From assembly GCA_945861435.1 (NCBI GenBank), contig CAMAUX010000026.1, positions 1-64,000 of the forward strand: DNA of 64,000 nt, in the 5' to 3' direction. Of this stretch, positions 1 to 64,000 are shown piece after piece. The DNA is from Chthoniobacter flavus. GTDB lineage: Bacteria; Verrucomicrobiota; Verrucomicrobiia; Chthoniobacterales; Chthoniobacteraceae. The position numbers and the translations under genes are program-made. Under the pieces are notes generated by a model, which saw only the letters and a program-made list of their open reading frames with translations, was not told the origin of the DNA and made no database searches. Position 1 is the stretch's first letter. Every line of letters begins with the position of its first letter.

Positions 1-102
1 GCGAACCTGCTCGTCGAGCATCCCGACTGCGACCACGACTTCCCCGACGCGATGCGGGAGAAGGCCTACAAGCTGTTTGAGACACACCTGCGCGCGCCGT
101 AG
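1..102 (+). CDS. Partial alpha/beta hydrolase, C-terminal end only
   Basis: The window opens inside this gene; frame 1 is open from base 1 to a TAG stop at 100-102, giving the last 33 residues. The tail contains HPDCDHDFP followed by a charged helix ending THLRAP. A Cys-x-His-Asp-Phe-Pro element just before a terminal helix is what I associate with the catalytic-His loop of dienelactone-hydrolase or acetyl-xylan-esterase-like enzymes, so the His would complete the Ser-Asp-His triad. The rest of the protein lies outside the window, so the family call rests on this short tail only. Confidence 0.4.
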   Translation, partial: ANLLVEHPDCDHDFPDAMREKAYKLFETHLRAP

Positions 103-143
103 CGGGTATAGCTGCCGAGGTAAGGAGGAGGGACGCGTCCGCT

Positions 144-229
144 TCAAGCAGGCAAACGCAGGAAGCGCATCCACGAGTCGCCGTGCTTCATCACCTTGCG
201 TTCCTCCCAGACCGCCGGCACTTCCAGCG
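144..229 (-). pseudogene. C-terminal fragment of an unidentified protein
   Basis: Read on the minus strand from the edge of repeat copy 1, one frame is open to a stop at 144 and gives a protein-like tail including VPAVWEERKVMKHGDSWM. It has no start of its own because everything upstream is replaced by the 60-bp repeat. I do not recognise the family. It converges with the hydrolase tail ending at 102, which would suit two genes ending tail to tail. Confidence 0.3.
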
Positions 230-289
230 TTAACGCGCCGCGGCAATGCAGCCTTCCCCCCCCCCGTACGTACGTAAAAAGGAAATTCC
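230..289. repeat. 60-bp repeat, copy 1
   Basis: The unit runs from TTAACGCGCCGCGG through a run of 10 C, the palindrome CGTACGTACG and AAAAAGGAAATTCC. It matches positions 1048-1106 except for one base in the length of the C run. Both sides abut broken genes: the C-terminal fragment at 144-229 and the RuvC-like gene at 290-493. Confidence 0.9.
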
Positions 290-493
290 TATCAGTGCCG
301 TTGAGCGCAGGTTCATCTTTTCCCGGTACATGGGCAGTTCCTCGATGAAACACACCGATTCCGGGCACACCAACACCCGCAAGAGCCGATCCAAGTCCGC
401 CACCGTGTCCGGCATCGGCACGGCGTGGACGCTGCCATCGGTGTCCCGGTAGGCGATCCCTCCGCTTTTGCCCGGGTCAATGGCTATGGTCAT
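290..493 (-). pseudogene. RuvC-like resolvase, 3' end lost
   Basis: The start ATG is at 491-493. The protein begins MTIAIDPGKSGGIAYRD, the first beta strand of the RNase H-like fold with the catalytic Asp of RuvC-type Holliday junction nucleases, and later has CFIEELPMY with a likely second acidic residue. Only about 68 native residues remain, against roughly 150-180 in phage RuvC-like enzymes. The frame then runs into repeat copy 1 and stops inside it. It starts 15 bases after the stop of the lysozyme gene on the same strand, so the two look like part of a prophage operon. The missing C-terminal half carries the remaining catalytic acids, so it is probably inactive. Confidence 0.55.
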
Positions 494-507
494 CCTCCTG
501 TATCGGC

Positions 508-1047
508 TCAGGCTATTCCCGAGGTTGTCTTGAGCTTTTCCACACGGTTGAGGCAGCCCTGCAGAAACCGCTTCTGACTCGGGTCCACCTGTGCCAGACG
601 CCGGTAAAAAGGTTCGCGCCTGCTCACCAGCCGTTCGGCCACTGCAAGGGGCGCTTCCCGCGTCACCAAAGAGCGTACGGCCTCCAGTGTTTTTGGACCG
701 ATCCGACCGTCGGGTTCCGCACCCACTGAGCGCTGCGAGAACCTCGCCGCCTGAGTCACACCTGTTTTCACGCAGGCGTCAAAGTGGACGAGACTCACCG
801 GCCACGGCAGACGGTCACAGTCGCCTTCCAGCCAGTATGCGCCCCGGTAGATTTCCTCGACCTTAATCTTGAGGATGTGGCGTACATCAGCTGGACGAAG
901 GCCCTCGGCCTTCCGGTAAATGTCGTACACCCGCTGAAGGATGCCCTTGTTGGTGGCACCGCCCCGATCCACCGGATCGTTGGTGTAGCCGCCCTCCACC
1001 TCCAGGACAAAGTCCAGTGCCCGCTCAAAGGGGGTCGAGGACCCCTT
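508..1047 (-). pseudogene. Phage-type GH108 lysozyme, start lost
   Basis: The frame encodes FERALDFVLEVEGGY then TNDPVDRGGATNKGI, the signature of glycoside hydrolase family 108 N-acetylmuramidases, with the catalytic Glu expected in the EGGY element. A C-terminal peptidoglycan-binding-like part includes GAEPDGRIGPKTLEAV. The reading frame is intact from about 1040 to the stop at 508. The first few codons and start site are replaced by repeat copy 2 at 1048, so there is no native start or ribosome site. Such enzymes release phage by cutting the glycan strand. With the RuvC-like gene it represents a prophage fragment. Confidence 0.7.
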
Positions 1048-1106
1048 TTAACGCGCCGCGGCAATGCAGCCTTCCCCCCCCCGTACGTACGTAAAAAGGA
1101 AATTCC
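1048..1106. repeat. 60-bp repeat, copy 2 (59 bp)
   Basis: Same unit and orientation as 230-289, with 9 rather than 10 C in the homopolymer. It separates the 5'-truncated lysozyme (508-1047) from the 3'-truncated IS110 transposase (1107-1453). No third copy was seen in the window. Confidence 0.9.
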
Positions 1107-1453
1107 AGACGTTGGCATAACGCTGCGGCATCGAGCCGGTCGTTCTTCACGCCTTTGCCCCGTTCATCCCAGTCCTGAGGTTGCACCACGTAGTTCTTGA
1201 TGCCGAGTTCCTCGAACCGGCGGTGCAGATGGAATCCGAAGGCGCCAGCTTCATAACAGGTCACCACGTTGCGGGTGAGCTTCTGTTGTTTAACTACAAA
1301 AAGCATGAGCTCGTCGTAAGTCATTTTCTGGACGGTTTGCGGAGTCGCCCCGTCGATCTGACGGCTTACCCAGTAATATTTGGCGTGGGCGTCGATGCCG
1401 AGTTTGATCGAGTCGTAGGAGGCGGTTGATTGGGATGGATTGATGGTTGTCAT
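1107..1453 (-). mobile_element. IS110-family transposase, N-terminal fragment
   Basis: The start ATG is at 1451-1453. The sequence IKLGIDAHAKYYWVSR, then VVTCYEAGAFGFHLHRRF and GVKNDRLDAAAL, matches the N-terminal DEDD (RuvC-like) domain of IS110 transposases, including the Asp, Glu and Asp expected of the catalytic site. About 115 of the usual 330-400 residues remain; the C-terminal Tnp20 domain with its serine is missing because the frame enters repeat copy 2. The bases upstream of the start (1454-1600) could retain the noncoding end of the element, where IS110 elements carry their bridge RNA, but I cannot define its limit. Confidence 0.75.
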
Positions 1454-1604
1454 GGCCTTTAAGATCGCGGGATCTCGCGCCGCTCGACAACCTCATGTCA
1501 TCTAGTAGTTTTGAATCCATTTCCAGCCTTTCGCCGAAGGCTCTCTTTAAAACCGGTTCTCACCAACGAGCCCGGATCAACAAACAAAAAAAATCACCAA
1601 CAGC

Positions 1605-2123
1605 ATGCAATCATTGTTCAAAACACTCGCGGTCGCCCTCAGTTTTGCCGCCTTCTCTGGCGCATCTCTGAATGCCGCCGAAGAATATCGTTGAGACCGC
1701 GGTCAGCGCCGGTTCCTTCAAGACCCTGACCGCCGCCCTCGGCGCCGCTGGTCTGGTGGATGCCCTCAAGAAAGTGGCCCGTTCACCGTTTTCGCGCCCA
1801 CCGACGGAGCCTTTGCGAAGCTTCCGCCTGGAACGGTCGAGAATCTGCTCGAGCCGGAGAACAAGGCGATGCTCACCGACATCCTGACCTATCACGTTGT
1901 CAGCGGTAACGTGCCTTCCGGGACCGCCATCAAGCTCACCGAGGCCACCGCGCTCAATAACAAGAAGATCAAGCTGGAAGCAAAGGAAGGCGCTCTCTTT
2001 CTGAACACGGCGAAGGAGACCACCGCTGACGTGAAGTGCTCCAACGGAGTGATTCACATCATCGACGACGTCCTCATGCCGCCCGCAACTGACAACAAGG
2101 GCGCAAGTGTCGAACTGAAATAG
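1605..2123 (+). pseudogene. Secreted fasciclin-domain protein, two compensating frameshifts
   Basis: The ATG at 1605 starts a good signal peptide (MQSLFKTLAVALSFAAFSG, then ASLNAAE). The fasciclin (FAS1) domain follows but in three pieces: after about 1684 the homologous reading moves to another frame (IVETAVSAGSFKTLTAAL), and near 1775 it moves back (PFTVFAPTDGAFAKL, ILTYHVVSGNV, then the H2-like IHIIDDVLMP). One extra A in GAAGAATAT and one missing G in AAAGTGGCCC explain both changes, and the first frame otherwise stops at 1692. Restored, it would be a 172-residue single FAS1 protein, typical of small secreted fasciclins. Either a recent pseudogene or two homopolymer sequencing errors. Confidence 0.8.
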
Positions 2124-2164
2124 CCCTGACCCGGTAGCTACAAATAAGAAACAACAACATATGT

Positions 2165-2199
2165 CTCCGCTCCCGGTTCTTCCAAATCTGGGGGCGGAG
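2165..2199 (+). terminator. Possible terminator hairpin after the fasciclin gene
   Basis: CTCCGCTCCC (2165-2174) can pair with GGGGGCGGAG (2190-2199) with one mismatch around a 15-base loop, followed by a pyrimidine-rich stretch. There is no clean T run, so intrinsic termination is only possible. In the rest of 2124-2460 I see no gene. Confidence 0.3.
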
Positions 2200-2460
2200 T
2201 TCCCCCTTTCAGCAGCAATCCCCAGCCTCTGATACACGGCAGGCGAATACAACTTTGCCACCGCCGCCAGTAGCCGTTCGGCCCATCGCATAGACCGGCG
2301 GAATGTGATCCATGTCTTCCATGATTCCCCCCCTCCCGCAGGAGGTGAAGACCCAGCTGCTGTTACAGCGCTAAAGCCCCTCCCAAACTTCGTTCCTGAA
2401 CCTCCCCAATATGAAAAAAAGTAACCGCGTTGAAAAAACGCGAACTCTGCATACGACTGT

Positions 2461-3471
2461 ATGAGCCACATCCAACCCTTGCCGCCAGCTGAGCCACCGC
2501 GAAAACCTGACCTTGAAACCGCGGAGCGGATTGAGTCGGTTTTTTTGAATCTGAAGAGTGAACTTTCGCGGGTGATTGTGGGACTAGACGAGGAGATCAA
2601 CCAGATATTCATCGCGCTGCTATGCCGGGGGCATTGCATTCTTGAGGGCGCTCCGGGCCTGGCCAAGACCAAGCTCATTTCGTGCATCGCCTCTTTGCTG
2701 CATCTCAGTTTCCGCCGGGTGCAGTTCACGCCGGACCTGATGCCGGGGGACCTCACGGGCTCCGAGGTGCTGCAACAAGACATGGAAACCGGGGAACGGT
2801 TCTTCCGGTTCCACCAAGGGCCGTTGTTTGCGAACCTGGTGCTGGCCGACGAGGTCAACCGCACTCCGCCCAAGACCCAGAGCGCGTTGCTCGAGGCCAT
2901 GGAGGAGCGACAGATCACGGTGGGCCAGACCACATTCCCTCTGCCCAGGCCTTTCTTTGTGATGGCCACTCAAAACCCGATCGAGCACGAGGGCACCTAC
3001 CCGCTCCCGGAAGCGCAATTGGACCGCTTCATGCTCAAAATCGTGCTCAAATACCCGAGCCGCGCGGACGAAGCGCAGATCATTCATCGGGCTTCGAGCG
3101 GGGATCCAGTGGTGTTCAGCCCGCTGATCTCTGCGGAGGAACTTGAATGGATGCAGCAGCTGGTGAGGCGGGTTCCGATCGCAGACTCTTGTGTCGAGTA
3201 TGCGGCCGACATCGTGCGTCGTTCGCGTCCCGGCACGTCCGAAACGCCAGCTGCAGTGGCCGGCAACCTGGCCTGGGGCGCTGGTCCGCGCGCCGGCATT
3301 TTTCTGGCGTCCGCGGCCAAGGCGCATGCGGTTTTGAGCGGGCGCCAGCACGCCACCACCGACGATGTGCGAGCCATGGCGGCGCCGGTGCTGCGGCACC
3401 GGTTGGCACTCACCTTCAACGCCGAGTCCGAGGGCATCACCGCCGATTCCATCGTCGAAAAGCTTCTTTGA
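2461..3471 (+). CDS. MoxR-family AAA+ ATPase
   Basis: A 336-aa AAA+ ATPase of the MoxR type. Walker A is GAPGLAKT at residues 63-70 and Walker B LVLADE at 126-131, followed by the MoxR signature VNRTPPKTQSALLEAMEE and ATQNPIEHEGTYPLPEAQLD with the sensor region. The lid domain ends with an AVLSGRQHATTDDVRAMAAPVL helix typical of the family. MoxR ATPases act as chaperone-like factors with VWA-domain partners. Here the partners are the next genes: DUF58 starts 6 bases after the stop. It is the first gene of a six-gene operon; its start ATG is the first in the open frame. Confidence 0.92.
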   Translation: MSHIQPLPPAEPPRKPDLETAERIESVFLNLKSELSRVIVGLDEEINQIFIALLCRGHCILEGAPGLAKTKLISCIASLLHLSFRRVQFTPDLMPGDLTGSEVLQQDMETGERFFRFHQGPLFANLVLADEVNRTPPKTQSALLEAMEERQITVGQTTFPLPRPFFVMATQNPIEHEGTYPLPEAQLDRFMLKIVLKYPSRADEAQIIHRASSGDPVVFSPLISAEELEWMQQLVRRVPIADSCVEYAADIVRRSRPGTSETPAAVAGNLAWGAGPRAGIFLASAAKAHAVLSGRQHATTDDVRAMAAPVLRHRLALTFNAESEGITADSIVEKLL

Positions 3472-3477
3472 CCAGGA

Positions 3478-4392
3478 ATGGATTCCAATGTCACCGCGGT
3501 TGCCGGGCTACTCGAGCACTTCCTGACGGCCGAGGACATCCGCCATCTCGATAAAGCGAGCTTTCCAACGGCGCAACGCATCCGGGCATCGCGCACGGGT
3601 GCGCACAAGGCACGACTTCGCGGCGGCACCACGGAATTTGCCGACCATCGGCCCTATTCGCCCGGCGATGAGGTGCGCAGGCTCGACTGGCGCATTGTCG
3701 GCAGGTCCGAACGGCTCGAAGTGAAGCTCTACGAAGATCCCTCCACGTTGGATAATATCCTCCTTCTCGATGGCAGCGGTTCGATGAAGTTTGCTGACTC
3801 GACCCGCACGAAATTTTCCTACGGCTGCTCGGTGGCGGCGTTTCTGGCAAAACTATTGCTTGGGCAACGCGACCCGGTGGGACTGTCGATCGCAACGGCG
3901 AGCGAGCCCTTGATCCTGCCGCCGAAGTCAAACAGCATGCAGTTGGCGCAGCTGCTCAGAACCATGAGACAAGTTGAGCCGCAGGGCAAAACGGCGGTGC
4001 CCGCACAAATCCGGCAACTGGCCAAAAGCCTGCGCAATCCCACCCGGGTGCTGCTCATTTCCGACTGTTTTGTGGAGTTGGAATTGCTGGAGGCGGAACT
4101 CAAGATGCTGGCCGCGCGAGGCCATCGTTTTCACGTGCTGCACACGGTGGCGCCGGAAGAGGTGAGCTTGAACTACCGCCAACCCTTGCGCTTCACCAGC
4201 CTGGAGGACAGCCTGCGCATTGATGCCAATCCCCAGGAAATCGTGTTGGGTTACCTCGCCGCCATGCGCAAGCACGTGGACGGCCTGCGCCGCATCTGCC
4301 TGCATTACGGCGCCGGCTACGAACCGCTCGTGACCAATCGCCCAGTGGGCCGGGCCCTGGTGGATTTCATCCAACGCCAAGGAAAACGCTGA
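3478..4392 (+). CDS. DUF58 protein with VWA-type MIDAS
   Basis: A 304-aa DUF58 protein. The family motif EFADHRPYSPGDEVRRLDWR lies at residues 54-72, and a von Willebrand A-like metal site DGSGS (DxSxS) at 98-102. It is the usual soluble partner of MoxR, thought to be presented to or remodelled by the ATPase. Its stop overlaps the ATG of the next gene (TGATG at 4390-4394), so the two are probably translationally coupled. No membrane segment is evident. Confidence 0.9.
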   Translation: MDSNVTAVAGLLEHFLTAEDIRHLDKASFPTAQRIRASRTGAHKARLRGGTTEFADHRPYSPGDEVRRLDWRIVGRSERLEVKLYEDPSTLDNILLLDGSGSMKFADSTRTKFSYGCSVAAFLAKLLLGQRDPVGLSIATASEPLILPPKSNSMQLAQLLRTMRQVEPQGKTAVPAQIRQLAKSLRNPTRVLLISDCFVELELLEAELKMLAARGHRFHVLHTVAPEEVSLNYRQPLRFTSLEDSLRIDANPQEIVLGYLAAMRKHVDGLRRICLHYGAGYEPLVTNRPVGRALVDFIQRQGKR

Positions 4393-6515
4393 TGTTTGGG
4401 GCCTCGATATTTCTCGCGGGCTTGGCGGCCATCGGGCTGCCGGTGGTCATTCATTATCTGGCCCGCCAGCGGACCCGGGTCCTGCCTTGGGGCGCAATGG
4501 CTTTCCTGCAACAATCCATCTCCAGCGCCAGCTCCCGGCGCAACCGGCTCTGGGACAAACTTCTGCTTTTGTTGCGCACACTGGCCATTCTTTTTCTCGT
4601 GCTGACCTTTGCGCAACCACTGGCATCGCGCCTATGGATTGGCGGCTCAGAATTGGAAACGGTGTTCATCTGGGACATCTCACTTTCGACCACTGCCAGA
4701 GGGGAAAAACCGGTGATCGAATCGATGAAAGAAAGCCTGTTGAAGGAAATGGCCAAATTGCCCAACGCCTCGCGTGTGCAAATCCTGCTGGCCGGGTCTG
4801 AACTGCGGTGGCTCAGAAGCGAGCCGCTCACCCTTTCGGCGCTCAACCGCAAATCGGTGGAAAGCGCGATCAATCAACAGCAGGCGGACCACGGCGGCAG
4901 CGAACTTGCCACCGCAATTCTCACGGCCTTGTCGGTGGAGGATGCTGCCAAGACCCGGAGCATCGTCGTGCTGCACGACGGGCGGCGAGAGGGCTGGCAG
5001 TCAAGCGATTCCACCCGCTGGCAGGCCATCCGCCAGTGCCTGGCTGGGAATCCCCGTCTGTCGTTGCGCTCGGTCGACCCCAAGGCCAGCCTTGAAGCGC
5101 CCCAGCTTTCCGTCACGCAGGTCAAATCTGAGCGCGACACCATCGCGCTCAACAGTCCCGTACGGTTCCGTGCGACGTTGAAAAACCACTCCAAAACCGA
5201 CCCCGTCACAAGCACGGTGATCTGGCGCATTGATCGGCGCGAGGTTGAGCGTTCCAATGCGGTGAGCATTCCCGCAGGTGAAGAACTCAAACTTGAGCAA
5301 GTGCTGAGCTTTGCGGACACCGGCTGCCATCAGGTGGAGTGCGAGGCCCAACTCGACGGCGACATCCTTCCCGCCGATAACCGCCTCAGCTCTGTGGTCT
5401 CGGTGCCTGAGGGGATTCCCATCGTGATCGTCGATGACACACCCCGAACCCAACCCGGACAGATTCTTCCCTCTGAGTTTCTTGCCGCCGCACTCGGTAG
5501 CCCGCTCCAGAAAGAAGGCAGGAAAACCCCAAAAAGCTCCCTATTCCAAGCCCGGGTGGTGAAGAGCAGCGAGGTGACGCCGGCGCTTCTGAGCGGAAAT
5601 GTGGCGGTGTTGATTGCCCAAGCGGATTCGTTTCCGGCGGCGCGAGCGCTTCACGAGCTGGTCGAGCGCGGGGGCGGACTCTGGCTGTTCATGGGGTGGG
5701 AACAAACCCCCGCATGGGCCGACGAGTTGCTCAAGGAATTGGGACTCGAGCCGCTGGCCAAATCCCGCCGCACCCTCACCAAAGACCCTGAGCATCCCAT
5801 GAAGATCATGCCATCGGATCCAGCGGGGGCCTTTGCGTTAGGCTTCGCACGGCTCGACCTGCACCGCGCCGAGTTGCAGGCCGTGCAGCAACTCGATGAG
5901 CGTGTTTATCTCGATGATGAGAAACTCCTGCAGACTGAGGAAGGGCACCCGGTGCTGCTTTCGCTCGCTGTCGGGACCGGCCGAGTCATGCTCCAGACCA
6001 CCGACTTGAACCGGTTCAATACCAACCTGCCCATTCTGCAGAGTTTTGTGCCGTTGATGCGCCAAGGCATGTTGGAGGCCATTCAGGGGGCGCTACCCAA
6101 ACGCAATCTCAACCCGGGAGAACCCATCCCCGCGAGCGTTTCTCCCGGGGATCCCATCAAACGCCCGGACGGCTCCCTGCGCGATCGGTCGCGAAGCGCC
6201 GATACCATGGATCCGGGCATCTATCAGATTGATCAACCCAGCCTGGATAAACCGGAACTTTTCAGTGTTCGCCGCCCGGCCTCGGAGTCGGAGCTCGCCC
6301 CGATCTCCCCCGCCGAAATTGCCGCGCTTTTTGAATCTTCCACGTCGCCTCCGCCAGCGGCCGCCGAGGAAGTCCGCAAGGGCCTCTGGCCGCTGGCCTG
6401 GCTCTTCGCCATCCTCGCGGGCGTGTTCTTCATCGCCGAAGCGCTGCTGGCGCATTGGATCGCCCGCCAGCGTGCCTCCCAAAGTGTCAGCATCGACCTC
6501 AAGCCCGTCTTCTGA
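4392..6515 (+). CDS. BatA-like membrane protein with VWA domain
   Basis: A 707-aa protein. Residues 1-80 form the BatA N-terminal unit: a first hydrophobic segment (about 4-22), the HYLARQRTRVLPWGAMAFL stretch, and a second segment (about 55-75). A VWA-like domain follows with DISLS (residues 95-99, DxSxS). The middle contains beta-rich CARDB/BatB-like and glutamine-amidotransferase-like regions, and a last hydrophobic segment lies near 668-690 before a short tail. The N-terminal part is anchored in the inner membrane and most of the chain is probably periplasmic. Its partners are the MoxR and DUF58 proteins encoded upstream. Confidence 0.82.
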   Translation: MFGASIFLAGLAAIGLPVVIHYLARQRTRVLPWGAMAFLQQSISSASSRRNRLWDKLLLLLRTLAILFLVLTFAQPLASRLWIGGSELETVFIWDISLSTTARGEKPVIESMKESLLKEMAKLPNASRVQILLAGSELRWLRSEPLTLSALNRKSVESAINQQQADHGGSELATAILTALSVEDAAKTRSIVVLHDGRREGWQSSDSTRWQAIRQCLAGNPRLSLRSVDPKASLEAPQLSVTQVKSERDTIALNSPVRFRATLKNHSKTDPVTSTVIWRIDRREVERSNAVSIPAGEELKLEQVLSFADTGCHQVECEAQLDGDILPADNRLSSVVSVPEGIPIVIVDDTPRTQPGQILPSEFLAAALGSPLQKEGRKTPKSSLFQARVVKSSEVTPALLSGNVAVLIAQADSFPAARALHELVERGGGLWLFMGWEQTPAWADELLKELGLEPLAKSRRTLTKDPEHPMKIMPSDPAGAFALGFARLDLHRAELQAVQQLDERVYLDDEKLLQTEEGHPVLLSLAVGTGRVMLQTTDLNRFNTNLPILQSFVPLMRQGMLEAIQGALPKRNLNPGEPIPASVSPGDPIKRPDGSLRDRSRSADTMDPGIYQIDQPSLDKPELFSVRRPASESELAPISPAEIAALFESSTSPPPAAAEEVRKGLWPLAWLFAILAGVFFIAEALLAHWIARQRASQSVSIDLKPVF

Positions 6516-6526
6516 CGCCCACCGTG

Positions 6527-9097
6527 ATGATCGAAACCTTTTTCCCGCCCTTTTGGCTCGCTCTTGGAGTGATGGCTGCGGTCGCGCTCTTCGTCTTTCT
6601 ACTCCGGCAGGAATTGAGCGAACAGCCGCCCTTCGTGCGCTGGAGCATCATTGCACTGCGGATCCTTCTCTGCCTGCTGGTGGGGTGGCTGATCGCCCAA
6701 CCGCGCGCCATCACCGAAAAAGAGGAAACGCTGCCGGTGTCGGCCAGTTTGGGAATCGATGTTTCTGAAAGCATGCTGCTCGCCGACAACGGCGGCAAAA
6801 ACACCTCGCGCTGGTCGACCCCGGCCACTGATCTGGACCAATCGATCACCTTGAGCGAAGCGGCCAAGATCCGGCTCAACCTCAGCTCCAAACAGTTGCA
6901 CGGCAAAAACTTGGCGCAGGAAGTGCAGAAGACCATCGCGATCCTGGCCGAAGCCAAACAAAAGGTGGAAGCCTACGGTCGCGCGTCGTCCCTTGAGCGG
7001 CTCACCGCGGGCCCTGCGGCCAAACTCGCGAGCGCCTGCAAAGGCTTAAAAGAAATCGATGAGCGCCAGCCGGTGGAAACGCTCGTGCACAACGCTCGTT
7101 TAGTGACGGAAGCGGCGCTCGGTCTGCGGCGCCTCGATGTCATTGGCACGGCCGACCCCAGCGAGAGCAAACCGCGCATCGAATGGGTCCAGCGGTGGCT
7201 GGAGAAGGCAGTGCCCCAGTTCAAGCAAGCTGGCTGCGACTTGCGCAACTTTGCCTTTGCCACCGACCTCGTCCCGCTCCAGGAAGGCCAAAAGCCGACG
7301 GTCTCCCGAAAGGACGGCACCCGGCTTTACGAAAACCTTAACCGCCTGGGTGCCAAAGCCGGGCCAACACGCATTTCCTTCCTTGTCACCGACGGGGTGG
7401 ATTCGGGGGGGGCGGGAGAATTCTCGGCCGCGGTTCGTGACCAACCCCTGATCGTGCTGCCAATCGGCGACCCCGATACCCGGCCCGACGTGCGTATCGA
7501 CACGCTGGTGGGCCCCGCGCAGGTGAGGGAGAAAGATGTATTTCAAGCAGTCGCCCAGGTTTCCATGCACCACAATCGGCCGGTCACCGTCACCGTGAAC
7601 CTGCGCGAGAACGAGCGGATCCTAGCCACCCAGCAAGTGCCGCTGAAGGGCGACGGCAGCTCCGAACGCGTGGAATTGGGCTGGCAGGCCATCGGTCCCG
7701 GCACCAAAAACCTGACCGTGGAGGTCAGTCCCATCCAAGACGAAGCGACCCTCCACAACAACTCCCGCCCCCTCACTTGCAACGTCACCAAGGACCGCTA
7801 CCGGATTCTGGTCTGCGACGCCTTTCCCCGCTGGGAAACCCGTTACCTCCAAAACCTCTTCCGCCGCGATCCCTCGATCGAGCTGGCCAGCATCGTTTTT
7901 GAACCACGCCACACCTACCCGGGCAAGACCCCTGTTGAACCACCCGCACTGCCCCTTTCTCTGGAACCCTGGCAAAAGTTCGACCTGGTGATCCTGGGCG
8001 ACCTCAACCCGTCGCAGCTCACCCTCGAACATCAAAAACTGCTCGTGGAGTATGTGAATCGAGGGGGTAATCTGCTGCTCATCGCCGGCGAGAACTCCAT
8101 GCCGCAGGCGTTCATCGGGGCACCTCTGGAAACCCTGCTGCCAATGGCTCGAGTCCAAGCCAACGAACTCCAGGGCACTTTTGTCATTTCACCGCCACAA
8201 AACCGCCCGGTCCATCCCATGGTGCGCATTTCCCAAACCGATGCCGCCTCGCAGTGGCGGACGATTTTCTCCGCCACCCCAGAATACCGGCTTTCCGCGT
8301 GGGCAAAGGCAAAACAATCCGCGCAAACGCTGCTGGTCGCCAGGGATGTCAAAGGAGGCAGCCACGACTTTCTGGCTGTCCAAAACATCGGCAGCGGCCG
8401 GGTCGCCTTCGCCGCGGCACCCAGTTTCTATCACCTGCGCTTCCTCTTTGGCGACCGCTACCACCTCAGATTCTGGGGACAAATGATCCGGGGAATGTGC
8501 ATGGGCGACTTCGGGTTCGGCGAGGGCATGGTCAAAACCCGCTTGGACGGCCAACTCTGGGAATCAGGCAGCGAGGTGCAGGGGCGCGTGCGCATCGAAG
8601 ATTTGGAGGGGAATCCCGTTCGAAACGCCGACTTTGCCGCCGTCCTCAGCCGCGATGGCCAGCCGGTGGCAAGGATGAAGCCTGTCGCCGATGAAGCCAA
8701 ACCCGACGAATATTTCCTGCGCTTTCCCGATCTGCCGCCAGGAAATTATCAACTCACCTACGAGGGCGATCCCGTCGAGCGACTCTGGAACATGGACCGC
8801 CAAACCAAGCCCGATCCAGCCGTATGCCGATTCCAGGTGCTGGAGGGGCTCCCTTCAGAAGAAAGGCAGTTTGCGACGGAACCCTCGCCCTTTTGGGGTA
8901 AAGTCAATGAGTTGCCGCTTGGCACGACCATCCACCCGCAGACCCTTACGCTCATGCTGGAAGCGCTGGATCTGCAGCCGGAGACCACATCCCTCAAGCG
9001 CAGCCGTGCGATCTGGGACACCTGGGTGCTGCTCCTCGCAATCGTGAGCATTTCTGGAATCGAGTGGCTGCTTCGCAGGATCAAAGGCCTTTGTTAG
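6527..9097 (+). CDS. Large membrane-anchored VWA / GATase1-like protein
   Basis: An 856-aa protein. I start it at the ATG at 6527, 12 bases after the upstream stop, because the N-terminus is then a clean two-segment membrane anchor (residues about 8-26 and 38-58). An upstream in-frame start at 6455 would only add a sequence overlapping the previous gene. A VWA-like MIDAS DVSES lies at 78-82, a CARDB-like region around 340-420, a glutamine-amidotransferase-like fold around 430-660 (YVNRGGNLLLIAGENS), and a C-terminal hydrophobic segment. It resembles the protein encoded upstream and probably forms a complex with it and the MoxR/DUF58 pair. Confidence 0.78.
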   Translation: MIETFFPPFWLALGVMAAVALFVFLLRQELSEQPPFVRWSIIALRILLCLLVGWLIAQPRAITEKEETLPVSASLGIDVSESMLLADNGGKNTSRWSTPATDLDQSITLSEAAKIRLNLSSKQLHGKNLAQEVQKTIAILAEAKQKVEAYGRASSLERLTAGPAAKLASACKGLKEIDERQPVETLVHNARLVTEAALGLRRLDVIGTADPSESKPRIEWVQRWLEKAVPQFKQAGCDLRNFAFATDLVPLQEGQKPTVSRKDGTRLYENLNRLGAKAGPTRISFLVTDGVDSGGAGEFSAAVRDQPLIVLPIGDPDTRPDVRIDTLVGPAQVREKDVFQAVAQVSMHHNRPVTVTVNLRENERILATQQVPLKGDGSSERVELGWQAIGPGTKNLTVEVSPIQDEATLHNNSRPLTCNVTKDRYRILVCDAFPRWETRYLQNLFRRDPSIELASIVFEPRHTYPGKTPVEPPALPLSLEPWQKFDLVILGDLNPSQLTLEHQKLLVEYVNRGGNLLLIAGENSMPQAFIGAPLETLLPMARVQANELQGTFVISPPQNRPVHPMVRISQTDAASQWRTIFSATPEYRLSAWAKAKQSAQTLLVARDVKGGSHDFLAVQNIGSGRVAFAAAPSFYHLRFLFGDRYHLRFWGQMIRGMCMGDFGFGEGMVKTRLDGQLWESGSEVQGRVRIEDLEGNPVRNADFAAVLSRDGQPVARMKPVADEAKPDEYFLRFPDLPPGNYQLTYEGDPVERLWNMDRQTKPDPAVCRFQVLEGLPSEERQFATEPSPFWGKVNELPLGTTIHPQTLTLMLEALDLQPETTSLKRSRAIWDTWVLLLAIVSISGIEWLLRRIKGLC

Positions 9098-9119
9098 AAC
9101 GAATTTAAAGGCAATCCCT

Positions 9120-12100
9120 ATGAGCACATCTCCCTTGTCCGATGAAGTGCGCAGGCAAATCTCCATAGTGCGGGGGCGCAGAGGCCTCTTTCATGTGGGA
9201 AACCTGCTCTTCGCGCTGTTGGCGATCTTCCTCATTCTGGTGGGCCTCGCCCTGTTGCTTGATTGGGTGCTCGCCAGCCGATCACTCCCTCTACGCGCTT
9301 TCACCAGCTTTTCGGTTTGCGGCGGATTCCTGTTCCTCGCTCGCTGGACTTGGCGCAAGCTGCCCTTTGCTGGCGGGGTGCGCCGCACGGCCAATTGGCT
9401 CGATGAGGTCAACCCCGCTCTCCAGGAGCGTCTTTCCACCGTCGTCGAACTCAGTGACAAGGACTCGCATTCTCCTGAATTGCTCGGGGCGGTTGCCAAA
9501 CAAGTCGACACGATCGGCGTCCGGGACAACCCGCGGCGCGCCATTCTGGCCAAACCTTTCCTGTCAGCCTTGGTGGCCTTCGCCTGTGCCTTTGTCCTGC
9601 TCGCTCTGGTGAAAACCATGAGCGGTTCGGGATTTGTCACCCTCTTGGATAGGCTCATCAACCCATGGTCGGAGCAGACCCTCACCCTGCTTTCCGAAAA
9701 CGCCTCCACCCACTACCACCTCAGGGGGCGACCCTTCGAGGTTTCGGTGGCGGTCAGTGGCAAAATCCCGGCCAGCGCCATTCTGGAATCCCGCAACGCC
9801 GATGGCACTCTCGAACAACGCGAAACCCCCATCGACCGCACGGCAAAATCCTTAAAAGCCTCAATCCCACGCGTGGAAAAGGACTTCGCCTACCGCGTCA
9901 TTGCCGGCGACGCCCAAACCCCATGGAACCAGGTTTCGGTCATCGACCGCCCCCTGTTGAAGGACGTTCAGCTCACCGTCACTCCGCCCGCCTATACCAA
10001 GCTTGAAGCACGCACATGGACCGTGCTGCCCCGGCGCGTCGAAGTTCCAGAAGGCAGCCAGGTGAGCCTCAACTTTGCGGCCAACCAGAAACTGCCCGGC
10101 GCCAGAATCCTCCAGCGCGGCGACCAACGAGAACTGGCCACCACTCTCCTCCCGGGCAAGACAGGGCAATTTCTCTTCAATACCTATCCCACGGAAAGCG
10201 TTGAAATCGAAATTCAACTTTCCTCGCTCCTCTGCGACCTGCAATCGCGCTTTCCGCTCACTTTGGCCGTCAAGCCTGATCAAAAACCCCAGGTTAAACT
10301 GCTCGAAACCAGCGAAACCTTTGCCATGAAAGCCGACGAAACCCTGGATGTGGTTTTCCGGGCGATCGATGACTATGGAATCAAAAGTGCGGAACTGGTC
10401 GCCGAGGTCACCAAGGCCGATGGCAGCAAGGAAGAGTTTCGATTCCCGGTCGACATCAAAGCCGGAGAAAAGGATCTCCAAGCAACCGCCACGCTGGATT
10501 TGAAACAAATCCCCCTCCAGAAGGGCGATCAGCTCCGTTACGCGGTTGAGGTCCGGGATCAGCGCGAACTTCAGGCAAGCAATCAGGTGCTTCAGCGTCA
10601 GGATTCATTGAGCCAGGACATTGCGCGCCTCGAGCAAGCTGCGGCAGCGGCTCAAAAGCTCAACGAGTCGCTTCAGGCGGCACAAGAGTCCAATGACAAG
10701 GCACTTGCCGCGGCCAAAGAGTCAACGAGCGATCCCGCCAACCAGAGCCAGCAAAACCCCGGCCCGACCGAAAACAAGCCAGCCAGCGGCGACAACGCGC
10801 AGAACGCGAACAAAGCCAAATCAGCCGAGTCATCCGGGAACGGGAAGTCCGAAGTCGGGCAACAGTCCAAGCAAACCCAGAGCCTGCTGAAGGAGGCCGC
10901 GCGGATCGCAGCCAGCGATCCAGCGAAGGCAGCGAAAGAAGGAGTGTTGAAACACATCGAGCAGGCCCAGCAGGCCATTGAGGCCGCCCAAGCCGGCAAT
11001 CCGGCCACCCCTGCGCTAATGACGGCGAAGGAGGAGATCGCCCAAGCGATGGCAGAGACCAAACAACTGGCGCGGCAGGCTGTGCAGGAGCTCAAGAGTG
11101 CCGAAACCGCGAGACAGGAAGCCTCGCAACAAGCACTGAGGGAGTCCCTGCAATCGGCCCAGATGCTGGCGCAACAAGCCCAGCAAATGCTCCAAGCCCC
11201 CCAAGCCCAGCAAGCCCAGCAAGCCCAGCAAGCCCAGCAAGCCCAGCAAGGTCAACAAGGTCAACAAGGTCAACAAAGCCCCCCACTAAAAGCCGCAGCC
11301 GAAGACCTCGAGCAAAAGGTCCAAGAAGCGGCAACCCTCGCAAAAAGCCTGTCCGACGCGGCAGAGCGCGCCGCCATAAACGAATCCCTGGAAAAAGCAG
11401 GCCAAACCGCAAAACAGGCGCGCACCGACGGAGTCACCCCGGAGCGCCTGAGCCAAATCGAGAAAGAACTGGCCAAGGCCTTGGCAAAACTCGGTGACCA
11501 AAAAGAGGTGGAGAAGCGCCGCCTCGACCTCGCCAAAGCAGAAAAGCCCCCTTCCAAATCCGCTTCAGCGAAAGTCACCGTTGACGAGTTCGCGGAATAC
11601 CGCATCGGCGGCAACAAGAAACAGCAGATCGCCATCCAGGAGGTGCTCGACCTGATTCTTAATAGCGCCGTCACCGGCCGCAAACACATCGAGTCAACCG
11701 GCGCTGGACCAAAGCCAGAAGAGCCCGCTGGAAAATACTTGGAGCTGGTCGCCAGCAAGGTGCCACTCATTAAAGCCGCATTAAAGAAGGGGGCTGAAGG
11801 CGCAGAGGACCTGCGCAAGCGCAGCGAGGGAACTCCCTACGCCTTCTTTGGGCTGCAAGCCAAGGCCATGGTCGAGACCGGATTTACTCCCGCGCTTGAG
11901 GCTCTGGACAATGCGGCAACTTCTGACAAAGCCCCGGAAAAAGCCAAACAACTGCTCCTCGCCGATGAACGTTTGCGCTGGGTCATCAGCCAACTGGAAA
12001 AAAACCAGCAGCAGTTCGCAAAAATGATCGAATATGAGGATGTGCTCGAGCTCGCGCACCAATTCAAAAAGATGCATACGATCACGCTCGAAGACATGTT

Positions 12101-13613
12101 CAAGGACATGTCCGCTGAAGATTCCTGTCCGACTTCGCCATATGCCAAGTTAAAGAGCGAACTCAGTGACGACGAAGTCCAGGAGCTCATCGCCCAATTA
12201 AAGCTTAAGCGTGAGGTTCTCAAGCGACTCAGCGAGCTCCTGCAGAAAAACCCCGAGCTGCGGGCCAAGTATTTGGCCAAGGGGAGTGAATCGAGTAAAA
12301 TCTATCGGGAGGAACTCAGCCGGCTACGGGACCAGCAGCAGGAACTGGCGGAAGCCACCGCCACTCTTGCGCCCGCGCGTAAGAATCCAGCCCGCGCCGT
12401 GCCGCAGCAGTTCAGCGGCATGCTCGGGCAACGCCTGCGCAAGTTCTCCAGCCAGACCACCGAAGCACTGGGCCTCGCCCGCATCTGGATTCCCACCGAG
12501 ACTCCTCCCGCCCAGCGCAAGGAGCTCGAGGATGCCCTCGCCGGACTTTCGCACTCTGTCGAACTGCTCACTGCCGCCAACCCTTTGGAAAAAGAGCCGT
12601 TTGAACAAGCCGCCGCTGCCGTGCGCAAGTCGGGCGAAGACGCGGTCAAGACGCTCTTCCGACCCGAGTGGCAGGGCAGCTTCAGGGATTTTAGCACCGT
12701 GCGCACTGCTGACCTCGTGGCAATGGCCACCGAACTTGCCACCTGCGAGGCTCTGGCCAAATCACTTCGCGACAACACAACCCATCTGTTTCTCAGCCAG
12801 TTGCAGGGCGAACTCAACGAGGAAACCCAATCCATCACCCTCGGTTTGCTTGATGAACTGGCCAACATCACCGGCGTGAGCCCAAAGGCCGACCAACAGA
12901 TCGAGGAACTCAACATCCTCTTCACCAAACAACTTCTTCCCACCCAGAAACAGGCCTCTCATTCCCTCTCCGAACGAAACCTTGAACGCTCGCTAGACGC
13001 TACCAAATCGGCGGTTATCGACTTGGAAAAGGCCACCCGTCTGCTCGACTCGGCCATCACTGAATTCATTCGGGAGGAAAGCGCCCAGGATGCACTGGCA
13101 CAACGAGCCGCGTCCGGCGAAGCAAAGCCGCTTGCGGATCCCAGCAAAGAGGAAATTGAGGAAGCACTGGCGGCGCTCCTGCGCTCGCTGGAGGAAGAAT
13201 CCCGCAACTCCACCAAGCTCAAGCTCGGTATCACTGCGCAGACCAACGTGCAGATCAAAAAAGACTGGGAGGAGAAGAAGGATCCGAAGAAGGAGAAGTC
13301 TGAAAAAGAAGCCATGACCCGGCAGCGTGAAGAGCAGATGAAAGCCGCGCAGCAGGCGGCGGCCGCCGCGGGAAAAGCCCAGCAACTCGCCAACGCCAAG
13401 GCCCAGCAACTCGCCCACCAAATGGGGCGCAAACCTTCCGTCCCGTGGAAGGACAAGGAAACCCTCCAGTTCGAAGGCCGCAACGATTGGAACAACATTC
13501 AGAGCCGACTCAAGGAGAGCCTCACCCAGGATATTGATTCCGCAGTGCCGGAGGAATACCGCACAGCCATCGAGGACTACTTCCGCAGCATCTCCGACAC
13601 TAACAGTAAGTAA
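9120..13613 (+). CDS. Giant (1497 aa) DUF4175-like membrane protein with coiled coils
   Basis: The N-terminus has two hydrophobic segments (about 26-48 and 58-76) and a third near 142-162, followed by beta-rich periplasmic regions up to about residue 490. The next thousand residues are dominated by Gln/Ala/Lys/Glu-rich heptad-like sequence and are predicted to be coiled coil. A 9-bp coding tandem repeat (11192-11280) gives a run of QAQ and QGQ triplets. The layout resembles DUF4175 proteins found downstream of MoxR-DUF58-VWA clusters in Planctomycetes and Verrucomicrobia. It starts 22 bases after the previous stop and ends 6 bases before the next gene. Its function is unknown; a structural envelope role is a guess. 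Confidence 0.72.
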   Translation: MSTSPLSDEVRRQISIVRGRRGLFHVGNLLFALLAIFLILVGLALLLDWVLASRSLPLRAFTSFSVCGGFLFLARWTWRKLPFAGGVRRTANWLDEVNPALQERLSTVVELSDKDSHSPELLGAVAKQVDTIGVRDNPRRAILAKPFLSALVAFACAFVLLALVKTMSGSGFVTLLDRLINPWSEQTLTLLSENASTHYHLRGRPFEVSVAVSGKIPASAILESRNADGTLEQRETPIDRTAKSLKASIPRVEKDFAYRVIAGDAQTPWNQVSVIDRPLLKDVQLTVTPPAYTKLEARTWTVLPRRVEVPEGSQVSLNFAANQKLPGARILQRGDQRELATTLLPGKTGQFLFNTYPTESVEIEIQLSSLLCDLQSRFPLTLAVKPDQKPQVKLLETSETFAMKADETLDVVFRAIDDYGIKSAELVAEVTKADGSKEEFRFPVDIKAGEKDLQATATLDLKQIPLQKGDQLRYAVEVRDQRELQASNQVLQRQDSLSQDIARLEQAAAAAQKLNESLQAAQESNDKALAAAKESTSDPANQSQQNPGPTENKPASGDNAQNANKAKSAESSGNGKSEVGQQSKQTQSLLKEAARIAASDPAKAAKEGVLKHIEQAQQAIEAAQAGNPATPALMTAKEEIAQAMAETKQLARQAVQELKSAETARQEASQQALRESLQSAQMLAQQAQQMLQAPQAQQAQQAQQAQQAQQGQQGQQGQQSPPLKAAAEDLEQKVQEAATLAKSLSDAAERAAINESLEKAGQTAKQARTDGVTPERLSQIEKELAKALAKLGDQKEVEKRRLDLAKAEKPPSKSASAKVTVDEFAEYRIGGNKKQQIAIQEVLDLILNSAVTGRKHIESTGAGPKPEEPAGKYLELVASKVPLIKAALKKGAEGAEDLRKRSEGTPYAFFGLQAKAMVETGFTPALEALDNAATSDKAPEKAKQLLLADERLRWVISQLEKNQQQFAKMIEYEDVLELAHQFKKMHTITLEDMFKDMSAEDSCPTSPYAKLKSELSDDEVQELIAQLKLKREVLKRLSELLQKNPELRAKYLAKGSESSKIYREELSRLRDQQQELAEATATLAPARKNPARAVPQQFSGMLGQRLRKFSSQTTEALGLARIWIPTETPPAQRKELEDALAGLSHSVELLTAANPLEKEPFEQAAAAVRKSGEDAVKTLFRPEWQGSFRDFSTVRTADLVAMATELATCEALAKSLRDNTTHLFLSQLQGELNEETQSITLGLLDELANITGVSPKADQQIEELNILFTKQLLPTQKQASHSLSERNLERSLDATKSAVIDLEKATRLLDSAITEFIREESAQDALAQRAASGEAKPLADPSKEEIEEALAALLRSLEEESRNSTKLKLGITAQTNVQIKKDWEEKKDPKKEKSEKEAMTRQREEQMKAAQQAAAAAGKAQQLANAKAQQLAHQMGRKPSVPWKDKETLQFEGRNDWNNIQSRLKESLTQDIDSAVPEEYRTAIEDYFRSISDTNSK
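11192..11280 (+). repeat. 9-bp coding tandem repeat (Gln-Ala-Gln / Gln-Gly-Gln)
   Basis: About nine imperfect copies of CAAGCCCAG, drifting into CAAGGTCAA, encode consecutive Gln-rich triplets in the coiled-coil region of the 1497-aa protein. The unit is a multiple of three, so copy-number change by slippage would keep the frame open. Confidence 0.85.
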
Positions 13614-13619
13614 ACACCC

Positions 13620-14783
13620 ATGCGACTTGCCTGTTTACTTCTGGTTCTTTTACTGCCGCTCTCCGCGCTCGCGCAGCAGTTGGAAAATCCCAAACTGGGG
13701 ATCGTCGATCCGGCCAATGAGTTGCCCGAGGTGCTCAACGCCCGGCAAACCGACCAGTTGGTGGCGGCAGTGGACCGCGGGCTTGGTGCCCTCGAGAAAC
13801 TCCAGCGGGCCGACGGCAGTTTTCCGAGCGCCCCCAATGGCCAGCCCGCCGTCACCGCCCTTGCGGTCATGGCTTATCTCTCCCGCGGCCACATGCCGGG
13901 AGAAGGGCCCTATGGCGACACCATCCAGCGGGCCATCGACTATGTGCTCTCCCAACAGCAGAAGAGCGGGATGTTCTCCCATATGGAGATCGATTACGCC
14001 AAACTCAACGTGGTGCTTTCCGGTGGGGAGGAGTTCCATAACATGGCTTCCCAATCCTACAGCCATGCCATTTCCATGTTGATGCTGGGCGAGGTTTACG
14101 GACTCACCGCCGAAAAGGAATCCTTCCGCGTTCGCGCCGCCATTGATAAAGGCCTCAAATTCACCATCCAACTTTGGGATATCAGACCCAGCGCAAAGCA
14201 AGACGACGGCGGCTTCCGCTACACCCGCCCCTACGAGGATGGGGCCGAGGCCGATGTTTCCGTCACCGGTTGGCATGCCGCCTCGCTTCGTTCCATCCGC
14301 AACGCCGGGTTCGACGTTCCTCAGACGGTGATGGATCGCATCGCCGCCTATCTTCTGCGTAATCAGAATGCCGATGGCGGTTTCGGCTACATTGCCAACA
14401 AGAGAAGCACCTTCACCATGACTGCGGCTGGCACCCTTTGCCTGGCCCTTGCTGGCAAACACGGCGCGCCGGAGACCTTGCGCGCCGCCACCTTTCTCTC
14501 CCGTTTTCGCGCCAGCGACCGACGGGCTTTTTCAGACACCTCCGGCCGCGACTGGCCCTACTATGGCTGCTACTACCTCACCCAGGCCTCTATCCAACTC
14601 GGCGGCCAATTGTGGACCAACTGCATGGGCGAGTGCTCCAAATACTTGCTCGCCAAACAGTCCGCAGGCGGCCTCTGGCCACCTGATGGCACCGACTCAG
14701 CTTATGGCCCGAGTTACTCCACGTCCATGGCCATCATCGCTCTCACTCCGGTCCTCCAGATCCTCCCCATCTATCAACGCTGA
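13620..14783 (+). CDS. Secreted prenyltransferase/squalene-oxidase-repeat protein
   Basis: A 387-aa protein with a signal peptide (MRLACLLLVLLLPLSALA, cleavage before QQLEN). The rest shows spaced helical-hairpin repeats with DGSFPS, DDGGFRYT, DGGFGYI and GGLWPP turns, the QW/squalene-cyclase-type alpha/alpha-toroid fold. It lacks the aspartate-rich catalytic motif of true cyclases, as is usual for the many Planctomycete and Verrucomicrobial relatives of unknown role. It is the last gene of the MoxR operon, 6 bases after the giant protein, and probably works with it in the periplasm. Confidence 0.78.
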   Translation: MRLACLLLVLLLPLSALAQQLENPKLGIVDPANELPEVLNARQTDQLVAAVDRGLGALEKLQRADGSFPSAPNGQPAVTALAVMAYLSRGHMPGEGPYGDTIQRAIDYVLSQQQKSGMFSHMEIDYAKLNVVLSGGEEFHNMASQSYSHAISMLMLGEVYGLTAEKESFRVRAAIDKGLKFTIQLWDIRPSAKQDDGGFRYTRPYEDGAEADVSVTGWHAASLRSIRNAGFDVPQTVMDRIAAYLLRNQNADGGFGYIANKRSTFTMTAAGTLCLALAGKHGAPETLRAATFLSRFRASDRRAFSDTSGRDWPYYGCYYLTQASIQLGGQLWTNCMGECSKYLLAKQSAGGLWPPDGTDSAYGPSYSTSMAIIALTPVLQILPIYQR

Positions 14784-14890
14784 AAAGCACCGGGGGCCAA
14801 TTTGGAATCCATACCAAGAGCCATGAAGATGATCCTCATCCACGTGACTCGTGGCCTCTCTCGACAAAGCCATCGACTAAAAGCATTCGG

Positions 14891-15001
14891 TCCAACGAAA
14901 AGGCAGTCGCGGAGACCATCACCAACAACGTCCGCAAGCGGATCATCGAGGAGCACCTCAACAATCCTGAATACTACAACGAGATGTCTGTGCTCCTGGT
15001 G
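14891..15001 (+). pseudogene. HsdR (type I restriction R subunit) C-terminal fragment
   Basis: An open stretch reads SNEKAVAETITNNVRKRI then IEEHLNNPEYYNEMSVLL. This is the conserved near-C-terminal segment of type I restriction endonuclease HsdR, where an NNVRK.I..E...NP.YY.KMS..L pattern precedes the last helix. There is no start and no remaining domain; the homology ends abruptly at about 15000, where the opposite-strand GH130 gene begins. The last dozen codons of that gene run through this fragment. The match is from memory of the family pattern, over only about 34 residues. Confidence 0.5.
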
Positions 15002-16449
15002 AGCTCGCTCAGCAGCTCCTTTATGTCCATACTCACAATGGTCGATGCCGTGTCGCTGAGCGCGTACGGCAAGATCAACCGCCCATTATGAAGCATCGCT
15101 CCGCAGGTATACACCACGTTCGGCACGTACCCTTCACGCTCACTTCCCACAGCGCTCAAGAGCGGTTCACGCAAAAAACCGATCACTTTCGAAGGATCCT
15201 CGAGATCCAGCAGGATCGCCCCGATACAGTACTTCCGCATAGGCCCGACGCCGTGGGTAATGAGTAACCAGCCAGCGTCTGTTTCGATCGGCGAACCACA
15301 GTTGCCGATTTTAACCATCTCCCAGTGCTGTTCGGGTTGTCTCAACATCTTCGTCTCGCTCCAGAAATGCGGATTGTCTGAGAGCATCAGGAACAGGTTC
15401 TCGTCATCCTGGCGGGAGATCATGGCGTACTTGCCACGGATACGCCGTGGGAAAAACGCCATTCCTTTATTTTGCACCGCACCGCCATTCAGCGTGAGAG
15501 CACGGAAATTCAAAAAATCCGTGGTCTCCAACAACTGGGGCAAAATGGCACGTCCGTTGTAAGCGGTGTACGTGGCGTAATAGAGGACGCTGCCATCATC
15601 TTCCACAAATCGCACAAAACGGGCATCTTCCATACCATTACTCTCATTGGAGGAGATTGGAAAAATGATCCGTTCAGCCAGGGGCAAAGTCGGCGCAAAA
15701 TGCACCTGATAATTCGACTCCGCCAGCCAGCGCACGCAATCCATCGTCCGCTGAAAATCACTGGGCAATGCGCGCCCGCCATTTGTCGTGTTTTCCATGG
15801 CCGTCTCCAGTTCGCGTAGGGAAAACAGTTCTCCCAGCGAATCCAAAGCCTCGTTAGACCACTCGTTTTCAAACCCCATCTCCTTCAACTTATGAAGAAA
15901 GTTTCCTTTCCGATAAGTCGGATTCGGATTCACCGCGGGCGCACTCACAAACCGCGACGCTGCCTGCACCACAATCGAATGGTCCGCCCCAATCACTCCG
16001 GAACGAAATTCGATGGATGAAATGTGCCCTTCGCCAGTCGCTCTGAGGCTTAATACAAACCGGACCTCCTTATCCTGCAGGCCGCTCTGGTCAGGATCCA
16101 GCACCATGGACGGATTAAATAACGCGGCGGATTCGAGTGCGTATTCGCCTGAAAACAGGGCGCCGATGTACCACTGACGCGCCTCGGACAGGACTTCCCC
16201 GCTGCTAATACTCGCCTTTACCCGTTCGAAATTTTGCCGCCAGGCGGCCCGGATGTCGCCATGGCGGGGTTCAAACTCCTCGAGCACCAACGCCAGGTGC
16301 ATCTCCATCTCAGCCTCGTTAAGGGCAAGCGCACGCCGAATCACATTGGACACCCGCACTGGATCCCCCGGAATAAAGGGCCGGATCAGGACCCGCGCAT
16401 TGTCGGGCCGCAACATGATACCTGAAGGCTGAATATTAAAGTGACTCAT
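14974..16449 (-). CDS. GH130-family beta-mannoside phosphorylase/mannosidase-like protein
   Basis: A 491-aa protein with glycoside hydrolase family 130 features: LFNPSMVLDPD near residue 130, GMEDARFV near 275, KGMAFFPRRIRGKYAMISR near 330, GNCGSPIETDAGWLLITHGVG near 385 and EREGYVPNVVYTCGA near 445. GH130 enzymes phosphorolyse or hydrolyse beta-linked mannosides; the Asp in GMEDAR is the usual general acid. I take the ATG at 16447-16449, five bases after the glycosyltransferase stop; a TTG at 16458 in the same frame would overlap that stop. The last residues run into the HsdR fragment, so the native C-terminus may have been replaced. Confidence 0.82.
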   Translation of the reverse strand: MSHFNIQPSGIMLRPDNARVLIRPFIPGDPVRVSNVIRRALALNEAEMEMHLALVLEEFEPRHGDIRAAWRQNFERVKASISSGEVLSEARQWYIGALFSGEYALESAALFNPSMVLDPDQSGLQDKEVRFVLSLRATGEGHISSIEFRSGVIGADHSIVVQAASRFVSAPAVNPNPTYRKGNFLHKLKEMGFENEWSNEALDSLGELFSLRELETAMENTTNGGRALPSDFQRTMDCVRWLAESNYQVHFAPTLPLAERIIFPISSNESNGMEDARFVRFVEDDGSVLYYATYTAYNGRAILPQLLETTDFLNFRALTLNGGAVQNKGMAFFPRRIRGKYAMISRQDDENLFLMLSDNPHFWSETKMLRQPEQHWEMVKIGNCGSPIETDAGWLLITHGVGPMRKYCIGAILLDLEDPSKVIGFLREPLLSAVGSEREGYVPNVVYTCGAMLHNGRLILPYALSDTASTIVSMDIKELLSELTRSTDISL

Positions 16450-16454
16450 GAGTT

Positions 16455-18731
16455 TCAACCAACAGCCTGCTGTTTCATCACCTCCAGATAGGACAAATAG
16501 AACGCCAAACTCGACTCCGCTCCCTGGTTCTCGTTGAGCGAATCTTGGAGCAACGCGTCACGACATCCACCCGTACTTGGGTCGTACAACGATTGCCCCA
16601 AATCGTTCCGCCCCAAAAACCACTCAAAACAACGGCGCCCAGCTTTTTTCCAAAACTCGTCCTGCGTGGCCTCATACGCCGCAAAACATGCGGAAAGCAT
16701 CGCGTGCGCCTCCAAAGGTTGCTGGTCAAAACGCGCAGGTTCACCGCCACGCGTCCAAAATCCATTGCACCCGATCGGCGCAAAATGCCCTCCCTCCGCC
16801 GTCTGTACCTCGAGTAACCAGCGCAAGGAAGAGAGTCCAATCTCGAGCACCTCCGGCTGTTGTGTCCAGTGCCAGCTTAAGATCAATGCATGCGATAGCT
16901 TGGCGTTATCATAGGTTGCGATGCGTTCAAACCATTGCCATTGCGGCGTGGAGTTCGCCCGGAACAAATCCACAAGCATATTTGTGAGAACATCCCGCGT
17001 CTGGCCAACCACCCTGTCCCCGGAAAACGTCCGCAAATATTCGTGAATGGCAATCAGCGTAAATGCCCAGGCTCGAGGTGAACTAAACCGTCCCACAGGT
17101 GAAAGCCCTCTTTGAAAAAGGAGCCCGCACAGATTCTTGTGTCCCGCGTTTTTGGAACGTCCCAGAGCCGTACCGACCGCCCACAACGCTCGTGCGTGAC
17201 TGTCCTCAGATCCGTGTAATTCGAGCCACTTTCTTTCGTGACTCATGAAGTTACGGAAGCGACACGTGTTCGCATCAAATGCATACCAGAGAAACGCGAG
17301 ATAGGTGCTTGCAAGCCGCTCCAGTTCCACAGAAACCCCGCCGGATTCCTGCATTAAAACAGTAAAAATAAAGGCCCTGGCATTGTCGTCCGTGCAATAT
17401 GCCTCGTGGTAATTCGGCACATTGTAAATGGCGTGCTGAAAAATGCCGGTGTGATCACTCATATTAAAGAGGTGATCCAGCTTGAGCGCCGGTAACGGGT
17501 AATTCTCACTCTCCACCTTGCGCGCCGCCAGGGTCTCCAGCGAAGGAACACTCAAAGCCGCTCTCGCCTTTTCAAAACTCTCCATGTACCGACGCGCCAC
17601 CACCGGCCAGATCATCTCCCGGCCGGCCTTCCATGCCCGCTTGCGCATCGCCGTCATCAGCGTCGGATTCGATAAAAAATGGTTCACCCCGGCAGCAATC
17701 GCAGCCGCATCCGCAAACGGCACAAGAATGCCACGCTCCTCCGCCAACAATTCCTGAGCGTGCCAGTACGGTGTCGAAATCAACGCCTTTCCAGCACCAA
17801 AAGTGTAGGCCAGCGTCCCCGACGTAATCTGCGCTTCGTTCAGATACGGAGTCAGATAAATATCTGCCGCTCCGATAAACTCTTTTAGCTGCTCCAGCGA
17901 AACAAACCGGTTGTCGAAAATCACCCGGGCCCCCACCCCCAGACTTTCGGCGAGTTGGTGTAACTTCTCGCGGTAAACCTCCCCTTCTCTCGCCACCAAA
18001 TGCGGATGTGTTGCTCCCAGCACAATATAAACAATGTCCGGATGCTTTTCCAAAATCGCTGGCAACGCCTCAATTACGTACTCAATCCCTTTGTTGGGAG
18101 AAAGCAGACCAAAGGTCAGAAGCACCGTCTTTCCCTCCACATTAAATAGATCTTTGTAAAAATTGGAGTCAAGGAACGGCATGTCTATGACCCCGTGTGG
18201 AATCACATCGATCTTCGAGGGCGCAATCCCGTAAACCGTCTCCAGTAAGACGCGCCCACGTTCCGCCATCACCACAAAACGGTTCGAATAAATATCCAGC
18301 TGCGCCATGACCTCCCGCTGCTCGTCATTGGGCTCCATCAACACAGTGTGGAGAGTGGTCACCACAGGCATCCGCACCTCACGAAGAAATGCGAGCAAAT
18401 GACACCCGGCTGCCCCCCCATAAATCCCGTACTCGTGTTGTACGGAAACAACCTCGACGTTGTTGATGTTTAAAAACTCAGCCGCGCGCCGGTATGACTC
18501 GATTGCCTGCTCGGCAATTTCGAAACGCACACGCTGCGGGTAATCATACCCTTCCGCCCTGTCGTTTACCGAGCCCACAATACACTGGGCCTGGGGAAAC
18601 TCCGCGGCGATGGCCTCACAAATATCCGCCGTAAACGTCGCAATCCCACAGCGCCGTGGCACGTAATCACCAAGAAATGCGATGTGTTTTGTGTTCAGAG
18701 GAAACTTAAGGGGATTCTGGGAAGATTCCAT
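16455..18731 (-). CDS. GT4 glycosyltransferase with long C-terminal alpha-barrel-like domain
   Basis: A 758-aa protein. Residues about 15-395 form a GT-B glycosyltransferase of the GT4 type: a GDYVPRRCGIATFTADI N-terminus, VQHEYGIYGG, the linker FGLLSPNKGIEYVIEALP and the donor-site region YLNEAQITSGTLAYTFGAGK. Residues about 415-755 are helical and rich in Trp and Tyr (EAYCTDDNARAFIFTVLM, DSHARALWAVGTALG), like six-hairpin toroid domains. Together with the following GH130 gene this is a recurring bacterial pair, probably for making and turning over a mannose-containing glycan. The fusion of a transferase to a toroid domain is the notable part. The substrate is unknown. Confidence 0.82.
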   Translation of the reverse strand: MESSQNPLKFPLNTKHIAFLGDYVPRRCGIATFTADICEAIAAEFPQAQCIVGSVNDRAEGYDYPQRVRFEIAEQAIESYRRAAEFLNINNVEVVSVQHEYGIYGGAAGCHLLAFLREVRMPVVTTLHTVLMEPNDEQREVMAQLDIYSNRFVVMAERGRVLLETVYGIAPSKIDVIPHGVIDMPFLDSNFYKDLFNVEGKTVLLTFGLLSPNKGIEYVIEALPAILEKHPDIVYIVLGATHPHLVAREGEVYREKLHQLAESLGVGARVIFDNRFVSLEQLKEFIGAADIYLTPYLNEAQITSGTLAYTFGAGKALISTPYWHAQELLAEERGILVPFADAAAIAAGVNHFLSNPTLMTAMRKRAWKAGREMIWPVVARRYMESFEKARAALSVPSLETLAARKVESENYPLPALKLDHLFNMSDHTGIFQHAIYNVPNYHEAYCTDDNARAFIFTVLMQESGGVSVELERLASTYLAFLWYAFDANTCRFRNFMSHERKWLELHGSEDSHARALWAVGTALGRSKNAGHKNLCGLLFQRGLSPVGRFSSPRAWAFTLIAIHEYLRTFSGDRVVGQTRDVLTNMLVDLFRANSTPQWQWFERIATYDNAKLSHALILSWHWTQQPEVLEIGLSSLRWLLEVQTAEGGHFAPIGCNGFWTRGGEPARFDQQPLEAHAMLSACFAAYEATQDEFWKKAGRRCFEWFLGRNDLGQSLYDPSTGGCRDALLQDSLNENQGAESSLAFYLSYLEVMKQQAVG

Positions 18732-19353
18732 GGGGAGCGAGATCGACTGATTTCGAGCGCCTCACAATGGCAGCAACCCAAGCTTCGCCAACAAATGGCG
18801 AGAAGTTCTGAACGAAAACACTACTGTCGCACCTCTTTTCATCCGAGTCAATTTGACGTCATTAAAACAACCAGACCCCCTCTCTCCCCTGGCTCCAATC
18901 CGCTCTCCAACCGTTTCCTGTGACCCGGCCGAAAAAGCGAATTCCTCGCAATTGCCCCGGTTCCTACTCATGCAGATTCCAAAGGAGGAAAAGCCGACGC
19001 AGATGAATCCCGCGGTGCCACCGGACAACCTTCAGCAGGCTGTCCATGGGCGTTACGACCAGGCAATCCAGACGCTAATGAAGACATATCTTCAAAGGCC
19101 TGTGATCCTTTCACGATTGAGCCAACTCCGGAACCGGTGGAGCAGATGATCCACTTTCACAACGCGATGAGCAGTAAGGCGCATCACGAGCTATCACGAG
19201 CTATCACGAGCTTCAGGACGTTGCTTCCCACGTTCAGCGGTGGGCCGAGCAGCCATGGCGTATCGCGGTGGGCCTCCACGCAGGCCTTTGGATGAAGGAG
19301 GCGCCCTCCACTCCACGCTAAAAAATCGCGGCCTTAACTCCTATGAGCCCTGC
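18732..19353. other. Region without a recognisable gene
   Basis: No reading frame here looks like a conserved protein on either strand. It contains the upstream region of the glycosyltransferase gene (on its right-hand side) and the short tandem repeat at 19183-19212. It lies between the carbohydrate pair and the restriction-system fragments. Confidence 0.5.
19183..19212. repeat. 10-bp tandem repeat, three copies
   Basis: Three consecutive copies of ATCACGAGCT (third copy ends in CTT). No associated gene; probably a slippage product. Confidence 0.85.
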
Positions 19354-19426
19354 AAAAATCGAGCCCAAAAATCGAGCCCATTCCGTGGGTCATTTTAATT
19401 GTCGCCGAAGGGAATTCTAATTGTCG
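19354..19426. mobile_element. Possible solo end of an IS21-like element
   Basis: Two adjacent copies of AAAAATCGAGCCC (19354-19366, 19367-19379) are followed by two copies of a TAATTGTCG-containing motif (about 19393-19404 and 19414-19426) and TTGACCA. Short repeated blocks with CGACAATTA near a terminus are characteristic of IS21-family ends, where they bind the transposase. No istA or istB gene is present, so at most one end remains. It lies about 60 bases before the HsdM fragment. Confidence 0.35.
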
Positions 19427-19483
19427 TTGACCACGCCCCTGCATGAGTTGGAGTTGCGTACGGTGCAGGGCGCCGTCGAGTGA

Positions 19484-19742
19484 TGCGAATGGTCTCTGAT
19501 GGAGAACGTGCACGCCCAGTACGGAAAGCTCACCGACGACGACATCCGCACGCTGGTGGTGGAGGACAAATGGCTGGCATCGCTGTCTGCCGCCGTACAG
19601 GGCGAACCGGATCGCGTCTCGCAGACGCTGACAGGGCGCATCCGCATGCTGGCGGAGCGTTATGCGAAACCCCTGCCGGAACTGGAATCGGAAGTGGAGG
19701 CGTTGAGCGCAAAGGTGGAGGCGCATCCCAAGCAGATGGGGC
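19484..19742 (+). pseudogene. HsdM (type I methyltransferase) C-terminal fragment
   Basis: The frame encodes QYGKLTDDDIRTLVVEDKWL, then SLSAAVQGEPDRVSQTLTGR and IRMLAERYAKPLPELESEVE, ending near HPKQMG. This matches my recollection of the last 80-90 residues of type I restriction-modification M subunits, which dock HsdM on HsdS. An in-frame TGA at 19481 closes the frame upstream, so the catalytic N6-adenine methyltransferase domain is missing. At about 19742-19757 it meets the truncated ATPase on the opposite strand. No S subunit is present, so it cannot work. Confidence 0.6.
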
Positions 19743-19757
19743 ACTCCTTTCCCAAAA

Positions 19758-20032
19758 AAAGCGTCCGCGGCGATTTTCAACACCCGGCTCGGATCCGGCA
19801 ACTGATGCACCTCGTCCAGAATCAGACACGGCTTTGAGAGGCTGCGGTAAAAGGCTTCTGGATCGCCCAGCCGCATCTGCGCCGAGGGAAGATCGCAATT
19901 GAGAAATTCAGCGTCTGGAAGACTTCGCGCAAGGGTCGTCTTTCCCACGCGACGCACGCCCGAAAGCCAAACAATGGGAGCCTTGGCCCACAATGCATCA
20001 ATACAGGAAAGCCAGAGATAACTCCGTATCAT
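19758..20032 (-). pseudogene. N-terminal fragment of a DUF4143-type AAA ATPase
   Basis: The ATG at 20030-20032 starts a fragment reading MIRSYLWLSCIDALWAKAP, then a Walker A motif SGVRRVGKTTLARSL, FLNCDLPS, and a Walker B motif PCLILDEVHQLPDPSRVLKI. This order is typical of the archaeal/bacterial AAA ATPases with a C-terminal DUF4143 nuclease-like domain. Only the first 90 or so of about 380-400 residues remain; the break lies in an A-rich run at about 19752-19758, directly against the HsdM fragment on the other strand. Probably inactive. Confidence 0.65.
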
Positions 20033-20130
20033 GAATTCCGAATCTACGTTTAGTGAGCCAGAAGCAATTTTAGGATTCAGTTTTCCGCGCCTGACCTGCC
20101 GGCACTCCGCCCCCCAGGCGGCCCCCCCCC

Positions 20131-20574
20131 TCAGCTCGCCAGTGGATTCCACACCCGTCGGAAACCGAGTCCGGTAAAATCTTTCGTGTTTGCAGTAGCG
20201 AATTCTGTGACGCCTTGGGAAAGAAGACTCAACGCCGTGCGCACGTCATATAACCCACGGAAGGCGAACCCTTCTTTCCCCGCCTCCTGCCACATCTTGT
20301 CGTGCATCGGCAGACTCTCGGTCGGGAACCCAAGCAGCCGCCACCGGGGATGGCGGCGGTACACCTGCACCACAGCCGCAGCATCCGAGGCTCCCAGCGG
20401 GTGCTTCAAAACGGCTGGGTTCCGCAGCAACCCGTAAAACTCCGCCAGAATGAACTCTGAAATCGCCACTTCCTCCAAAGCCTGCATCGACTGCAGCCAG
20501 GCATAGGCCGCCCCGTGTTGTGGCGAGTCGGCATTGAATCCATGCCACAAAATGTTGGCATCAATCGAAAGCAT
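20131..20574 (-). CDS. VapC-type PIN-domain ribonuclease toxin
   Basis: A 147-aa PIN protein. It begins MLSIDANILWHGF with the first catalytic Asp, has EFILAEFYGLLRNP with a conserved Glu, a central YDVRTALSLLSQG with another Asp, and ends with FATANTKDFTGLGFRRVWNP. These fit the four-acid PIN nuclease site. VapC toxins cut tRNA or rRNA and are held inactive by the partner antitoxin. The gene starts 4 bases after the stop of the ribbon-helix-helix antitoxin gene (20579-20827) on the same strand, the usual antitoxin-toxin order. It appears intact. Confidence 0.85.
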   Translation of the reverse strand: MLSIDANILWHGFNADSPQHGAAYAWLQSMQALEEVAISEFILAEFYGLLRNPAVLKHPLGASDAAAVVQVYRRHPRWRLLGFPTESLPMHDKMWQEAGKEGFAFRGLYDVRTALSLLSQGVTEFATANTKDFTGLGFRRVWNPLAS

Positions 20575-20578
20575 ACGG

Positions 20579-20827
20579 CTACGAAAGCGAGGCCTCCGTG
20601 GAGGTTATCCGGGCCTGCGCCTTGAGTTCGTCATCCGTCAGCCCGCGCCAGCCCAGACTCCTTGGAGTCGGGAGCTGCCAGTCGGGATCCGCCTCCGGCG
20701 CATACACACTCAGCGTGTACTCGATCCCCCGCCTCGCCAGCTCCGCAAGAGAGATCTCCCGGGCAGCACATAGTTTCTTGGCGCGTGCAAACAGTTCATC
20801 CGGCAGCTGGATGTGAATTCTTACCAT
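20579..20827 (-). CDS. Ribbon-helix-helix antitoxin (VapB-like)
   Basis: An 82-aa protein starting MVRIHIQLPDELFARAKKLC, with a beta strand and helix of the CopG/Arc ribbon-helix-helix fold, and a C-terminal toxin-binding tail with GWRGLTDDELKAQA. ATG at 20825-20827. It immediately precedes vapC. On the minus strand TTGACA occurs about 40 bases upstream (near 20862), a possible -35 box, but I see no well-spaced -10. Bases 20613-20827 are duplicated at 21169-21383, where the copy carries a nonsense codon. Confidence 0.8.
   Translation of the reverse strand: MVRIHIQLPDELFARAKKLCAAREISLAELARRGIEYTLSVYAPEADPDWQLPTPRSLGWRGLTDDELKAQARITSTEASLS
20613..20827. repeat. 215-bp direct repeat, copy A (active antitoxin gene)
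   Basis: Aligned without gaps to 21169-21383 at a constant offset of 556 bases, with scattered substitutions. It covers most of the antitoxin gene; weaker similarity continues some 60 bases further into the upstream region. Confidence 0.9.
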
Positions 20828-20858
20828 GACACCCCTCTGATGGCATATTTGTATGATG

Positions 20859-21168
20859 TCAAATTGCGGGCGTCTCTTCTCCGGCCTTCGGTTTTTTCGC
20901 CGCACGGGGTTTGCGTTCGCGGGGGGTGGGGGCGGACTCGCTCATGCGTTTGGTTTCCAGATCCACCCGGGTCAGGCCCAGTTCGTGGCATTCGGCGTCC
21001 AGCAGCGCATCGATGGCTTCCGCCGGACTCGCCCCGTAGGCTGGGTCCACCGCCGCATGCCATTGGTGCAGCCACGGCAACAGTTCCAGCAGCCCGGCCA
21101 GCAGCAGCCGCAGTTTTTCCGGCGCAAACGCCCAGGTCTGACGCGCCTCCATGTAATACGCCGCCAAT
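20859..21168 (-). pseudogene. PglX-like (BREX methyltransferase) C-terminal fragment
   Basis: The frame encodes ALAAYYMEARQTWAFAPEKL, then LLLAGLLELLPWLHQWHAAV, DPAYGASPAEAIDALLDAE and a Lys/Arg-rich tail. The APEKL..LLAGL.ELLPWL.QWH..VDP.YG pattern is what I recall from the C-terminal domain (DUF7008-like) of BREX PglX adenine methyltransferases. About 100 of some 1200 residues remain. Upstream it is fused in frame to the tail of the disrupted second antitoxin copy; downstream it ends inside the promoter region of the intact vapBC pair. No other BREX gene is in the window. Confidence 0.55.
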
Positions 21169-21383
21169 GCCTGCGCCTTGAGCTCGTCATCCGTCAGCCC
21201 GCGCCAGCCCAGACTCCTTGGAGTCGGGATCTGCCAGTCGGGATCCGCCTCCGGCGCATACACACTCAGCGTGTACTCGATCCCCCGCCTCGCCAGCTCC
21301 GCAAGGGAGATCTCCCGGGCAGCTCACAGTTTCTTGGCGCGTGCAAACAGTTCATCCGTCAGCTGGATTTGAGTCCTTACCAT
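21169..21383 (-). pseudogene. Second antitoxin copy with a nonsense codon (215-bp repeat, copy B)
   Basis: Starts at ATG 21381-21383 with MVRTQIQLTDELFARAKKL and then a TGA at 21324-21326, where the intact copy has TGT (Cys20). After the stop the frame continues open with the same EISLAELARRGIEYTLSV sequence and runs on into the PglX fragment. It is thus a duplicated, nonsense-mutated antitoxin without a toxin partner. Copy A at 20613-20827 is the intact relative. Confidence 0.85.
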
Positions 21384-21959
21384 GACAACACCATCATGGC
21401 ATATTTCTCTGACGGCAAATTGCGGACACCTCGTTTCCCGCCGATACCTCCGGTCTCTTCTCCGCCCGGAGTTTGCGGTCGCGCTTTTCTCAAAGGGAGC
21501 CCTGGCCAGCCACAGCCCCCCGCGCCTTAGCCCGAAAAGCCCCCACCGATGCCGCCCCAATTCCGCGACAAAACTCATCGAGACGCTCCAGCGGGCTGCA
21601 GACGAAAATCGCCGCACGCCTGAACACCCGCACTTCATGCCAACCCGCCCCGCCCCGTGATAGGTGCGTTTGGCTGTGTGGTTACGCTTCACCCGGCCTT
21701 TGAGCGCCAGACGCCGCAACGCCTTTCCCTCGGCAGCCGAACTCGCCTCCGGCAGGGAGGCCTCCAGATCCGACCACCGGACTGGCCGTCGCCCAGAACA
21801 TGGGCGGGAAACCCATGCGAGTTTTGGGGCATGGCTGCGGTTCACGCCGTTCCGATCCGCCGCATACCGCCCGCCGATCCGCCTCCAGCCTTCACCCGCT
21901 GAGCCCCGACAACTGCAAACTTGCCCCCTCCGGCCCCTGTCTCCCCTTCCCTTACCACC
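21384..21959. other. Region without a recognisable gene
   Basis: Long frames exist on both strands but none resembles a protein I know, and codon patterns look like antisense reading of GC-rich sequence. The first 50 bases retain the duplicated antitoxin upstream region (GGCATATTT...CAAATTGCGG). Confidence 0.5.
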
Positions 21960-22531
21960 TCAGATCGTGGCCGCCAAAGCTCCTGTTCCACACTCATCTC
22001 TCTGGGGAAAAACTTCCAATTCGGTTTCTCCACGGCCGCGCTCCATCGCCCCCTGGCACTCGGACAGAATAGGGAGCAGGTGAAAGAACACCTCTCCAAA
22101 AAAGGACTGAATCTCGGTCCCCAACTCGCCGTGCCTCGACGCCAGATCAGCGAGGCGCGTCAGATACGGATGCCCGCTGCATGAGCGTTCACAGACTGGA
22201 CGAGCGCGAGCGGCTTACCGATGCCTATCGAAACCCGGGAACCGGTCGCCTTCACGTAGTCGAAGATCTCCCCCAGCGACAGGTCCCGATCCACACTGCC
22301 TTCCAAATTCGAGATCCGCCTTTGAGGGCACCCGATGCGCTCCGCGATCTGAGCCTGAGTCAATCCTGCACGCGTGCGCATCAGGCATAGTTCATCCACC
22401 ACCCGCGTTGTTCCCGCCAACTTTTGGATCCCCTCACGGATTTCTGCCGGAATGTTTTGGGCTTCCAGCATCGCTGTCACGCTCTTGTACCGCGGCCCGC
22501 TGGTGGGCAGGTCGTTCTTCTTCGTTTTCAT
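21960..22531 (-). pseudogene. XRE-family HTH regulator, frameshifted
   Basis: ATG at 22529-22531. The first frame reads MKTKKNDLPTSGPRYKSV, then the helix-turn-helix RTRAGLTQAQIAERIGCPQR and VDRDLSLGEIFDYVKATGS, to a stop after AHAAGIRI at about 22163. The homologous continuation (LTRLADLASRHGELGTEIQ, then FFGEVFFHLLPILSECQGAM) is in another frame down to 21960. The intact paralogue at 37656-38273 shows the correct joining, so one base has been lost or gained near 22165. The DNA-binding half may still be made. It is preceded by a decayed toxin gene and was probably its antitoxin. Confidence 0.8.
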
Positions 22532-22553
22532 GTTATGGCGATACTTCGTTGAA

Positions 22554-22899
22554 TTACTGGGCGAACTCCCGGTTGCTCTGGATGTCGTTGGACAGGCTTC
22601 CCTTGTCTCCAATCACGATCAGGTACAGAACCTTGGCTGAATCATCGGCGAGCGTGTAGAGCCTTGTTTCTGCCGAGCTGGCCCCTCCGCCTTTTTGATC
22701 CCTGCGATGACGCCAGCCGGTTCTCGATGGAGAAAACCAGCCTGCACTGCCTTCAGAGTTTGGAGCCGCATCCAGCAGATCCAGATAACGCTGGAGGTTG
22801 CGCCGGACTGCAGTCAGTTCAGCCGGACACTTTTTCGCGTACCGGTTCTCCAACCTTTCAAACAGATTTGCTGGGGCGGGTTCCCACGTCAGTCAGCAT
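22554..22899 (-). pseudogene. RelE-like toxin, several indels
   Basis: The coding sense is RYAKKCPAELTAVRRNLQRY, then VQAGFLHREPAGVIAG, then TRLYTLADDSAKVLYLIVIG, a pattern I associate with small toxins encoded upstream of XRE antitoxins. The middle stretch lies in a different frame from the two ends, so there are two compensating indels near 22750 and 22690. At the start, ATG at 22897-22899 is out of frame unless one copy of a duplicated TGAC (CTGACTGAC) is removed. The remaining in-frame initiator is only TTG at 22853. With three lesions it is probably dead. The XRE partner downstream is also frameshifted. Confidence 0.6.
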
Positions 22900-23020
22900 A
22901 TAATTCCAGATTGGAATCTCCGCACCGGGTGATTTGGGTCCAATCCCGCCGATAGGTCGCACAAAGAGTACGCTGCCGCCGTCGGCAGGCGCTAGCGGCG
23001 CTTTACTCACCGCTTACTCT

Positions 23021-25816
23021 TCACCACCCCTGAGACAGAAGCTCCTTCATCGTCACGCTGTTGAGCACCGCCCCGCACGTCTCCCAGTCGGCGTCTTCCA
23101 CCTTGCTGTATTTCACGTCGAAGGGGTTTCTGGTGGCTGTGGTGCGGTCGATGAGCTGGCGGGCCGCTTGTTCGTCGTTGAGGGCGACCTGCACCCACAC
23201 GTCCTCGAGCGTGTCGGGGATCTGACCGAACAGGCCGTGAATCGCTTCCAAACGATCGGCCAGCACTTGATGGACACGATCCTCGACGGAGTCACGATAA
23301 CGAAGGTTGGCGATCCAAATCTCACTGCGCGCCTGCCCGATCCGCTGGATGCGACCTTTGCGTTGTTCGAGCCGCGTAGGGTTCCACGGAAGGTCGATAT
23401 TGATGAGCGTACCGAGGCGCTGAAGATTGAGCCCCTCTGAGGCGGCGTCCGTCCCAAGCAAAAGCTTGAGGTCGCCACTGCGGACACGGCCTTTGAGGAT
23501 ATTCCGGTCGCAGCGTTGGAACTTGCCGTCTCGCCAGAAGCCGGAGCGGTTGCTGCCGGCATAGAGGCCGATGTCCATGTGTGCAAACTCCGCGCGCTTC
23601 GCCATTTCATCACCGGTCCAGCGGACGGTGTCATAGTACTGCGAAAACAGGATGCAACCCAGGTCGAGCCAGCCGCGTTCGACGCCCGGATGGGTTCCGC
23701 GCAAATAACCGATGAGCGCTTCGAGCTTCGGGTCGTTCGCACCGCCCTGACTGAGCAGTTCGAGGCAGCGGCGCAGCGATGCGATCTCCGCGGTGGTGAA
23801 GTTTTTGAAATCGCTGACGCCTTGTGCCGGTCTCCCCGCCTGCGCCTGCTCATCCTCTTCGGAGTCGTCCTCTTCCTCTTCGTCCGGGGTGTCCGGTTCC
23901 TGACCCAGCAGCTTTCGGATCGTGCGCCGACCGGCTTCCATCGAACTCCCGAGGCGGCGCAGGAGTAGGGTTTTGAAGAAACCTGCACCCCTCACTCTTT
24001 GCTGGAGCAGCAGCGAAAAAGCCTCGGCCTCCTTGTACGCCTCTTGCAGGTAGCCCCTGAGAACGAGAGCACCTTCGTTCTCCTCGCCGAACAGCTTCAC
24101 CGTCACCTTCGGCAAAAAATAGCTGCCGGTCGCCGGGTTGATCGTCGCCTCCAGATAGCCACGGGTGCGGCGTACGATGCATCGCAGCAACGGGTTGAAG
24201 CGTTCCCCGTAGTGCGGGAGCAGTCCATTCTCGAGTTGAACCCGTCGAATCGCGGGAGAGAGTTGGCTGAGGCTTTCGGGATTGAATTGCGAGCGGGTGT
24301 CGCTGGCATCCAGGCTGCGACGGATACGCTCAAAGGCGGAATCTTCAAATCGCGAAGGCAATGGGTCGCGGACATATTGCCAGCCATCCCGGACATCTTT
24401 GGTTGGGACCGCTTCGGCACCGGTGGCAATGTCGAGGCAGTGGCTGGCCCGAAACCAAGGGCTGGTCTGCGTCCATCCGCCCAGCACGGCATCGTTTCCG
24501 TGGGAGAGAATGTGCAGAAGATCCCATGCCTCGACAGGGTGAAGTTGCACGGGCGTCGCGGTCGCCAGGAGCATGCTTTTGGTTTTCGGGCCGATCTCCC
24601 GGAGGAAGGCCATCAACTTGTTCGGTTCACCCCGCTCGTCAATTTCATCGGCTCCGGCATCCACCCTTGGCACTTTGCGGCGGCGGGCACGGTGCGATTC
24701 GTCCACGATCACGCACGTGTAGCGGCGGCTGAGAAGTTGGCCTACCGCTTCCGACAGGCCGCGCACCACGAGACCCTGCGAAACAAGCCCGATCCGGCGC
24801 GGACATCTGCCAAGCGATTTCACGCCTTCGGACGGATACTCCAGATCGTTCTCGTCCACCCACGCGCGGCCATTCCAGCGGGCGGACGGCAGCAGCAGCA
24901 GTTCCATCAACTCATCCTGCCATTGCTGGAGCAGCGGCTTCGGAGCGAGCACAAGAATCGGACCGCCCTCGGGATCATCCAACGCCATGAGCAGCGCAGC
25001 CATCGCAAGCTGAATCGTTTTTCCCAACCCCACCTGATCTGCGAGAACGAGGCGCGCGCCGCCGAGCCGGTGACGCTCCAGTGCGAGCCGCGCGAAATAC
25101 TTTTGGTGCGGCCACAGCCCTTGCTCCCGGCGATAGACGGGCGACTCCACCGCAGCGGCAGCAGCGGCCGCTGAGGAATCGATGGTTGCCTTCAATTCCG
25201 CCGGCTCAATAACCCGTCGCCCAATGATTCGCTGCACGTCCTGCGCGATGAATGGACAGCACGCGAGGTCGATGGCGCGAGGATCGTTCCACAGCGCATC
25301 GAACTCCTCCTGCACCCACGCAATGGTCTCCGGGTCGTTGTCTTCCCAGAGCAGCTCGTAGTTCATCTTCCAGGCGGAGGCGCTCTCGTTGACGCTGCCG
25401 AGGAACGCGGAGGCAGAGCCGTCCGCCCGCCGCACCACGCCCGCCTTGCCATGGATCAGTCCGAACGCGGAGTCCGGCAGCACCCGCACTTCGATCTTTT
25501 CGTTCGTGAGGGCTTCGTAGAGCGCACGGTAACGTGGCAGCGCGCTCGGTGGCGCCTCCTCCGGCTTGCCGGAACACCAGCTCCGTCGCAGCGCAGCTTG
25601 TGCCGCAGCGGCGGTCACGAGATCCTGCGGATCAAGGTCCGAGTTGCAGATGATGCGCACCGTCCCGCTGACTTTCGCAATGGCCTCCCCGGCCACCTCG
25701 AACAGGCTGGAGCGAAAATAGCCGGCGATGCGGTCGTAGGAAACCGCCCCTTCCAAGCGCTGATTCAGCACCACCTGGTCGAGTCGGTTTCGACGGCTGG
25801 AATGGCGCTGCAGCAT
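23021..25816 (-). CDS. PLD-domain SNF2-type helicase of the DUF1156/DUF499 defence cassette
   Basis: A 931-aa protein. Residues about 1-160 form a phospholipase D-like nuclease domain with IHGKAGV and FLGSVNES (H122, K124 and the following GSxNxS), one HKD half-site. A DEAD/SNF2 helicase follows: Walker A ADQVGLGKTIQ at 259-269, VIVDESHRARRRKV near 365 (DExH-type), then the helicase C domain with GLNLQRLGTLINIDLPW and RLEQRKGRIQRIGQ near 790-830. The Q-R-x-GR-x-x-RxGQ motif VI is intact. Last gene of the cassette; its ATG overlaps the HigA stop (TGATG at 25818-25814). Such PLD-helicases accompany DUF1156/DUF499/DUF3780 genes in anti-phage loci, probably as the nucleic-acid-acting effector. 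Confidence 0.88.
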   Translation of the reverse strand: MLQRHSSRRNRLDQVVLNQRLEGAVSYDRIAGYFRSSLFEVAGEAIAKVSGTVRIICNSDLDPQDLVTAAAAQAALRRSWCSGKPEEAPPSALPRYRALYEALTNEKIEVRVLPDSAFGLIHGKAGVVRRADGSASAFLGSVNESASAWKMNYELLWEDNDPETIAWVQEEFDALWNDPRAIDLACCPFIAQDVQRIIGRRVIEPAELKATIDSSAAAAAAAVESPVYRREQGLWPHQKYFARLALERHRLGGARLVLADQVGLGKTIQLAMAALLMALDDPEGGPILVLAPKPLLQQWQDELMELLLLPSARWNGRAWVDENDLEYPSEGVKSLGRCPRRIGLVSQGLVVRGLSEAVGQLLSRRYTCVIVDESHRARRRKVPRVDAGADEIDERGEPNKLMAFLREIGPKTKSMLLATATPVQLHPVEAWDLLHILSHGNDAVLGGWTQTSPWFRASHCLDIATGAEAVPTKDVRDGWQYVRDPLPSRFEDSAFERIRRSLDASDTRSQFNPESLSQLSPAIRRVQLENGLLPHYGERFNPLLRCIVRRTRGYLEATINPATGSYFLPKVTVKLFGEENEGALVLRGYLQEAYKEAEAFSLLLQQRVRGAGFFKTLLLRRLGSSMEAGRRTIRKLLGQEPDTPDEEEEDDSEEDEQAQAGRPAQGVSDFKNFTTAEIASLRRCLELLSQGGANDPKLEALIGYLRGTHPGVERGWLDLGCILFSQYYDTVRWTGDEMAKRAEFAHMDIGLYAGSNRSGFWRDGKFQRCDRNILKGRVRSGDLKLLLGTDAASEGLNLQRLGTLINIDLPWNPTRLEQRKGRIQRIGQARSEIWIANLRYRDSVEDRVHQVLADRLEAIHGLFGQIPDTLEDVWVQVALNDEQAARQLIDRTTATRNPFDVKYSKVEDADWETCGAVLNSVTMKELLSQGW

Positions 25817-26178
25817 CAGGCGGGGATTTCCCGGAGGAGAACTTCCGCCGGGATGCCGAGCCCGCGATGCAGGGCGCGGATCATGCCGATGCTCAGCGGG
25901 CGTTTGTGGTTGAGGACTTCGGACACCCGGTTCTTGCCAGGGAAATACTTCACCAGGTCTTTCTGCTGAAGACCTTCCTGCTCCATGCGGAATTTGATCG
26001 CCTCCACGGGGTCCGGGAGATCGATGGGGAAATTCTCCCTCTCATACTGCTCCACGAGCAGCGACCAGAGTTCCAGTTCCTCTTCCTTGGAGGAGCCCGG
26101 CTTGGCCTCCATCAGGGCTTCCACGCGGGCCAGAGCCTCGGTGTATTCCGCCTCAGTCTTGATGATCTTCGGTTTCAT
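25816..26178 (-). CDS. higA: HigA-family antitoxin / transcription regulator
   Basis: A 120-aa HigA. The N-terminal half is acidic and helical (EAEYTEALARVEALMEAKPG, EEELELWSLLVEQYE); the C-terminal half is an XRE helix-turn-helix (QEGLQQKDLVKYFPGKNRVS, then NHKRPLSIGMIRALHRGLGI). This matches the longer HigA antitoxins that pair with HigB. It starts 10 bases after higB and its stop overlaps the helicase start, so helicase translation is tied to antitoxin translation. It probably binds the palindrome at 26518-26540. Confidence 0.88.
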   Translation of the reverse strand: MKPKIIKTEAEYTEALARVEALMEAKPGSSKEEELELWSLLVEQYERENFPIDLPDPVEAIKFRMEQEGLQQKDLVKYFPGKNRVSEVLNHKRPLSIGMIRALHRGLGIPAEVLLREIPA

Positions 26179-26187
26179 GGTCGGTGG

Positions 26188-26481
26188 TCAGATGGTGGTG
26201 GCGTCGATCTTGTCGTATTCCGCGTGCGTGCCGACGAAGCGGATGAAGACGATGCCGGTGTCGTAGTGGATTTTGACGATCAGGCGGTAAGTGTTGCCCT
26301 TGATGTTAAAGACCACCCGGTTGCCGGGCAGGATGTCGGCGGATGGGTAGCGGTTTTTGATTTCTTTTGGTCCCTGCCAGTCGGCGGCCTCGGCTTCATG
26401 AAACCATGCTTCCAGCGGAGTCCTGCTGTCGGCGTGGTGCTCATAAAAGTCGCGGAGTGTTTTGCGGGCGATGACTCTCAT
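26188..26481 (-). CDS. higB: HigB-family mRNA interferase toxin
   Basis: A 97-aa protein, MRVIARKTLRDFYEHHADSR at the start, then WHxA-like spacing (PLEAWFHEAEAADWQGPKEI), and the core IKGNTYRLIVKIHYDTGIVF followed by RFVGTHAEYDKID. This is the HigB (RelE-superfamily) ribosome-dependent mRNA interferase, with the GTHAEYD box typical of the family. Toxin precedes antitoxin, as usual for higBA. It lies 66 bases after the DUF1156 methyltransferase stop and just downstream of a perfect inverted repeat, so it may be transcribed separately. Confidence 0.9.
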   Translation of the reverse strand: MRVIARKTLRDFYEHHADSRTPLEAWFHEAEAADWQGPKEIKNRYPSADILPGNRVVFNIKGNTYRLIVKIHYDTGIVFIRFVGTHAEYDKIDATTI

Positions 26482-26517
26482 GGGCAGATTCGTGGGGCGG
26501 AGTGGAAAATCAAGAAG

Positions 26518-26540
26518 AAAGTTCCCATATTGGGAACTTT
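26518..26540. promoter_or_regulatory. Perfect 10+10 palindrome, putative HigA operator
   Basis: AAAGTTCCCA (26518-26527), spacer TAT, and TGGGAACTTT (26531-26540) form a perfect inverted repeat. It lies in the 66-base gap between the DUF1156 stop and higB, 37 bases before the higB start. Position and size suit a HigA-dimer operator for autoregulation of an internal promoter. It could also act as a weak hairpin, but there is no T run on the minus strand long enough for a terminator. Confidence 0.65.
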
Positions 26541-26547
26541 GACGGCA

Positions 26548-29500
26548 TCAGGCGTGGTCGTTGCGGAGACGACCGGCGAGGATGCGGGCGGCTTCGGAAT
26601 CGGCGACCCACTCGTTCATGCCTTCGGCGTTGCCGAGGGCGGCCAGCCATTCGAGCAGGCTGACGAAGCGTTCGCGCAGCGCCCAGTAGCCCTGGCCGAA
26701 GGTGTCGCGCAGGTATTGGCGGCCGGGCTCGGGGCTGTTGTCGGTGGCGGTCGTCTCGCGGATAGCGAAGAGGAGGTGGCGCAGCGGCGAGCCGGCGAAG
26801 GGATGCGGTGCTCCGGCGGAAGCGCGTCCTCGGCGAGCGGGGAGCGCGTCGGTGTTGCCCTCGCCACTCATCTGCGCGAGTCCGGAGGCGGCGAAGCCGC
26901 TGGGCGTGTGCATGCGGGTGCCGTTGGCCTGGTCGCTCTTGAGCAGGGGGCGGATGTCGGTGACGCCGAAGCCGCGGGCGAGTTCCTCATACATGCCTTT
27001 GCGGCGCTCGCCGCGGCTCTCGATATCGAGGGCGCGGAGGTAGTAGCGTTCGACGAGGGAAAGCTCGCGCCACGATGCGTCGAGGCCGCGTGGGATGAGG
27101 ATGTCGCAGGCGATGGTGATGGCGCGTTCGATGACGATCTGGAAATCGCTCTTCGTGTTGCGGTCGCGCACGGCGAAGACCTCGTGCTCCACGTCCTTGC
27201 CGTCGAGGGTGGCGTATTGCGTGAGCACCTTGAGGGCGGCGGCGTAGGCGGCGAGCTGGTAGTCGGCGTCGTTGAAGTTCGGCTCGCCGTCCTCGTCGAG
27301 CGCCTGCATGGAGGCGATCTGGCGGCGGACCTCGTCCTCGACCAGCGGATAAACTTCGTCGAGGAAGCCGGGCTCGGGAGAGACGCGTTTGCGCAGGACG
27401 AGGCAGACGGTGCCGGTGACGTAGTTGCCCTTCTTGATGCCGGCGGCCTCGGTCTCGGTGCTGATGGTCCACGCGGCGGTGGCCTTCAATCCGGCGGCCC
27501 AGAGGATCATGCCGAGATCGGCCCAGACGCCGGGGTCCTGATGGGTGAACTGCACCATCTGCAAGCCGTTGTCCGGCATGTGTCGGGCCAGGTTCTTGTA
27601 AATCTCGACCATGGAACGGCGGAAATCCTCGCCATCGCCGCGCACGGCGAGTTCAGCGCGCGCATCGGGCGTCCAATCGGGGAAGGCGCGGGCGAGTTGC
27701 TTGTCATACCAAGCGAGGAAAAAGTCGCCGAGTTCGTGGTAGTTCACTGCGTCGGCGTAGGGTGGGTCGGTCACCCAGAGGTCGCAGGTCTCGCGGAGGT
27801 CTCGCGCGTCAGAAAGGAAAACCGTGCCTTGGTGAGCGCGGAAATTGGATGTTTTTACAAAGAGAGGCCAAGCAGTGTCCAACTTTGAGAGAGGACGGTG
27901 CCCCCAGTTGAAAAGCGTATTTATGGCTTGGTTGCTAAAGACGTAATTCGTGCATTCGTGCGCTGTGTCCGCCATCCACTGGCAGAGTCTTGAATCCCAG
28001 TTTGCAAGACGTCCCAGACTCAATAGGAAAGCTCCTTTCGCTTCCTTCGAGTCTGCCAGCCGTCCGGAAATCTCCGCGAGCAGACCGTGGGTGAGGAGCT
28101 GGCGGGGAGTGAAGAGTTGATGCCAGTGGGTCCAACCACGCTCTCGGAAAAGCCGGTCGGTTTCCGCGCCGCTTTCCGGAATCGGCTTCGAGGGAATGAA
28201 ACCGTGGCTTTGCCAATCAGCGAAGCGTTCGCGAAGGAGATCGAGGACGCGGGCCTCGCGCTGGAGGTCGGCTTCATCGGGAGCGGCGTAGCGGCGGATT
28301 TCGCGGGTCTTGCCATCGGGGCCGGTGACGGTTTTCACCCAGCGGATGCAGTAGATTCGTTCCTGGAAAACATCGCCGGACCGGGGCATGAGGTCGTCGT
28401 TGGTCCAGCGACGCAGCCCATCGGCCCCCCGCAGCGCCTCGACCGACCAAGAGCGGTCGCGGTTGAATGGATCAATGACGCGGCTGTCCACGACGCTGGC
28501 GTCTTTCTTGTCTTTGTAGGCCTTCACCTCGTCGGCGGAGACGATGGCCATTTCCGGTTGGAGGCGGTCGGAGCCAGCGACGCGGTGCCAGCGGCACACG
28601 ACCTTCGATTTTTCACCCACGAGCCAGCTTGGGGCGAGTGGGATGAAGTAGTCGCAGCCTTCGGGCTTCACCTCGACGCAATAGAGGTAGGCGTCGGCGC
28701 GTTCGCCAGCCGCATTGTGCTCAATGCCCCATTCGGTGACCTGCCGGTCGGCCTCGGCGAGAGCCTCGGCCTGCACGCGCATGACCTCCTCCTGCACTGC
28801 GCGTCCGCCGCCGAGCAGATGGAGGCTAGCCCAAGTGAGCAGCCCGGCCACGGGATTGAGGTCGGAGCCAAAGGCCTCGCAGCCGATGCGGGCAGCCTCG
28901 AACGGGATGGAGCCGCCGCCGCAGAAGGCATCGCCCACGCGCGGCGTGTGGCCGAAGGTGCGCTGACCGAGTTGCTCGACGAGTTCCGGCAGGCTGCTGG
29001 CGGTGGTGCCGAGGTGGGCATTGATCTCGGTCCACGCCTCGGGCGTGGGGCCTTCAATGTTTTCCGGGCGCTCGCAGTGAGTTATGCGCTCCGCATAGGT
29101 AAGGGCGTCGAAGGTGGCGCGGTCGGGCACGGGGCGGCGGCGCTGGTCGTCGAGGGCCTTGCGCTCATCGGCATCGAGCGATTCCCAAATGCGCGCGCAG
29201 GCGGCTTCCTTTTCCTCGTCGGTGAGGCCGCGCTGCCAGCCACGGGCGGTGAAATACTCCTCCTGAATCTCCGGCGAAGCGGCATCACGCCGGGCTCCGA
29301 CGGGGATTTCGCCCTTGCAGCGCTGCCAGGCTCCGTCGTCGTCCATCGTGAGAATCTTGAGGAAGATTTCCCGGTCACGCTTCGGGTCACCTGAAGCGGG
29401 CATCAACATGCCAAGGATGGAAGCGCGGACGAGGATGAGTGGCTTGCGCCCCCACCATTTCCCCAGCCGGGTGAGCGTCTGCCCGTTGTTCGCCTTCCGC

Positions 29501-29562
29501 TCTTTGTAGGACTCGGCGGAGAGTCGGGCGATGGGGAACTGGGTTTCGATGAAAGAGGGCAT
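26548..29562 (-). CDS. DUF1156 N6-adenine-type DNA methyltransferase
   Basis: About 1004 aa. The DUF1156 N-terminus is at the start, FIETQFPIARLSAESYKERK and LTRLGKWWGRKPLILVRA. A SAM-binding motif follows near residue 212 (GDAFCGGGSIPFEAARIG), and a catalytic DPPY near residue 599 (LWVTDPPYADAVNYHELGD). I start at the ATG at 29560-29562 because conserved sequence begins there; an upstream in-frame codon at 29619 would add 19 residues of low similarity. DUF1156 methyltransferases are the modification part of anti-phage loci with DUF499 and DUF3780, and would mark self DNA. The gene is on the same strand as, and 76 bases after, the AlbA_2 gene. Confidence 0.88.
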   Translation of the reverse strand: MPSFIETQFPIARLSAESYKERKANNGQTLTRLGKWWGRKPLILVRASILGMLMPASGDPKRDREIFLKILTMDDDGAWQRCKGEIPVGARRDAASPEIQEEYFTARGWQRGLTDEEKEAACARIWESLDADERKALDDQRRRPVPDRATFDALTYAERITHCERPENIEGPTPEAWTEINAHLGTTASSLPELVEQLGQRTFGHTPRVGDAFCGGGSIPFEAARIGCEAFGSDLNPVAGLLTWASLHLLGGGRAVQEEVMRVQAEALAEADRQVTEWGIEHNAAGERADAYLYCVEVKPEGCDYFIPLAPSWLVGEKSKVVCRWHRVAGSDRLQPEMAIVSADEVKAYKDKKDASVVDSRVIDPFNRDRSWSVEALRGADGLRRWTNDDLMPRSGDVFQERIYCIRWVKTVTGPDGKTREIRRYAAPDEADLQREARVLDLLRERFADWQSHGFIPSKPIPESGAETDRLFRERGWTHWHQLFTPRQLLTHGLLAEISGRLADSKEAKGAFLLSLGRLANWDSRLCQWMADTAHECTNYVFSNQAINTLFNWGHRPLSKLDTAWPLFVKTSNFRAHQGTVFLSDARDLRETCDLWVTDPPYADAVNYHELGDFFLAWYDKQLARAFPDWTPDARAELAVRGDGEDFRRSMVEIYKNLARHMPDNGLQMVQFTHQDPGVWADLGMILWAAGLKATAAWTISTETEAAGIKKGNYVTGTVCLVLRKRVSPEPGFLDEVYPLVEDEVRRQIASMQALDEDGEPNFNDADYQLAAYAAALKVLTQYATLDGKDVEHEVFAVRDRNTKSDFQIVIERAITIACDILIPRGLDASWRELSLVERYYLRALDIESRGERRKGMYEELARGFGVTDIRPLLKSDQANGTRMHTPSGFAASGLAQMSGEGNTDALPARRGRASAGAPHPFAGSPLRHLLFAIRETTATDNSPEPGRQYLRDTFGQGYWALRERFVSLLEWLAALGNAEGMNEWVADSEAARILAGRLRNDHA

Positions 29563-29638
29563 GGAGGGAGGAATTAAGAAGGTTGAGGGGGACGAACGCT
29601 TGGTTAGTACACGGGGCAAGGTGCGGCTCAGCAGTCGT

Positions 29639-31132
29639 TCAGCCTCCAGCGTTCATCTCGCTGCCTTTTTCCGTGAGACGATACTTTTGCAGGCGGCTGT
29701 TGGGCTTGTCTGGAAGCGTGTATTGGATCAGGCCTGCTGAGAGCGCCGGGGCGAGGTAGGTTTCCCGCAACCGTCGCCGGCTTTTCAGCCCAAATGCCAG
29801 GCGGATGTCTTCATTCCCAAGCGGCTCCCGCTCGCCGAGAAGGCGAAGCAGCTTGCTCACATAGGCGCCGACTGGTGCCGCGACTGGCGCCGTGACTGGC
29901 GCCGTGACTGGCGCCGTGACTGGCGCCGTGACTGGTGCCGTGACTGGTGCGGACTGGGCCCCGCCTTTGCGCGACTGTTCCCGGGTGAGCGGCAGGATTT
30001 CCGCAAGGTGAACCGTGAATCGGATGCGCCCGGCGAGCTCTTCGATGGTGGGTTCCGGGAGGTTTTCATCCTTGGCGATGCGGTAGATGCCGGGAATGCC
30101 GCTGCCCCATTGCTCGACGAACTCCAGTTCACGAAACACACGGGCGATGACGGGATTGCGGATCTGGGAAACGCCCTGCTTGATGTCCTCGATCGTCAGG
30201 CCGGGAAGGAGCAGGCCGGGGCTTTCGATCTCGATCCGGTTGTCAAAAAAGGCCACGCGGATGGGAGAACCACGGTGGGAATAGTCGGCGTGAACGAGTG
30301 CGTTGATCACCACTTCGCGGAGAATTCGGACAGGGATGCTCCAGAGGTCCTTGCGGCGGATTTCTGAAAAGTCTGCCCCGCGCATGGCGTGCTTTTTCAG
30401 AAAAAGCAGGATCTCCTCAACGGCGCGTGGGAAGGGCGCATGGATGTCGAGGTGGTCGAAGATATCAGCCTTGTCGTCGCCCATGAAACGCCCGCACTGG
30501 ATCCACGCATCATCAAAGTATTGGCGCCGGTCGCGCCCGTAGAGCAGCACACCCCCCTGGCTCGGAACCAGCCTGCCCTGATCCTTGACGAGAATCCGCA
30601 GGCTTTGGAGGGATCGCTCCTCGATGGTTTTGCGCCCCTCGAAATCTTCGCGGATGGACTGGAGGTCCAGGGCATCCAGCGTCAGGTCCGGCATCGGGAG
30701 GGCGTCAAAGCTCACCCCGGCGACTCCGCGTTGCAACTCGGCGATCAGTTGGGGATCGGCCTGGCGATTGGTGGATCCCAGTCGGACATAGGTGCCGGCT
30801 TGCAGTCCTTCGGACTTCAGAAAATGGGGGCGCATACCACTGAGGAAGACTTCCACCACCAGCAGCGTTTCCCCCTCCACCGTGATCATTTCGATACTCG
30901 GCACGAGGCGTGGCGAGATCGAGTCCGCGATCAGGTTGGACAGACGCTCCTCCTCATCCAGCGGGTTATCAATCCCTATGATCCGACGGTCATCGGCCAC
31001 CCCGAGGATCAGATGTCCGCCGGCGGAATTTGCAAATGCCACGAGCGAACGCAGCACCAAACGCGGGGACGACAAGTCGCGCTTAAACTCCAGCGTCTTG
31101 CTTTCCGGATGGTCGATGAGACTCGCGATCAT
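29639..31132 (-). CDS. AlbA_2 / GHKL-like ATP-binding protein with winged-helix tail
   Basis: A 497-aa protein. ATG at 31130-31132 gives MIASLIDHPESKTLEFKRDL, the AlbA_2 (Schlafen-like) domain with AFANSAGGHLILGVADD near residue 40. A GHKL/HATPase_c_4-type region follows with LREVVINALVHADYSHRGSP near 270 and DNRIEIESPGLLLPG. A linker of about seven APVT/APVA repeats leads to a C-terminal winged-helix part (LLGEREPLGNEDIRLAFGL). A longer upstream frame overlaps the DUF3780 gene and is not native. Such proteins occur in many defence loci as regulators or accessory factors. It lies 17 bases after DUF3780, inside the cassette. Confidence 0.82.
   Translation of the reverse strand: MIASLIDHPESKTLEFKRDLSSPRLVLRSLVAFANSAGGHLILGVADDRRIIGIDNPLDEEERLSNLIADSISPRLVPSIEMITVEGETLLVVEVFLSGMRPHFLKSEGLQAGTYVRLGSTNRQADPQLIAELQRGVAGVSFDALPMPDLTLDALDLQSIREDFEGRKTIEERSLQSLRILVKDQGRLVPSQGGVLLYGRDRRQYFDDAWIQCGRFMGDDKADIFDHLDIHAPFPRAVEEILLFLKKHAMRGADFSEIRRKDLWSIPVRILREVVINALVHADYSHRGSPIRVAFFDNRIEIESPGLLLPGLTIEDIKQGVSQIRNPVIARVFRELEFVEQWGSGIPGIYRIAKDENLPEPTIEELAGRIRFTVHLAEILPLTREQSRKGGAQSAPVTAPVTAPVTAPVTAPVTAPVAAPVGAYVSKLLRLLGEREPLGNEDIRLAFGLKSRRRLRETYLAPALSAGLIQYTLPDKPNSRLQKYRLTEKGSEMNAGG
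29871..29950. repeat. 12-bp coding minisatellite (Ala-Pro-Val-Thr linker)
   Basis: Between six and seven copies of a 12-bp unit, GCCGTGACTGGC on the plus strand, encode repeating Ala-Pro-Val-Thr on the minus strand. The linker joins the ATP-binding part to the winged helix of the AlbA_2 protein. Copy-number changes keep the frame. Confidence 0.9.
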
Positions 31133-31149
31133 GGAGGCAACGCCGGGAC

Positions 31150-31776
31150 TCAGAGAGACAGGGAAAGCTGGGAATGGCCAAGCAACTCGCGGCGGGCTTT
31201 GGGTGGAAAACCTTCGCCTTTGACGAAGGGATTGTCGGCAATCGCGGCGCGGAGTGCTTTGCGCCAGCCGATCCCCTTTTGCAGGGCCTGGCCTGTGCCA
31301 GCCACGGTCATTGTGTAGAGCCACCAGCGCTCCTCGGGAGCCAGCGCCTCCCAATTGCGCAGGGCATTGGGGATGTCGTCGGGTGAGGCGTCTTCCACCG
31401 CCCAGCACAGGATGCAGAGTTCCTTGCCTAGGGAGGGATGCACCGGCACCGGCTTGGCGGGATTTTTCTGAAACTTGGCGGTCGGCAGGCCGTTGGCGCG
31501 AAGGCGGCGACTCGCCTCTTCCCAGAACGCCGGGGCGAGCGCCAGCCACCGCGCGCGGTCGATGACAACACGCACCGACGAGTCCCCGGGTGACGGCGCA
31601 GGTGTAGCCCGGGCGCCGAGCTCATCCAAGTCCGCCCCCCGGTGCTCAGTGATGCAGATCATATCGCCGCCCCCGCTACCCTTCGGGACGTCGATGAGAA
31701 AACCGTGGCGGGCTTCCTCTGGTAGAAAGCCGAGGCCGACGACCTTGCGGGCAGAAGGTGATGGGGTGCGGGGCAT
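31150..31776 (-). CDS. DUF3780 anti-phage-associated protein
   Basis: A 208-aa protein starting at the ATG at 31774-31776 (MPRTPSPSARKVVGLGFLPE). Features that I associate with DUF3780 are GFLPEEARHGFLIDVPKG, a central RVVIDRARWLALAPAFWEEA, and GKELCILCWAVEDA with ALRNWEALAPEERWWLYTMT near the C-terminus. DUF3780 has no known biochemical activity but is found almost only next to DUF1156 methyltransferase and DUF499 ATPase genes in predicted anti-phage islands. Here it follows the four-helix-bundle gene by 23 bases and precedes the AlbA_2 gene by 17. Confidence 0.82.
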   Translation of the reverse strand: MPRTPSPSARKVVGLGFLPEEARHGFLIDVPKGSGGGDMICITEHRGADLDELGARATPAPSPGDSSVRVVIDRARWLALAPAFWEEASRRLRANGLPTAKFQKNPAKPVPVHPSLGKELCILCWAVEDASPDDIPNALRNWEALAPEERWWLYTMTVAGTGQALQKGIGWRKALRAAIADNPFVKGEGFPPKARRELLGHSQLSLSL

Positions 31777-31799
31777 TGGGAAAAAGCAGTAGAGCGGAA

Positions 31800-32099
31800 T
31801 TATGAAGCATGAAGCGCGTAGCGCGCCTTCGAATTCTTCGAGGTCGTCGTCAGGGTTGCGAGGAGCTGGTGCCACTCGTCTTGGAGAGCGGAGAGTTCGG
31901 CGGCGCGAACGATCTTGGATTCGGCGAGGAATTCCCGGCAGGAAGCACCCGCGGAGGTACCGGAACGCAACACCTGATTTCCCAAATCGCGCGTGTCTTC
32001 ATTCATCGGCAGGCCGACAAACATCTTCACAATGCGCAGCGCGAAGTCCTTCGTCCGCACCCGCAAATCAAACGACGGTCGCTGCGCTTCACCCTTCAT
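31800..32099 (-). CDS. Four-helix-bundle (S23-like) protein, internally shortened
   Basis: A 99-aa protein. FDLRVRTKDFALRIVKMFVG and GNQVLRSGTSAGASCREFLA match the first half of four-helix-bundle (23S rRNA intervening-sequence type) proteins; ESKIVRAAELSALQDEWHQL matches the last helix. The usual middle helices (the part containing WLELL) are missing, and family members are normally 115-130 aa. The gene looks like an in-frame deletion derivative. Its ATG overlaps the DUF499 stop (ATGA at 32099-32096), so it is translated with the cassette. Function is unknown. Confidence 0.65.
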   Translation of the reverse strand: MKGEAQRPSFDLRVRTKDFALRIVKMFVGLPMNEDTRDLGNQVLRSGTSAGASCREFLAESKIVRAAELSALQDEWHQLLATLTTTSKNSKARYALHAS

Positions 32100-35000
32100 C
32101 CTTGCTTCACCTTTGCAGCGTCGAAGGGCTGGTTGGTCGCTCTGAGCCAGTCAAGCAGAGCCTGCCCGGTGGCAAATCCGAGCGAACCCACGGTCATGCG
32201 AAGGCTGCCGTCGCTGACGATTTCTTGAAGTTTTCCGACCACAGATTTCAACGCGGCGCCCGCGTAGCCATCATCCAATGCGCCGGAGTAATCGACGCTC
32301 TGCTGCCGGTCGCTGCTCTCGGCTGTGAGGCTGATGTCGAATGCAATGACTCCCGCGCTCTTTTCCAACCGCTGGATGAAAACCCAGACCGCCCCGGAAT
32401 CATCGAGCTTCGTCTGTTGAACCCAGCGGGCCGGAGCCGTCAGATCGAAGCTCGTGTCTGTCTGGCCCTTCTGCGGAATCGGGATACGAATGATCTCAGA
32501 GTTCAGGTCGTACGTTGAGGCCACGGCCATGGCGCACACGATGCGGCAATTCGCAGGGACGCGGAATGGTCCATCGTAGGTGGCAACGCCCACGGAGATC
32601 GGCGATGAGCCATCGGTGGTGTAACGAATCGCGATGCCGTTGGCTTTCGGCAGCGCCAGTAACTCGGCCTCGTAATGATCGCCCCGGTTGTGGAGTTGGT
32701 ATCTGAGCCGGAGCTTCGCGGTCCACTCCTTCACGGCGCTGACACGGCCGAGGTCGGCGGGATCGAAGGCGAGGAAACGATAGCGCAGGCCGGTGGCTTC
32801 AAAGCGGGCCGGCGTCGGCACGGGCGTGGAAGCGGAAGTGGGATCGGAGTCGCCGGTCTCATAGACGACGGACGGCGCATGGAGCGGCTCGACCTTAAGG
32901 TAAGTCTGCCCGTCGCCATCTTCCTGAACGGAGAGTTCGCGGATGGACACCTCCGGTACCGGCGGAGGAAACGGACCGCGGCGGATGTGGCTGCCCTCCT
33001 CCCGCCACAAGCCGCGACGCAGGCACTCGACCTTGAGATCATCGAGGGCTGACAACTTGTGGAGCGGCCACGTGGAATTGACCGCTGCGGCGCGCTTGAA
33101 GTCGGACCACAGAACGGCCTTCGTGTCCGCCGAGCCGAAGAGACGGGCCTCTGCGCGGGTGCGAAAGCTATCTTCGTCGATCTTGGTCGTGAACTTCTGC
33201 GCGCCTTCGAGCGTGTGGCGAATGGTGGCCTCGCCGCTTTGATTGCCGGCGAAAGCCAGGTCAATTCCCGTGGAACGCAGTGCGGAGTTGATGGAAGCAT
33301 AGACGATCTGGTCGAAGGCCTCCTTTAGTGCGGCGGTGAATTGCAGCCCCACGCGGTCGCGAAGTGCATCGAGTGCACGCCACTGCGGATCGTCGGCAGC
33401 CGTGTTCTCGGAGCGGAGTTCGTCATCGATACTTTGCAGCGCGCGAGTCTGGCGCGCGGAATCGAGCACTTTCTGAAACGTATCCCGCGCACCCGTGAGG
33501 AAGAGCACGCGGTTCTTGTATTGCTGCTGGCCCCACCACGCCTGCCAGTCTGCGGAGATGGGCAACTGGTTGGCCTGTCCGCCAGGACGAACAATGACGA
33601 GCGTGGTCTTCTCCTGCTCTACCTGAACTTCGTCGGGCGGTGGCAGGACTTTGACGACCTGATAGCAGTCGCGGAGCGAGGCGGCGAAGTAGCCCTCCAA
33701 ATGCCCGCGGAGCATGCGATCCACGGTTTCAGCGTGGAGCGAGAGCGCGGTCGAGCGCAGCTTCGCCGCGAGGTTTTGCTGGTTCTTGAAGAAAAGACGC
33801 CCGTCGGCGGAATTGTGGAGATACCAAGCGCGGGTCGCGAGCTTGTCGAGGACATTGGCCTTGAAGGTCGAGAGGTCACGACCGGGACGCTGGAGACAGT
33901 CGACAAGCTGATATTCCCGGAGTCCGTGAATGGCACCGGGAGTCGTCGAAAGCGACGCAACGAGAATGAGGCGCGCGGCATCCGATGCATCGGAGTTTCC
34001 GTTGGCCGCGTCGATCTGCTCCACCTCCGCACCGCCAAGGTGGGCAACATCGTGAGCGATGGCCTCGCTGAGCGACGGATTGATGGCGCGAACCTCGGAA
34101 GCGATCTCGTCGACGTTCAGATCGAGGTCGTAAGGGTGGATCAAGTCGATGCGCGCTGCCTTCTTGGACGTCCACAGATTAGCCACCACCATCTGCATGA
34201 GGCGAATGACCCCGCGGGTTTGCTGAAAGCCCTCGTTCTCCTTGAACTTACCGACCAACTCCCGAAGGTCCGGATGGAAAGGATACGCGTCAAGAACACG
34301 GGTATGAAGCGCCTCCGGTGAGGAGCTGGTAAGATTCATCCTCACAGCCTCGCGGAGCGCATCCCGGTAAGCCGCCGCCACTGCGTCAACCTGCGCTTCC
34401 TGTGCGGTGTGCTCAAACAGCCGTTTGCGGAGAATATGATAGAGCTCGTCGCCGTTTGGGTTGACCGGCGTGATTGGCACAGCGATTCGCCGAGACTCCG
34501 ACGTGATTCCTTGAACAGCGCGGTTGAAGGCCGCTTCCAAGGCAGCTTGTCCGCCGCCATAGTTCGTTCCCGCAAGGTCCGAGATCACAAGACACACGTT
34601 GTCCATCTCCGCCACTGCGATGAACAGGTTCGCCAGGGCGGTGGTCGTCACGACGCCGAGATCGGCGTTTCCGATCGGGACCGCCACGGCATTCGCCAGA
34701 TAGGGCGGAAGTTCATCAAGAAAAAGGACGAGCGGATCTTTACCGAGGAGCTGCTTCCACGCTTCAGGTCCGGGTGCACTGAGCAGCGGCGCAATGTACC
34801 GCGCAAACTGATCTGCTTTGCCAAGCTGCTCGGCAATCGCTCCCCAAATCCCACCCGGCGCATCGGTGCTTCTTCCATTGAACCCCACCACATGGCACGG
34901 ACCGAGCGACGGAGCAGGATCCCGATCCGCGAGCACCCTCTTTCGCAGCCCCGGATCACGCGCCAGCAACCCGAGGGCGATCATGCTGTGGGTTTTACCA

Positions 35001-35230
35001 CCTCCCATTGCCTGCGAGAGCTGGAAAACCGACGACCCGGCGCCCGCGCCACCCAGATGCCGAAACGCGCGGTCCACCAGCGTGTTCATGCCGTTGGTGA
35101 AAAAGTTCTCGTCGAAAAATTCGGAGCCATCAACTTTTCCATTCAGGAAAGTGTCGAGGCTCAGCACGGTGGCTCGTCGGTCAGCAGCAAAGACTGAGGG
35201 GCGTGGTTTGCAGAGGGCGTTAATGCTCAT
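32096..35230 (-). CDS. DUF499 ATPase of the anti-phage cassette
   Basis: A 1044-aa protein. ATG at 35228-35230. Walker A is AMGGGKTHS near residues 74-82, preceded by FTNGMNTLVDRAFRHLGG, and Walker B is PLVLFLDELPPYLA near 166-179. This is the N-terminal P-loop ATPase of the DUF499 family, followed by a long helical region and a C-terminal beta-rich part (RVSAVKEWTAKLRLRYQLHN, then IRYTTDGSSPISVGV, which resembles a chitobiase-like fold). DUF499 proteins are the large ATPase of loci that also encode DUF1156 and DUF3780. It is the first gene of the cassette, and the one nearest the probable promoter. Confidence 0.88.
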   Translation of the reverse strand: MSINALCKPRPSVFAADRRATVLSLDTFLNGKVDGSEFFDENFFTNGMNTLVDRAFRHLGGAGAGSSVFQLSQAMGGGKTHSMIALGLLARDPGLRKRVLADRDPAPSLGPCHVVGFNGRSTDAPGGIWGAIAEQLGKADQFARYIAPLLSAPGPEAWKQLLGKDPLVLFLDELPPYLANAVAVPIGNADLGVVTTTALANLFIAVAEMDNVCLVISDLAGTNYGGGQAALEAAFNRAVQGITSESRRIAVPITPVNPNGDELYHILRKRLFEHTAQEAQVDAVAAAYRDALREAVRMNLTSSSPEALHTRVLDAYPFHPDLRELVGKFKENEGFQQTRGVIRLMQMVVANLWTSKKAARIDLIHPYDLDLNVDEIASEVRAINPSLSEAIAHDVAHLGGAEVEQIDAANGNSDASDAARLILVASLSTTPGAIHGLREYQLVDCLQRPGRDLSTFKANVLDKLATRAWYLHNSADGRLFFKNQQNLAAKLRSTALSLHAETVDRMLRGHLEGYFAASLRDCYQVVKVLPPPDEVQVEQEKTTLVIVRPGGQANQLPISADWQAWWGQQQYKNRVLFLTGARDTFQKVLDSARQTRALQSIDDELRSENTAADDPQWRALDALRDRVGLQFTAALKEAFDQIVYASINSALRSTGIDLAFAGNQSGEATIRHTLEGAQKFTTKIDEDSFRTRAEARLFGSADTKAVLWSDFKRAAAVNSTWPLHKLSALDDLKVECLRRGLWREEGSHIRRGPFPPPVPEVSIRELSVQEDGDGQTYLKVEPLHAPSVVYETGDSDPTSASTPVPTPARFEATGLRYRFLAFDPADLGRVSAVKEWTAKLRLRYQLHNRGDHYEAELLALPKANGIAIRYTTDGSSPISVGVATYDGPFRVPANCRIVCAMAVASTYDLNSEIIRIPIPQKGQTDTSFDLTAPARWVQQTKLDDSGAVWVFIQRLEKSAGVIAFDISLTAESSDRQQSVDYSGALDDGYAGAALKSVVGKLQEIVSDGSLRMTVGSLGFATGQALLDWLRATNQPFDAAKVKQG

Positions 35231-35892
35231 AAAGGTGACCGGTTTTTGAAAGTGATCATGCGATGCGTTGCCTCACCCATCGGCGGGCAATATCCCCCGA
35301 AGTCGTGCACACGGATGAAGTCGCCCAGATACGCGGCCCGGGGGTCTTTCCCAAGCGGCCGCAAAAAACGGCGATGCAGCGGCGGGGCAGATCGCCCCTT
35401 GCGAAAGTCAGGCGTGCTGATGTGTCCACTCGCTACACAGGTGGCTGAAGGTTTGCATGGGGTGGTTGGGACTGGCACATCCTGACAGATTTCGCCGATC
35501 CCGAGGAGGGGTTTAGTTAACACAGCCGTATCTAGTGGTCGACCTGTATGTCGTTCCTTTCTCCCCCTGGGCCTGTGCAAGCTCTCCGGCAGATGCCGGG
35601 CCGCAGCGCCAATCACTCCGCACGATGGCCGTCATTTGCAGCCATGACAACGCTCCCTCGGACCCGTCCCGCTGTGCTTCACGCCCAGTCACACTCCACG
35701 GGAACGTGAGACACGATCCATACCATCTCACTGCCGGAAAACCGACAGACCTTACGGAAATCCGGCCTGCCTTGGTCTGGTATTCCCGCGGAGATATTTG
35801 AGCGGTCCGTCTGTGCCCCGATGCGTTTGCGCAAGCGGGACACAGTTTCAGGGGCCTCACTGGATAGCTGGGAAATGAAACCAGTGAGAACC
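35231..35892. other. Leader region of the DUF499 cassette; no gene recognised
   Basis: Upstream of the first cassette gene and about 660 bases long. Frames of up to 129 codons are open on the minus strand but look non-native. A short GGGGC-N5-GCCCC dyad lies near 35376-35390. The cassette promoter should be here; I cannot place a -35/-10 pair with confidence. Confidence 0.4.
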
Positions 35893-36441
35893 TCAGCACA
35901 TGTAACCGCAGGAGAGGTATTCCAGGAGCGGTTCAAACTCGTCGCTCCCCAGGGGCGCCTCGCCTTCACAGCCTGCTCCGCGCCAGGATTTGCGGAGATT
36001 TCTTGGAAACTCCTCCATCCCGTTGAACAACCCGTCACGGGTGCCGATCCACTCCACCTGAAAACATCCTCTGGTAACGGAGTTCACACGGTCGACAAGG
36101 GAACAGGCGGACGAGTCGCCCTGATGATGATTCTCCACCGCTTCGCAAATCTTCCGGGAGATGACAGGGTAATCCGTCGAGTACGGTCCGGGGTTCGTCA
36201 GGAGCAAATAATTAGCCAGCACTTCCAGCAGCTCCTCCTGCGTGTTGAACCAAACCACGCACTTCGTCCCACCTCCAATTCCGCCAGGGGCGTCGTTGAA
36301 GTACGCGAGCGCATGTGTTTTCCGCCCCGCCTCATAGGGGGACGGTTCACTGGTAAAGTAGCTTTCTGCTTCCTCCATCTGCCCCTCGAACGAGCTGGGA
36401 GTGACGGGCTTCAGTTTGAGGCGAGGTTTGTTGGTTTTCAT
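35893..36441 (-). CDS. Hypothetical 182-aa protein
   Basis: ATG at 36439-36441. The sequence begins MKTNKPRLKLKPVTPSSFEG and has a coherent, globular composition with several Trp and Cys residues (KCVVWFNTQEELLEVLANYL; EWIGTRDGLFNGMEEFPRNL). No signal peptide, membrane segment or known domain. It is upstream of the defence cassette and on the same strand, about 660 bases away, so it is probably a separate unit. Function is unknown. Confidence 0.6.
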   Translation of the reverse strand: MKTNKPRLKLKPVTPSSFEGQMEEAESYFTSEPSPYEAGRKTHALAYFNDAPGGIGGGTKCVVWFNTQEELLEVLANYLLLTNPGPYSTDYPVISRKICEAVENHHQGDSSACSLVDRVNSVTRGCFQVEWIGTRDGLFNGMEEFPRNLRKSWRGAGCEGEAPLGSDEFEPLLEYLSCGYMC

Positions 36442-36505
36442 GGTGGGGTGACTTCAAAACAGGAGTCGAACGCGTGTCTACCTGCGCTGCGGTCCAGCCC
36501 GACGA

Positions 36506-36733
36506 TCATTCGAGACACCCGTCGAGCTCCCCGTAGAGCCGGATGTAAGCCGTTTCCATTCTCCGCTCCTGTTCTTCGGGCGAGTCGGGTTGCCACTGCC
36601 TGCACACCTGCGACGCGTAGCCCTCGAAATCACACAGCCCGAGAAGTGTGGCAAGGGATAGGAACAACCCGGCCCCGTGCATCCCGTTCATGAGAACAAA
36701 CTGGACCCTCTGCGAGCGTGTGAGGCGTGACAT
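36506..36733 (-). CDS. Hypothetical 75-aa protein
   Basis: ATG at 36731-36733. It reads MSRLTRSQRVQFVLMNGMHG, then LFLSLATLLGLCDFEGYASQ and a charged C-terminal helix. Composition is protein-like, but I find no known domain. It lies 64 bases before the 182-aa gene on the same strand and the two could be cotranscribed. Confidence 0.4.
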   Translation of the reverse strand: MSRLTRSQRVQFVLMNGMHGAGLFLSLATLLGLCDFEGYASQVCRQWQPDSPEEQERRMETAYIRLYGELDGCLE

Positions 36734-36916
36734 GCCCGCCGCAAGGATCTCCCCTGCTTCCTCCCGGCCGACCTCGATTGCTCAACGCTTCCCGACAAAC
36801 CGAACAGCCGCTTGCAGAAGTACCGGAAGGTGTGAGGCTCTGTCCCAGTTCCTGAGGGGGACCTCTTGGTGCCTTCCCGCAGTTGCTGAGAGTGCCGGAA
36901 CACGAGCACTGGACAG

Positions 36917-37303
36917 ATGCCTCAAAAATGGTACACTCCACATCAGGTGGCAGATTTTCGTCCTTTGCCTGTCGTATTTTTCCGCTCAGAGGCCGGGAGA
37001 GAACCGGTTCGGGAGTGGCTTAAGTCGTTGCCGGAACACGAGCGGCGGGTGATTGGTGAAGATCTCAAAACCTTGCAGTTTCGCTGGCCACTCGGGATGC
37101 CGCTCGTGCGCAGTCTTGGGGACGGGCTTTGGGAATTGCGCTCGAACCTACCAAACCGAATTGCCCGCTGTATTTTCTATTTACCGGAAGGTCGAATCCT
37201 TCTCCTGCACGGATTTGTAAAGAAAACTCAAAAGACACCCGCCGAGGACAAGGCTGTGGCCTTGAAACGAAAAGATGCGCACACCCGATATGACACCCGC
37301 TAA
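36917..37303 (+). CDS. RelE/HigB-type phage-derived Gp49-like toxin
   Basis: A 128-aa protein. VVFFRSEAGREPVREWLKSL, ERRVIGEDLKTLQFRWPLGM, VRSLGDGLWELRSNLPNRIA and a C-terminal ILLLHGFVKKTQKTPAEDKA. The last stretch is the hallmark of the Gp49/RelE-superfamily toxins (LLHGF.KK..KTP). These act as mRNA interferases. The following XRE gene overlaps its last 29 bases, in the typical toxin-first order. It appears intact. Confidence 0.85.
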   Translation: MPQKWYTPHQVADFRPLPVVFFRSEAGREPVREWLKSLPEHERRVIGEDLKTLQFRWPLGMPLVRSLGDGLWELRSNLPNRIARCIFYLPEGRILLLHGFVKKTQKTPAEDKAVALKRKDAHTRYDTR

Positions 37304-37586
37304 AAACCCTCATGACGGGCAGACTCTGGATGAATTTCTTTCCGAGGAGGGCATTTTGGAGGAGGTGGAGGCGGCTGCGGTCAAACGCGCAGTAGCCCTT
37401 AAGATCCTCGACATCATGCGTGAAAAAGAAGTGCCGAAGATTCTGATGGCAAAACAGATGCGAACCTCACGGGCGGCGCTGGACAGGCTGTTGGATCCGG
37501 AAAACACATCCGTAACTCTGGCAACCCTGACGCGTGCCGCCCACGCGCTTGGGAAGAAAGTGAAAATCGACCTGGTGTCTGCCTAA
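37275..37586 (+). CDS. XRE-family antitoxin partner
   Basis: A 103-aa protein starting at ATG 37275 (or 37290, which would give MTPAKNPHDG). EFLSEEGILEEVEAAAVKRA is followed by a helix-turn-helix region EVPKILMAKQMRTSRAALDR and TSVTLATLTRAAHALGKKVK. This is the Fis/XRE-like antitoxin commonly encoded after Gp49-type toxins. The overlap with the toxin gene implies coupled translation. Confidence 0.82.
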   Translation: MRTPDMTPAKNPHDGQTLDEFLSEEGILEEVEAAAVKRAVALKILDIMREKEVPKILMAKQMRTSRAALDRLLDPENTSVTLATLTRAAHALGKKVKIDLVSA

Positions 37587-37655
37587 GGGAAGATTCGCCT
37601 CGCAGCAAGGGCACCTGCCGGGAGTTCGTTCGGAATCTAAGCCCAATACGATCAC

Positions 37656-38273
37656 ATGATGAAACCACGCAAAAACGACCTGCTTCCGAGTGGACGCAGG
37701 TACAAAAGCGTCCCGGCCCTGATGAATGCGCAGAACACTCCGGCTAAAGTCCGGGAGAAAGTGCAGAAGTTGGCGGCGTCTACGAGGGTGGTGGACGAAC
37801 TTTGCCGGATGCGCACCCGTGCGGGTTTGACGCAGGCGCAAATCGCGGATCGGATTGGCTGCACGCAAAGCCGTATTTCCAAGGTGGAAGGCAGTGTTGA
37901 CCGGGACCTTTCGTTGGGAGAGATCTTCGATTACGTCAAAGCGAGCGGCTCCCAAATTTCGATCGGCATCGGTAAACCGCTCACGCACGTCCAGTCGGTG
38001 AAGGCCCACGCCGCGGGAATCCGCAAGCATCTCAGAAGCCTCGCGGATCTGGCCAAAAAGCACGATGAATTGGAGCCGGAGATTAAGGCCTTTTTTGGAG
38101 AGGCGTTTTTCAACCTGCTCAAGATTCTTTCAGAGTGCCAGGGGGCGATGGAACGCGCGAGCGGGGAAACGGAACTGGAGGTTTTCTCCCACCGGGAGGA
38201 GTCCGATGCGAGTGCCTTGGAGGCCACGACAGAATCGCGTTCACGCAGCGAGAAAATGCAGAGTGCTGGTTGA
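37656..38273 (+). CDS. XRE-family HTH regulator (intact paralogue)
   Basis: A 205-aa protein. MMKPRKNDLLPSGRRYKSVP, then the helix-turn-helix TRAGLTQAQIADRIGCTQSR, KVEGSVDRDLSLGEIFDYVK, and a helical C-terminus (FFGEAFFNLLKILSECQGAM). It is closely related to the frameshifted gene at 21960-22531, in opposite orientation on the other side of the defence cassette. No toxin gene of the RelE-like type found next to that paralogue is present here, so it is an orphan or has been recruited as a regulator. Confidence 0.8.
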   Translation: MMKPRKNDLLPSGRRYKSVPALMNAQNTPAKVREKVQKLAASTRVVDELCRMRTRAGLTQAQIADRIGCTQSRISKVEGSVDRDLSLGEIFDYVKASGSQISIGIGKPLTHVQSVKAHAAGIRKHLRSLADLAKKHDELEPEIKAFFGEAFFNLLKILSECQGAMERASGETELEVFSHREESDASALEATTESRSRSEKMQSAG

Positions 38274-38287
38274 ATGTGCGACGGGCT

Positions 38288-38743
38288 TTAGCGCCGTTCG
38301 GAAGCGATCAGATGCAGTTGGAGTCCGCGGGGTTGGAAGCGGAGGAAGTCTTTGTCCAAACTCACAAAGGACAAGCCACCGCAGATCGCGAATGCGGCGA
38401 GGTAAGCGTCCATCCAGGTCTTCGGGGAGGCGCTCCCCAACGCTGCGCAACCGCCCCATTCCGACTCGATTTCGAGGGGTTCCGGCAGCCAGATGACTTG
38501 AGGCAGGGCGAGCAGTTCCGCACACTTCGCCCACGCTTCCGAGTTGGGGATGGGATCACACCCGTAGGCAATGCAGATGGTTTTGGTGGTCAGGAGCCGG
38601 AGGAAACTGTTCTGGGTCGCGCGGCAAAACGCGGCAGGCCGGCTTGAATCAGCCTGTTCAAAAACGGCAAGCGCCTCTTGGTGGAACGGGTGGGTTGAAA
38701 AGGCGAGGGCGAGCCAGAGGCCCGTGTCGTAGAGGCTAACCAT
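38288..38743 (-). CDS. VapC-type PIN-domain toxin
   Basis: A 151-aa PIN protein. ATG at 38741-38743: MVSLYDTGLWLALAFSTHPF with the first Asp, then CRATQNSFLRLLTTKTICIA, KTWMDAYLAAFAICGGLSFV and SLDKDFLRF with further acids. It overlaps the 3' end of the upstream antitoxin gene by 8 bases. Only distantly similar to the VapC at 20131-20574. Probably an RNase held inactive by the antitoxin. Confidence 0.8.
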   Translation of the reverse strand: MVSLYDTGLWLALAFSTHPFHQEALAVFEQADSSRPAAFCRATQNSFLRLLTTKTICIAYGCDPIPNSEAWAKCAELLALPQVIWLPEPLEIESEWGGCAALGSASPKTWMDAYLAAFAICGGLSFVSLDKDFLRFQPRGLQLHLIASERR

Positions 38744-39011
38744 GACGGCCTTGGTCTTCCTCGAGTTGGACGCTTTGCTCCAAAGCGATAAGCGCCTCGA
38801 CACTCATGTGAGAGGCGGGCGCACTGCGCGTCGTGGCAAAGAGGGGAAACTCCATCCGGCCTTTCTGCGGGACGGAATCCTTGGCACCCCCGTGCTTCAG
38901 CCCGGATCGGAGTAAATCTGTGACGACCTCTTTCAGTTTGCGGTTTTCGTTGAGCGCCCGGAGTTTGATGGCGCGCACCAGTTCGCTGGGCAGATCGATG
39001 GTGGTTTTCAC
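38736..39011 (-). CDS. Antitoxin of the second VapBC pair
   Basis: A 91-aa protein with a GTG start at 39009-39011: MKTTIDLPSELVRAIKLRAL, then NRKLKEVVTDLLRSGL, a ribbon-helix-helix DNA-binding domain. The C-terminal part (MSVEALIALEQSVQLEEDQG) would bind the toxin. Overlap with the toxin gene indicates coupled translation. A dyad at 39014-39037, right before the start, is the probable operator. Confidence 0.78.
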   Translation of the reverse strand: MKTTIDLPSELVRAIKLRALNENRKLKEVVTDLLRSGLKHGGAKDSVPQKGRMEFPLFATTRSAPASHMSVEALIALEQSVQLEEDQGRHG

Positions 39012-39013
39012 GC

Positions 39014-39037
39014 AGCCAGCTTACCGGTTTGCTGGCT
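39014..39037. promoter_or_regulatory. Dyad upstream of second antitoxin gene, putative operator
   Basis: AGCCAGC (39014-39020) and GCTGGCT (39031-39037) are exact inverted repeats around TTACCGGTTT, whose centre ACCGGT is itself a palindrome. It lies 3 bases upstream of the antitoxin start on the minus strand, where binding would block transcription or translation initiation. Confidence 0.5.
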
Positions 39038-39082
39038 TGCTGTCAAAAAGCGGGAGCGAGGCTCGCGGGTTCTTGCATTCTT

Positions 39083-39503
39083 GGGAAAGGGTATCCGGCC
39101 CCAATGCATAAGTTCCGTTGGTGCACGGAGCGGCTTAAAATCAAACCGTCCAACTCGTTTATCAACAGCGTGGTGAAGGCGAGCGGAGAGGCGATTCTTG
39201 TTCTCGGCACGAAAAAGGCAGAAGGTATTTCCCGCGCACGCAACATGACCAAGCACGAGTCTGGGCGAGTTCGTGACCGGCTCAGTCCAAGCTCCAGCAT
39301 GCCGGGCTCGCTCGTCTATACGCCCATCGAGGATTGGTCGAATGACGACGCGTGGATGCTCCTGATGCAGGTGCCAAATGCGTGGGGCTACAGCAACAAG
39401 GACCTGCTCGGCATGTATGCGGGCGCGTCCGCCGACGGCGAATGCCCTCTTGTGGTGGACAGCAGCACACCGAGCTGCGGCGACTCACGCTTTGGCAGCT
39501 GGG
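39083..39503 (+). pseudogene. dndC: DndC fragment (DNA phosphorothioation sulfurtransferase)
   Basis: The frame encodes GKGYPAPMHKFRWCTERLKI, then VYTPIEDWSNDDAWMLLMQV, GMYAGASADGECPLVVDSST and PSCGDSRFGSW. This is the middle of DndC, the PAPS-reductase-like enzyme that moves sulfur to the DNA backbone. The N-terminal ATP-binding loop (SGGKDS) is missing. At the end the family pattern CGxSRFGCWxC appears as CGDSRFGSWAV, with expected Cys residues replaced, and the homology stops. No dndB, D or E is present. A dead remnant between a VapBC pair and unrelated sequence. Confidence 0.8.
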
Positions 39504-40012
39504 CTGTCTTCGAGTTGGGGTGTCCGACGTACCGCGCCCCGCGACAATACCGCGCGAGCAAACCGTGCAACGCAGCGGGACGCGGTGGGTGGGAAGCCAC
39601 ACACTTCACGCCGCTCAAAACCAACGCGCCCTTCGGCTCCCAAAAAGGCTTCAGGGGCGGATGAGTTTGTCCGCTTTGATGGACAGACAATCCATGCATG
39701 TTCCTCTTCTACCATCCACACCTCCGCTTCCTGCGCTCGTCCCCCGCTGCGTCCACCCCGCTCACATCTTCTGTGCTCGGGCCACTCAGGGAGCTGAACT
39801 CAGGGCGGCCCGCGACCCGCGGTTGAAGTCACCGAACTCAAACCCACCCGCGCCTGCCGCCGCCGCCCCCCCGCCTTGCTGCAACTTGACGGGCAGGACC
39901 TCTGGTAAAAGTCGGCCAAGCCCCGGACGCTCCATCTCCGAAGGACAGCCTGGGAAAAACCCATCTAAGCAAGCGCCTTTGCCGGTTGGATGGCGAAGGG
40001 AGGCGGGGCCGA
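39504..40012. other. Region without a recognisable gene
   Basis: Downstream of the DndC fragment; frames are open on both strands but none resembles a known protein. It separates the defence remnants from the 2OG oxygenase gene. Confidence 0.5.
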
Positions 40013-40609
40013 TCAGCGCCTCCGAAACCAACCGCTGACGCTCATTCTGATGTGTCTGGCGGGCAACACCTCGTGCCAGAAATCGCCCGACATAAAACAA
40101 ACCACTGTGCCCATACGCGGTTCAATCAAAACGAACTCGCCGTCTCTTGTGCCGCTGGTCGTCCATAGTTTGAGTTCGCCGCCGTCACCGGGTTGCCAGT
40201 TCGGATTGAGATAAAGGATGACTGTGACGATCCGGTCTCTGGTGCCTGCGTGTTGGTCGAGGTGTGGCTTGTAGAAGCCACCCTCGGGATAAATCGCAAA
40301 GTGGCTTTCAAAGTCGAACAGCCCCAGAAGGAAACGTTGGTTCAACAAAAGCCGGAGAGTTTCGACTTTATCCAGATAATGTCGCTGCTCCGCCGAGCCC
40401 TCCCCCGGCTCAATCCAGAGCACATGGTCCCGCCGGACCTCGTCGCGCACCTCCATGTTCGCGCCTCTGCCTACGCGCGCCCTGTTAAACTCCCCCCTCT
40501 GGCAGGCACTCTCGCACTCTTCTCGTAACCGGAACGCATCGGCGTCCCCAAAAGCACCGGCCATTGTGGCCCACCCAAACTGACCCATCGCGTCCACAAG
40601 GGCTAACAT
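40013..40609 (-). CDS. 2-oxoglutarate/Fe(II)-dependent prolyl-4-hydroxylase-like oxygenase
   Basis: A 198-aa protein from the ATG at 40607-40609 (MLALVDAMGQFGWATMAGAF). The facial triad is visible: GFYKPHLDQHAG supplies HxD, FWHEVLPARHIRMSVSGWFR supplies the distal His and the Arg that binds 2-oxoglutarate. The IVTVILYLNPNWQPGDGGEL strand is typical of the EGLN/SM-20-like prolyl hydroxylase family. The target protein or small molecule is unknown. The frame could extend upstream to 40738, but that part lacks conserved sequence. Confidence 0.85.
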   Translation of the reverse strand: MLALVDAMGQFGWATMAGAFGDADAFRLREECESACQRGEFNRARVGRGANMEVRDEVRRDHVLWIEPGEGSAEQRHYLDKVETLRLLLNQRFLLGLFDFESHFAIYPEGGFYKPHLDQHAGTRDRIVTVILYLNPNWQPGDGGELKLWTTSGTRDGEFVLIEPRMGTVVCFMSGDFWHEVLPARHIRMSVSGWFRRR

Positions 40610-40740
40610 TCCGCAATCACATCCTGAATCGATCCAATAGCCAGATGAATCCCGTGGCATTCCACTCGACTTCGCACAAAAAGACCGAGGCTTCTCCGGC
40701 CCCCCACGGCTGGGTGAACCCAGATGGGAAGACATCAAAA

Positions 40741-40769
40741 GAGGCTCTCCTGATTGAGAGGAGAGCCTC
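40741..40769 (-). terminator. Intrinsic terminator hairpin
   Basis: GAGGCTCTCC (40741-40750) pairs perfectly with GGAGAGCCTC (40760-40769) around a 9-base loop. On the minus strand the stem is followed by TTTTG and preceded by AA; a short T tract also lies on the plus side. It is downstream of the 41-aa lysine-rich gene (40888-41013), which it probably terminates. Confidence 0.75.
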
Positions 40770-40887
40770 TTTGCTGGTTCACGTTCCGCCGGGTATCTCC
40801 CGCCAGAATTCTGCCGACTTCGACTGAAGCGACTGAATCAAAAGGCTGCGCGATTCCCTCAGAGCCCCGGCGCCAGAACCCGTGGTC

Positions 40888-41013
40888 TTACTTCTTTTTG
40901 GCGGGAGCGCCGGATTTTGGAGCGGAGTCCTGTTTCTTCTGAGTGGCTGCGCCGGCCTGCTTTTGCTTCTGGTTTTTCTGCTTATTTACGGATTTCGGGG
41001 ATTTGTCGCCCAT
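40888..41013 (-). CDS. 41-aa lysine-rich protein
   Basis: ATG at 41011-41013, TAA at 40888-40890. The protein starts MGDKSPKSVNKQKNQKQKQA and ends SAPKSGAPAKKK, with no hydrophobic segment and mostly Lys, Gln, Ala and Ser. I recall similar MGDKSP... proteins as a recurring small family in Verrucomicrobiota and some other groups, usually annotated as hypothetical. It may bind nucleic acid because of its charge. A strong hairpin terminator lies 120 bases downstream, supporting a separately transcribed gene. Confidence 0.75.
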   Translation of the reverse strand: MGDKSPKSVNKQKNQKQKQAGAATQKKQDSAPKSGAPAKKK

Positions 41014-43040
41014 AGTGATTTTTGTGTTGTTAGAGGCTTAACTAATATACCGCGGAGGACCAATTGCGGCCCTCATAAAATAGACTAGATGCGAACCGAA
41101 CATTTGGAAACACCTTTGACGCGCGGTGCCCAAGATGCCCCCCACCCGCGCCGGGAAAACCTCAAAAAGGCGCCTGCCTAATCATTCCGCTACCACGGCT
41201 GGCCAACAACCAAAGTGCGGTGCCCGGGCCATCCGGTTGCAAGCGGCGCGCTCACCGCCCTGCCTTTACGTGCTGCTCACACACCACCTCCCAGAGCAAA
41301 ATTGCCGTCCAAGAAATGGCGCACGCCCCTCGATGATGACACGCGCGAGAGATTTGACCGAAGGCCGCAAACCAAAGCCCTGCCACTTCACCAAGTTGAT
41401 CCCCCTTCTATCGCTATCACTCGCGGCGCAGGGCCGGTTGAGTGCCGCCGGTTCGGGTGTGGAAAGCGAGGGCCATACCACCCTTCGCATTCTCCAACCC
41501 GACTCACCCACACCCTTGCATACGCAAGCAAGCAGAACCCTGCCTGCCACCAGCATGACATCAACACGGTGCCCCAGCGCTGGGGCACCACGTCCGGGGC
41601 CGGACTTGCCCCCGCCTGCTCAACCACAAGTCCGTACACACCTCCTTCGCCCGCACCTCCCCTTTCACCGACACCGTTTACTCCCGGACCATCCCCAGAA
41701 TGGGGCGATCACCCTTATTCGACGCATATTTAGTTTTCCTCCCGATCCAATCCACGGGAAACGGTCGGGATCCGTGCAACTGTGCCCCGGCAATTTCGCA
41801 TGGCGCAAAGAACTCGCACAAATCATTCTCAAACAGCGCGCCTTAGCTCCCCACAAAGACAGCATCCATTGGGATACCGCCCGCACACGCGCGGCCTTTT
41901 CCTATTGCGCTGAAAGCAAAGCGCTCGAGGGAGAAAACTAATGACCACGAGGCCTTGTCTGCGCGTTATTAACCGGGCTGCGTCGCCGGCTTGAAGCAGC
42001 GCATCTGAGAACATCCATGAGTACAATCGCGTGCCGCCGCCCATCCATGCACGGGATCCCGAGAGGCGTCAGTTACAGGCCGGGCGTGGTTTCGAAGAAA
42101 AGAGGTTGCCCTCACCTACCCCAGCCAGAATCCACCGCTGGCAATATTGCTTTGATGCGATGGAGATCCACCCCGCCTCTTCAACGGAGGCCCTACTAAT
42201 GTCCGATGATTCCAGCGCGAGCTAAACTGCGGAAGCCTTACGGTATGGTTTAAGCTCTGCAAGGCCTACACAAACCGCTTCGTGGACGCCGCTCTATTAA
42301 TAAACCACCCCAAAACCGCCAACACTTCCCCCCGCCCGCCCGATCAAGAGGCCGTGCCTGGACTCAACGCAATAGTCGAAGGATGCGGGAAGACAAAAGC
42401 CCATCCCCCCGAGTGCGGCGGCATCGGCCAAGAGCGGATACAAACCTTTGTTCCGTGCAACTCCGGGCGACAAATCCGTGCGTTGCGGTGGGGGGATGCC
42501 AAAGCGGCATGGGCCGATGCGACCACGATCCAGAGTCCCGACATACCGTTTCCACCAAGATTCTATCAACGGCAATCCGGGCAACCGTCAGAGGGCGAGG
42601 AAGGCCGGCGCCTCAAGCTGGAACTCAGGGATATCACCAAGACTAAATACAGTCTTCAAAAGGCTGGGGGACTCACCATGACGCGTTACTGCTGGATTTG
42701 GTTTCAGTCACGATTTGCGAAACCAACCAACCACTTTGAGAGAAAGTCTACGAACCCGGCGCTCCGGTCCGATGGGGGGTATGGCTCTCTTTGAAGTTTG
42801 ACGGCCCGCCCTGCCGGGGGAAGGTTCCCGGAGATCCGGTCCTCTGCGAGCGCATCATCGTGGTCCAGAACCAGCGAGGACTATTGGAGCGTCGCGCCGA
42901 GGCTGCCATCCGGCACCGCAGACACAGCAAACACCGCAAAAAGAATAATTACCCATCAATAATTTCCTATCGATAATTCAATAACTCCGCGTCCTCCCCC
43001 CGGACGCAAAGCGGCGGCGCTGGCGGCTTCCATCGCGATC
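41014..43040. other. Gene-poor 2-kb region
   Basis: No frame in this stretch is convincing. The plus-strand frame ending at 41941 has a protein-like last part, GKRSGSVQLCPGNFAWRKEL and APHKDSIHWDTARTRAAFSY, preceded by low-complexity Pro/Arg-rich reading. This could be the tail of a decayed gene, but I do not recognise it. The upstream region of the 41-aa gene (41014-41090) contains TATATTA near 41040, a possible -10 element. Confidence 0.4.
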
Positions 43041-45194
43041 ATGCTACCCGCATCCTCCTCGGCGCGGGGGGACACGGTTTACCGCTATCTCGGCCGCACG
43101 GAGTCCGGCGCCATTTTCGCCAGCCGGGTGGGGCTCGGCTCTGTAGGTTTCAATCCAGCCATCTGGAGCACCAGTTTCCCTCTGAATTACTGGTGCAATC
43201 CCTTGGCGGGCGCGGACACCGGATGGTCCAGCAACGGTATCGGGGTGTTCGGGGCGTCGACAGGCTCAGTCTCAATCGTTGCTTTCAGCGGTCAGAACAT
43301 TTCTGTCGGAGGGGCGCTCTGTAACTTAGATAATGCGGCGTTCAATTATACCGTGAATGACGGCGGCGGGACTACTGGCTTTGGAAGCGGTAACGCTTCG
43401 GTGGTGTTAAATAACACCGGGGACCTCTCGATGAACTCGAGGCTCGTCGGCACTGGCGGCACTGGCGGCACTGGCGGCTTCAACCCGAACGCCGGCGCTT
43501 ATGACAAACCAGATTCGGGCACGAGCACTTTCGAGGTGGCAGGGAGTGGCTCCGGTTCGGTCGGGTTCCGGGCGGAAAGCACAGGGCCGCAGCCTGCGGG
43601 AAACAAGAACATGTTCGTGGTCACAGGAGCCGGCAGCACCATTTCGGGGGAGATCATCGGCCCATGGGTGACGCGGGGAACCAGCTCGAATGCGGGTTTC
43701 AACGGTGCTGGGCAGCAGAGCGATCACGCGACCTACCCATCGAATTATGTGGATGAGACATCCCCTGCCGTCCTCAGCGCGACCGCGGCAGGAACCGGCA
43801 ATTGGCGGCTCTCAGGTCAAAACACCTACACTGGCAACGTGGATGTGAACGCCGGCACGCTCCTGCTGGGAAATGCATCTGTGCTGGGCTCCGTGGGGAT
43901 CCAACCGGGGGCACGGACCGCGACCACCACGGTTGCGGCAGGTGCCACCTTGGATCTCAACGGCATGAGCAGCGTCAGTGAGCCGATGACTCCCGATGGC
44001 GGCACTTTGAAGAGTAATGCAGGGAGCCCGGCAAATATCGCCAGTGGCATAGCTGGAGTGACGCTTTCCGCCAACGGGAGTGGATATGGGAGCGGATATT
44101 TCTGGGCACCGAAGACGATGCTCAGCGGAGTTGGGACCGGGGCGACTGCGAATCGGGGATCGACCACGGCCTCGGTGGCCTTGATCAACGGCGACATGGG
44201 CGATGCCGTCGGTACGGTGCGCATGCCATCCGGGGCGGGGTTGACCATTTCAAGTGGTATACATGCAAAGCCAGGCAGCGGCACGCTGACGCTTTCCGGC
44301 TCCGGCACTTATACCGGAGCAGATTCGGTGAGCGTTGGGGCGCTCAATGTCCAGAACCCCTCGGGGATCGGGTCCACTCCGGCGGAAACCGCGACTTCCA
44401 GTTGGGCCGCACTGAAATCGCAGGGCAATATCAGTGTGGGTGAGGAGTCCCTGAGGATCGTCGGCACTCGCGTGAGTAATGGGGTTGGGCTGCGCAACAT
44501 CAGCAGAAACAACATCCACGGCGGGACCGTCACTCTCAGCGATCACGCCCGGATCAATTCGGATTCTGGAACGCCTCCCCTGAGTAATGCCTTCGCGGTG
44601 GCGGGTCCTTCCTCCGGGCTCACGGCAGGGGGAGCTGGCGGCTCCGTGATTCAGCGCTCCATCAATACGACAAGCGGCGCCAAGAGCGGCAACGGCACCC
44701 CGACACTTTCGGCGCCCCACCCCTTTGCCGGGACCCTGAGCTTGAGCGCCGGCACGCTGCTGTTGGGCGGGGATCATCAGATCGCGTCGAACTCGGAGCC
44801 GGATTTGAAAGACCATCCGCAGGGAGCGATTTCTGTGGATGGTCCGGGCACCCTGACCCTGAGCGCCAGTTCCACGTTGGATTTCGTTCCTCTGGGTGCG
44901 GGCACCAGCGTGATCCGCTTTGGCGTTCCAGGCGGCTCCCAAGCGAGGGCATTGACTGCGTCTGACTACCATTGGGGCAAGGGCCGGCTTTTGTTTGCGG
45001 GATCGGCGGCCACGTTGATCAACCAATTTATTCGAAATGACGTCTCTTTTAACGGCGAATTGGGTTACAACTCCATTAGCTACAGTGCGTATTACGAGGT
45101 CCTGGATGTGCCGGAACCCGCCTCATGGGCGGCGGGAGCTCTGCTGCTGGGACTGGTTGGGTGGCGCGAGCGTCGTCTTTTGCGTCTGCCCTGA
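43041..45194 (+). CDS. PEP-CTERM autotransporter-repeat protein
   Basis: At least 717 aa. The C-terminus is a PEP-CTERM sorting signal: VPEPASWAAGALLLGLVGW, then an Arg cluster. The body has passenger-type repeats (WRLSGQNTYTGNVDVNAGTL, LTLSGSGTYTGADSVSVGAL and similar), as in autotransporter-associated beta-strand repeat proteins. The ATG at 43041 falls inside what looks like a signal peptide: the frame is open back to a stop at 42960 and reads GRKAAALAASIAI just before that Met. No ATG, GTG or TTG is present upstream in frame, so either a rare start is used or the true start has been lost. Confidence 0.8.
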   Translation: MLPASSSARGDTVYRYLGRTESGAIFASRVGLGSVGFNPAIWSTSFPLNYWCNPLAGADTGWSSNGIGVFGASTGSVSIVAFSGQNISVGGALCNLDNAAFNYTVNDGGGTTGFGSGNASVVLNNTGDLSMNSRLVGTGGTGGTGGFNPNAGAYDKPDSGTSTFEVAGSGSGSVGFRAESTGPQPAGNKNMFVVTGAGSTISGEIIGPWVTRGTSSNAGFNGAGQQSDHATYPSNYVDETSPAVLSATAAGTGNWRLSGQNTYTGNVDVNAGTLLLGNASVLGSVGIQPGARTATTTVAAGATLDLNGMSSVSEPMTPDGGTLKSNAGSPANIASGIAGVTLSANGSGYGSGYFWAPKTMLSGVGTGATANRGSTTASVALINGDMGDAVGTVRMPSGAGLTISSGIHAKPGSGTLTLSGSGTYTGADSVSVGALNVQNPSGIGSTPAETATSSWAALKSQGNISVGEESLRIVGTRVSNGVGLRNISRNNIHGGTVTLSDHARINSDSGTPPLSNAFAVAGPSSGLTAGGAGGSVIQRSINTTSGAKSGNGTPTLSAPHPFAGTLSLSAGTLLLGGDHQIASNSEPDLKDHPQGAISVDGPGTLTLSASSTLDFVPLGAGTSVIRFGVPGGSQARALTASDYHWGKGRLLFAGSAATLINQFIRNDVSFNGELGYNSISYSAYYEVLDVPEPASWAAGALLLGLVGWRERRLLRLP

Positions 45195-45639
45195 GCACCT
45201 GTTGTGCCTGCTGTTCCCGTGGAGGCGCCTGCCTGCAGGCGGGCAACCCAGCCTGGTTCTCTAGGGACGCTCCACCGCCCATCTGGGCACCTGCGACCTG
45301 ATCCGGACCCACGCCCCCCGCCTCCATCCACGAATCCTCATCGGGATTGTCACGGGGCTCACCAAAAGCACCACGACACCCAGCCCATAGAGCGAGTAGC
45401 GACCGGACGCAACCAGCGCATACATTGAGGATCGGCTTCCATTGAATCCGAGAGGAACGGACAACCGCAGACCGACCCCCTGAAAAAGCGCGGCGATAGA
45501 CGCCCCCCCTTACCCATTCGCCCCTCGCCTTCATTGCCCTCATTAGCTACCGACTCTGCATTGGTATCATCGGCTTGGCCCCCTCCCCTTTCGCCGCGGA
45601 CATTTGTCATCCACACTTCTTACCCAGCCAACGAAAGCC
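45195..45639. other. Region without a recognisable gene
   Basis: A minus-strand frame (45464 to 45261) contains a hydrophobic stretch YSLYGLGVVVLLVSPVTIPM but is otherwise unsupported. I see no terminator after the PEP-CTERM gene. Confidence 0.4.
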
Positions 45640-46071
45640 ATGATCGGAGATACCAACAGTCTGAAGGCCGAATACTTCGATGTATGGTTTCATTGCCCGG
45701 TCGTGCCGGAACCGTTGCCGGACGCATTTGGCATCCTCACGCCGTGCAACCCATTCGGCCGGAAAATCGGGGCCGGGGAGAATGCATCCCGACTCGAGGC
45801 GCTCCAACGTCTGCTCGATGACCGCGGGATCCGCCATTTTCCGGTCGATGGAGGGACGCGCGATCGCTCGCATCTCGAGCCGGGGTTTGGCGTGGTGGGG
45901 ATCGATCAGGACGCGGTGCGGGCACTGGGAGTCCAGTTCGAGCAGGACGCCATATTCTGGGTGGAGGGCGACCGGGTGACGCTGCTGGCCTGCAATTCCA
46001 GCGCCGCGCGACCGGCAGGCAAGTGGTCGGAACGCTGCGTAGACTGCGTGCGCCGCGCGCCGGAGAGTTGA
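45640..46071 (+). CDS. DUF3293 protein
   Basis: A 143-aa protein from ATG at 45640 (MIGDTNSLKAEYFDVWFHCP). FGILTPCNPFGRKIGAGENA, then LEALQRLLDDRGIRHFPVDG and GFGVVGIDQDAVRALGVQFE with DAIFWVEGDRVTLLAC. The ITA.NP.G...N..R...L...L pattern is that of DUF3293, a small family of unknown function. A longer start at 45604 adds 12 unconserved residues. Confidence 0.7.
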   Translation: MIGDTNSLKAEYFDVWFHCPVVPEPLPDAFGILTPCNPFGRKIGAGENASRLEALQRLLDDRGIRHFPVDGGTRDRSHLEPGFGVVGIDQDAVRALGVQFEQDAIFWVEGDRVTLLACNSSAARPAGKWSERCVDCVRRAPES

Positions 46072-46080
46072 GGGGGCGGT

Positions 46081-46613
46081 GTGAAGCGGGGGGATCTCAC
46101 ACCAAGGCACCATGGCACAAAGGTTGGAAGGAGCGGAGAGGGGGCCGGCGCTCATGACACGAGGGCGCCACGCATTGTGGGGTGAGAGGTTGGTGATCAC
46201 CTCCATTGGCGATGCGGACTGCGGTCACTGAGCGGTGTGAAGCGGGGGGATCTCACACCAAGGCACCATGGCACAAAGGTTGGAAGGAGCGGAGAGGGGG
46301 CCGGCGCTCACGACACGAGGGCGCCACGCATTGTGGGGTGAGAGGTTTGATGGCTACCTCTATTGGCGATGCGGACTGCGGTCACTGAGCGGGGTGAAAG
46401 CGGGGGGATCTCACACCAAGGCACCATGGCACAAAGGTTGGAAGGAGCGGAGAGGGGGCGGGCGCTCACGACACGAGGGCGCCACGCATTGTGGGGTGAG
46501 AGGTTTGATGGCTACCTCTATTGGCGTTGCGGCCTGTGGTCACTGAACGGTGTGAAGCGGGGGGATCTCAAACCAAGGCACCATGGCACCAAGGTTGGAA
46601 GGGGCGAAAGGGG
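46081..46613. repeat. Tandem array of a ~157-bp unit, 3.4 copies
   Basis: Units begin with GTGAAGCGGGGGGATCTCA at 46081, 46237, 46394 and 46552 (the third with an extra A), with periods 156, 157 and 158; the last copy is partial. Each includes CAAGGCACCATGGCACAAAGG and a CATTGTGGGGTGAGAGG block. The unit is not a multiple of three, so reading frames through it are not native. It ends about 90 bases from the tRNA gene. Confidence 0.92.
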
Positions 46614-46704
46614 GATGACTGCGGGAAATGAGCGCTGTCCGCTTTCATGCCTCCGGAGTGGAGCGGGCCGGTTAAGAAGTACCGGACAAGTTCCGGTCAG
46701 GTGG

Positions 46705-46779
46705 TGGTGGGCAGTGAGGGGATCGAACCCCCGACCAACTCGGTGTAAACGAGCCGCTCTACCGCTGAGCTAACTGCCC
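46705..46779 (-). tRNA. tRNA-Val (anticodon UAC)
   Basis: On the minus strand a 75-base cloverleaf runs from GGGCAGTTAGCTCAGC to CCA. The acceptor stem pairs GGGCAGT with ACTGCCC, the D arm has AGCTCAGCGGTAGAGC, the anticodon stem GCTCG/CGAGT encloses loop TTTACAC with anticodon TAC, and the T arm has GGTTCGATCC. CCA is encoded at 46705-46707. Confidence 0.96.
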
Positions 46780-47526
46780 TAAAAGCCATCGAATTACCCC
46801 ACAGACTCCCGCTCCGCAAGCTCGCATCCGCATTCTCCGTTGATGTGATCCTTCAAACACCGGCATTCAGATTCAGAGTAGGTCGACAGGTTGAGTGGCT
46901 CATTGCGTTCGGAGAATCCCTCACGCGCCTGCGGAAAAACAGCAATGAATCACCGACGGGAAACGGGGGCAGTGACGTCGATTATCGCGCCGGCAAAAAA
47001 CCCGTCCCGCAACCGGAACAGCCCCAAGCCTCCGGGACCAACAAGGACGCGACCTTCCACCGACACAGCCTCACTGATACAGCCTCACTGATACGGTCCC
47101 GTCGGCCGGGTGTCCCGGAAGCAGGCAGGGCTTCACCCGCGAGCGTGGAGATTGATCACGTTGTTGATGGTCTTCGGCTGCAAATCAGCGAGCGCCGACG
47201 CTGCCACTGGATGCAGGCAGGGTTCCACCGTGATAGCCCCTTCCCGGCACAGCCGCGTCCGCATCATCCGGAACCGCCCACCGCGCCCTTGCTGGCGCCC
47301 TTGCTGGTGCCCCCTTCCATCGGCCTCCATTCCATCAACCTTCGCCCCCTGACAACCTCCCTCCCTGGCAATCCCCTCCCCCCGCTGGCATCCTGTTAAG
47401 CTACGCCCCAACGCTGTTATCCCCGCCCCAACGCTGCATCGTCTGCCAGCAACGCGCCTGAGAGCAGTGCGTCCGGCAACACTGCATTGGGCAACACTTC
47501 CCCCCGGAAACACCGCGCCCGCCGGA
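46780..47526. other. Region without a recognisable gene
   Basis: Upstream of the tRNA gene. Frames on both strands are open but show no conserved features. Confidence 0.45.
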
Positions 47527-47766
47527 TTATTTCCTGCGGGTGGAAGGCTTCGCGCTGGCGGCGGGCTTGGAGACTTCACCCTCGTCAGCATCGCCACCCG
47601 TATCATCGCCACGCACATCGCGCTCGATGAGCACGATGATGTAGTTGCTCAGGGAACGCCGCTCCTTTTCAGCCCGTTTGCGCAGGGGCTCCAGCAACTC
47701 CTCCGGGCAGCGAAACGCTGTGTACTTCGTCGCCGTCTTCGATTCGATCGGTGTTTTGGGTCGCAT
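47527..47766 (-). CDS. Ribbon-helix-helix / CopG-like protein
   Basis: A 79-aa protein. MRPKTPIESKTATKYTAFRC, then PEELLEPLRKRAEKERRSLS and NYIIVLIERDV form a strand-helix-helix unit of the Arc/CopG fold, followed by an acidic and Lys-rich tail. Probably a small DNA-binding regulator; no toxin partner is adjacent. Confidence 0.65.
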   Translation of the reverse strand: MRPKTPIESKTATKYTAFRCPEELLEPLRKRAEKERRSLSNYIIVLIERDVRGDDTGGDADEGEVSKPAASAKPSTRRK

Positions 47767-48834
47767 AGAACTTTTGAGTGTAACTGAGACTGAGAATACA
47801 ACGAGGGAAAGCCGCCAACTGGCACCAACCCCGCTGACAATCTAGTTCAGGTCAGCGCTTGTGCAACTTTGCGATAGGTAATTTTTGCGCCCTCTATGGA
47901 TGTCCACCGAAGGTCATCCATCCAGCCTCCCGCCCCGACCCAAATCAGCGCCCTCCGCCGTCCTTCACAAACCCGCAGCTTCCGCGGACGACACCCGAAC
48001 CCTCATCCAGCAGACCCCGAGCGGTCGTTGATGCGCCACGCCGTGCGGGGGCGGAGTTTTTACAGATTCGAGCATTACACCCCGATTGCGGGTGAGGCTT
48101 TGCCCATGATGCCGGCATCGTTGTGGAGCGGCGCAGCAGCCACCGCACATCTTCCTGCGGTGCAGCGAGGCGTGAGAGGGCGCTCTGGGATCGGTTGGAT
48201 CGCGTGGATCGCGTGGCGGTTGGCCTCGGACAGTGTTCGCAGACGGGGACATGGGGCGCGATCGGCGTGGGCAACGGGGCTCCTGCCAGACCCGATGTCA
48301 GTCACCTTTGGTAATCCTAAAACCGTGAATGGACGGCCCACGGAATACCGTCACGGACCGCGCGGAAGGAATGGGGGGAATGGGGGGGCTGAGAGTCTGT
48401 TGCGTGGTCCGTGGGCCATTGGGAACTCTCCGGGTTCAGGCGACTGCTGAGTCCTATCGGTGCCTGTGTACTTGAGGGTAACAGCCATGTCGTTACCGAC
48501 TTTGAAGATCGCTCAAAGAGACTCACCCAACGGGTGAGACTGAAACGGAATGATTGTTTAAGCTGCAAATTCCGTTTCCGCAGAAACTCACATCAGATCC
48601 GACAAGTTTTCATCGCCGCATTGAGGGTAATGCGACGGGCACGCGCGCTGTCTACGCAAACGGCGTGACCAAGGCCCGCCGCGCCCCGCCGGACCGCCGC
48701 CCCCCCTTGCACGCCGCGACATGGCATTTGTAAAATAAACCTCGATGCGGTTTTAATACAAAAACAGGCCGCCCCGGTGCTAGCCTCCCCGCCCCTCCCG
48801 CGCGCATCCTCCCATCCGTCAGCCCCCTCTCCTC
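47767..48834. other. Region without a recognisable gene
   Basis: About 1.07 kb between the RHH gene and the DUF1501 gene. A small hairpin CTCACCC-N3-GGGTGAG lies at 48522-48538. No convincing coding frame; the promoter of the DUF1501 operon should be near the right end. Confidence 0.45.
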
Positions 48835-50226
48835 ATGATCGACTTCCTCTCCAGCATCCCCGGACGCGGCGGCCTCTGCGGATCCTCCCATCTGAAACGC
48901 CGCGAATTCCTCCAAGTCGGCGCCCTCTCCGCCCTCGGCCTCTCGCTGCCCCAGTACCAAGCCGCGCGCGCCGCTGGCCAGGTCGACCGCTCCAAGGACG
49001 AACGCGCCTGCATCCTCCTCTTCAACCTCGGCGGCCCCAGCCATATCGACCTCTGGGACATGAAGCCCGACGCCGCCTCCGAGGTCCGCGGCCCCTTCAA
49101 ACCCATCCCGACAAAGTCCCCGGAAATCCAAATCTCCGAGGTCCTGCCGCGCCACGCCCAGATCGCCGACAAATTCTCCCTCGTGCGCTCCTGTCATCAC
49201 GACGGGGCCGCGGTCCACGACGCCGGCTGGCAGATCATGCAAACGGGACGCCGCTTCACAGGCGGCATCCAAACGCCCCACATGGGCGCCGTCCTCAGCC
49301 ATCTGCGCGGTCGCCGGACGGATCTTCCCCCCTTTGTCGTTCTCCCCGAACTCATGGGCCGCGGCGGAGGGAACCTCCCCAACGGTCAGGCCGGCGGCTT
49401 CCTCGGCAAGGCGCACGATCCCTACGCGCTGATGGCCGACCCCTCAAAACCGGGCTTCAAGGTCCCGGACCTCCTGCCTCCGGACCACATGGCGGCGCTG
49501 CGTCTCGAGCGTCGCCAGCAGATGCGCGACGTCGTCGACCAGAGCGTGAAGGCCTTCGAAGCCAGCGAGGACGCGCGCCTCATGGATGAGAACTTTCATT
49601 CCGCCTTCCGCCTGATGACAAGCGAGCAGGCGCGCGCCGCGTTCGATCTTTCCAAGGAACCGGCCTCGGTGCGTGAACGCTACGGCATGAACCGCTTCGG
49701 CCAGTGCTGCCTGCTGGCCCGGCGCCTTGTCGAAAACGGTGTGCGCTTTGTCACCATCAACACCTTCCTCACTGTGTTTGGCGAAACTACGTGGGACATC
49801 CACGGCTCCAAGCCCTTCACCTCCATCGATGGAATGAAGAACGTCGTATGCCCCATGTACGACCAGGCCTACTCCGCGCTCATCGAAGACCTGCACCAGC
49901 GCGGCATGCTCGACAACACGATGGTCACCGCGCTCAGCGAGTTCGGCCGCACGCCCAAGGTCAACCCGGCCGGCGGCCGCGACCACTGGCCCCAGTGCTT
50001 CACCGTCTCCTTCGCCGGCGGCGGAGTGAAGGGCGGCCGCGTCATTGGAAAAAGCGACCCCGTCGGCGGATTCCCTGCCGAGCGTCCCGTGGAACCGGGC
50101 GACCTCGTTGCCACCGTTTTCCACAGCCTCGGCCTCGACCACAAAGCCCATCTGCCGGGCCCTGGCGGGCGCCCCTTCGGCCTCGTCGATTTCGGTCGTG
50201 ACCCCATCCGCGAACTCTTCAGCTGA
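48835..50226 (+). CDS. Tat-exported DUF1501 protein
   Basis: A 463-aa protein with a Tat-like signal: HLKRREFLQVGALSALGLSL, then an AQ/AAG-type cleavage region. The mature part begins ERACILLFNLGGPSHIDLWD and later has LVRSCHHDGAAVHDAGWQIM and SEFGRTPKVNPAGGRDHWPQ, the conserved elements of DUF1501, an alkaline-phosphatase-superfamily relative. These proteins are encoded next to DUF1549/DUF1553 proteins in Planctomycetes and Verrucomicrobia. The stop overlaps the next ATG (TGATG). Confidence 0.88.
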   Translation: MIDFLSSIPGRGGLCGSSHLKRREFLQVGALSALGLSLPQYQAARAAGQVDRSKDERACILLFNLGGPSHIDLWDMKPDAASEVRGPFKPIPTKSPEIQISEVLPRHAQIADKFSLVRSCHHDGAAVHDAGWQIMQTGRRFTGGIQTPHMGAVLSHLRGRRTDLPPFVVLPELMGRGGGNLPNGQAGGFLGKAHDPYALMADPSKPGFKVPDLLPPDHMAALRLERRQQMRDVVDQSVKAFEASEDARLMDENFHSAFRLMTSEQARAAFDLSKEPASVRERYGMNRFGQCCLLARRLVENGVRFVTINTFLTVFGETTWDIHGSKPFTSIDGMKNVVCPMYDQAYSALIEDLHQRGMLDNTMVTALSEFGRTPKVNPAGGRDHWPQCFTVSFAGGGVKGGRVIGKSDPVGGFPAERPVEPGDLVATVFHSLGLDHKAHLPGPGGRPFGLVDFGRDPIRELFS

Positions 50227-52769
50227 TGCACCTCCCCATTTTCCTCGCCGCCGCCCTTGCCGTAAGCGCCGCCAGCGCGGCCGGCCCCGCTACCGTCCAA
50301 GCCGCTTCCACACAGGATCAAACGTCCATCCGGATTATCCCGGCTAGCGTTCGCCTCTCCGGTCCGCACGCGCGCCAGCAGGCGCTCGTCTACCATGCCC
50401 GCGGCGCGGGGTTCGGAGCGGAAGCCTCCGGCGCAACCCTGCGCATCGAGGATCCCACGATCGCGAGCATCGATGCCGAGGGCAACGTGCGCCCGCTGCG
50501 CGATGGGACGACCCGCCTCCTTACCTCCTTCAACGGACAGGACGCCGGCGTCGAAGTCCGGGTGCAAGATGCCGCGAAGCCGCAGGCGTGGAGCTTTGAC
50601 CGCCACGTCCAGCCCATCCTGAGCAAGAACTCCTGCAACACCGGCGGCTGCCATGGAGCGCTCGCGGGTAAAGGCGGATTCCGACTCAGCCTCTCCGCCT
50701 ACGATCCGGACAACGACTTCTACAACCTCGTGCGCGATGCCGGCGGCCGCCGCATCGAACCCGCCGACCCGCTCATGAGCCTGCTGCTCACCAAGCCCAC
50801 CATGGCCGTCCCGCACAAGGGCGGACGCAGGCTCCAACCCGGCGGCGACGACTACCGCATTCTGGCCGAATGGATCGCCGGAGGTAATCCGGGTCCCGAA
50901 CCCGCGCGCGCCGCACTCGACCACATCGAGGTGGAACCCGCATCCATCGAGGCTTCCAAGGGCGCGAAGCTGCGCCTGCTCATCACCGCGCACTACGCCG
51001 ATGGCACGCGCGAGGATGTGACCCGCTGGGCGAAACTCTCCTCCACGGATGAAACCGTCGCCAAAGTGGACGACGCCTCCGGTCGCATCGAGGTGATCGG
51101 CCACGGTGCGGGAGCCCTCAACGCGTGGTTCTCCAGCCGCATCGTCACGGCGCGTGTCACCGTCCCCTTCCCGCGCCCGGCGCAACCTGCCGCCGTCGCG
51201 GCAAACGCTGCATCCACGGCAGCGCCAGCGGCCGCCTCAGCGCCCGCGAACCGCGTCGACAAGGCCGTGCTTGCCCAGCTCCAGCGGCTTCAACTCGACC
51301 CCTCCCCGCTCTGCGACGACGCCACCTTCCTGCGCCGCGCGCATCTCGACGCCATCGGCATCCCGCCGACCGCGGACGAGACGCGAGCCTTCCTTTCCGA
51401 CCACTCGTCGACCAAGCGCACTGCGCTCATCGACAAACTCCTGCAGCGCCCCGAATTCACCGATCTCTGGACTTACCGCCTCGCCGACATCTTCCTCATC
51501 AACGGCTCCTCCCTGCGCCCGGAAGCCGTTCAATCCTACTACCAATGGCTGCGGGACCGCGTGGAATCCAACACGCCATGGGACGTCCTTGTGCGTGAAG
51601 TGATCACCGCGCGTGGCGAAAGCCTCCGGCAGGGCGAGACCAACTTCTACGCCGTCCATCAGGATCCCGAGACCATGGCGGAGAATGTGAGCCAGGCCTT
51701 CCTCGGCCTCTCCATCAACTGCGCCAAGTGCCACAACCATCCCCTTGAGAAGTGGACCAACGACCAGTACTACGCCTTCGCGAATCTCTTCGCACGCGTC
51801 CGCGCAAAGGGCTGGGGCGGCGACTTCCGCAGCGGCGATGGCAGCCGCACCCTCTTCGTCACCAACGAAGGCGACCTCCTCCAACCGCGCACCGGCCGCC
51901 CCCAACCGCCGGCCCCGCTCGATGGCGCGCCCATTGATCCCAGCGACACGCGCGACCGCCGCGAGGTCCTCGCCCAATGGCTCACCTCGCCCAAGAACCC
52001 CTACTTCACGCGCGCCATCGTCAACCGCACATGGGCCGCCTTCTTCGGCACCGGCATCATCAATCCGGTCGACGACCTGCGCATGTCGAACCCCGCTTCC
52101 AACGAGCCCCTTCTTCAAGACCTCTGCGCCTTCCTCATTGAGAAGCGCTACGATCTCAAGAGCCTCATGCGCCTCCTCCTTCAGAGCGACGCGTACCAGC
52201 GCTCCAGCGATCCCACGGACTCGAACCGCTCCGACACCCGCCACTTCTCCCACTACTACCCGCGCCGCCACATGGCCGAGGTCCTCAACGACGCGATCAT
52301 CGGTGTCACCGGTATTCCAGAAATCTTCGACACCGTGGTCATGAAGGACGGCGACACCAAGAAGACGGAGTTCTACCCGGCGGGCACGCGGGCGCTGCAG
52401 CTCTACGACACCGCGGTGCGTTCGTATTTCCTCAAAGCCTTTGGGCGCAACCAGCGCGAGATCACCTGCGAATGCGAACGCTCCAGCCAGCCCAGCCTCG
52501 TTCAGGCGCTGCATCTCTCCAACGGCGACACCATTAACAAACGCCTCGCGGACCCGAAGGGGTTGCTCAATCAATGGCTCGAGCGCCACGCCGACAACGG
52601 CCCGCTCATCGAACAAGCATTCCTCGCCGCCCTCTCGCGCACGCCCCTTCCGCGTGAACTCGCCGCCTACACCGCCGCCTTCAACGCTCCGGGCGCCATC
52701 CGCCGCGAGGTCGCTGAGGACATGGTTTGGGCTCTGCTCACCAGCCGCGAATTCCTCTTCCAGCACTGA
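50226..52769 (+). CDS. DUF1549/DUF1553 protein with Ig-like and cytochrome-like motifs
   Basis: An 847-aa secreted protein (signal MHLPIFLAAALAVSAASAAG). A BIG2-like domain (residues about 35-115) precedes a cytochrome-type CNTGGCH motif near residue 138; a second Ig-like part lies near 230-310. The DUF1549 domain follows with a CAKCHNHPLEKWTNDQYYAF motif (CxxCH) near 500, then DUF1553 with NRTWAAFFGTGIINPVDDLR and YPRRHMAEVLNDAI near 600-690. Probably a periplasmic heme-binding protein. It is coupled to the DUF1501 gene upstream and followed closely by a cytochrome-WD40 gene. Confidence 0.85.
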   Translation: MHLPIFLAAALAVSAASAAGPATVQAASTQDQTSIRIIPASVRLSGPHARQQALVYHARGAGFGAEASGATLRIEDPTIASIDAEGNVRPLRDGTTRLLTSFNGQDAGVEVRVQDAAKPQAWSFDRHVQPILSKNSCNTGGCHGALAGKGGFRLSLSAYDPDNDFYNLVRDAGGRRIEPADPLMSLLLTKPTMAVPHKGGRRLQPGGDDYRILAEWIAGGNPGPEPARAALDHIEVEPASIEASKGAKLRLLITAHYADGTREDVTRWAKLSSTDETVAKVDDASGRIEVIGHGAGALNAWFSSRIVTARVTVPFPRPAQPAAVAANAASTAAPAAASAPANRVDKAVLAQLQRLQLDPSPLCDDATFLRRAHLDAIGIPPTADETRAFLSDHSSTKRTALIDKLLQRPEFTDLWTYRLADIFLINGSSLRPEAVQSYYQWLRDRVESNTPWDVLVREVITARGESLRQGETNFYAVHQDPETMAENVSQAFLGLSINCAKCHNHPLEKWTNDQYYAFANLFARVRAKGWGGDFRSGDGSRTLFVTNEGDLLQPRTGRPQPPAPLDGAPIDPSDTRDRREVLAQWLTSPKNPYFTRAIVNRTWAAFFGTGIINPVDDLRMSNPASNEPLLQDLCAFLIEKRYDLKSLMRLLLQSDAYQRSSDPTDSNRSDTRHFSHYYPRRHMAEVLNDAIIGVTGIPEIFDTVVMKDGDTKKTEFYPAGTRALQLYDTAVRSYFLKAFGRNQREITCECERSSQPSLVQALHLSNGDTINKRLADPKGLLNQWLERHADNGPLIEQAFLAALSRTPLPRELAAYTAAFNAPGAIRREVAEDMVWALLTSREFLFQH

Positions 52770-52775
52770 GACGTC

Positions 52776-55661
52776 ATGCGCTTCCTCCCCTTCTCTCTTT
52801 TCACGAAACCCACGGCAGTCTGCATGCTCCCGCGCGTGCTGTTCATCGCCGCTTCCGTCTTCACCGCGAGCGCAGCAAATGCAGCGGACGCCGCCAGTGC
52901 AGCAAGTGCCGCAAACTCCGCACCGGACTTTCACCGCGATGTCGCCCCGATCCTGCGCGACTTCTGCGGCGGCTGCCACAATCAGAAGGACGCCGAGGAA
53001 GGGCTCTCCGTCGAAACCTACGCCGACCTGCTTAAGGGCAGCGACAACGGGCCCGTGCTCAAGCCGGGCGATTCCTCGAGTCTCCTCCTCAAGGTGCTCA
53101 AGGGTGGCAAGCCGGCCATGCCGCCTAAGAAGGAGCCGCAACCCAGTCCCGCGGACATCGCTCTCATCGAGCGCTGGATCGCAGCGGGCGCACCCGGTCC
53201 CAGCAAGGCAGACACCTCCATCCTTCAACTGCTCACCCTCCCGGACATCGCGATCACCGCCTCACCCGCCACCCACACCACCTCCGCTGCACTGAGCACC
53301 GACGGGCGTTGGGAGGCCGTCGCGCACTACCGCAACGTCACCCTCCATGCGCGGGATGCGGGCCCGCAGTTCCAGCCAATCAAGATCTCCACCCCGGGCA
53401 AGGTCGGCCAAGTCCACTTCTCGCCGGACAGCCGGATGATCCTCATCGCCACGGGCCAACCGGGACGCGAAGGCTCCGCCCTCCTTGCCGAAGCCGCCTC
53501 TGGGAAGCTCCTGCGCGAGTTCCGAGGGGAACACCGCGACCTCGTCTGCTCCGCCGTCTTTTCACCCGACGGTGCGCTTGTCGCCACGGGCGGCTACGAC
53601 AGGCTCGTCAGCCTGTTCCGCGCGGACACCGGCGAACTCCTGCGCACCATCAAGGGCCACAACGGCGCCGTGTTCGACCTCGCCTTCTCGCCGGACGGCG
53701 CGGTGCTCGCCTCTGCGAGCGCGGACCAAACCGTCAAACTCTGGCGCGTCTCAGACGGTGAACGCCTCGACACCCTCAACCAACCGCAGGGTGAACAACT
53801 CCGCGTCCACTTCACCCCTGACGCCAAACACATCGTCGCAGCAGGCAACGACCGCAGGATCCGCCTTTGGGAATTCACGTCCAAGAAGGAGCCCGCGCTC
53901 AACCCCATGCTCGAATCCCGCTTCGCGCATGAAGCACCCATCTCCGGACTCTGGCTGGATGCCGCGCACCACATCCTCTTCTCCGCCGGCGGCGACCGCA
54001 GCCTCAAGGCATGGAGCATGCCCGGCCTTCTCCCGCTCAAGGTTTTTCCCAAGCAGAAGGATGTCGTCACCGCGCTCCTGCCAGCTCCGCAGGGTTACAC
54101 CGTGCGCACCTTCGACGGATCCACCGCCACTCTCGCAGCCACGGACCTCGCCGCCGATTCCTCCCATTCATCGGAAGCGCAAACCGCGCGAGGCTCCGAA
54201 CCGCCATCGCCCCCAATCGCCATGGTGGATCAAGCGCCTCCGGCCACCGAGCAGGAACCCAACGACAAATCCACCGACATCCGGCAGTCGCTCCCCATTC
54301 CGGCTCGCGTCCGTGGAACCATCTCCCAACCGGGCGACCGCGATGGATTCCGCTTCAAGGCGCGCAAAGGCGAACGTCTCGTTCTCGATGTCGTCGCCGC
54401 GCGCAGCGGTTCGCCGCTCAAGTCCCGTCTCGACTCGCTGCTGGAGGTCCGCACCCTCGACGACAAGCCGGTTCCTCGCGCGCTCCTCCAAGCCCTGCGC
54501 AGCTCCTGGCTCACCTTCCGCGGTCAGGATTCCAATGGCTCCTCTGACTTCCGCCTCCAGAACCAGGCAGAGATGGAACTCAACGAACTCCTCTACTGCG
54601 AAGGCGAGGTGCTCAAACTCTGGCACTACCCGCGCGGACCGGACTCCGGCTTCATCGTCTATCCGGGCTCGGGCTCGCGCGAGACGCGCTTCGACACCAC
54701 TCCTCTCTCCCACGCCATGGGCTCGCCCGCCTACACCGTGCGAGCACTCGCCCCGGGCACCACTCCGCCCTCCAACGGCCTCCCCATCTTCACCCTCAAC
54801 CACGTGAATGATGACGACGCCGCGCGCCGCGCCGGCTCCGATTCCGTGCTCCACTTCACCGCTCCCGAGGATGGCGAATATCTCGCCGTCGTCACCGACA
54901 CGCGCGGTTTTGGCGGAACTGAATTCCCCTACGAACTCCGCATCCGCGCAGCACGCGAGGACTTCGCACTCACTGTGAGCGCCGGTAGCGAGCCCGCCGT
55001 CAGCCCGGGCAGCGGCCGCGAGTTCACCCTCAAACTCGATCGCGTGGACCAGTTCGATGGTTCCGTGTCTGTGGAGTTCAAGAACCTCCCGACCGGCTTC
55101 CAAATCCCGGGTCCCATCGTCATCCAGCAGGGGCAGAAATTCGCCGTCGGCGCGATCTATGCGGCCTCGGACGCGCCGCAACCCACCGCAGAAGCAGCCG
55201 CCCAGTGCCGCATGGTGGCACGCGCTGAAATGCCATGGGGCGAGGTGATCACGCGCGAATCCGCTGCGTTCAAGAAACTCACCCTCGGTGCCGCAGCCAA
55301 GATCACCGTCGAGATCCTGCCAGACGCCGGCACGCCCGTCGCAAACGCTGCAGACGGCCGGCCCATGGAAATCCGCATCAAGCCGGGACAGACCATCACC
55401 GCCCTCGTGCGCGCGACCCGCCACGATTTCAAGGACCGCATCGAACTCGGCAAGGAAGACGCTGGGCGCAACCTTCCGCACGGCGTCTACGTCGACAACA
55501 TCGGCCTCAACGGCCTCCTCATCGTCGAGGAGCAGAGCGAACGCCAGTTCTTCATCACCGCATCCAAGACCGCAACCGAGGGTGTGCGCCCCTTCTTCAT
55601 CCGCGCCAGCGGCGACGGAGGCCAGGCTTCGAAGCCCGTGGTTCTGAGAGTAGAACGCTGA
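52776..55661 (+). CDS. Planctomycete-type cytochrome c / WD40 protein
   Basis: A 961-aa secreted protein. After an N-terminal signal region ending near residue 40, the PSCyt1 cytochrome domain reads PDFHRDVAPILRDFCGGCHN with CxxCH, followed by a MPPKKEPQPS axial-ligand-like region. About six WD40 blades follow (GHNGAVFDLAFSPDGAVLAS, ASADQTVKLWRVSDGERLDT and similar, residues about 200-440). The rest is a beta-rich pre-peptidase-like region (ATEQEPNDKSTDIRQSLPIP, GDRDGFRFKARKGERLVLDV). It completes the DUF1501-DUF1549 operon and is separated by 6 bases. Confidence 0.82.
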   Translation: MRFLPFSLFTKPTAVCMLPRVLFIAASVFTASAANAADAASAASAANSAPDFHRDVAPILRDFCGGCHNQKDAEEGLSVETYADLLKGSDNGPVLKPGDSSSLLLKVLKGGKPAMPPKKEPQPSPADIALIERWIAAGAPGPSKADTSILQLLTLPDIAITASPATHTTSAALSTDGRWEAVAHYRNVTLHARDAGPQFQPIKISTPGKVGQVHFSPDSRMILIATGQPGREGSALLAEAASGKLLREFRGEHRDLVCSAVFSPDGALVATGGYDRLVSLFRADTGELLRTIKGHNGAVFDLAFSPDGAVLASASADQTVKLWRVSDGERLDTLNQPQGEQLRVHFTPDAKHIVAAGNDRRIRLWEFTSKKEPALNPMLESRFAHEAPISGLWLDAAHHILFSAGGDRSLKAWSMPGLLPLKVFPKQKDVVTALLPAPQGYTVRTFDGSTATLAATDLAADSSHSSEAQTARGSEPPSPPIAMVDQAPPATEQEPNDKSTDIRQSLPIPARVRGTISQPGDRDGFRFKARKGERLVLDVVAARSGSPLKSRLDSLLEVRTLDDKPVPRALLQALRSSWLTFRGQDSNGSSDFRLQNQAEMELNELLYCEGEVLKLWHYPRGPDSGFIVYPGSGSRETRFDTTPLSHAMGSPAYTVRALAPGTTPPSNGLPIFTLNHVNDDDAARRAGSDSVLHFTAPEDGEYLAVVTDTRGFGGTEFPYELRIRAAREDFALTVSAGSEPAVSPGSGREFTLKLDRVDQFDGSVSVEFKNLPTGFQIPGPIVIQQGQKFAVGAIYAASDAPQPTAEAAAQCRMVARAEMPWGEVITRESAAFKKLTLGAAAKITVEILPDAGTPVANAADGRPMEIRIKPGQTITALVRATRHDFKDRIELGKEDAGRNLPHGVYVDNIGLNGLLIVEEQSERQFFITASKTATEGVRPFFIRASGDGGQASKPVVLRVER

Positions 55662-55793
55662 GCCGCGACGCCACGGTGTTGCGTGGCATCAAGCGAAGCG
55701 TTCCTTCGTATTCTCACGATTCACACAGGCGCGCGAAGCTCCACCATTGGCCATTTGCGCAGGACCACACCCGCTTCTTTCGACCCGGCGGGG

Positions 55794-57137
55794 CTAGCGA
55801 TTGAACTCGGCCCAGCAGCGCAGGAATCCCGGAGCGAAGTCTTGGGGGCGGCTGGCGATCCAATGCTTCACCTGATCGATTGAGAAGAACCCACCGGTTT
55901 CAATCTCGGCCGGAGGCAGCTTGAAAGGGCCTTGGTGCTGGGCGCGGTACAGACCCACGAACTCCCAACCCGTCTCGGGACAGGCCGCAATGCGCGCGAC
56001 TAATTCCACGGGAGCTTCCACGCCGAGTTCCTCCGCAAGCTCGCGCCGGGCGGTGTCGTCGTAATCCTGCCCTGCGTTGAGATGACCGGCCGCGCTGGAA
56101 TCCCAGACACTGGGATGCCGGTCCTTCCACCGCGAACGTTTCTGAAGAAACAGCTGACCGTGACGGTCGAAGACGAAGACGTGGACAGCCCGGTGACGCA
56201 GGTTGCCTTCGTGCACCTCGTGCCGTGAGGCTTGGGCAATCACGTGGTCGTTTTCATCCACCACATCGAAGCGCTCGCCGTGGACGTCCTGAGCCTGGCG
56301 GGCGAGAGCCGCACCATCATGCCCGGCCCGCCCGTCGATGAGGTTGGTGAGGTTGATCCACTGAAGGATACTGAGCTCCTCGGCGCGCACCGTGGGTTCC
56401 ACTCCGAGCGCTGCACAGAGCTCGGCCCAGCGGTCCGTGCACTCGGGAAGCATCTTGCGCAGTTGCTTGCGGCGCTGCGAAAAGCCCTGTTTGACGAGCT
56501 TGTTGAAGCGCGCGCCGTCGCACTCGGGCAACTCACCGGCGGGACGCGGCGTCAGAAGCACCACGGCCGAGTCCACCTTGGGAGCGGGCGTGAAGACTGC
56601 CGGGCCAAGGGTGCGCAGATACTTCACGCGCCAGCGGCGCCCCAGAAGCAGGGTGAGCGCGCCGTACGCCTTGGTGCGGGGCTCGGCGGAGAGCCGTTCT
56701 GCGAGCTCCTTCTGGAGCGTGAAGCTCAGCATGCAGACGGGGCTGGGCTCTCCCGTGAACTGGAAGAGGATCTGGCTGGAGACGTAGTAAGGAAGGTTGC
56801 CGATCACCTTCACCGGCCCGCGTGCAAAGAGGCTGCGCACGTCGTACTCGGTGGCGTCGCCGTGCACGATCTCGAGCTGCGGGTAATGCTCGCGAAGATA
56901 ACCTGCGAGACGCCCGTCCTTCTCAATCAACACCCCGGCCGACGAACGGCGCACCGCACACTGCGTGAGCGCCCCCAGCCCGGGCCCGAGCTCCAGCCAC
57001 GATTCGCCGGGCTGGATATCGAGTTGGTCGACCATCCAGTCCGCGAGGTTCTGGTCGTGCAGAAAGTTCTGCCCGAGGCTGCGCGTGGGTTGTGTGCCGA
57101 GCGCCTTGAGCGCGCCGTGGATCTCAGAGAGCTTCAT
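55794..57137 (-). CDS. rsmA: RsmA 16S rRNA dimethyltransferase fused to a Nudix hydrolase
   Basis: A 447-aa fusion from the ATG at 57135-57137. Residues 1 to about 270 are RsmA/KsgA: SLGQNFLHDQNLADW, SAM motif LELGPGLGALTQ at 48-59, the catalytic NLPYYVSS at 114-121 and the C-terminal RKQLRKMLP part. Residues about 290-447 are a Nudix domain with AGHLNAGQDYDDTARRELAE then ELG near 350-370, fitting GX5EX7REUXEEXGU except for the first Glu, here Asp/Tyr-like. Nudix part resembles IDI/NUDT18-like hydrolases. The open frame has no stop between the halves. RsmA dimethylates A1518/A1519. It is the last gene of the rex operon. Confidence 0.86.
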   Translation of the reverse strand: MKLSEIHGALKALGTQPTRSLGQNFLHDQNLADWMVDQLDIQPGESWLELGPGLGALTQCAVRRSSAGVLIEKDGRLAGYLREHYPQLEIVHGDATEYDVRSLFARGPVKVIGNLPYYVSSQILFQFTGEPSPVCMLSFTLQKELAERLSAEPRTKAYGALTLLLGRRWRVKYLRTLGPAVFTPAPKVDSAVVLLTPRPAGELPECDGARFNKLVKQGFSQRRKQLRKMLPECTDRWAELCAALGVEPTVRAEELSILQWINLTNLIDGRAGHDGAALARQAQDVHGERFDVVDENDHVIAQASRHEVHEGNLRHRAVHVFVFDRHGQLFLQKRSRWKDRHPSVWDSSAAGHLNAGQDYDDTARRELAEELGVEAPVELVARIAACPETGWEFVGLYRAQHQGPFKLPPAEIETGGFFSIDQVKHWIASRPQDFAPGFLRCWAEFNR

Positions 57138-57153
57138 GAAAGAGGCCGGAGCC

Positions 57154-57702
57154 TCAGGACTCCCGTTGCATGCGCTTGAGCCGGCCGGCAAGCGCCGCCT
57201 TGGCGGCGGAATTCATGCGGTCGACAAACAGGATGCCATTGAGGTGGTCGACCTCGTGCTGGAGCGCCCGGGAAAGCAAACCGGTGGCTTCAAAATCCAC
57301 GTCGCGTCCATCGAGCAGCCGGGCCTTCACCCGCACGCGCTGTGAGCGGACGATTTCGGCGGTCAGCTCGGGAAAGCTCAGACAGCCCTCGTTCCCGGGC
57401 ACCTTCTCCTTCCCCAGCTCGAGGACGGGATTCATCAGAACCATCGGCATCCATTCCTCGAGATCGACTTCCTTGCCGTCGACGAAAAGGGCGCTGGGTC
57501 GGTCGCTCACCCCCGTGACGTCCACAATGGCCAACTGGATGGGCACGGCGACCTGCTGCGCGGCGAGTCCCACGCCATCCGCATCGCGCATGGTGTCGAT
57601 CATGTCCGCCGCCAGCTTGCGGATGGATTCGCTCACTTCCCGCACCGCCACACCCTTGGCTCGAAGTGCGGGATGCCCAAACTTCACTATTTCGAGGATC
57701 AT
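57154..57702 (-). CDS. def: Peptide deformylase
   Basis: A 182-aa protein with the three family motifs: GVGLAAQQ at residues 43-50, EGCLSF at 105-110 and HEVDH at 149-153. The Cys and the two His bind the metal, and the Glu of QHEVDH is catalytic. It removes the formyl group from new proteins. The start overlaps the exbD stop (ATGA at 57702-57699). It ends 16 bases before the rsmA fusion. Confidence 0.95.
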   Translation of the reverse strand: MILEIVKFGHPALRAKGVAVREVSESIRKLAADMIDTMRDADGVGLAAQQVAVPIQLAIVDVTGVSDRPSALFVDGKEVDLEEWMPMVLMNPVLELGKEKVPGNEGCLSFPELTAEIVRSQRVRVKARLLDGRDVDFEATGLLSRALQHEVDHLNGILFVDRMNSAAKAALAGRLKRMQRES

Positions 57703-58124
57703 TTCTTGGCTTCTGTAAATGCGGAGAGGTTTCCCTGAAGGCCACCCTCCTTAAGCGCATCGAGGAGCCGGATCAGGAACCCGTAGGAAATCTTCTCGTC
57801 AGCGCGGAGGGCGAACCCCTGGCCCGGGTTTTTCGCAAGGCGCTCCCGGATCAGGGCGGGCACTTTCTCCAAGGTGACCGGCTCGCCGTCGAGGAATATC
57901 TCCTCACTGGCGCTGGTGGAGAGCACCATGCTGGCCGCCTTCGGGTCGCTCGCGGGTGCGGCCGTCTTGGACTCGGGCAGCTTGATGGTCACCGAGGGCT
58001 GCTTTTTTTCCGGCGTCTTGAAGGTGGTGGTGACGATCACGAAGATCAGCAGGATCGCGAAGATGTCGATCATCGAGACGATGATCACCTGCGGGGACCG
58101 GCGTTTGCGCGGGTAAAAGTTCAC
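57699..58124 (-). CDS. exbD: ExbD/TolR-like protein
   Basis: A 141-aa protein with a GTG start at 58122-58124. MNFYPRKRRSPQVIIVSMID is followed by one membrane segment (IFAILLIFVIVTTTF, residues about 19-38) with the conserved Asp in SMIDIFAILLIF, then a short periplasmic domain with FLDGEPVTLEKVPALI. It partners ExbB to use proton-motive force. Overlaps def by four bases. Confidence 0.9.
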   Translation of the reverse strand: MNFYPRKRRSPQVIIVSMIDIFAILLIFVIVTTTFKTPEKKQPSVTIKLPESKTAAPASDPKAASMVLSTSASEEIFLDGEPVTLEKVPALIRERLAKNPGQGFALRADEKISYGFLIRLLDALKEGGLQGNLSAFTEAKK

Positions 58125-58223
58125 GACTCGCAGTTCAGTGCCGAGGATGCGCGGTTCACAGCGGGTTCCAAGGAGTTCGAGAGGTTCAGAAGGTCCACGG
58201 GCGGTTCACAGAGCTCGCTCAGT

Positions 58224-58928
58224 CTAGGAAGCATCGGCACCCGGCTCCGCCGCCGGCTGCGTGACGCGCGCGCTCATGCGCCGGGCCCGGTACTGGTAAC
58301 ACTTGGTCAGCAACTCAGCGACGAGCGACTCCATGTCCACGGCCATGTTCTCGATCTTCTTGCTGTAATAGCTGTGCGCAATGAGGCTTGGGATGGCGAT
58401 CGCCAGACCCACGATCGTCGTGCTCAGCGCCTCCGAAATCCCTTTCGCAATCCCGCGCGGATCCGACACCGTGTCGCTGCCGCCGAGGTTCGCAAACACG
58501 GTGACCAGACCAGCCACCGCCCCCAGAAGACCGAGCAGAGGCGCGATCCCCACGACGACCTCGAGGATGAAGAGCCCGCTCTCCAAGCGCACCACCTCGT
58601 GCCGGGCCGCCGTCTGCACCGCCTCGGTGTTCTCAGCGCGCGACCAGTTCAGGTGCCGCAGGGCCGCCTTCACGATGCGCCCCAGCGCCGATTCGTCGCC
58701 CGCCACACGCCGCTCAAGCTTGTCCAAATCCTCAGGAATCTCGGGCCTCAAAGACTCGATATCCCCCTCGATCCACCATGGAATCACCCAGATGCGGCGC
58801 AGCGCGAGACCGCGCATCACGATCACGGCAAAGGAAACCACCGAGCAGATGAGCAGCAGCGCCATGAAGAAGCCGCCTTGCGAAAAAAACTCATAAACTG
58901 AACCAAAGCTGGCGACGTGAAGGGGCAT
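58224..58928 (-). CDS. exbB: ExbB/TolQ-like proton channel
   Basis: A 234-aa protein. Three membrane segments are visible at about 20-38, 122-148 and 168-188. The conserved core reads GIAPLLGLLGAVAGLVTVFA and GISEALSTTIVGLAIAIPSL, as in the MotA/TolQ/ExbB family. It forms the channel that powers TonB or Tol. A 99-base gap separates it from exbD; the gap contains short direct repeats with GGTTCACAG. Confidence 0.92.
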   Translation of the reverse strand: MPLHVASFGSVYEFFSQGGFFMALLLICSVVSFAVIVMRGLALRRIWVIPWWIEGDIESLRPEIPEDLDKLERRVAGDESALGRIVKAALRHLNWSRAENTEAVQTAARHEVVRLESGLFILEVVVGIAPLLGLLGAVAGLVTVFANLGGSDTVSDPRGIAKGISEALSTTIVGLAIAIPSLIAHSYYSKKIENMAVDMESLVAELLTKCYQYRARRMSARVTQPAAEPGADAS

Positions 58929-58945
58929 GGGGTTTCCGTGGAGGT

Positions 58946-60034
58946 TCAGTAAAGATAGAAACTAAATACCATTTCGAGCCGCTCGTCTTTCATTAGTTCC
59001 ACGTCGGGCGGAGGCGGCGGCAGCTTGGCAGCCCGCACGGCGTATTCGCAGATGTCGCCAAACCCCCCATTGGAGGTGTTCTCCAGAACCCGGACCCCCT
59101 CGATCCGCCCCTCCCTCGCCACATAAAACGCCACGCGCACAAGTCCCGGCGTGCATGTGCTCTTCTTCTCCTCCACCTCCCGCAACCACCGCGAATGGAT
59201 CTGCATGCGGATCTTCTCCCGGTAAACTCCCATCGGCGTCTTCACCGCATCCACCCCGGGACGCCCGCGATTGCTGATACTCCCGTCGATGCGCGTCTGG
59301 CGGAGCTCGGGCTGCGTCCCGGGATCACCCGCCATCTCCTCCGCGGGTTTGGGGAGCACCGCCGGCTTGGGCGGGGCAACCGGCTCCGGCAATTCTGCCG
59401 CAGGGATGGGGACCGTGGAGTTCTTGGCCATCAACAGTGGTTCCGGCGGGGGCGCCTTTTCCACGGCTTGCTTGGCTTCCTTCGGGTCTTTCTCAGGCAC
59501 CTCCTTCTCAGGCTTCACGGGCTGTTGCTCCATCGCTTTCTCACGAGCAGCGGCTGCCGCCGGATCTTGGGACAGCGATGCCTTCTGGTTCTTGAACTGC
59601 TGGAAGGGCAGGTCCGCACCCTCCTGACTGGGGAGCGGCACGGTACCAGCGCCCGGCTTCTCACTTCCCGCCACCATGTTCTGGCTGGACTCGAAAATGG
59701 GTTTTTCAGGGGCCTGCGCGGCTTCGGTAAGACCATCCGCTTGGATTGCCACAAGCCTGGGTTCCTGTGGTGGCGCAGACGGCGGGGCCGGAGCGGGCGG
59801 AACCGGAACCAACTCAATCTCGATCGTTCGCGCCGGCTCGGGCTCGGGAAGCGGCAGATCCTGAATCCACTCCGGCAGCAGCAGCCCCACGAGCGCTGCC
59901 ACTGACAGAAGCACCAGGTGAAACAGAATCGAGAACAGAAGCCCCATGGCAGCCTGCCTCTTCGTCGATACCCGGCGCAGGTCGGGCAGCCGGTTGGAAA
60001 GGTCCGTGACGAACTGATATACGGCAGCCTTCAT
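58946..60034 (-). CDS. TonB-like energy-transducing protein
   Basis: A 362-aa protein from the ATG at 60032-60034. A single N-terminal membrane segment (AAMGLLFSILFHLVLLSVAA, near 28-50) is followed by a long Pro/Glu/Lys-rich periplasmic linker and a C-terminal TonB-like domain (VRVAFYVAREGRIEGVRVLE, near 310-330). The order comB, tonB-like, exbB, exbD is consistent with a TonB system. Its start overlaps the comB stop (ATGA at 60034-60031). Confidence 0.85.
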   Translation of the reverse strand: MKAAVYQFVTDLSNRLPDLRRVSTKRQAAMGLLFSILFHLVLLSVAALVGLLLPEWIQDLPLPEPEPARTIEIELVPVPPAPAPPSAPPQEPRLVAIQADGLTEAAQAPEKPIFESSQNMVAGSEKPGAGTVPLPSQEGADLPFQQFKNQKASLSQDPAAAAAREKAMEQQPVKPEKEVPEKDPKEAKQAVEKAPPPEPLLMAKNSTVPIPAAELPEPVAPPKPAVLPKPAEEMAGDPGTQPELRQTRIDGSISNRGRPGVDAVKTPMGVYREKIRMQIHSRWLREVEEKKSTCTPGLVRVAFYVAREGRIEGVRVLENTSNGGFGDICEYAVRAAKLPPPPPDVELMKDERLEMVFSFYLY

Positions 60035-60744
60035 GGGGCGAGGGCGGCGACACACCCCTCCTGCATCTCGCCCACCACTGGATAAAGCGAACACTGCGCG
60101 CACCATTCCACCTCGGCCCCGCGCCCCTTGGACTCCAGCACGCGCCCGTTGCGCGCACTGCGCAGAGCGTTCAGAGGACTGTCGTAAGCCCCGGGGAGAG
60201 CCAGAAGCGCGCGCGCAGCATCGCTGAGTTCCGCCCCTTCAAACCCCTGCAGCAGGAGGGCCGCCGCGAACGCGTCCTCAAGCGCGAACTCCTCAAATGT
60301 GCCGGCACACACCAGCAGCAGGCGTTCGGGCGCATGTCGGCGGATCTCCGCGCCGAGGGCCCCGAGGTTGAGCAGGGCTCCCACCAGCACGCGCCCCGCA
60401 TGCGCGCAGGAACGCAGCGCCACGGTGCCGTTGGTGGTGGTGGTCACAAGGGTGCGCCCCCTCACCTCCTCGCGGTATTCGAAAGGAGAATTGCCGAGCG
60501 CAAACCCATCGATCCGCTCTCCATGACGCTCCCCGGCGAGTACCGCACCCGGGAGCTTTTGGTGGAGCGCCAGCGCCTCCTCAATGGTGCTCACCGGATG
60601 GATGGCTGTGGCACCATGGGCAAGCGCGGTCACCATGGACGACGTGGCACGCAGCACGTCGAACACCACGCAGGTGGTGTCCGCCAGCGCACGGCCGGGC
60701 AGCAGCGCGATCTCCGCTGGGTTCAATGCGACGTCAATCCACAT
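60031..60744 (-). CDS. comB: ComB 2-phosphosulfolactate phosphatase-like protein
   Basis: A 237-aa protein from ATG at 60742-60744. ADTTCVVFDVLRATSSMVTA, then GERHGERIDGFALGNSPFEY and LVTTTTNGTVALRSCAHAGR match the ComB family, which makes sulfolactate in coenzyme M synthesis in methanogens. In bacteria without that pathway its role is unclear. Its stop overlaps the TonB-like gene start. A longer frame up to 60969 runs into the upstream gene and is unlikely. Confidence 0.85.
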   Translation of the reverse strand: MWIDVALNPAEIALLPGRALADTTCVVFDVLRATSSMVTALAHGATAIHPVSTIEEALALHQKLPGAVLAGERHGERIDGFALGNSPFEYREEVRGRTLVTTTTNGTVALRSCAHAGRVLVGALLNLGALGAEIRRHAPERLLLVCAGTFEEFALEDAFAAALLLQGFEGAELSDAARALLALPGAYDSPLNALRSARNGRVLESKGRGAEVEWCAQCSLYPVVGEMQEGCVAALAP

Positions 60745-60791
60745 GGCACCCCCCACTCTCCGGGCGGATCGCCCCGAGCGGGAGTCTTTTT

Positions 60792-61676
60792 TCAGCCTTT
60801 TTTCCCACGCTCCCCGCGCCCCCATGTCTGGCGTGCATGATGAAAAAGGTACTGCTGCGCATACCCGCCGTACGCTCCAAAATAGGTGGCCGCAAACTCC
60901 CTCAGACGCCGCGGCGTGACCCGCCGCTTCCCCTTGAAGTAAAGCGTGCGCAGGATGCGCTCGATCCACACGTCGATGGGAAAAGCGGCGAGGCGCCCGA
61001 ACCCGAAGAGGAGCGCGCAGTTGGCCACCTTCACGCCCACCCCGGGAAGACGGCAGAGTTCCTCACGAGCCTCGTCGTCTCCCATCGCCGCGACCGCCTC
61101 GAGGCTGACCTCGCCCGAATCGATCATGCGCGCCGTTCTCAGAAGGTTCGCGGCGCGGAACCCAAGGCCGCAGGCGCGCAGCTGCGCCTCGCTCGCGGCG
61201 GCCATGGCCGCAGGCGTGGGATAGGCGTGGAGGGTCCTCCCACCCAGCACGAGCGGCTGGCCGAAGGAACGCCGCAACGCGAGCGACATCTGCGTGATGT
61301 GCGCCACCTGCTTCATCGCCGAGGTGATGAAGCTCGCAAGGCACTCCCACTCCGGCTGCCGGAAAATCCGCATCCCGCGGCTGAACTGCGCCGCCCCCCG
61401 CATCGCATCATCCTGCGGAAAGGAAGCCACGATCTCCTCCAGCGGATGATCCAGCGCAAGATAACGCTCCACGCGCTCGTCGGGAGCTCCCGCAATCCAC
61501 AGGGCGTCGTCCACCTGCTCCAGATAAACGGGGTCATCCCCAAGTGCGCCGATCCATCCCTCCCCGTGGCTCTCCCAGTGGAACACCTGCCCGCACCGCA
61601 GGCTGGTGGCAAGATCCAGCCGATCCCGCGCCACCGAGAGAAGCCGCGCACCCGGGGGGCGGGAGGGGTTGTTCAC
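60792..61676 (-). CDS. OGG1-like 8-oxoguanine DNA glycosylase/lyase
   Basis: A 294-aa protein with a GTG start at 61674-61676 overlapping the rex stop (GTGA). N-terminal part has LRCGQVFHWESHGEGWIGAL, typical of OGG1; the HhH-GPD motif LPGVGVKVANCALLFGFG carries the catalytic Lys at about 216, and FPIDVWIERIL supplies Asp at about 235. It removes 8-oxoguanine and nicks the strand. OGG1-type enzymes are uncommon in bacteria, which mostly use MutM. Confidence 0.88.
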   Translation of the reverse strand: MNNPSRPPGARLLSVARDRLDLATSLRCGQVFHWESHGEGWIGALGDDPVYLEQVDDALWIAGAPDERVERYLALDHPLEEIVASFPQDDAMRGAAQFSRGMRIFRQPEWECLASFITSAMKQVAHITQMSLALRRSFGQPLVLGGRTLHAYPTPAAMAAASEAQLRACGLGFRAANLLRTARMIDSGEVSLEAVAAMGDDEAREELCRLPGVGVKVANCALLFGFGRLAAFPIDVWIERILRTLYFKGKRRVTPRRLREFAATYFGAYGGYAQQYLFHHARQTWGRGERGKKG

Positions 61677-62290
61677 TGGATGAAATAGCTGAGGTTCTCG
61701 AGTTCGATGGCGAGATCCACACTGTTCACCACGACGTTATCCGGCACCTGAAGCATCAGGGGTGCGAAGTTCAGGATGGCAAGGACGCCCGCCGCCACCA
61801 ACTCGTTGACCACCTCCTGGGCCACCACCGCAGGCACCGCCAGAATCGCCATCTTCACATGGCGGTCGCGCACCACCTCCGCCATCTTCCCCATGGGCAG
61901 CACCGGCACGCCGATCCCGCGGCGCTTGGCCTCCACATCCGCATCAAAGGCAGCGATCACCTCGAACCCCTCCTTCGCAAACCCCGGGTACCGCAGGAGC
62001 GCAGAGCCGAGGTGGCCCGCGCCAACAAGAATCACCGGCTGCAACTGCGTGGTACCAAGCACGTCGGTGAGCTTCGCACTGAGCGCCGGAACGTTGTACC
62101 CAAGGCCTCGCGTACCAAAATGTCCGAAGTACGCCAGATCCTTGCGCAACTGCGTGGGTTTGACACCCGCCGCCTTGGACAACGCAGCAGAGGAAACGGT
62201 TTCCACCCGGTTGCCACGCAGACGCTGCAAAGCGCGGTAATACAGCGAGAGCCGGTAGACGGTTTTGCGGGGGATGACTAATTTCGACAT
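61673..62290 (-). CDS. rex: Redox-sensing repressor Rex
   Basis: A 205-aa protein. The N-terminal winged helix reads RKTVYRLSLYYRALQRL and SSAALSKAAGVKPTQLRKDL then AYFGHFGTRGLGY, the Rex signature. The Rossmann nucleotide-binding part has VILVGAGHLGSALLRY (GxGxxG) near 85-100 and the C-terminal swapped helix ends ELENLSYF. Rex senses the NADH/NAD+ ratio. First gene of the compact minus-strand operon. A single TTGTGAA half-site lies at 62292-62298, just upstream of its start. Confidence 0.93.
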   Translation of the reverse strand: MSKLVIPRKTVYRLSLYYRALQRLRGNRVETVSSAALSKAAGVKPTQLRKDLAYFGHFGTRGLGYNVPALSAKLTDVLGTTQLQPVILVGAGHLGSALLRYPGFAKEGFEVIAAFDADVEAKRRGIGVPVLPMGKMAEVVRDRHVKMAILAVPAVVAQEVVNELVAAGVLAILNFAPLMLQVPDNVVVNSVDLAIELENLSYFIQ

Positions 62291-62423
62291 TTTGTGAAAA
62301 AAGCCGTGCTTCCGTCATAGCCCCCCCCCGGGGAGGAAAGCAAGCCCCTCCAAGCCACCATCGAAGGCCCCTCCCCCTCGCATCCAAGTAATTTGCCTTT
62401 GCGCAAAGCTCCGGCCCCGGGTT

Positions 62424-63209
62424 ATGTGCCGCATGCGACTGAACCGTTTCCTAGCTTCCGCCGGCCTCGGCTCCCGCCGCGGTGTGGAAGAGCTCATCCA
62501 ATCCGCCCGGGTGAAAATCAACGGACTCGTGGTGGTGGATCTTGCCACCCAAGTGGGCCCGGAGGATGTCGTCAAAGTCGGCAGCCGCGTCGTGCGCGCG
62601 GAAACCACGCTTTCTGCGATGCTCTTCAAGCCAAAGGGCTACCTCTGCACAGCCAGCGACGAGCGCGACCGGCGCACCATCTTCGACCTCCTCCCCGACA
62701 ACTGGCCCCGCGTCTACCACGTCGGCCGCCTCGACATGGAATCCGAGGGCCTCCTGATTGTCACCAACGATGGCGCCCTCTCCCTCGCGCTCACCCACCC
62801 CAGCCACCAAATCGACAAGGAATACGAGGTCGGCCTCGACCGGCCATTCGATCCCGCCCACCGCGACAAAATGCTGCGCGGCATCCGCATCGAGGGGGGC
62901 CTGGCCAAGGCCGAGCAAGTGCAGATCCTTGCCCCCAAAGTCCTCAGGATCGTCCTCCAACAGGGAATCAAACGCCAGATCCGCCTCATGTGCTATTCTC
63001 TGGGCTACGAGGTCACCCAACTGCGGCGCGTCCGCGTCGGTTCCCTCCGTCTCACCCCCCTCAAACCCGGCCAATGGCGCATGCTCTCACCGAGGGAAGT
63101 GAGTTCGCTCAAGAACGCCCCTCCGAAACCTCCAAAAACCGCACCAGCCAGCGCCACCACTCCCAGGCGCACCAGCCCTAACCCGTACACGGCCCGGAAA
63201 AGCAATTGA
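62424..63209 (+). CDS. RsuA/RluB-family pseudouridine synthase
   Basis: A 261-aa protein (ATG 62424, or 62433 giving MRLNRFLASAGLG). The S4 domain at the start reads LNRFLASAGLGSRRGVEELI. The catalytic region has YHVGRLDMESEGLLIVTNDG with the essential Asp of the GRLD motif, and GIKRQIRLMCYSLGYEVTQL near the end is the RsuA/RluB motif. It isomerises a uridine in 16S or 23S rRNA; the exact target is not determined. The C-terminal tail is Lys/Pro-rich. It diverges from rex. Confidence 0.9.
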   Translation: MCRMRLNRFLASAGLGSRRGVEELIQSARVKINGLVVVDLATQVGPEDVVKVGSRVVRAETTLSAMLFKPKGYLCTASDERDRRTIFDLLPDNWPRVYHVGRLDMESEGLLIVTNDGALSLALTHPSHQIDKEYEVGLDRPFDPAHRDKMLRGIRIEGGLAKAEQVQILAPKVLRIVLQQGIKRQIRLMCYSLGYEVTQLRRVRVGSLRLTPLKPGQWRMLSPREVSSLKNAPPKPPKTAPASATTPRRTSPNPYTARKSN

Positions 63210-63266
63210 CCCGCGGCTCCCCATCCCCTAGCAATCTCCGCTCCTTCCGCAACCACCTTCTTTTTT

Positions 63267-63410
63267 ATGGGCAAGCAATACAACAAAGTCATCAAGCGCC
63301 GCCGTCGTCTCGCCTACCTCGACCGGAAAAAAAACAAGGCCGCTGAACTGGCCGCCACCAAGGCCAAACCCCGCAAAGCCAAGAAGGCAGCGGAAGCCGC
63401 GGCTCAATAG
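63267..63410 (+). CDS. 47-aa strongly basic protein
   Basis: ATG at 63267, TAG at 63408-63410. The sequence is MGKQYNKVIKRRRRLAYLDR, then KKNKAAELAATKAKP and an Ala/Lys tail. I recall an MGKQYNK.IKRRRR..YL.RKK pattern as a small conserved family of Verrucomicrobiota with unknown function; its composition resembles ribosome- or nucleic-acid-binding small proteins. It lies 57 bases after the pseudouridine synthase and before a strong terminator. Confidence 0.78.
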   Translation: MGKQYNKVIKRRRRLAYLDRKKNKAAELAATKAKPRKAKKAAEAAAQ

Positions 63411-63450
63411 CCCCGCGCCCAAGCCCCACCCCTTCCACAGCCTCTTTCTC

Positions 63451-63488
63451 AACGCGCCTGGCGTCTTTTCGCCCGGCGCGTTTTTTTT
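63451..63488 (+). terminator. Intrinsic terminator
   Basis: AACGCGCC (63451-63458) pairs with GGCGCGTT (63475-63482), with an inner GGCG/CGCC extension, and is followed by a run of T to 63488. It ends transcription of the pseudouridine synthase and the 47-aa gene. Confidence 0.88.
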
Positions 63489-63530
63489 GACCAAAAGCCT
63501 CCATCCCCCGCCAGAGTCGCTCTTTTCCCC

Positions 63531-63971
63531 ATGCGATTCCTCCTTGTGGACGGCCACAGCGTGATCTTCGCTTCGCCCGAACTGCGCAAGCTGCACGCAC
63601 GCCGCAACGCACTGGCCCGGGAGACACTCATCGCCCAGCTCACCCAATATCAGGATTCCAGCGGAGTGCGTGTGGTCGTGGTCTTCGACGGTCAGGGCTC
63701 CCAGTGCTCGAGCGAGAACCATCCCGGGCAGATCCAAGTGATCTACTCAGCCACCGGCCAGACTGCCGACCAAGTCATCGAGCGCCTCGTGGCCACTTAC
63801 GCCGTCGCACACGATCTCACCGTCGTCACCAACGATCTCGCTGAACAGCAAACCGTCCTGAGCTTCGGAGGCCACCCCATCCCCTGTGAGAGCTTCCACG
63901 CTCTGCTCTGCGATGCGGCCTCCGACCTCGGACGCAGGCTCCAAGCCCACAAGAAAAAGGCGCGACGCTGA
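63531..63971 (+). CDS. YacP-like NYN-domain protein
   Basis: A 146-aa protein. MRFLLVDGHSVIFASPELRK carries the first Asp of the NYN/PIN-like RNase fold, VRVVVVFDGQGSQCSS a second, TADQVIERLVATYAVAHDLT and VVTNDLAEQQTVLSFGG the rest of the acidic site. This is the YacP/Rae1-like family, which cleaves mRNA on the ribosome in Bacillus. Preceded by a terminator, so it has its own promoter. It ends just before the window edge. Confidence 0.82.
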   Translation: MRFLLVDGHSVIFASPELRKLHARRNALARETLIAQLTQYQDSSGVRVVVVFDGQGSQCSSENHPGQIQVIYSATGQTADQVIERLVATYAVAHDLTVVTNDLAEQQTVLSFGGHPIPCESFHALLCDAASDLGRRLQAHKKKARR

Positions 63972-64000
63972 GAACAACGATCGTCACGCCCAGCGTGCGG

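Follow-up and report, generated by a model that had tools for sequence, protein, structure and literature searches.

The window analyzed here, that is, the first 64 kb (64,000 nucleotides) of contig 26 of a genome assembled in 105 contigs, carries two copies of a clade-specific, non-coding interspersed element of ~64 bp, the right end of which appears, from sequence comparison, to be the landing site of one IS110-family insertion sequence (IS). We hold it probable that this interspersed element serves as the landing site of an IS of the IS1111-like type. For copy 2 in the window, the best reading is that of an element interrupted by an IS110-family IS, with the left part of the element retained and a remnant of the IS still present.

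Repeat copies in the window and the DNA around them

The preliminary description of this DNA had reported two copies of a repeat in the same orientation with C runs of different length, and this proved correct. The 60-mer TTAACGCGCCGCGGCAATGCAGCCTTCCCCCCCCCCGTACGTACGTAAAAAGGAAATTCC lies at positions 230 to 289 and a 59-mer in the same orientation at positions 1048 to 1106, the sole difference being a run of 10 C in copy 1 and 9 C in copy 2. Judged against other copies, copy 1 continues to position 296 (CTATCAGT), and comparison with these copies and the profile delimit a complete element on the forward strand (230 to 296), which reads TTAACGCG...GGAAATTC-CT-ATCAGT. Copy 2, also on the forward strand, comprises by sequence comparison the left part of the element (1048 to 1106), followed by the IS remnant. 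Across the copies, the full element of ~64 bp has the form TTAAC...GGAAATTC-CT-ATCAGT, with flanks that switch abruptly at TTAAC on the left and past CAGT on the right. In an alignment of 28 sequences, the left half falls into at least two types (GCGGCAATGCAGCC and GCAATGCTGATTCGGCC), and the right half is conserved and common to the copies, its end having the consensus AAAAAG[GC]AAATTC-CT-ATCAGT. Two irregular copies were observed: at L079 6806-6875, two element halves overlap in opposite orientation as a chimeric fold-back copy, and at L165 (G007 contig 257) the left half is partly duplicated next to a B-type repeat.

Such B-type repeats belong to one of two related short families, A (TTAACGCTCCCGCG...GTGAAAAGCAAATTC) and B (...GGGGTCAAAAAGCAATTCTCCC), each of which has one end in common with the element, i.e., either its start (TTAAC) or an end like AAAAAGCAATTC. 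Repeats of families A and B occur at L045 6018-6105 and 6264-6323 and in loci L167, L060, and L094. A flank of the family-A type precedes the IS right end at L010 370.

Between the two copies, two genes lie on the reverse strand. The first (297 to 493), truncated where copy 1 ends on its right, retains by homology the ~66 initial codons of a phage RuvC-like Holliday junction resolvase gene and is 91% identical to a complete gene of genome G010. The second (508 to 1030) encodes a phage GH108 lysozyme of the endolysin family, of which residues 7 to 173 are 89% identical to a viral-contig gene; the start of this viral relative, MRGAD, stands before FERAL, and the window gene is without these five codons. 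Lysozyme and resolvase genes are also adjacent, in the same order, in G010 and G015, which argues for window 297-1030 being one contiguous phage fragment. For the resolvase fragment, viral contigs yielded no relative and phage records a single weak match; the full G010 resolvase protein had four matches. A 17-nt fold-back, GGGGTCGAGGACCCCTT, lies between the lysozyme gene and copy 2 (1031 to 1047) and is absent from the viral relative L172.

To the left of copy 1, a C-terminal fragment on the reverse strand (144 to 229) is possibly derived from a resolvase, as judged from its reading frame and alignment; it had no PHROGs hit. It aligned with residues 90 to 115 of the G010 resolvase, an alignment equaled by 0.2% of 1000 shuffles, and with three other resolvases at levels equaled by 46%, 31%, and 7% of 500 shuffles. 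We considered whether copy 1 had simply inserted into a single resolvase gene, of which the left fragment would then be the other part. Searches for the left flank of copy 1, for a region with one copy (15 genomes), and for a stretch with two copies (11 genomes) returned homologous genes or short matches and no contiguous empty site.

These comparisons modify two earlier statements, namely, that the flanking genes are cut precisely at the repeat and that those at copy 1 are unrelated. Precise cutting holds for the resolvase, since DNA homology to the resolvase genes of G010, G015, and G014 (loci L234, L235, and L236) breaks off at 297, at the border of copy 1. It does not hold for the lysozyme gene, which lacks ~5 start codons (relative to one viral homolog) and is separated from copy 2 by 17 nt, and the IS110 homology overlaps the end of the repeat by TCC. 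As for the genes at copy 1, the left fragment aligns to one resolvase and not clearly to the three others, so that "unrelated" is uncertain.

The insertion sequence at the right end of the element

The IS remnant follows copy 2 on the reverse strand (1107 to 1502) and holds the first ~115 transposase codons (start at 1453) together with the transposase-proximal end ...CCTCATGTCATC, as delimited by the NF033542 model and by comparison, the remainder of the IS being missing. IS110 homology begins at 1104, and the join in the window passes from GGAAATTCC to AGACG within the transposase; the equivalent on contig 32 of the same genome is ATCCAGACG, so that TCC is shared at the junction. The far IS end lies at 1502, with TAGTAGT next to it. 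The core CT occupies 1502-1503, and the end scan thus yields CT-AGTAGT on the forward strand (1502 to 1509), the first C of which is also counted in the IS; after CT, AGTAGT agrees with the right part of the target, ATCAGT, at 4 of 6 bases. Further to the right, a gene which we take to be fasciclin-like runs across several frames (1605 to 2123) and represents a pseudogene or a sequence error. Elsewhere in the window, 77 bases (19359 to 19435) are identical to L002 1708-1784, which adjoins the cut IS110 fragment on contig 32, and possibly mark where another mobile element ends.

The assignment to the IS110 family is based on NF033542, which matched the window fragment over positions 3 to 104 (4.1e-11) and the contig-32 fragment over positions 95 to 265 (1.3e-16), both scores being those of fragments and lying under the 140-bit cut-off for full-length proteins. 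PF02371 matched the contig-32 fragment, no IS110 model of Pfam matched the window fragment, and comparison of the latter with solved structures was without a relevant match. A transposase both full-length and intact was not identified at the transposase matches, where the frames reach 455 amino acids (running through an element), 310 (with a stop within the match), and 295.

In many loci, the IS has the same insertion point and the same orientation, mostly with CT at the junction. On contig 32, GCTATGAGGTTGGTCAAGC directly follows the element and precedes the C-terminal part of a related transposase on the opposite strand, interrupted by stops, and the same IS right end follows the element in seven more loci (L009, L079, L082, L085, L086, L092, and L094). 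The left ends are the better evidence because their loci were not chosen by the element: 24 were read in 27 loci picked by the transposase alone, and the bases that follow are CT in 21, CTAT in 15, CTATC in 14, and CTATCA in 10, three being without CT. One of the 24, L244 position 40, is probably a chance match. Among 13 distinct right-end matches (in the loci examined, viral ones excepted), 11 stand after AAAAG, with the cores CT (six), TT (three), and CG (two), and 7 after exactly AAAAGNNAATTC; the L010 match with its family-A type flank is among the 11. This right-end sample is biased, most loci having been found via the element and four (L241, L247, L248, and L254) via the transposase alone; in these four, the flank is exact in L248, degenerate in L247 and L254, and missing in L241. 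The matches in L097 and L241 look like chance, although L241 may alternatively be a true end elsewhere. Since the exact flank was seen in 7 of 13 cases, mostly in loci found via the element, we set our confidence in the proposed explanation lower. These exceptions among left and right ends aside, the fixed site and fixed orientation are those of the IS1111 type. Moreover, the element itself ends on the right in CT-ATCAGT, and the two IS flanks would thus rejoin into an element. The left part of the element, an IS in decay, and CT-ATCAGT occur together in locus L087 (4579 to 4190). In L248, the left and right ends of two IS copies were also observed head to tail, 27 bases apart (1830 to 1858).

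A long non-coding region lies downstream of the transposase gene (~400 bp in L002) and aligns in eight loci, being shorter at contig ends, and a subterminal inverted repeat, ATGAGGTTG, was found by eye close to both IS ends in L089 and L002. Such a layout, with a non-coding region after the transposase gene and the inverted repeat near both ends, is IS1111-like, and the junction of the corresponding IS circle would read CATGTCAT-CT-GCTATGAGG. We asked what this region shares with the target. In L085, it matches one or the other target strand 9 times over at least 6 bases, and 0.6% of 500 shuffles did so as often; the longest match has 9 bases (equaled by 2.6% of 500 shuffles), and the longest to the other target strand has 6 bases in L085 (91% of shuffles) and 8 in L002. 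These guide-like matches allow two readings of their order, one of which is opposite to that reported for IS1111, and they are suggestive only of an RNA guide to the target carried in the non-coding region. Targeting of terminator hairpins was rejected, as 56 left flanks had a mean of -8.7 kcal/mol versus -9.4 in 313 control windows.

We propose that, in the window, the IS inserted after GGAAATTC of copy 2, which would be the simplest account, and then decayed by internal deletion, leaving the transposase fragment against the left part of the element. Such decay was seen in L087 and is inferred for the window. Similar copies with and without the IS could then have become sites of homologous or IS-mediated rearrangement, which may have put pieces like the phage fragment between copies. 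The IS would explain part of the broken-gene pattern, and the left breakpoints at TTAAC are not accounted for by it. The earlier idea of a small mobile unit or recombination site thus survives in another form: the repeat is dispersed as a small unit, with a right end that apparently acts as a recombination target of an IS110-family element. The notion of one such unit joining phage DNA to IS DNA is at best half correct, as the IS most simply would have inserted into the repeat and then been mostly lost.

Distribution and spread of the element

A search of the source genome and its relatives, as the preliminary description had advised, was productive. It returned five matches in the source genome and, by BLAST with a 64-base consensus, matches in 12 of 213 genomes of the order, from two genera of one family, which excludes chance as an origin of the repeat. 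A sequence-only profile gave 118 matches at E <= 0.01 in 14 of 40 genomes of the family, spanning three of its nine genera, the third via a single weak match; as 132 candidates were scored per genome, these counts are lower bounds, with at least 52 copies in G011, at least 14 in G017, and at least 12 in G010. An exact 29-base search among named genomes returned eight stretches. They belong to three deposited genomes with the titles Chthoniobacteraceae bacterium, Akkermansia muciniphila, and Opitutus sp.; as all three are placed in one family, at least some of these titles cannot be right. A phage or plasmid home of the element was rejected, since phage and plasmid records gave no match and viral contigs contained no exact 24-mer.

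The arrangement of the copies bears on how they spread. In G011, 29 of 52 copies have a neighbor within 6 kb (7.7 expected); neighboring copies lie on the same strand in 25 of 33 pairs (p 0.005), and in 23 of 30 pairs at 6 kb or less with a duplicate locus left out. Gene context was read for 67 copies, genes being crudely defined as open frames of at least 150 codons. An upstream gene was present within 800 bp of 55 copies and co-oriented in 42 (p 0.0001), a downstream gene was present for 50 copies and co-oriented in 29 (not significant), and 8 copies lie inside an open frame; copies often have a stop codon on one side and a start codon on the other. In some arrays, the interval from one copy to the next is occupied by genes (e.g., L083 240-3338 and L080 1435-2331). 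A two-copy block is common to G004 and G011, which belong to two genera, at 90% identity, and terminates at one end within the second copy and at the other 109 bp outside the first. Moreover, a gene that is continuous in G011, presumably of GDSL type, is cut at the element in G010, and several genomes have one and the same left segment before the element and differ in their right flanks. The clustering, the strand bias, the gene context, the shared block, and the cut gene speak against a plain insertion of the element and fit either rearrangement between copies or cassette-like exchange, and we favor rearrangement because it needs no new enzyme.

Cassette-like exchange would make the element a non-integron recombination site, with one gene and one 64-bp site per unit shuffled by another enzyme. 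Integron attC sites, including the attC clusters that lack an integron, follow co-oriented genes and form clusters on the same strand. The element resembles attC in these respects and in length, and the filled arrays, the block boundary within an element, and the constant left segment with changing right flanks also speak for such units. Unlike attC, no inverted R and L boxes were seen by eye in the 28-sequence alignment. An integron integrase (TIGR02249) scored above the cut-off in 4 of 16 genomes (G003, G004, G005, and G014, with 0, 3, 3, and 1 element matches, respectively) and in none of the copy-rich ones (G011, G017, G010, and G008). Against it stand also the downstream genes without orientation bias and the shared block, which at its other end extends 109 bp beyond the first copy. 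We regard this reading as unlikely. More specifically, and quite improbably, the 64-bp elements could be the joints of a cassette system unlike integrons, in which gene-plus-site units in one orientation are exchanged between genomes by an RNA-guided IS110-family recombinase that recognizes the right end common to the element and the related families A and B.

A REP-type element, i.e., a palindromic repeat moved by a RAYT (Y1) transposase, would likewise be short, mostly intergenic, and typically 3' of a co-oriented gene, and Y1 transposases were found in 11 of 16 genomes. However, G011, with its 52 or more copies, G009, G013, G014, and G016 (incomplete genomes) had no Y1 match, and the element was not found beside a Y1 gene, nor flanking one, at any of the 30 loci fetched out of 45 Y1 matches. 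The secondary structure which the preliminary description had suggested looking for was not borne out: single-sequence folds, and hence a palindromic stem-loop, were no better than shuffles (z of -0.43 as RNA and 0.68 as DNA for the lower strand and 1.27 as RNA for the upper strand). The alignment of the lower strand folded with a z of -5.3 against column shuffles, a value that we do not count because these shuffles ignore dinucleotides. The prevalence of same-strand neighbors also differs from REPs in composite repeats, which alternate in orientation according to PMC2817692. A REP origin is thus very unlikely. A MITE with inverted ends was rejected, the ends TTAAC and ATCAGT not being inverted by eye.

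We give as little credit to a cis-acting promoter, leader, or 3' end signal that is under selection and spreads with its gene neighborhood. The frequent position between stop and start codons and the conserved right half would suit such a signal, but window 1-1700 and five element loci had no match in Rfam, the downstream genes are without orientation bias, and a phage gene is cut by copy 1.

An assembly artefact, in which a short repeat joins unrelated reads, had been considered from the outset and would suit the many copies close to contig ends, the start of the window at a contig end, and the 79 identical end bases of contigs 43 (L103 4564-4642) and 32 (L002 1-79), but it is extremely unlikely for the family, as the same sequence occurs in many contexts and in at least 12 genomes, including separately deposited ones, two of the five matches in the source genome are diverged copies (82 to 83% identity) within 45- and 50-kb contigs between genes complete by eye, and the element-IS arrangement recurs in G011. 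Contigs 43 and 32 may be neighbors.

Known repeat-targeting insertion sequences and significance

The proposed relationship has precedents. According to PMC1525189, REPs are targets of ISs (ISPpu9, ISPpu10, ISPsy8, and ISPa11), and several ISs insert at one identical point in every copy. PMC11187229 describes RNA guides in both the IS1111 and IS110 types, with ISPa11 in REPs and ISKpn4 in attC, and gives the long non-coding region after the transposase gene and the subterminal inverted repeats as features of the IS1111 type. Like the IS1111-type ISs on REPs or attC of that source (ISPa11, ISKpn4, and ISPst6), the IS in our loci has one insertion point and one orientation in a dispersed repeat, and, as in those ISs, an IS110-family transposase, a non-coding region after its gene, and subterminal inverted repeats. 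Unlike the targets of those ISs, the element is without a palindrome or REP tag and its host family is labeled verrucomicrobial, and the window IS is known from fragments, with no intact copy identified. GTAG repeats, a REP family, have been reported from a Verrucomicrobium, O. terrae, according to PMC3733652. The element resembles the GTAG and CGTC families, as presented there, in being short, mostly 3' of genes, and present in many copies, and differs in its ~64 bp without a stable hairpin, its ends TTAAC and CAGT, and the lack of a Y1 gene beside it in the loci fetched.

Among the papers listed by text searches, none described the repeat or such a repeat-IS pair in its title or abstract opening. 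Altogether, the comparisons argue for a real short repeat family, apparently new, that would be targeted by an IS110-family element, i.e., a relationship of a known kind in a setting that is new. The many natural junctions at which this IS110-family element was found allow its target to be read. Moreover, if the clustering in one orientation reflected a real exchange of units, the element would exemplify how RNA-guided recombinases shape the order of genes in nature.
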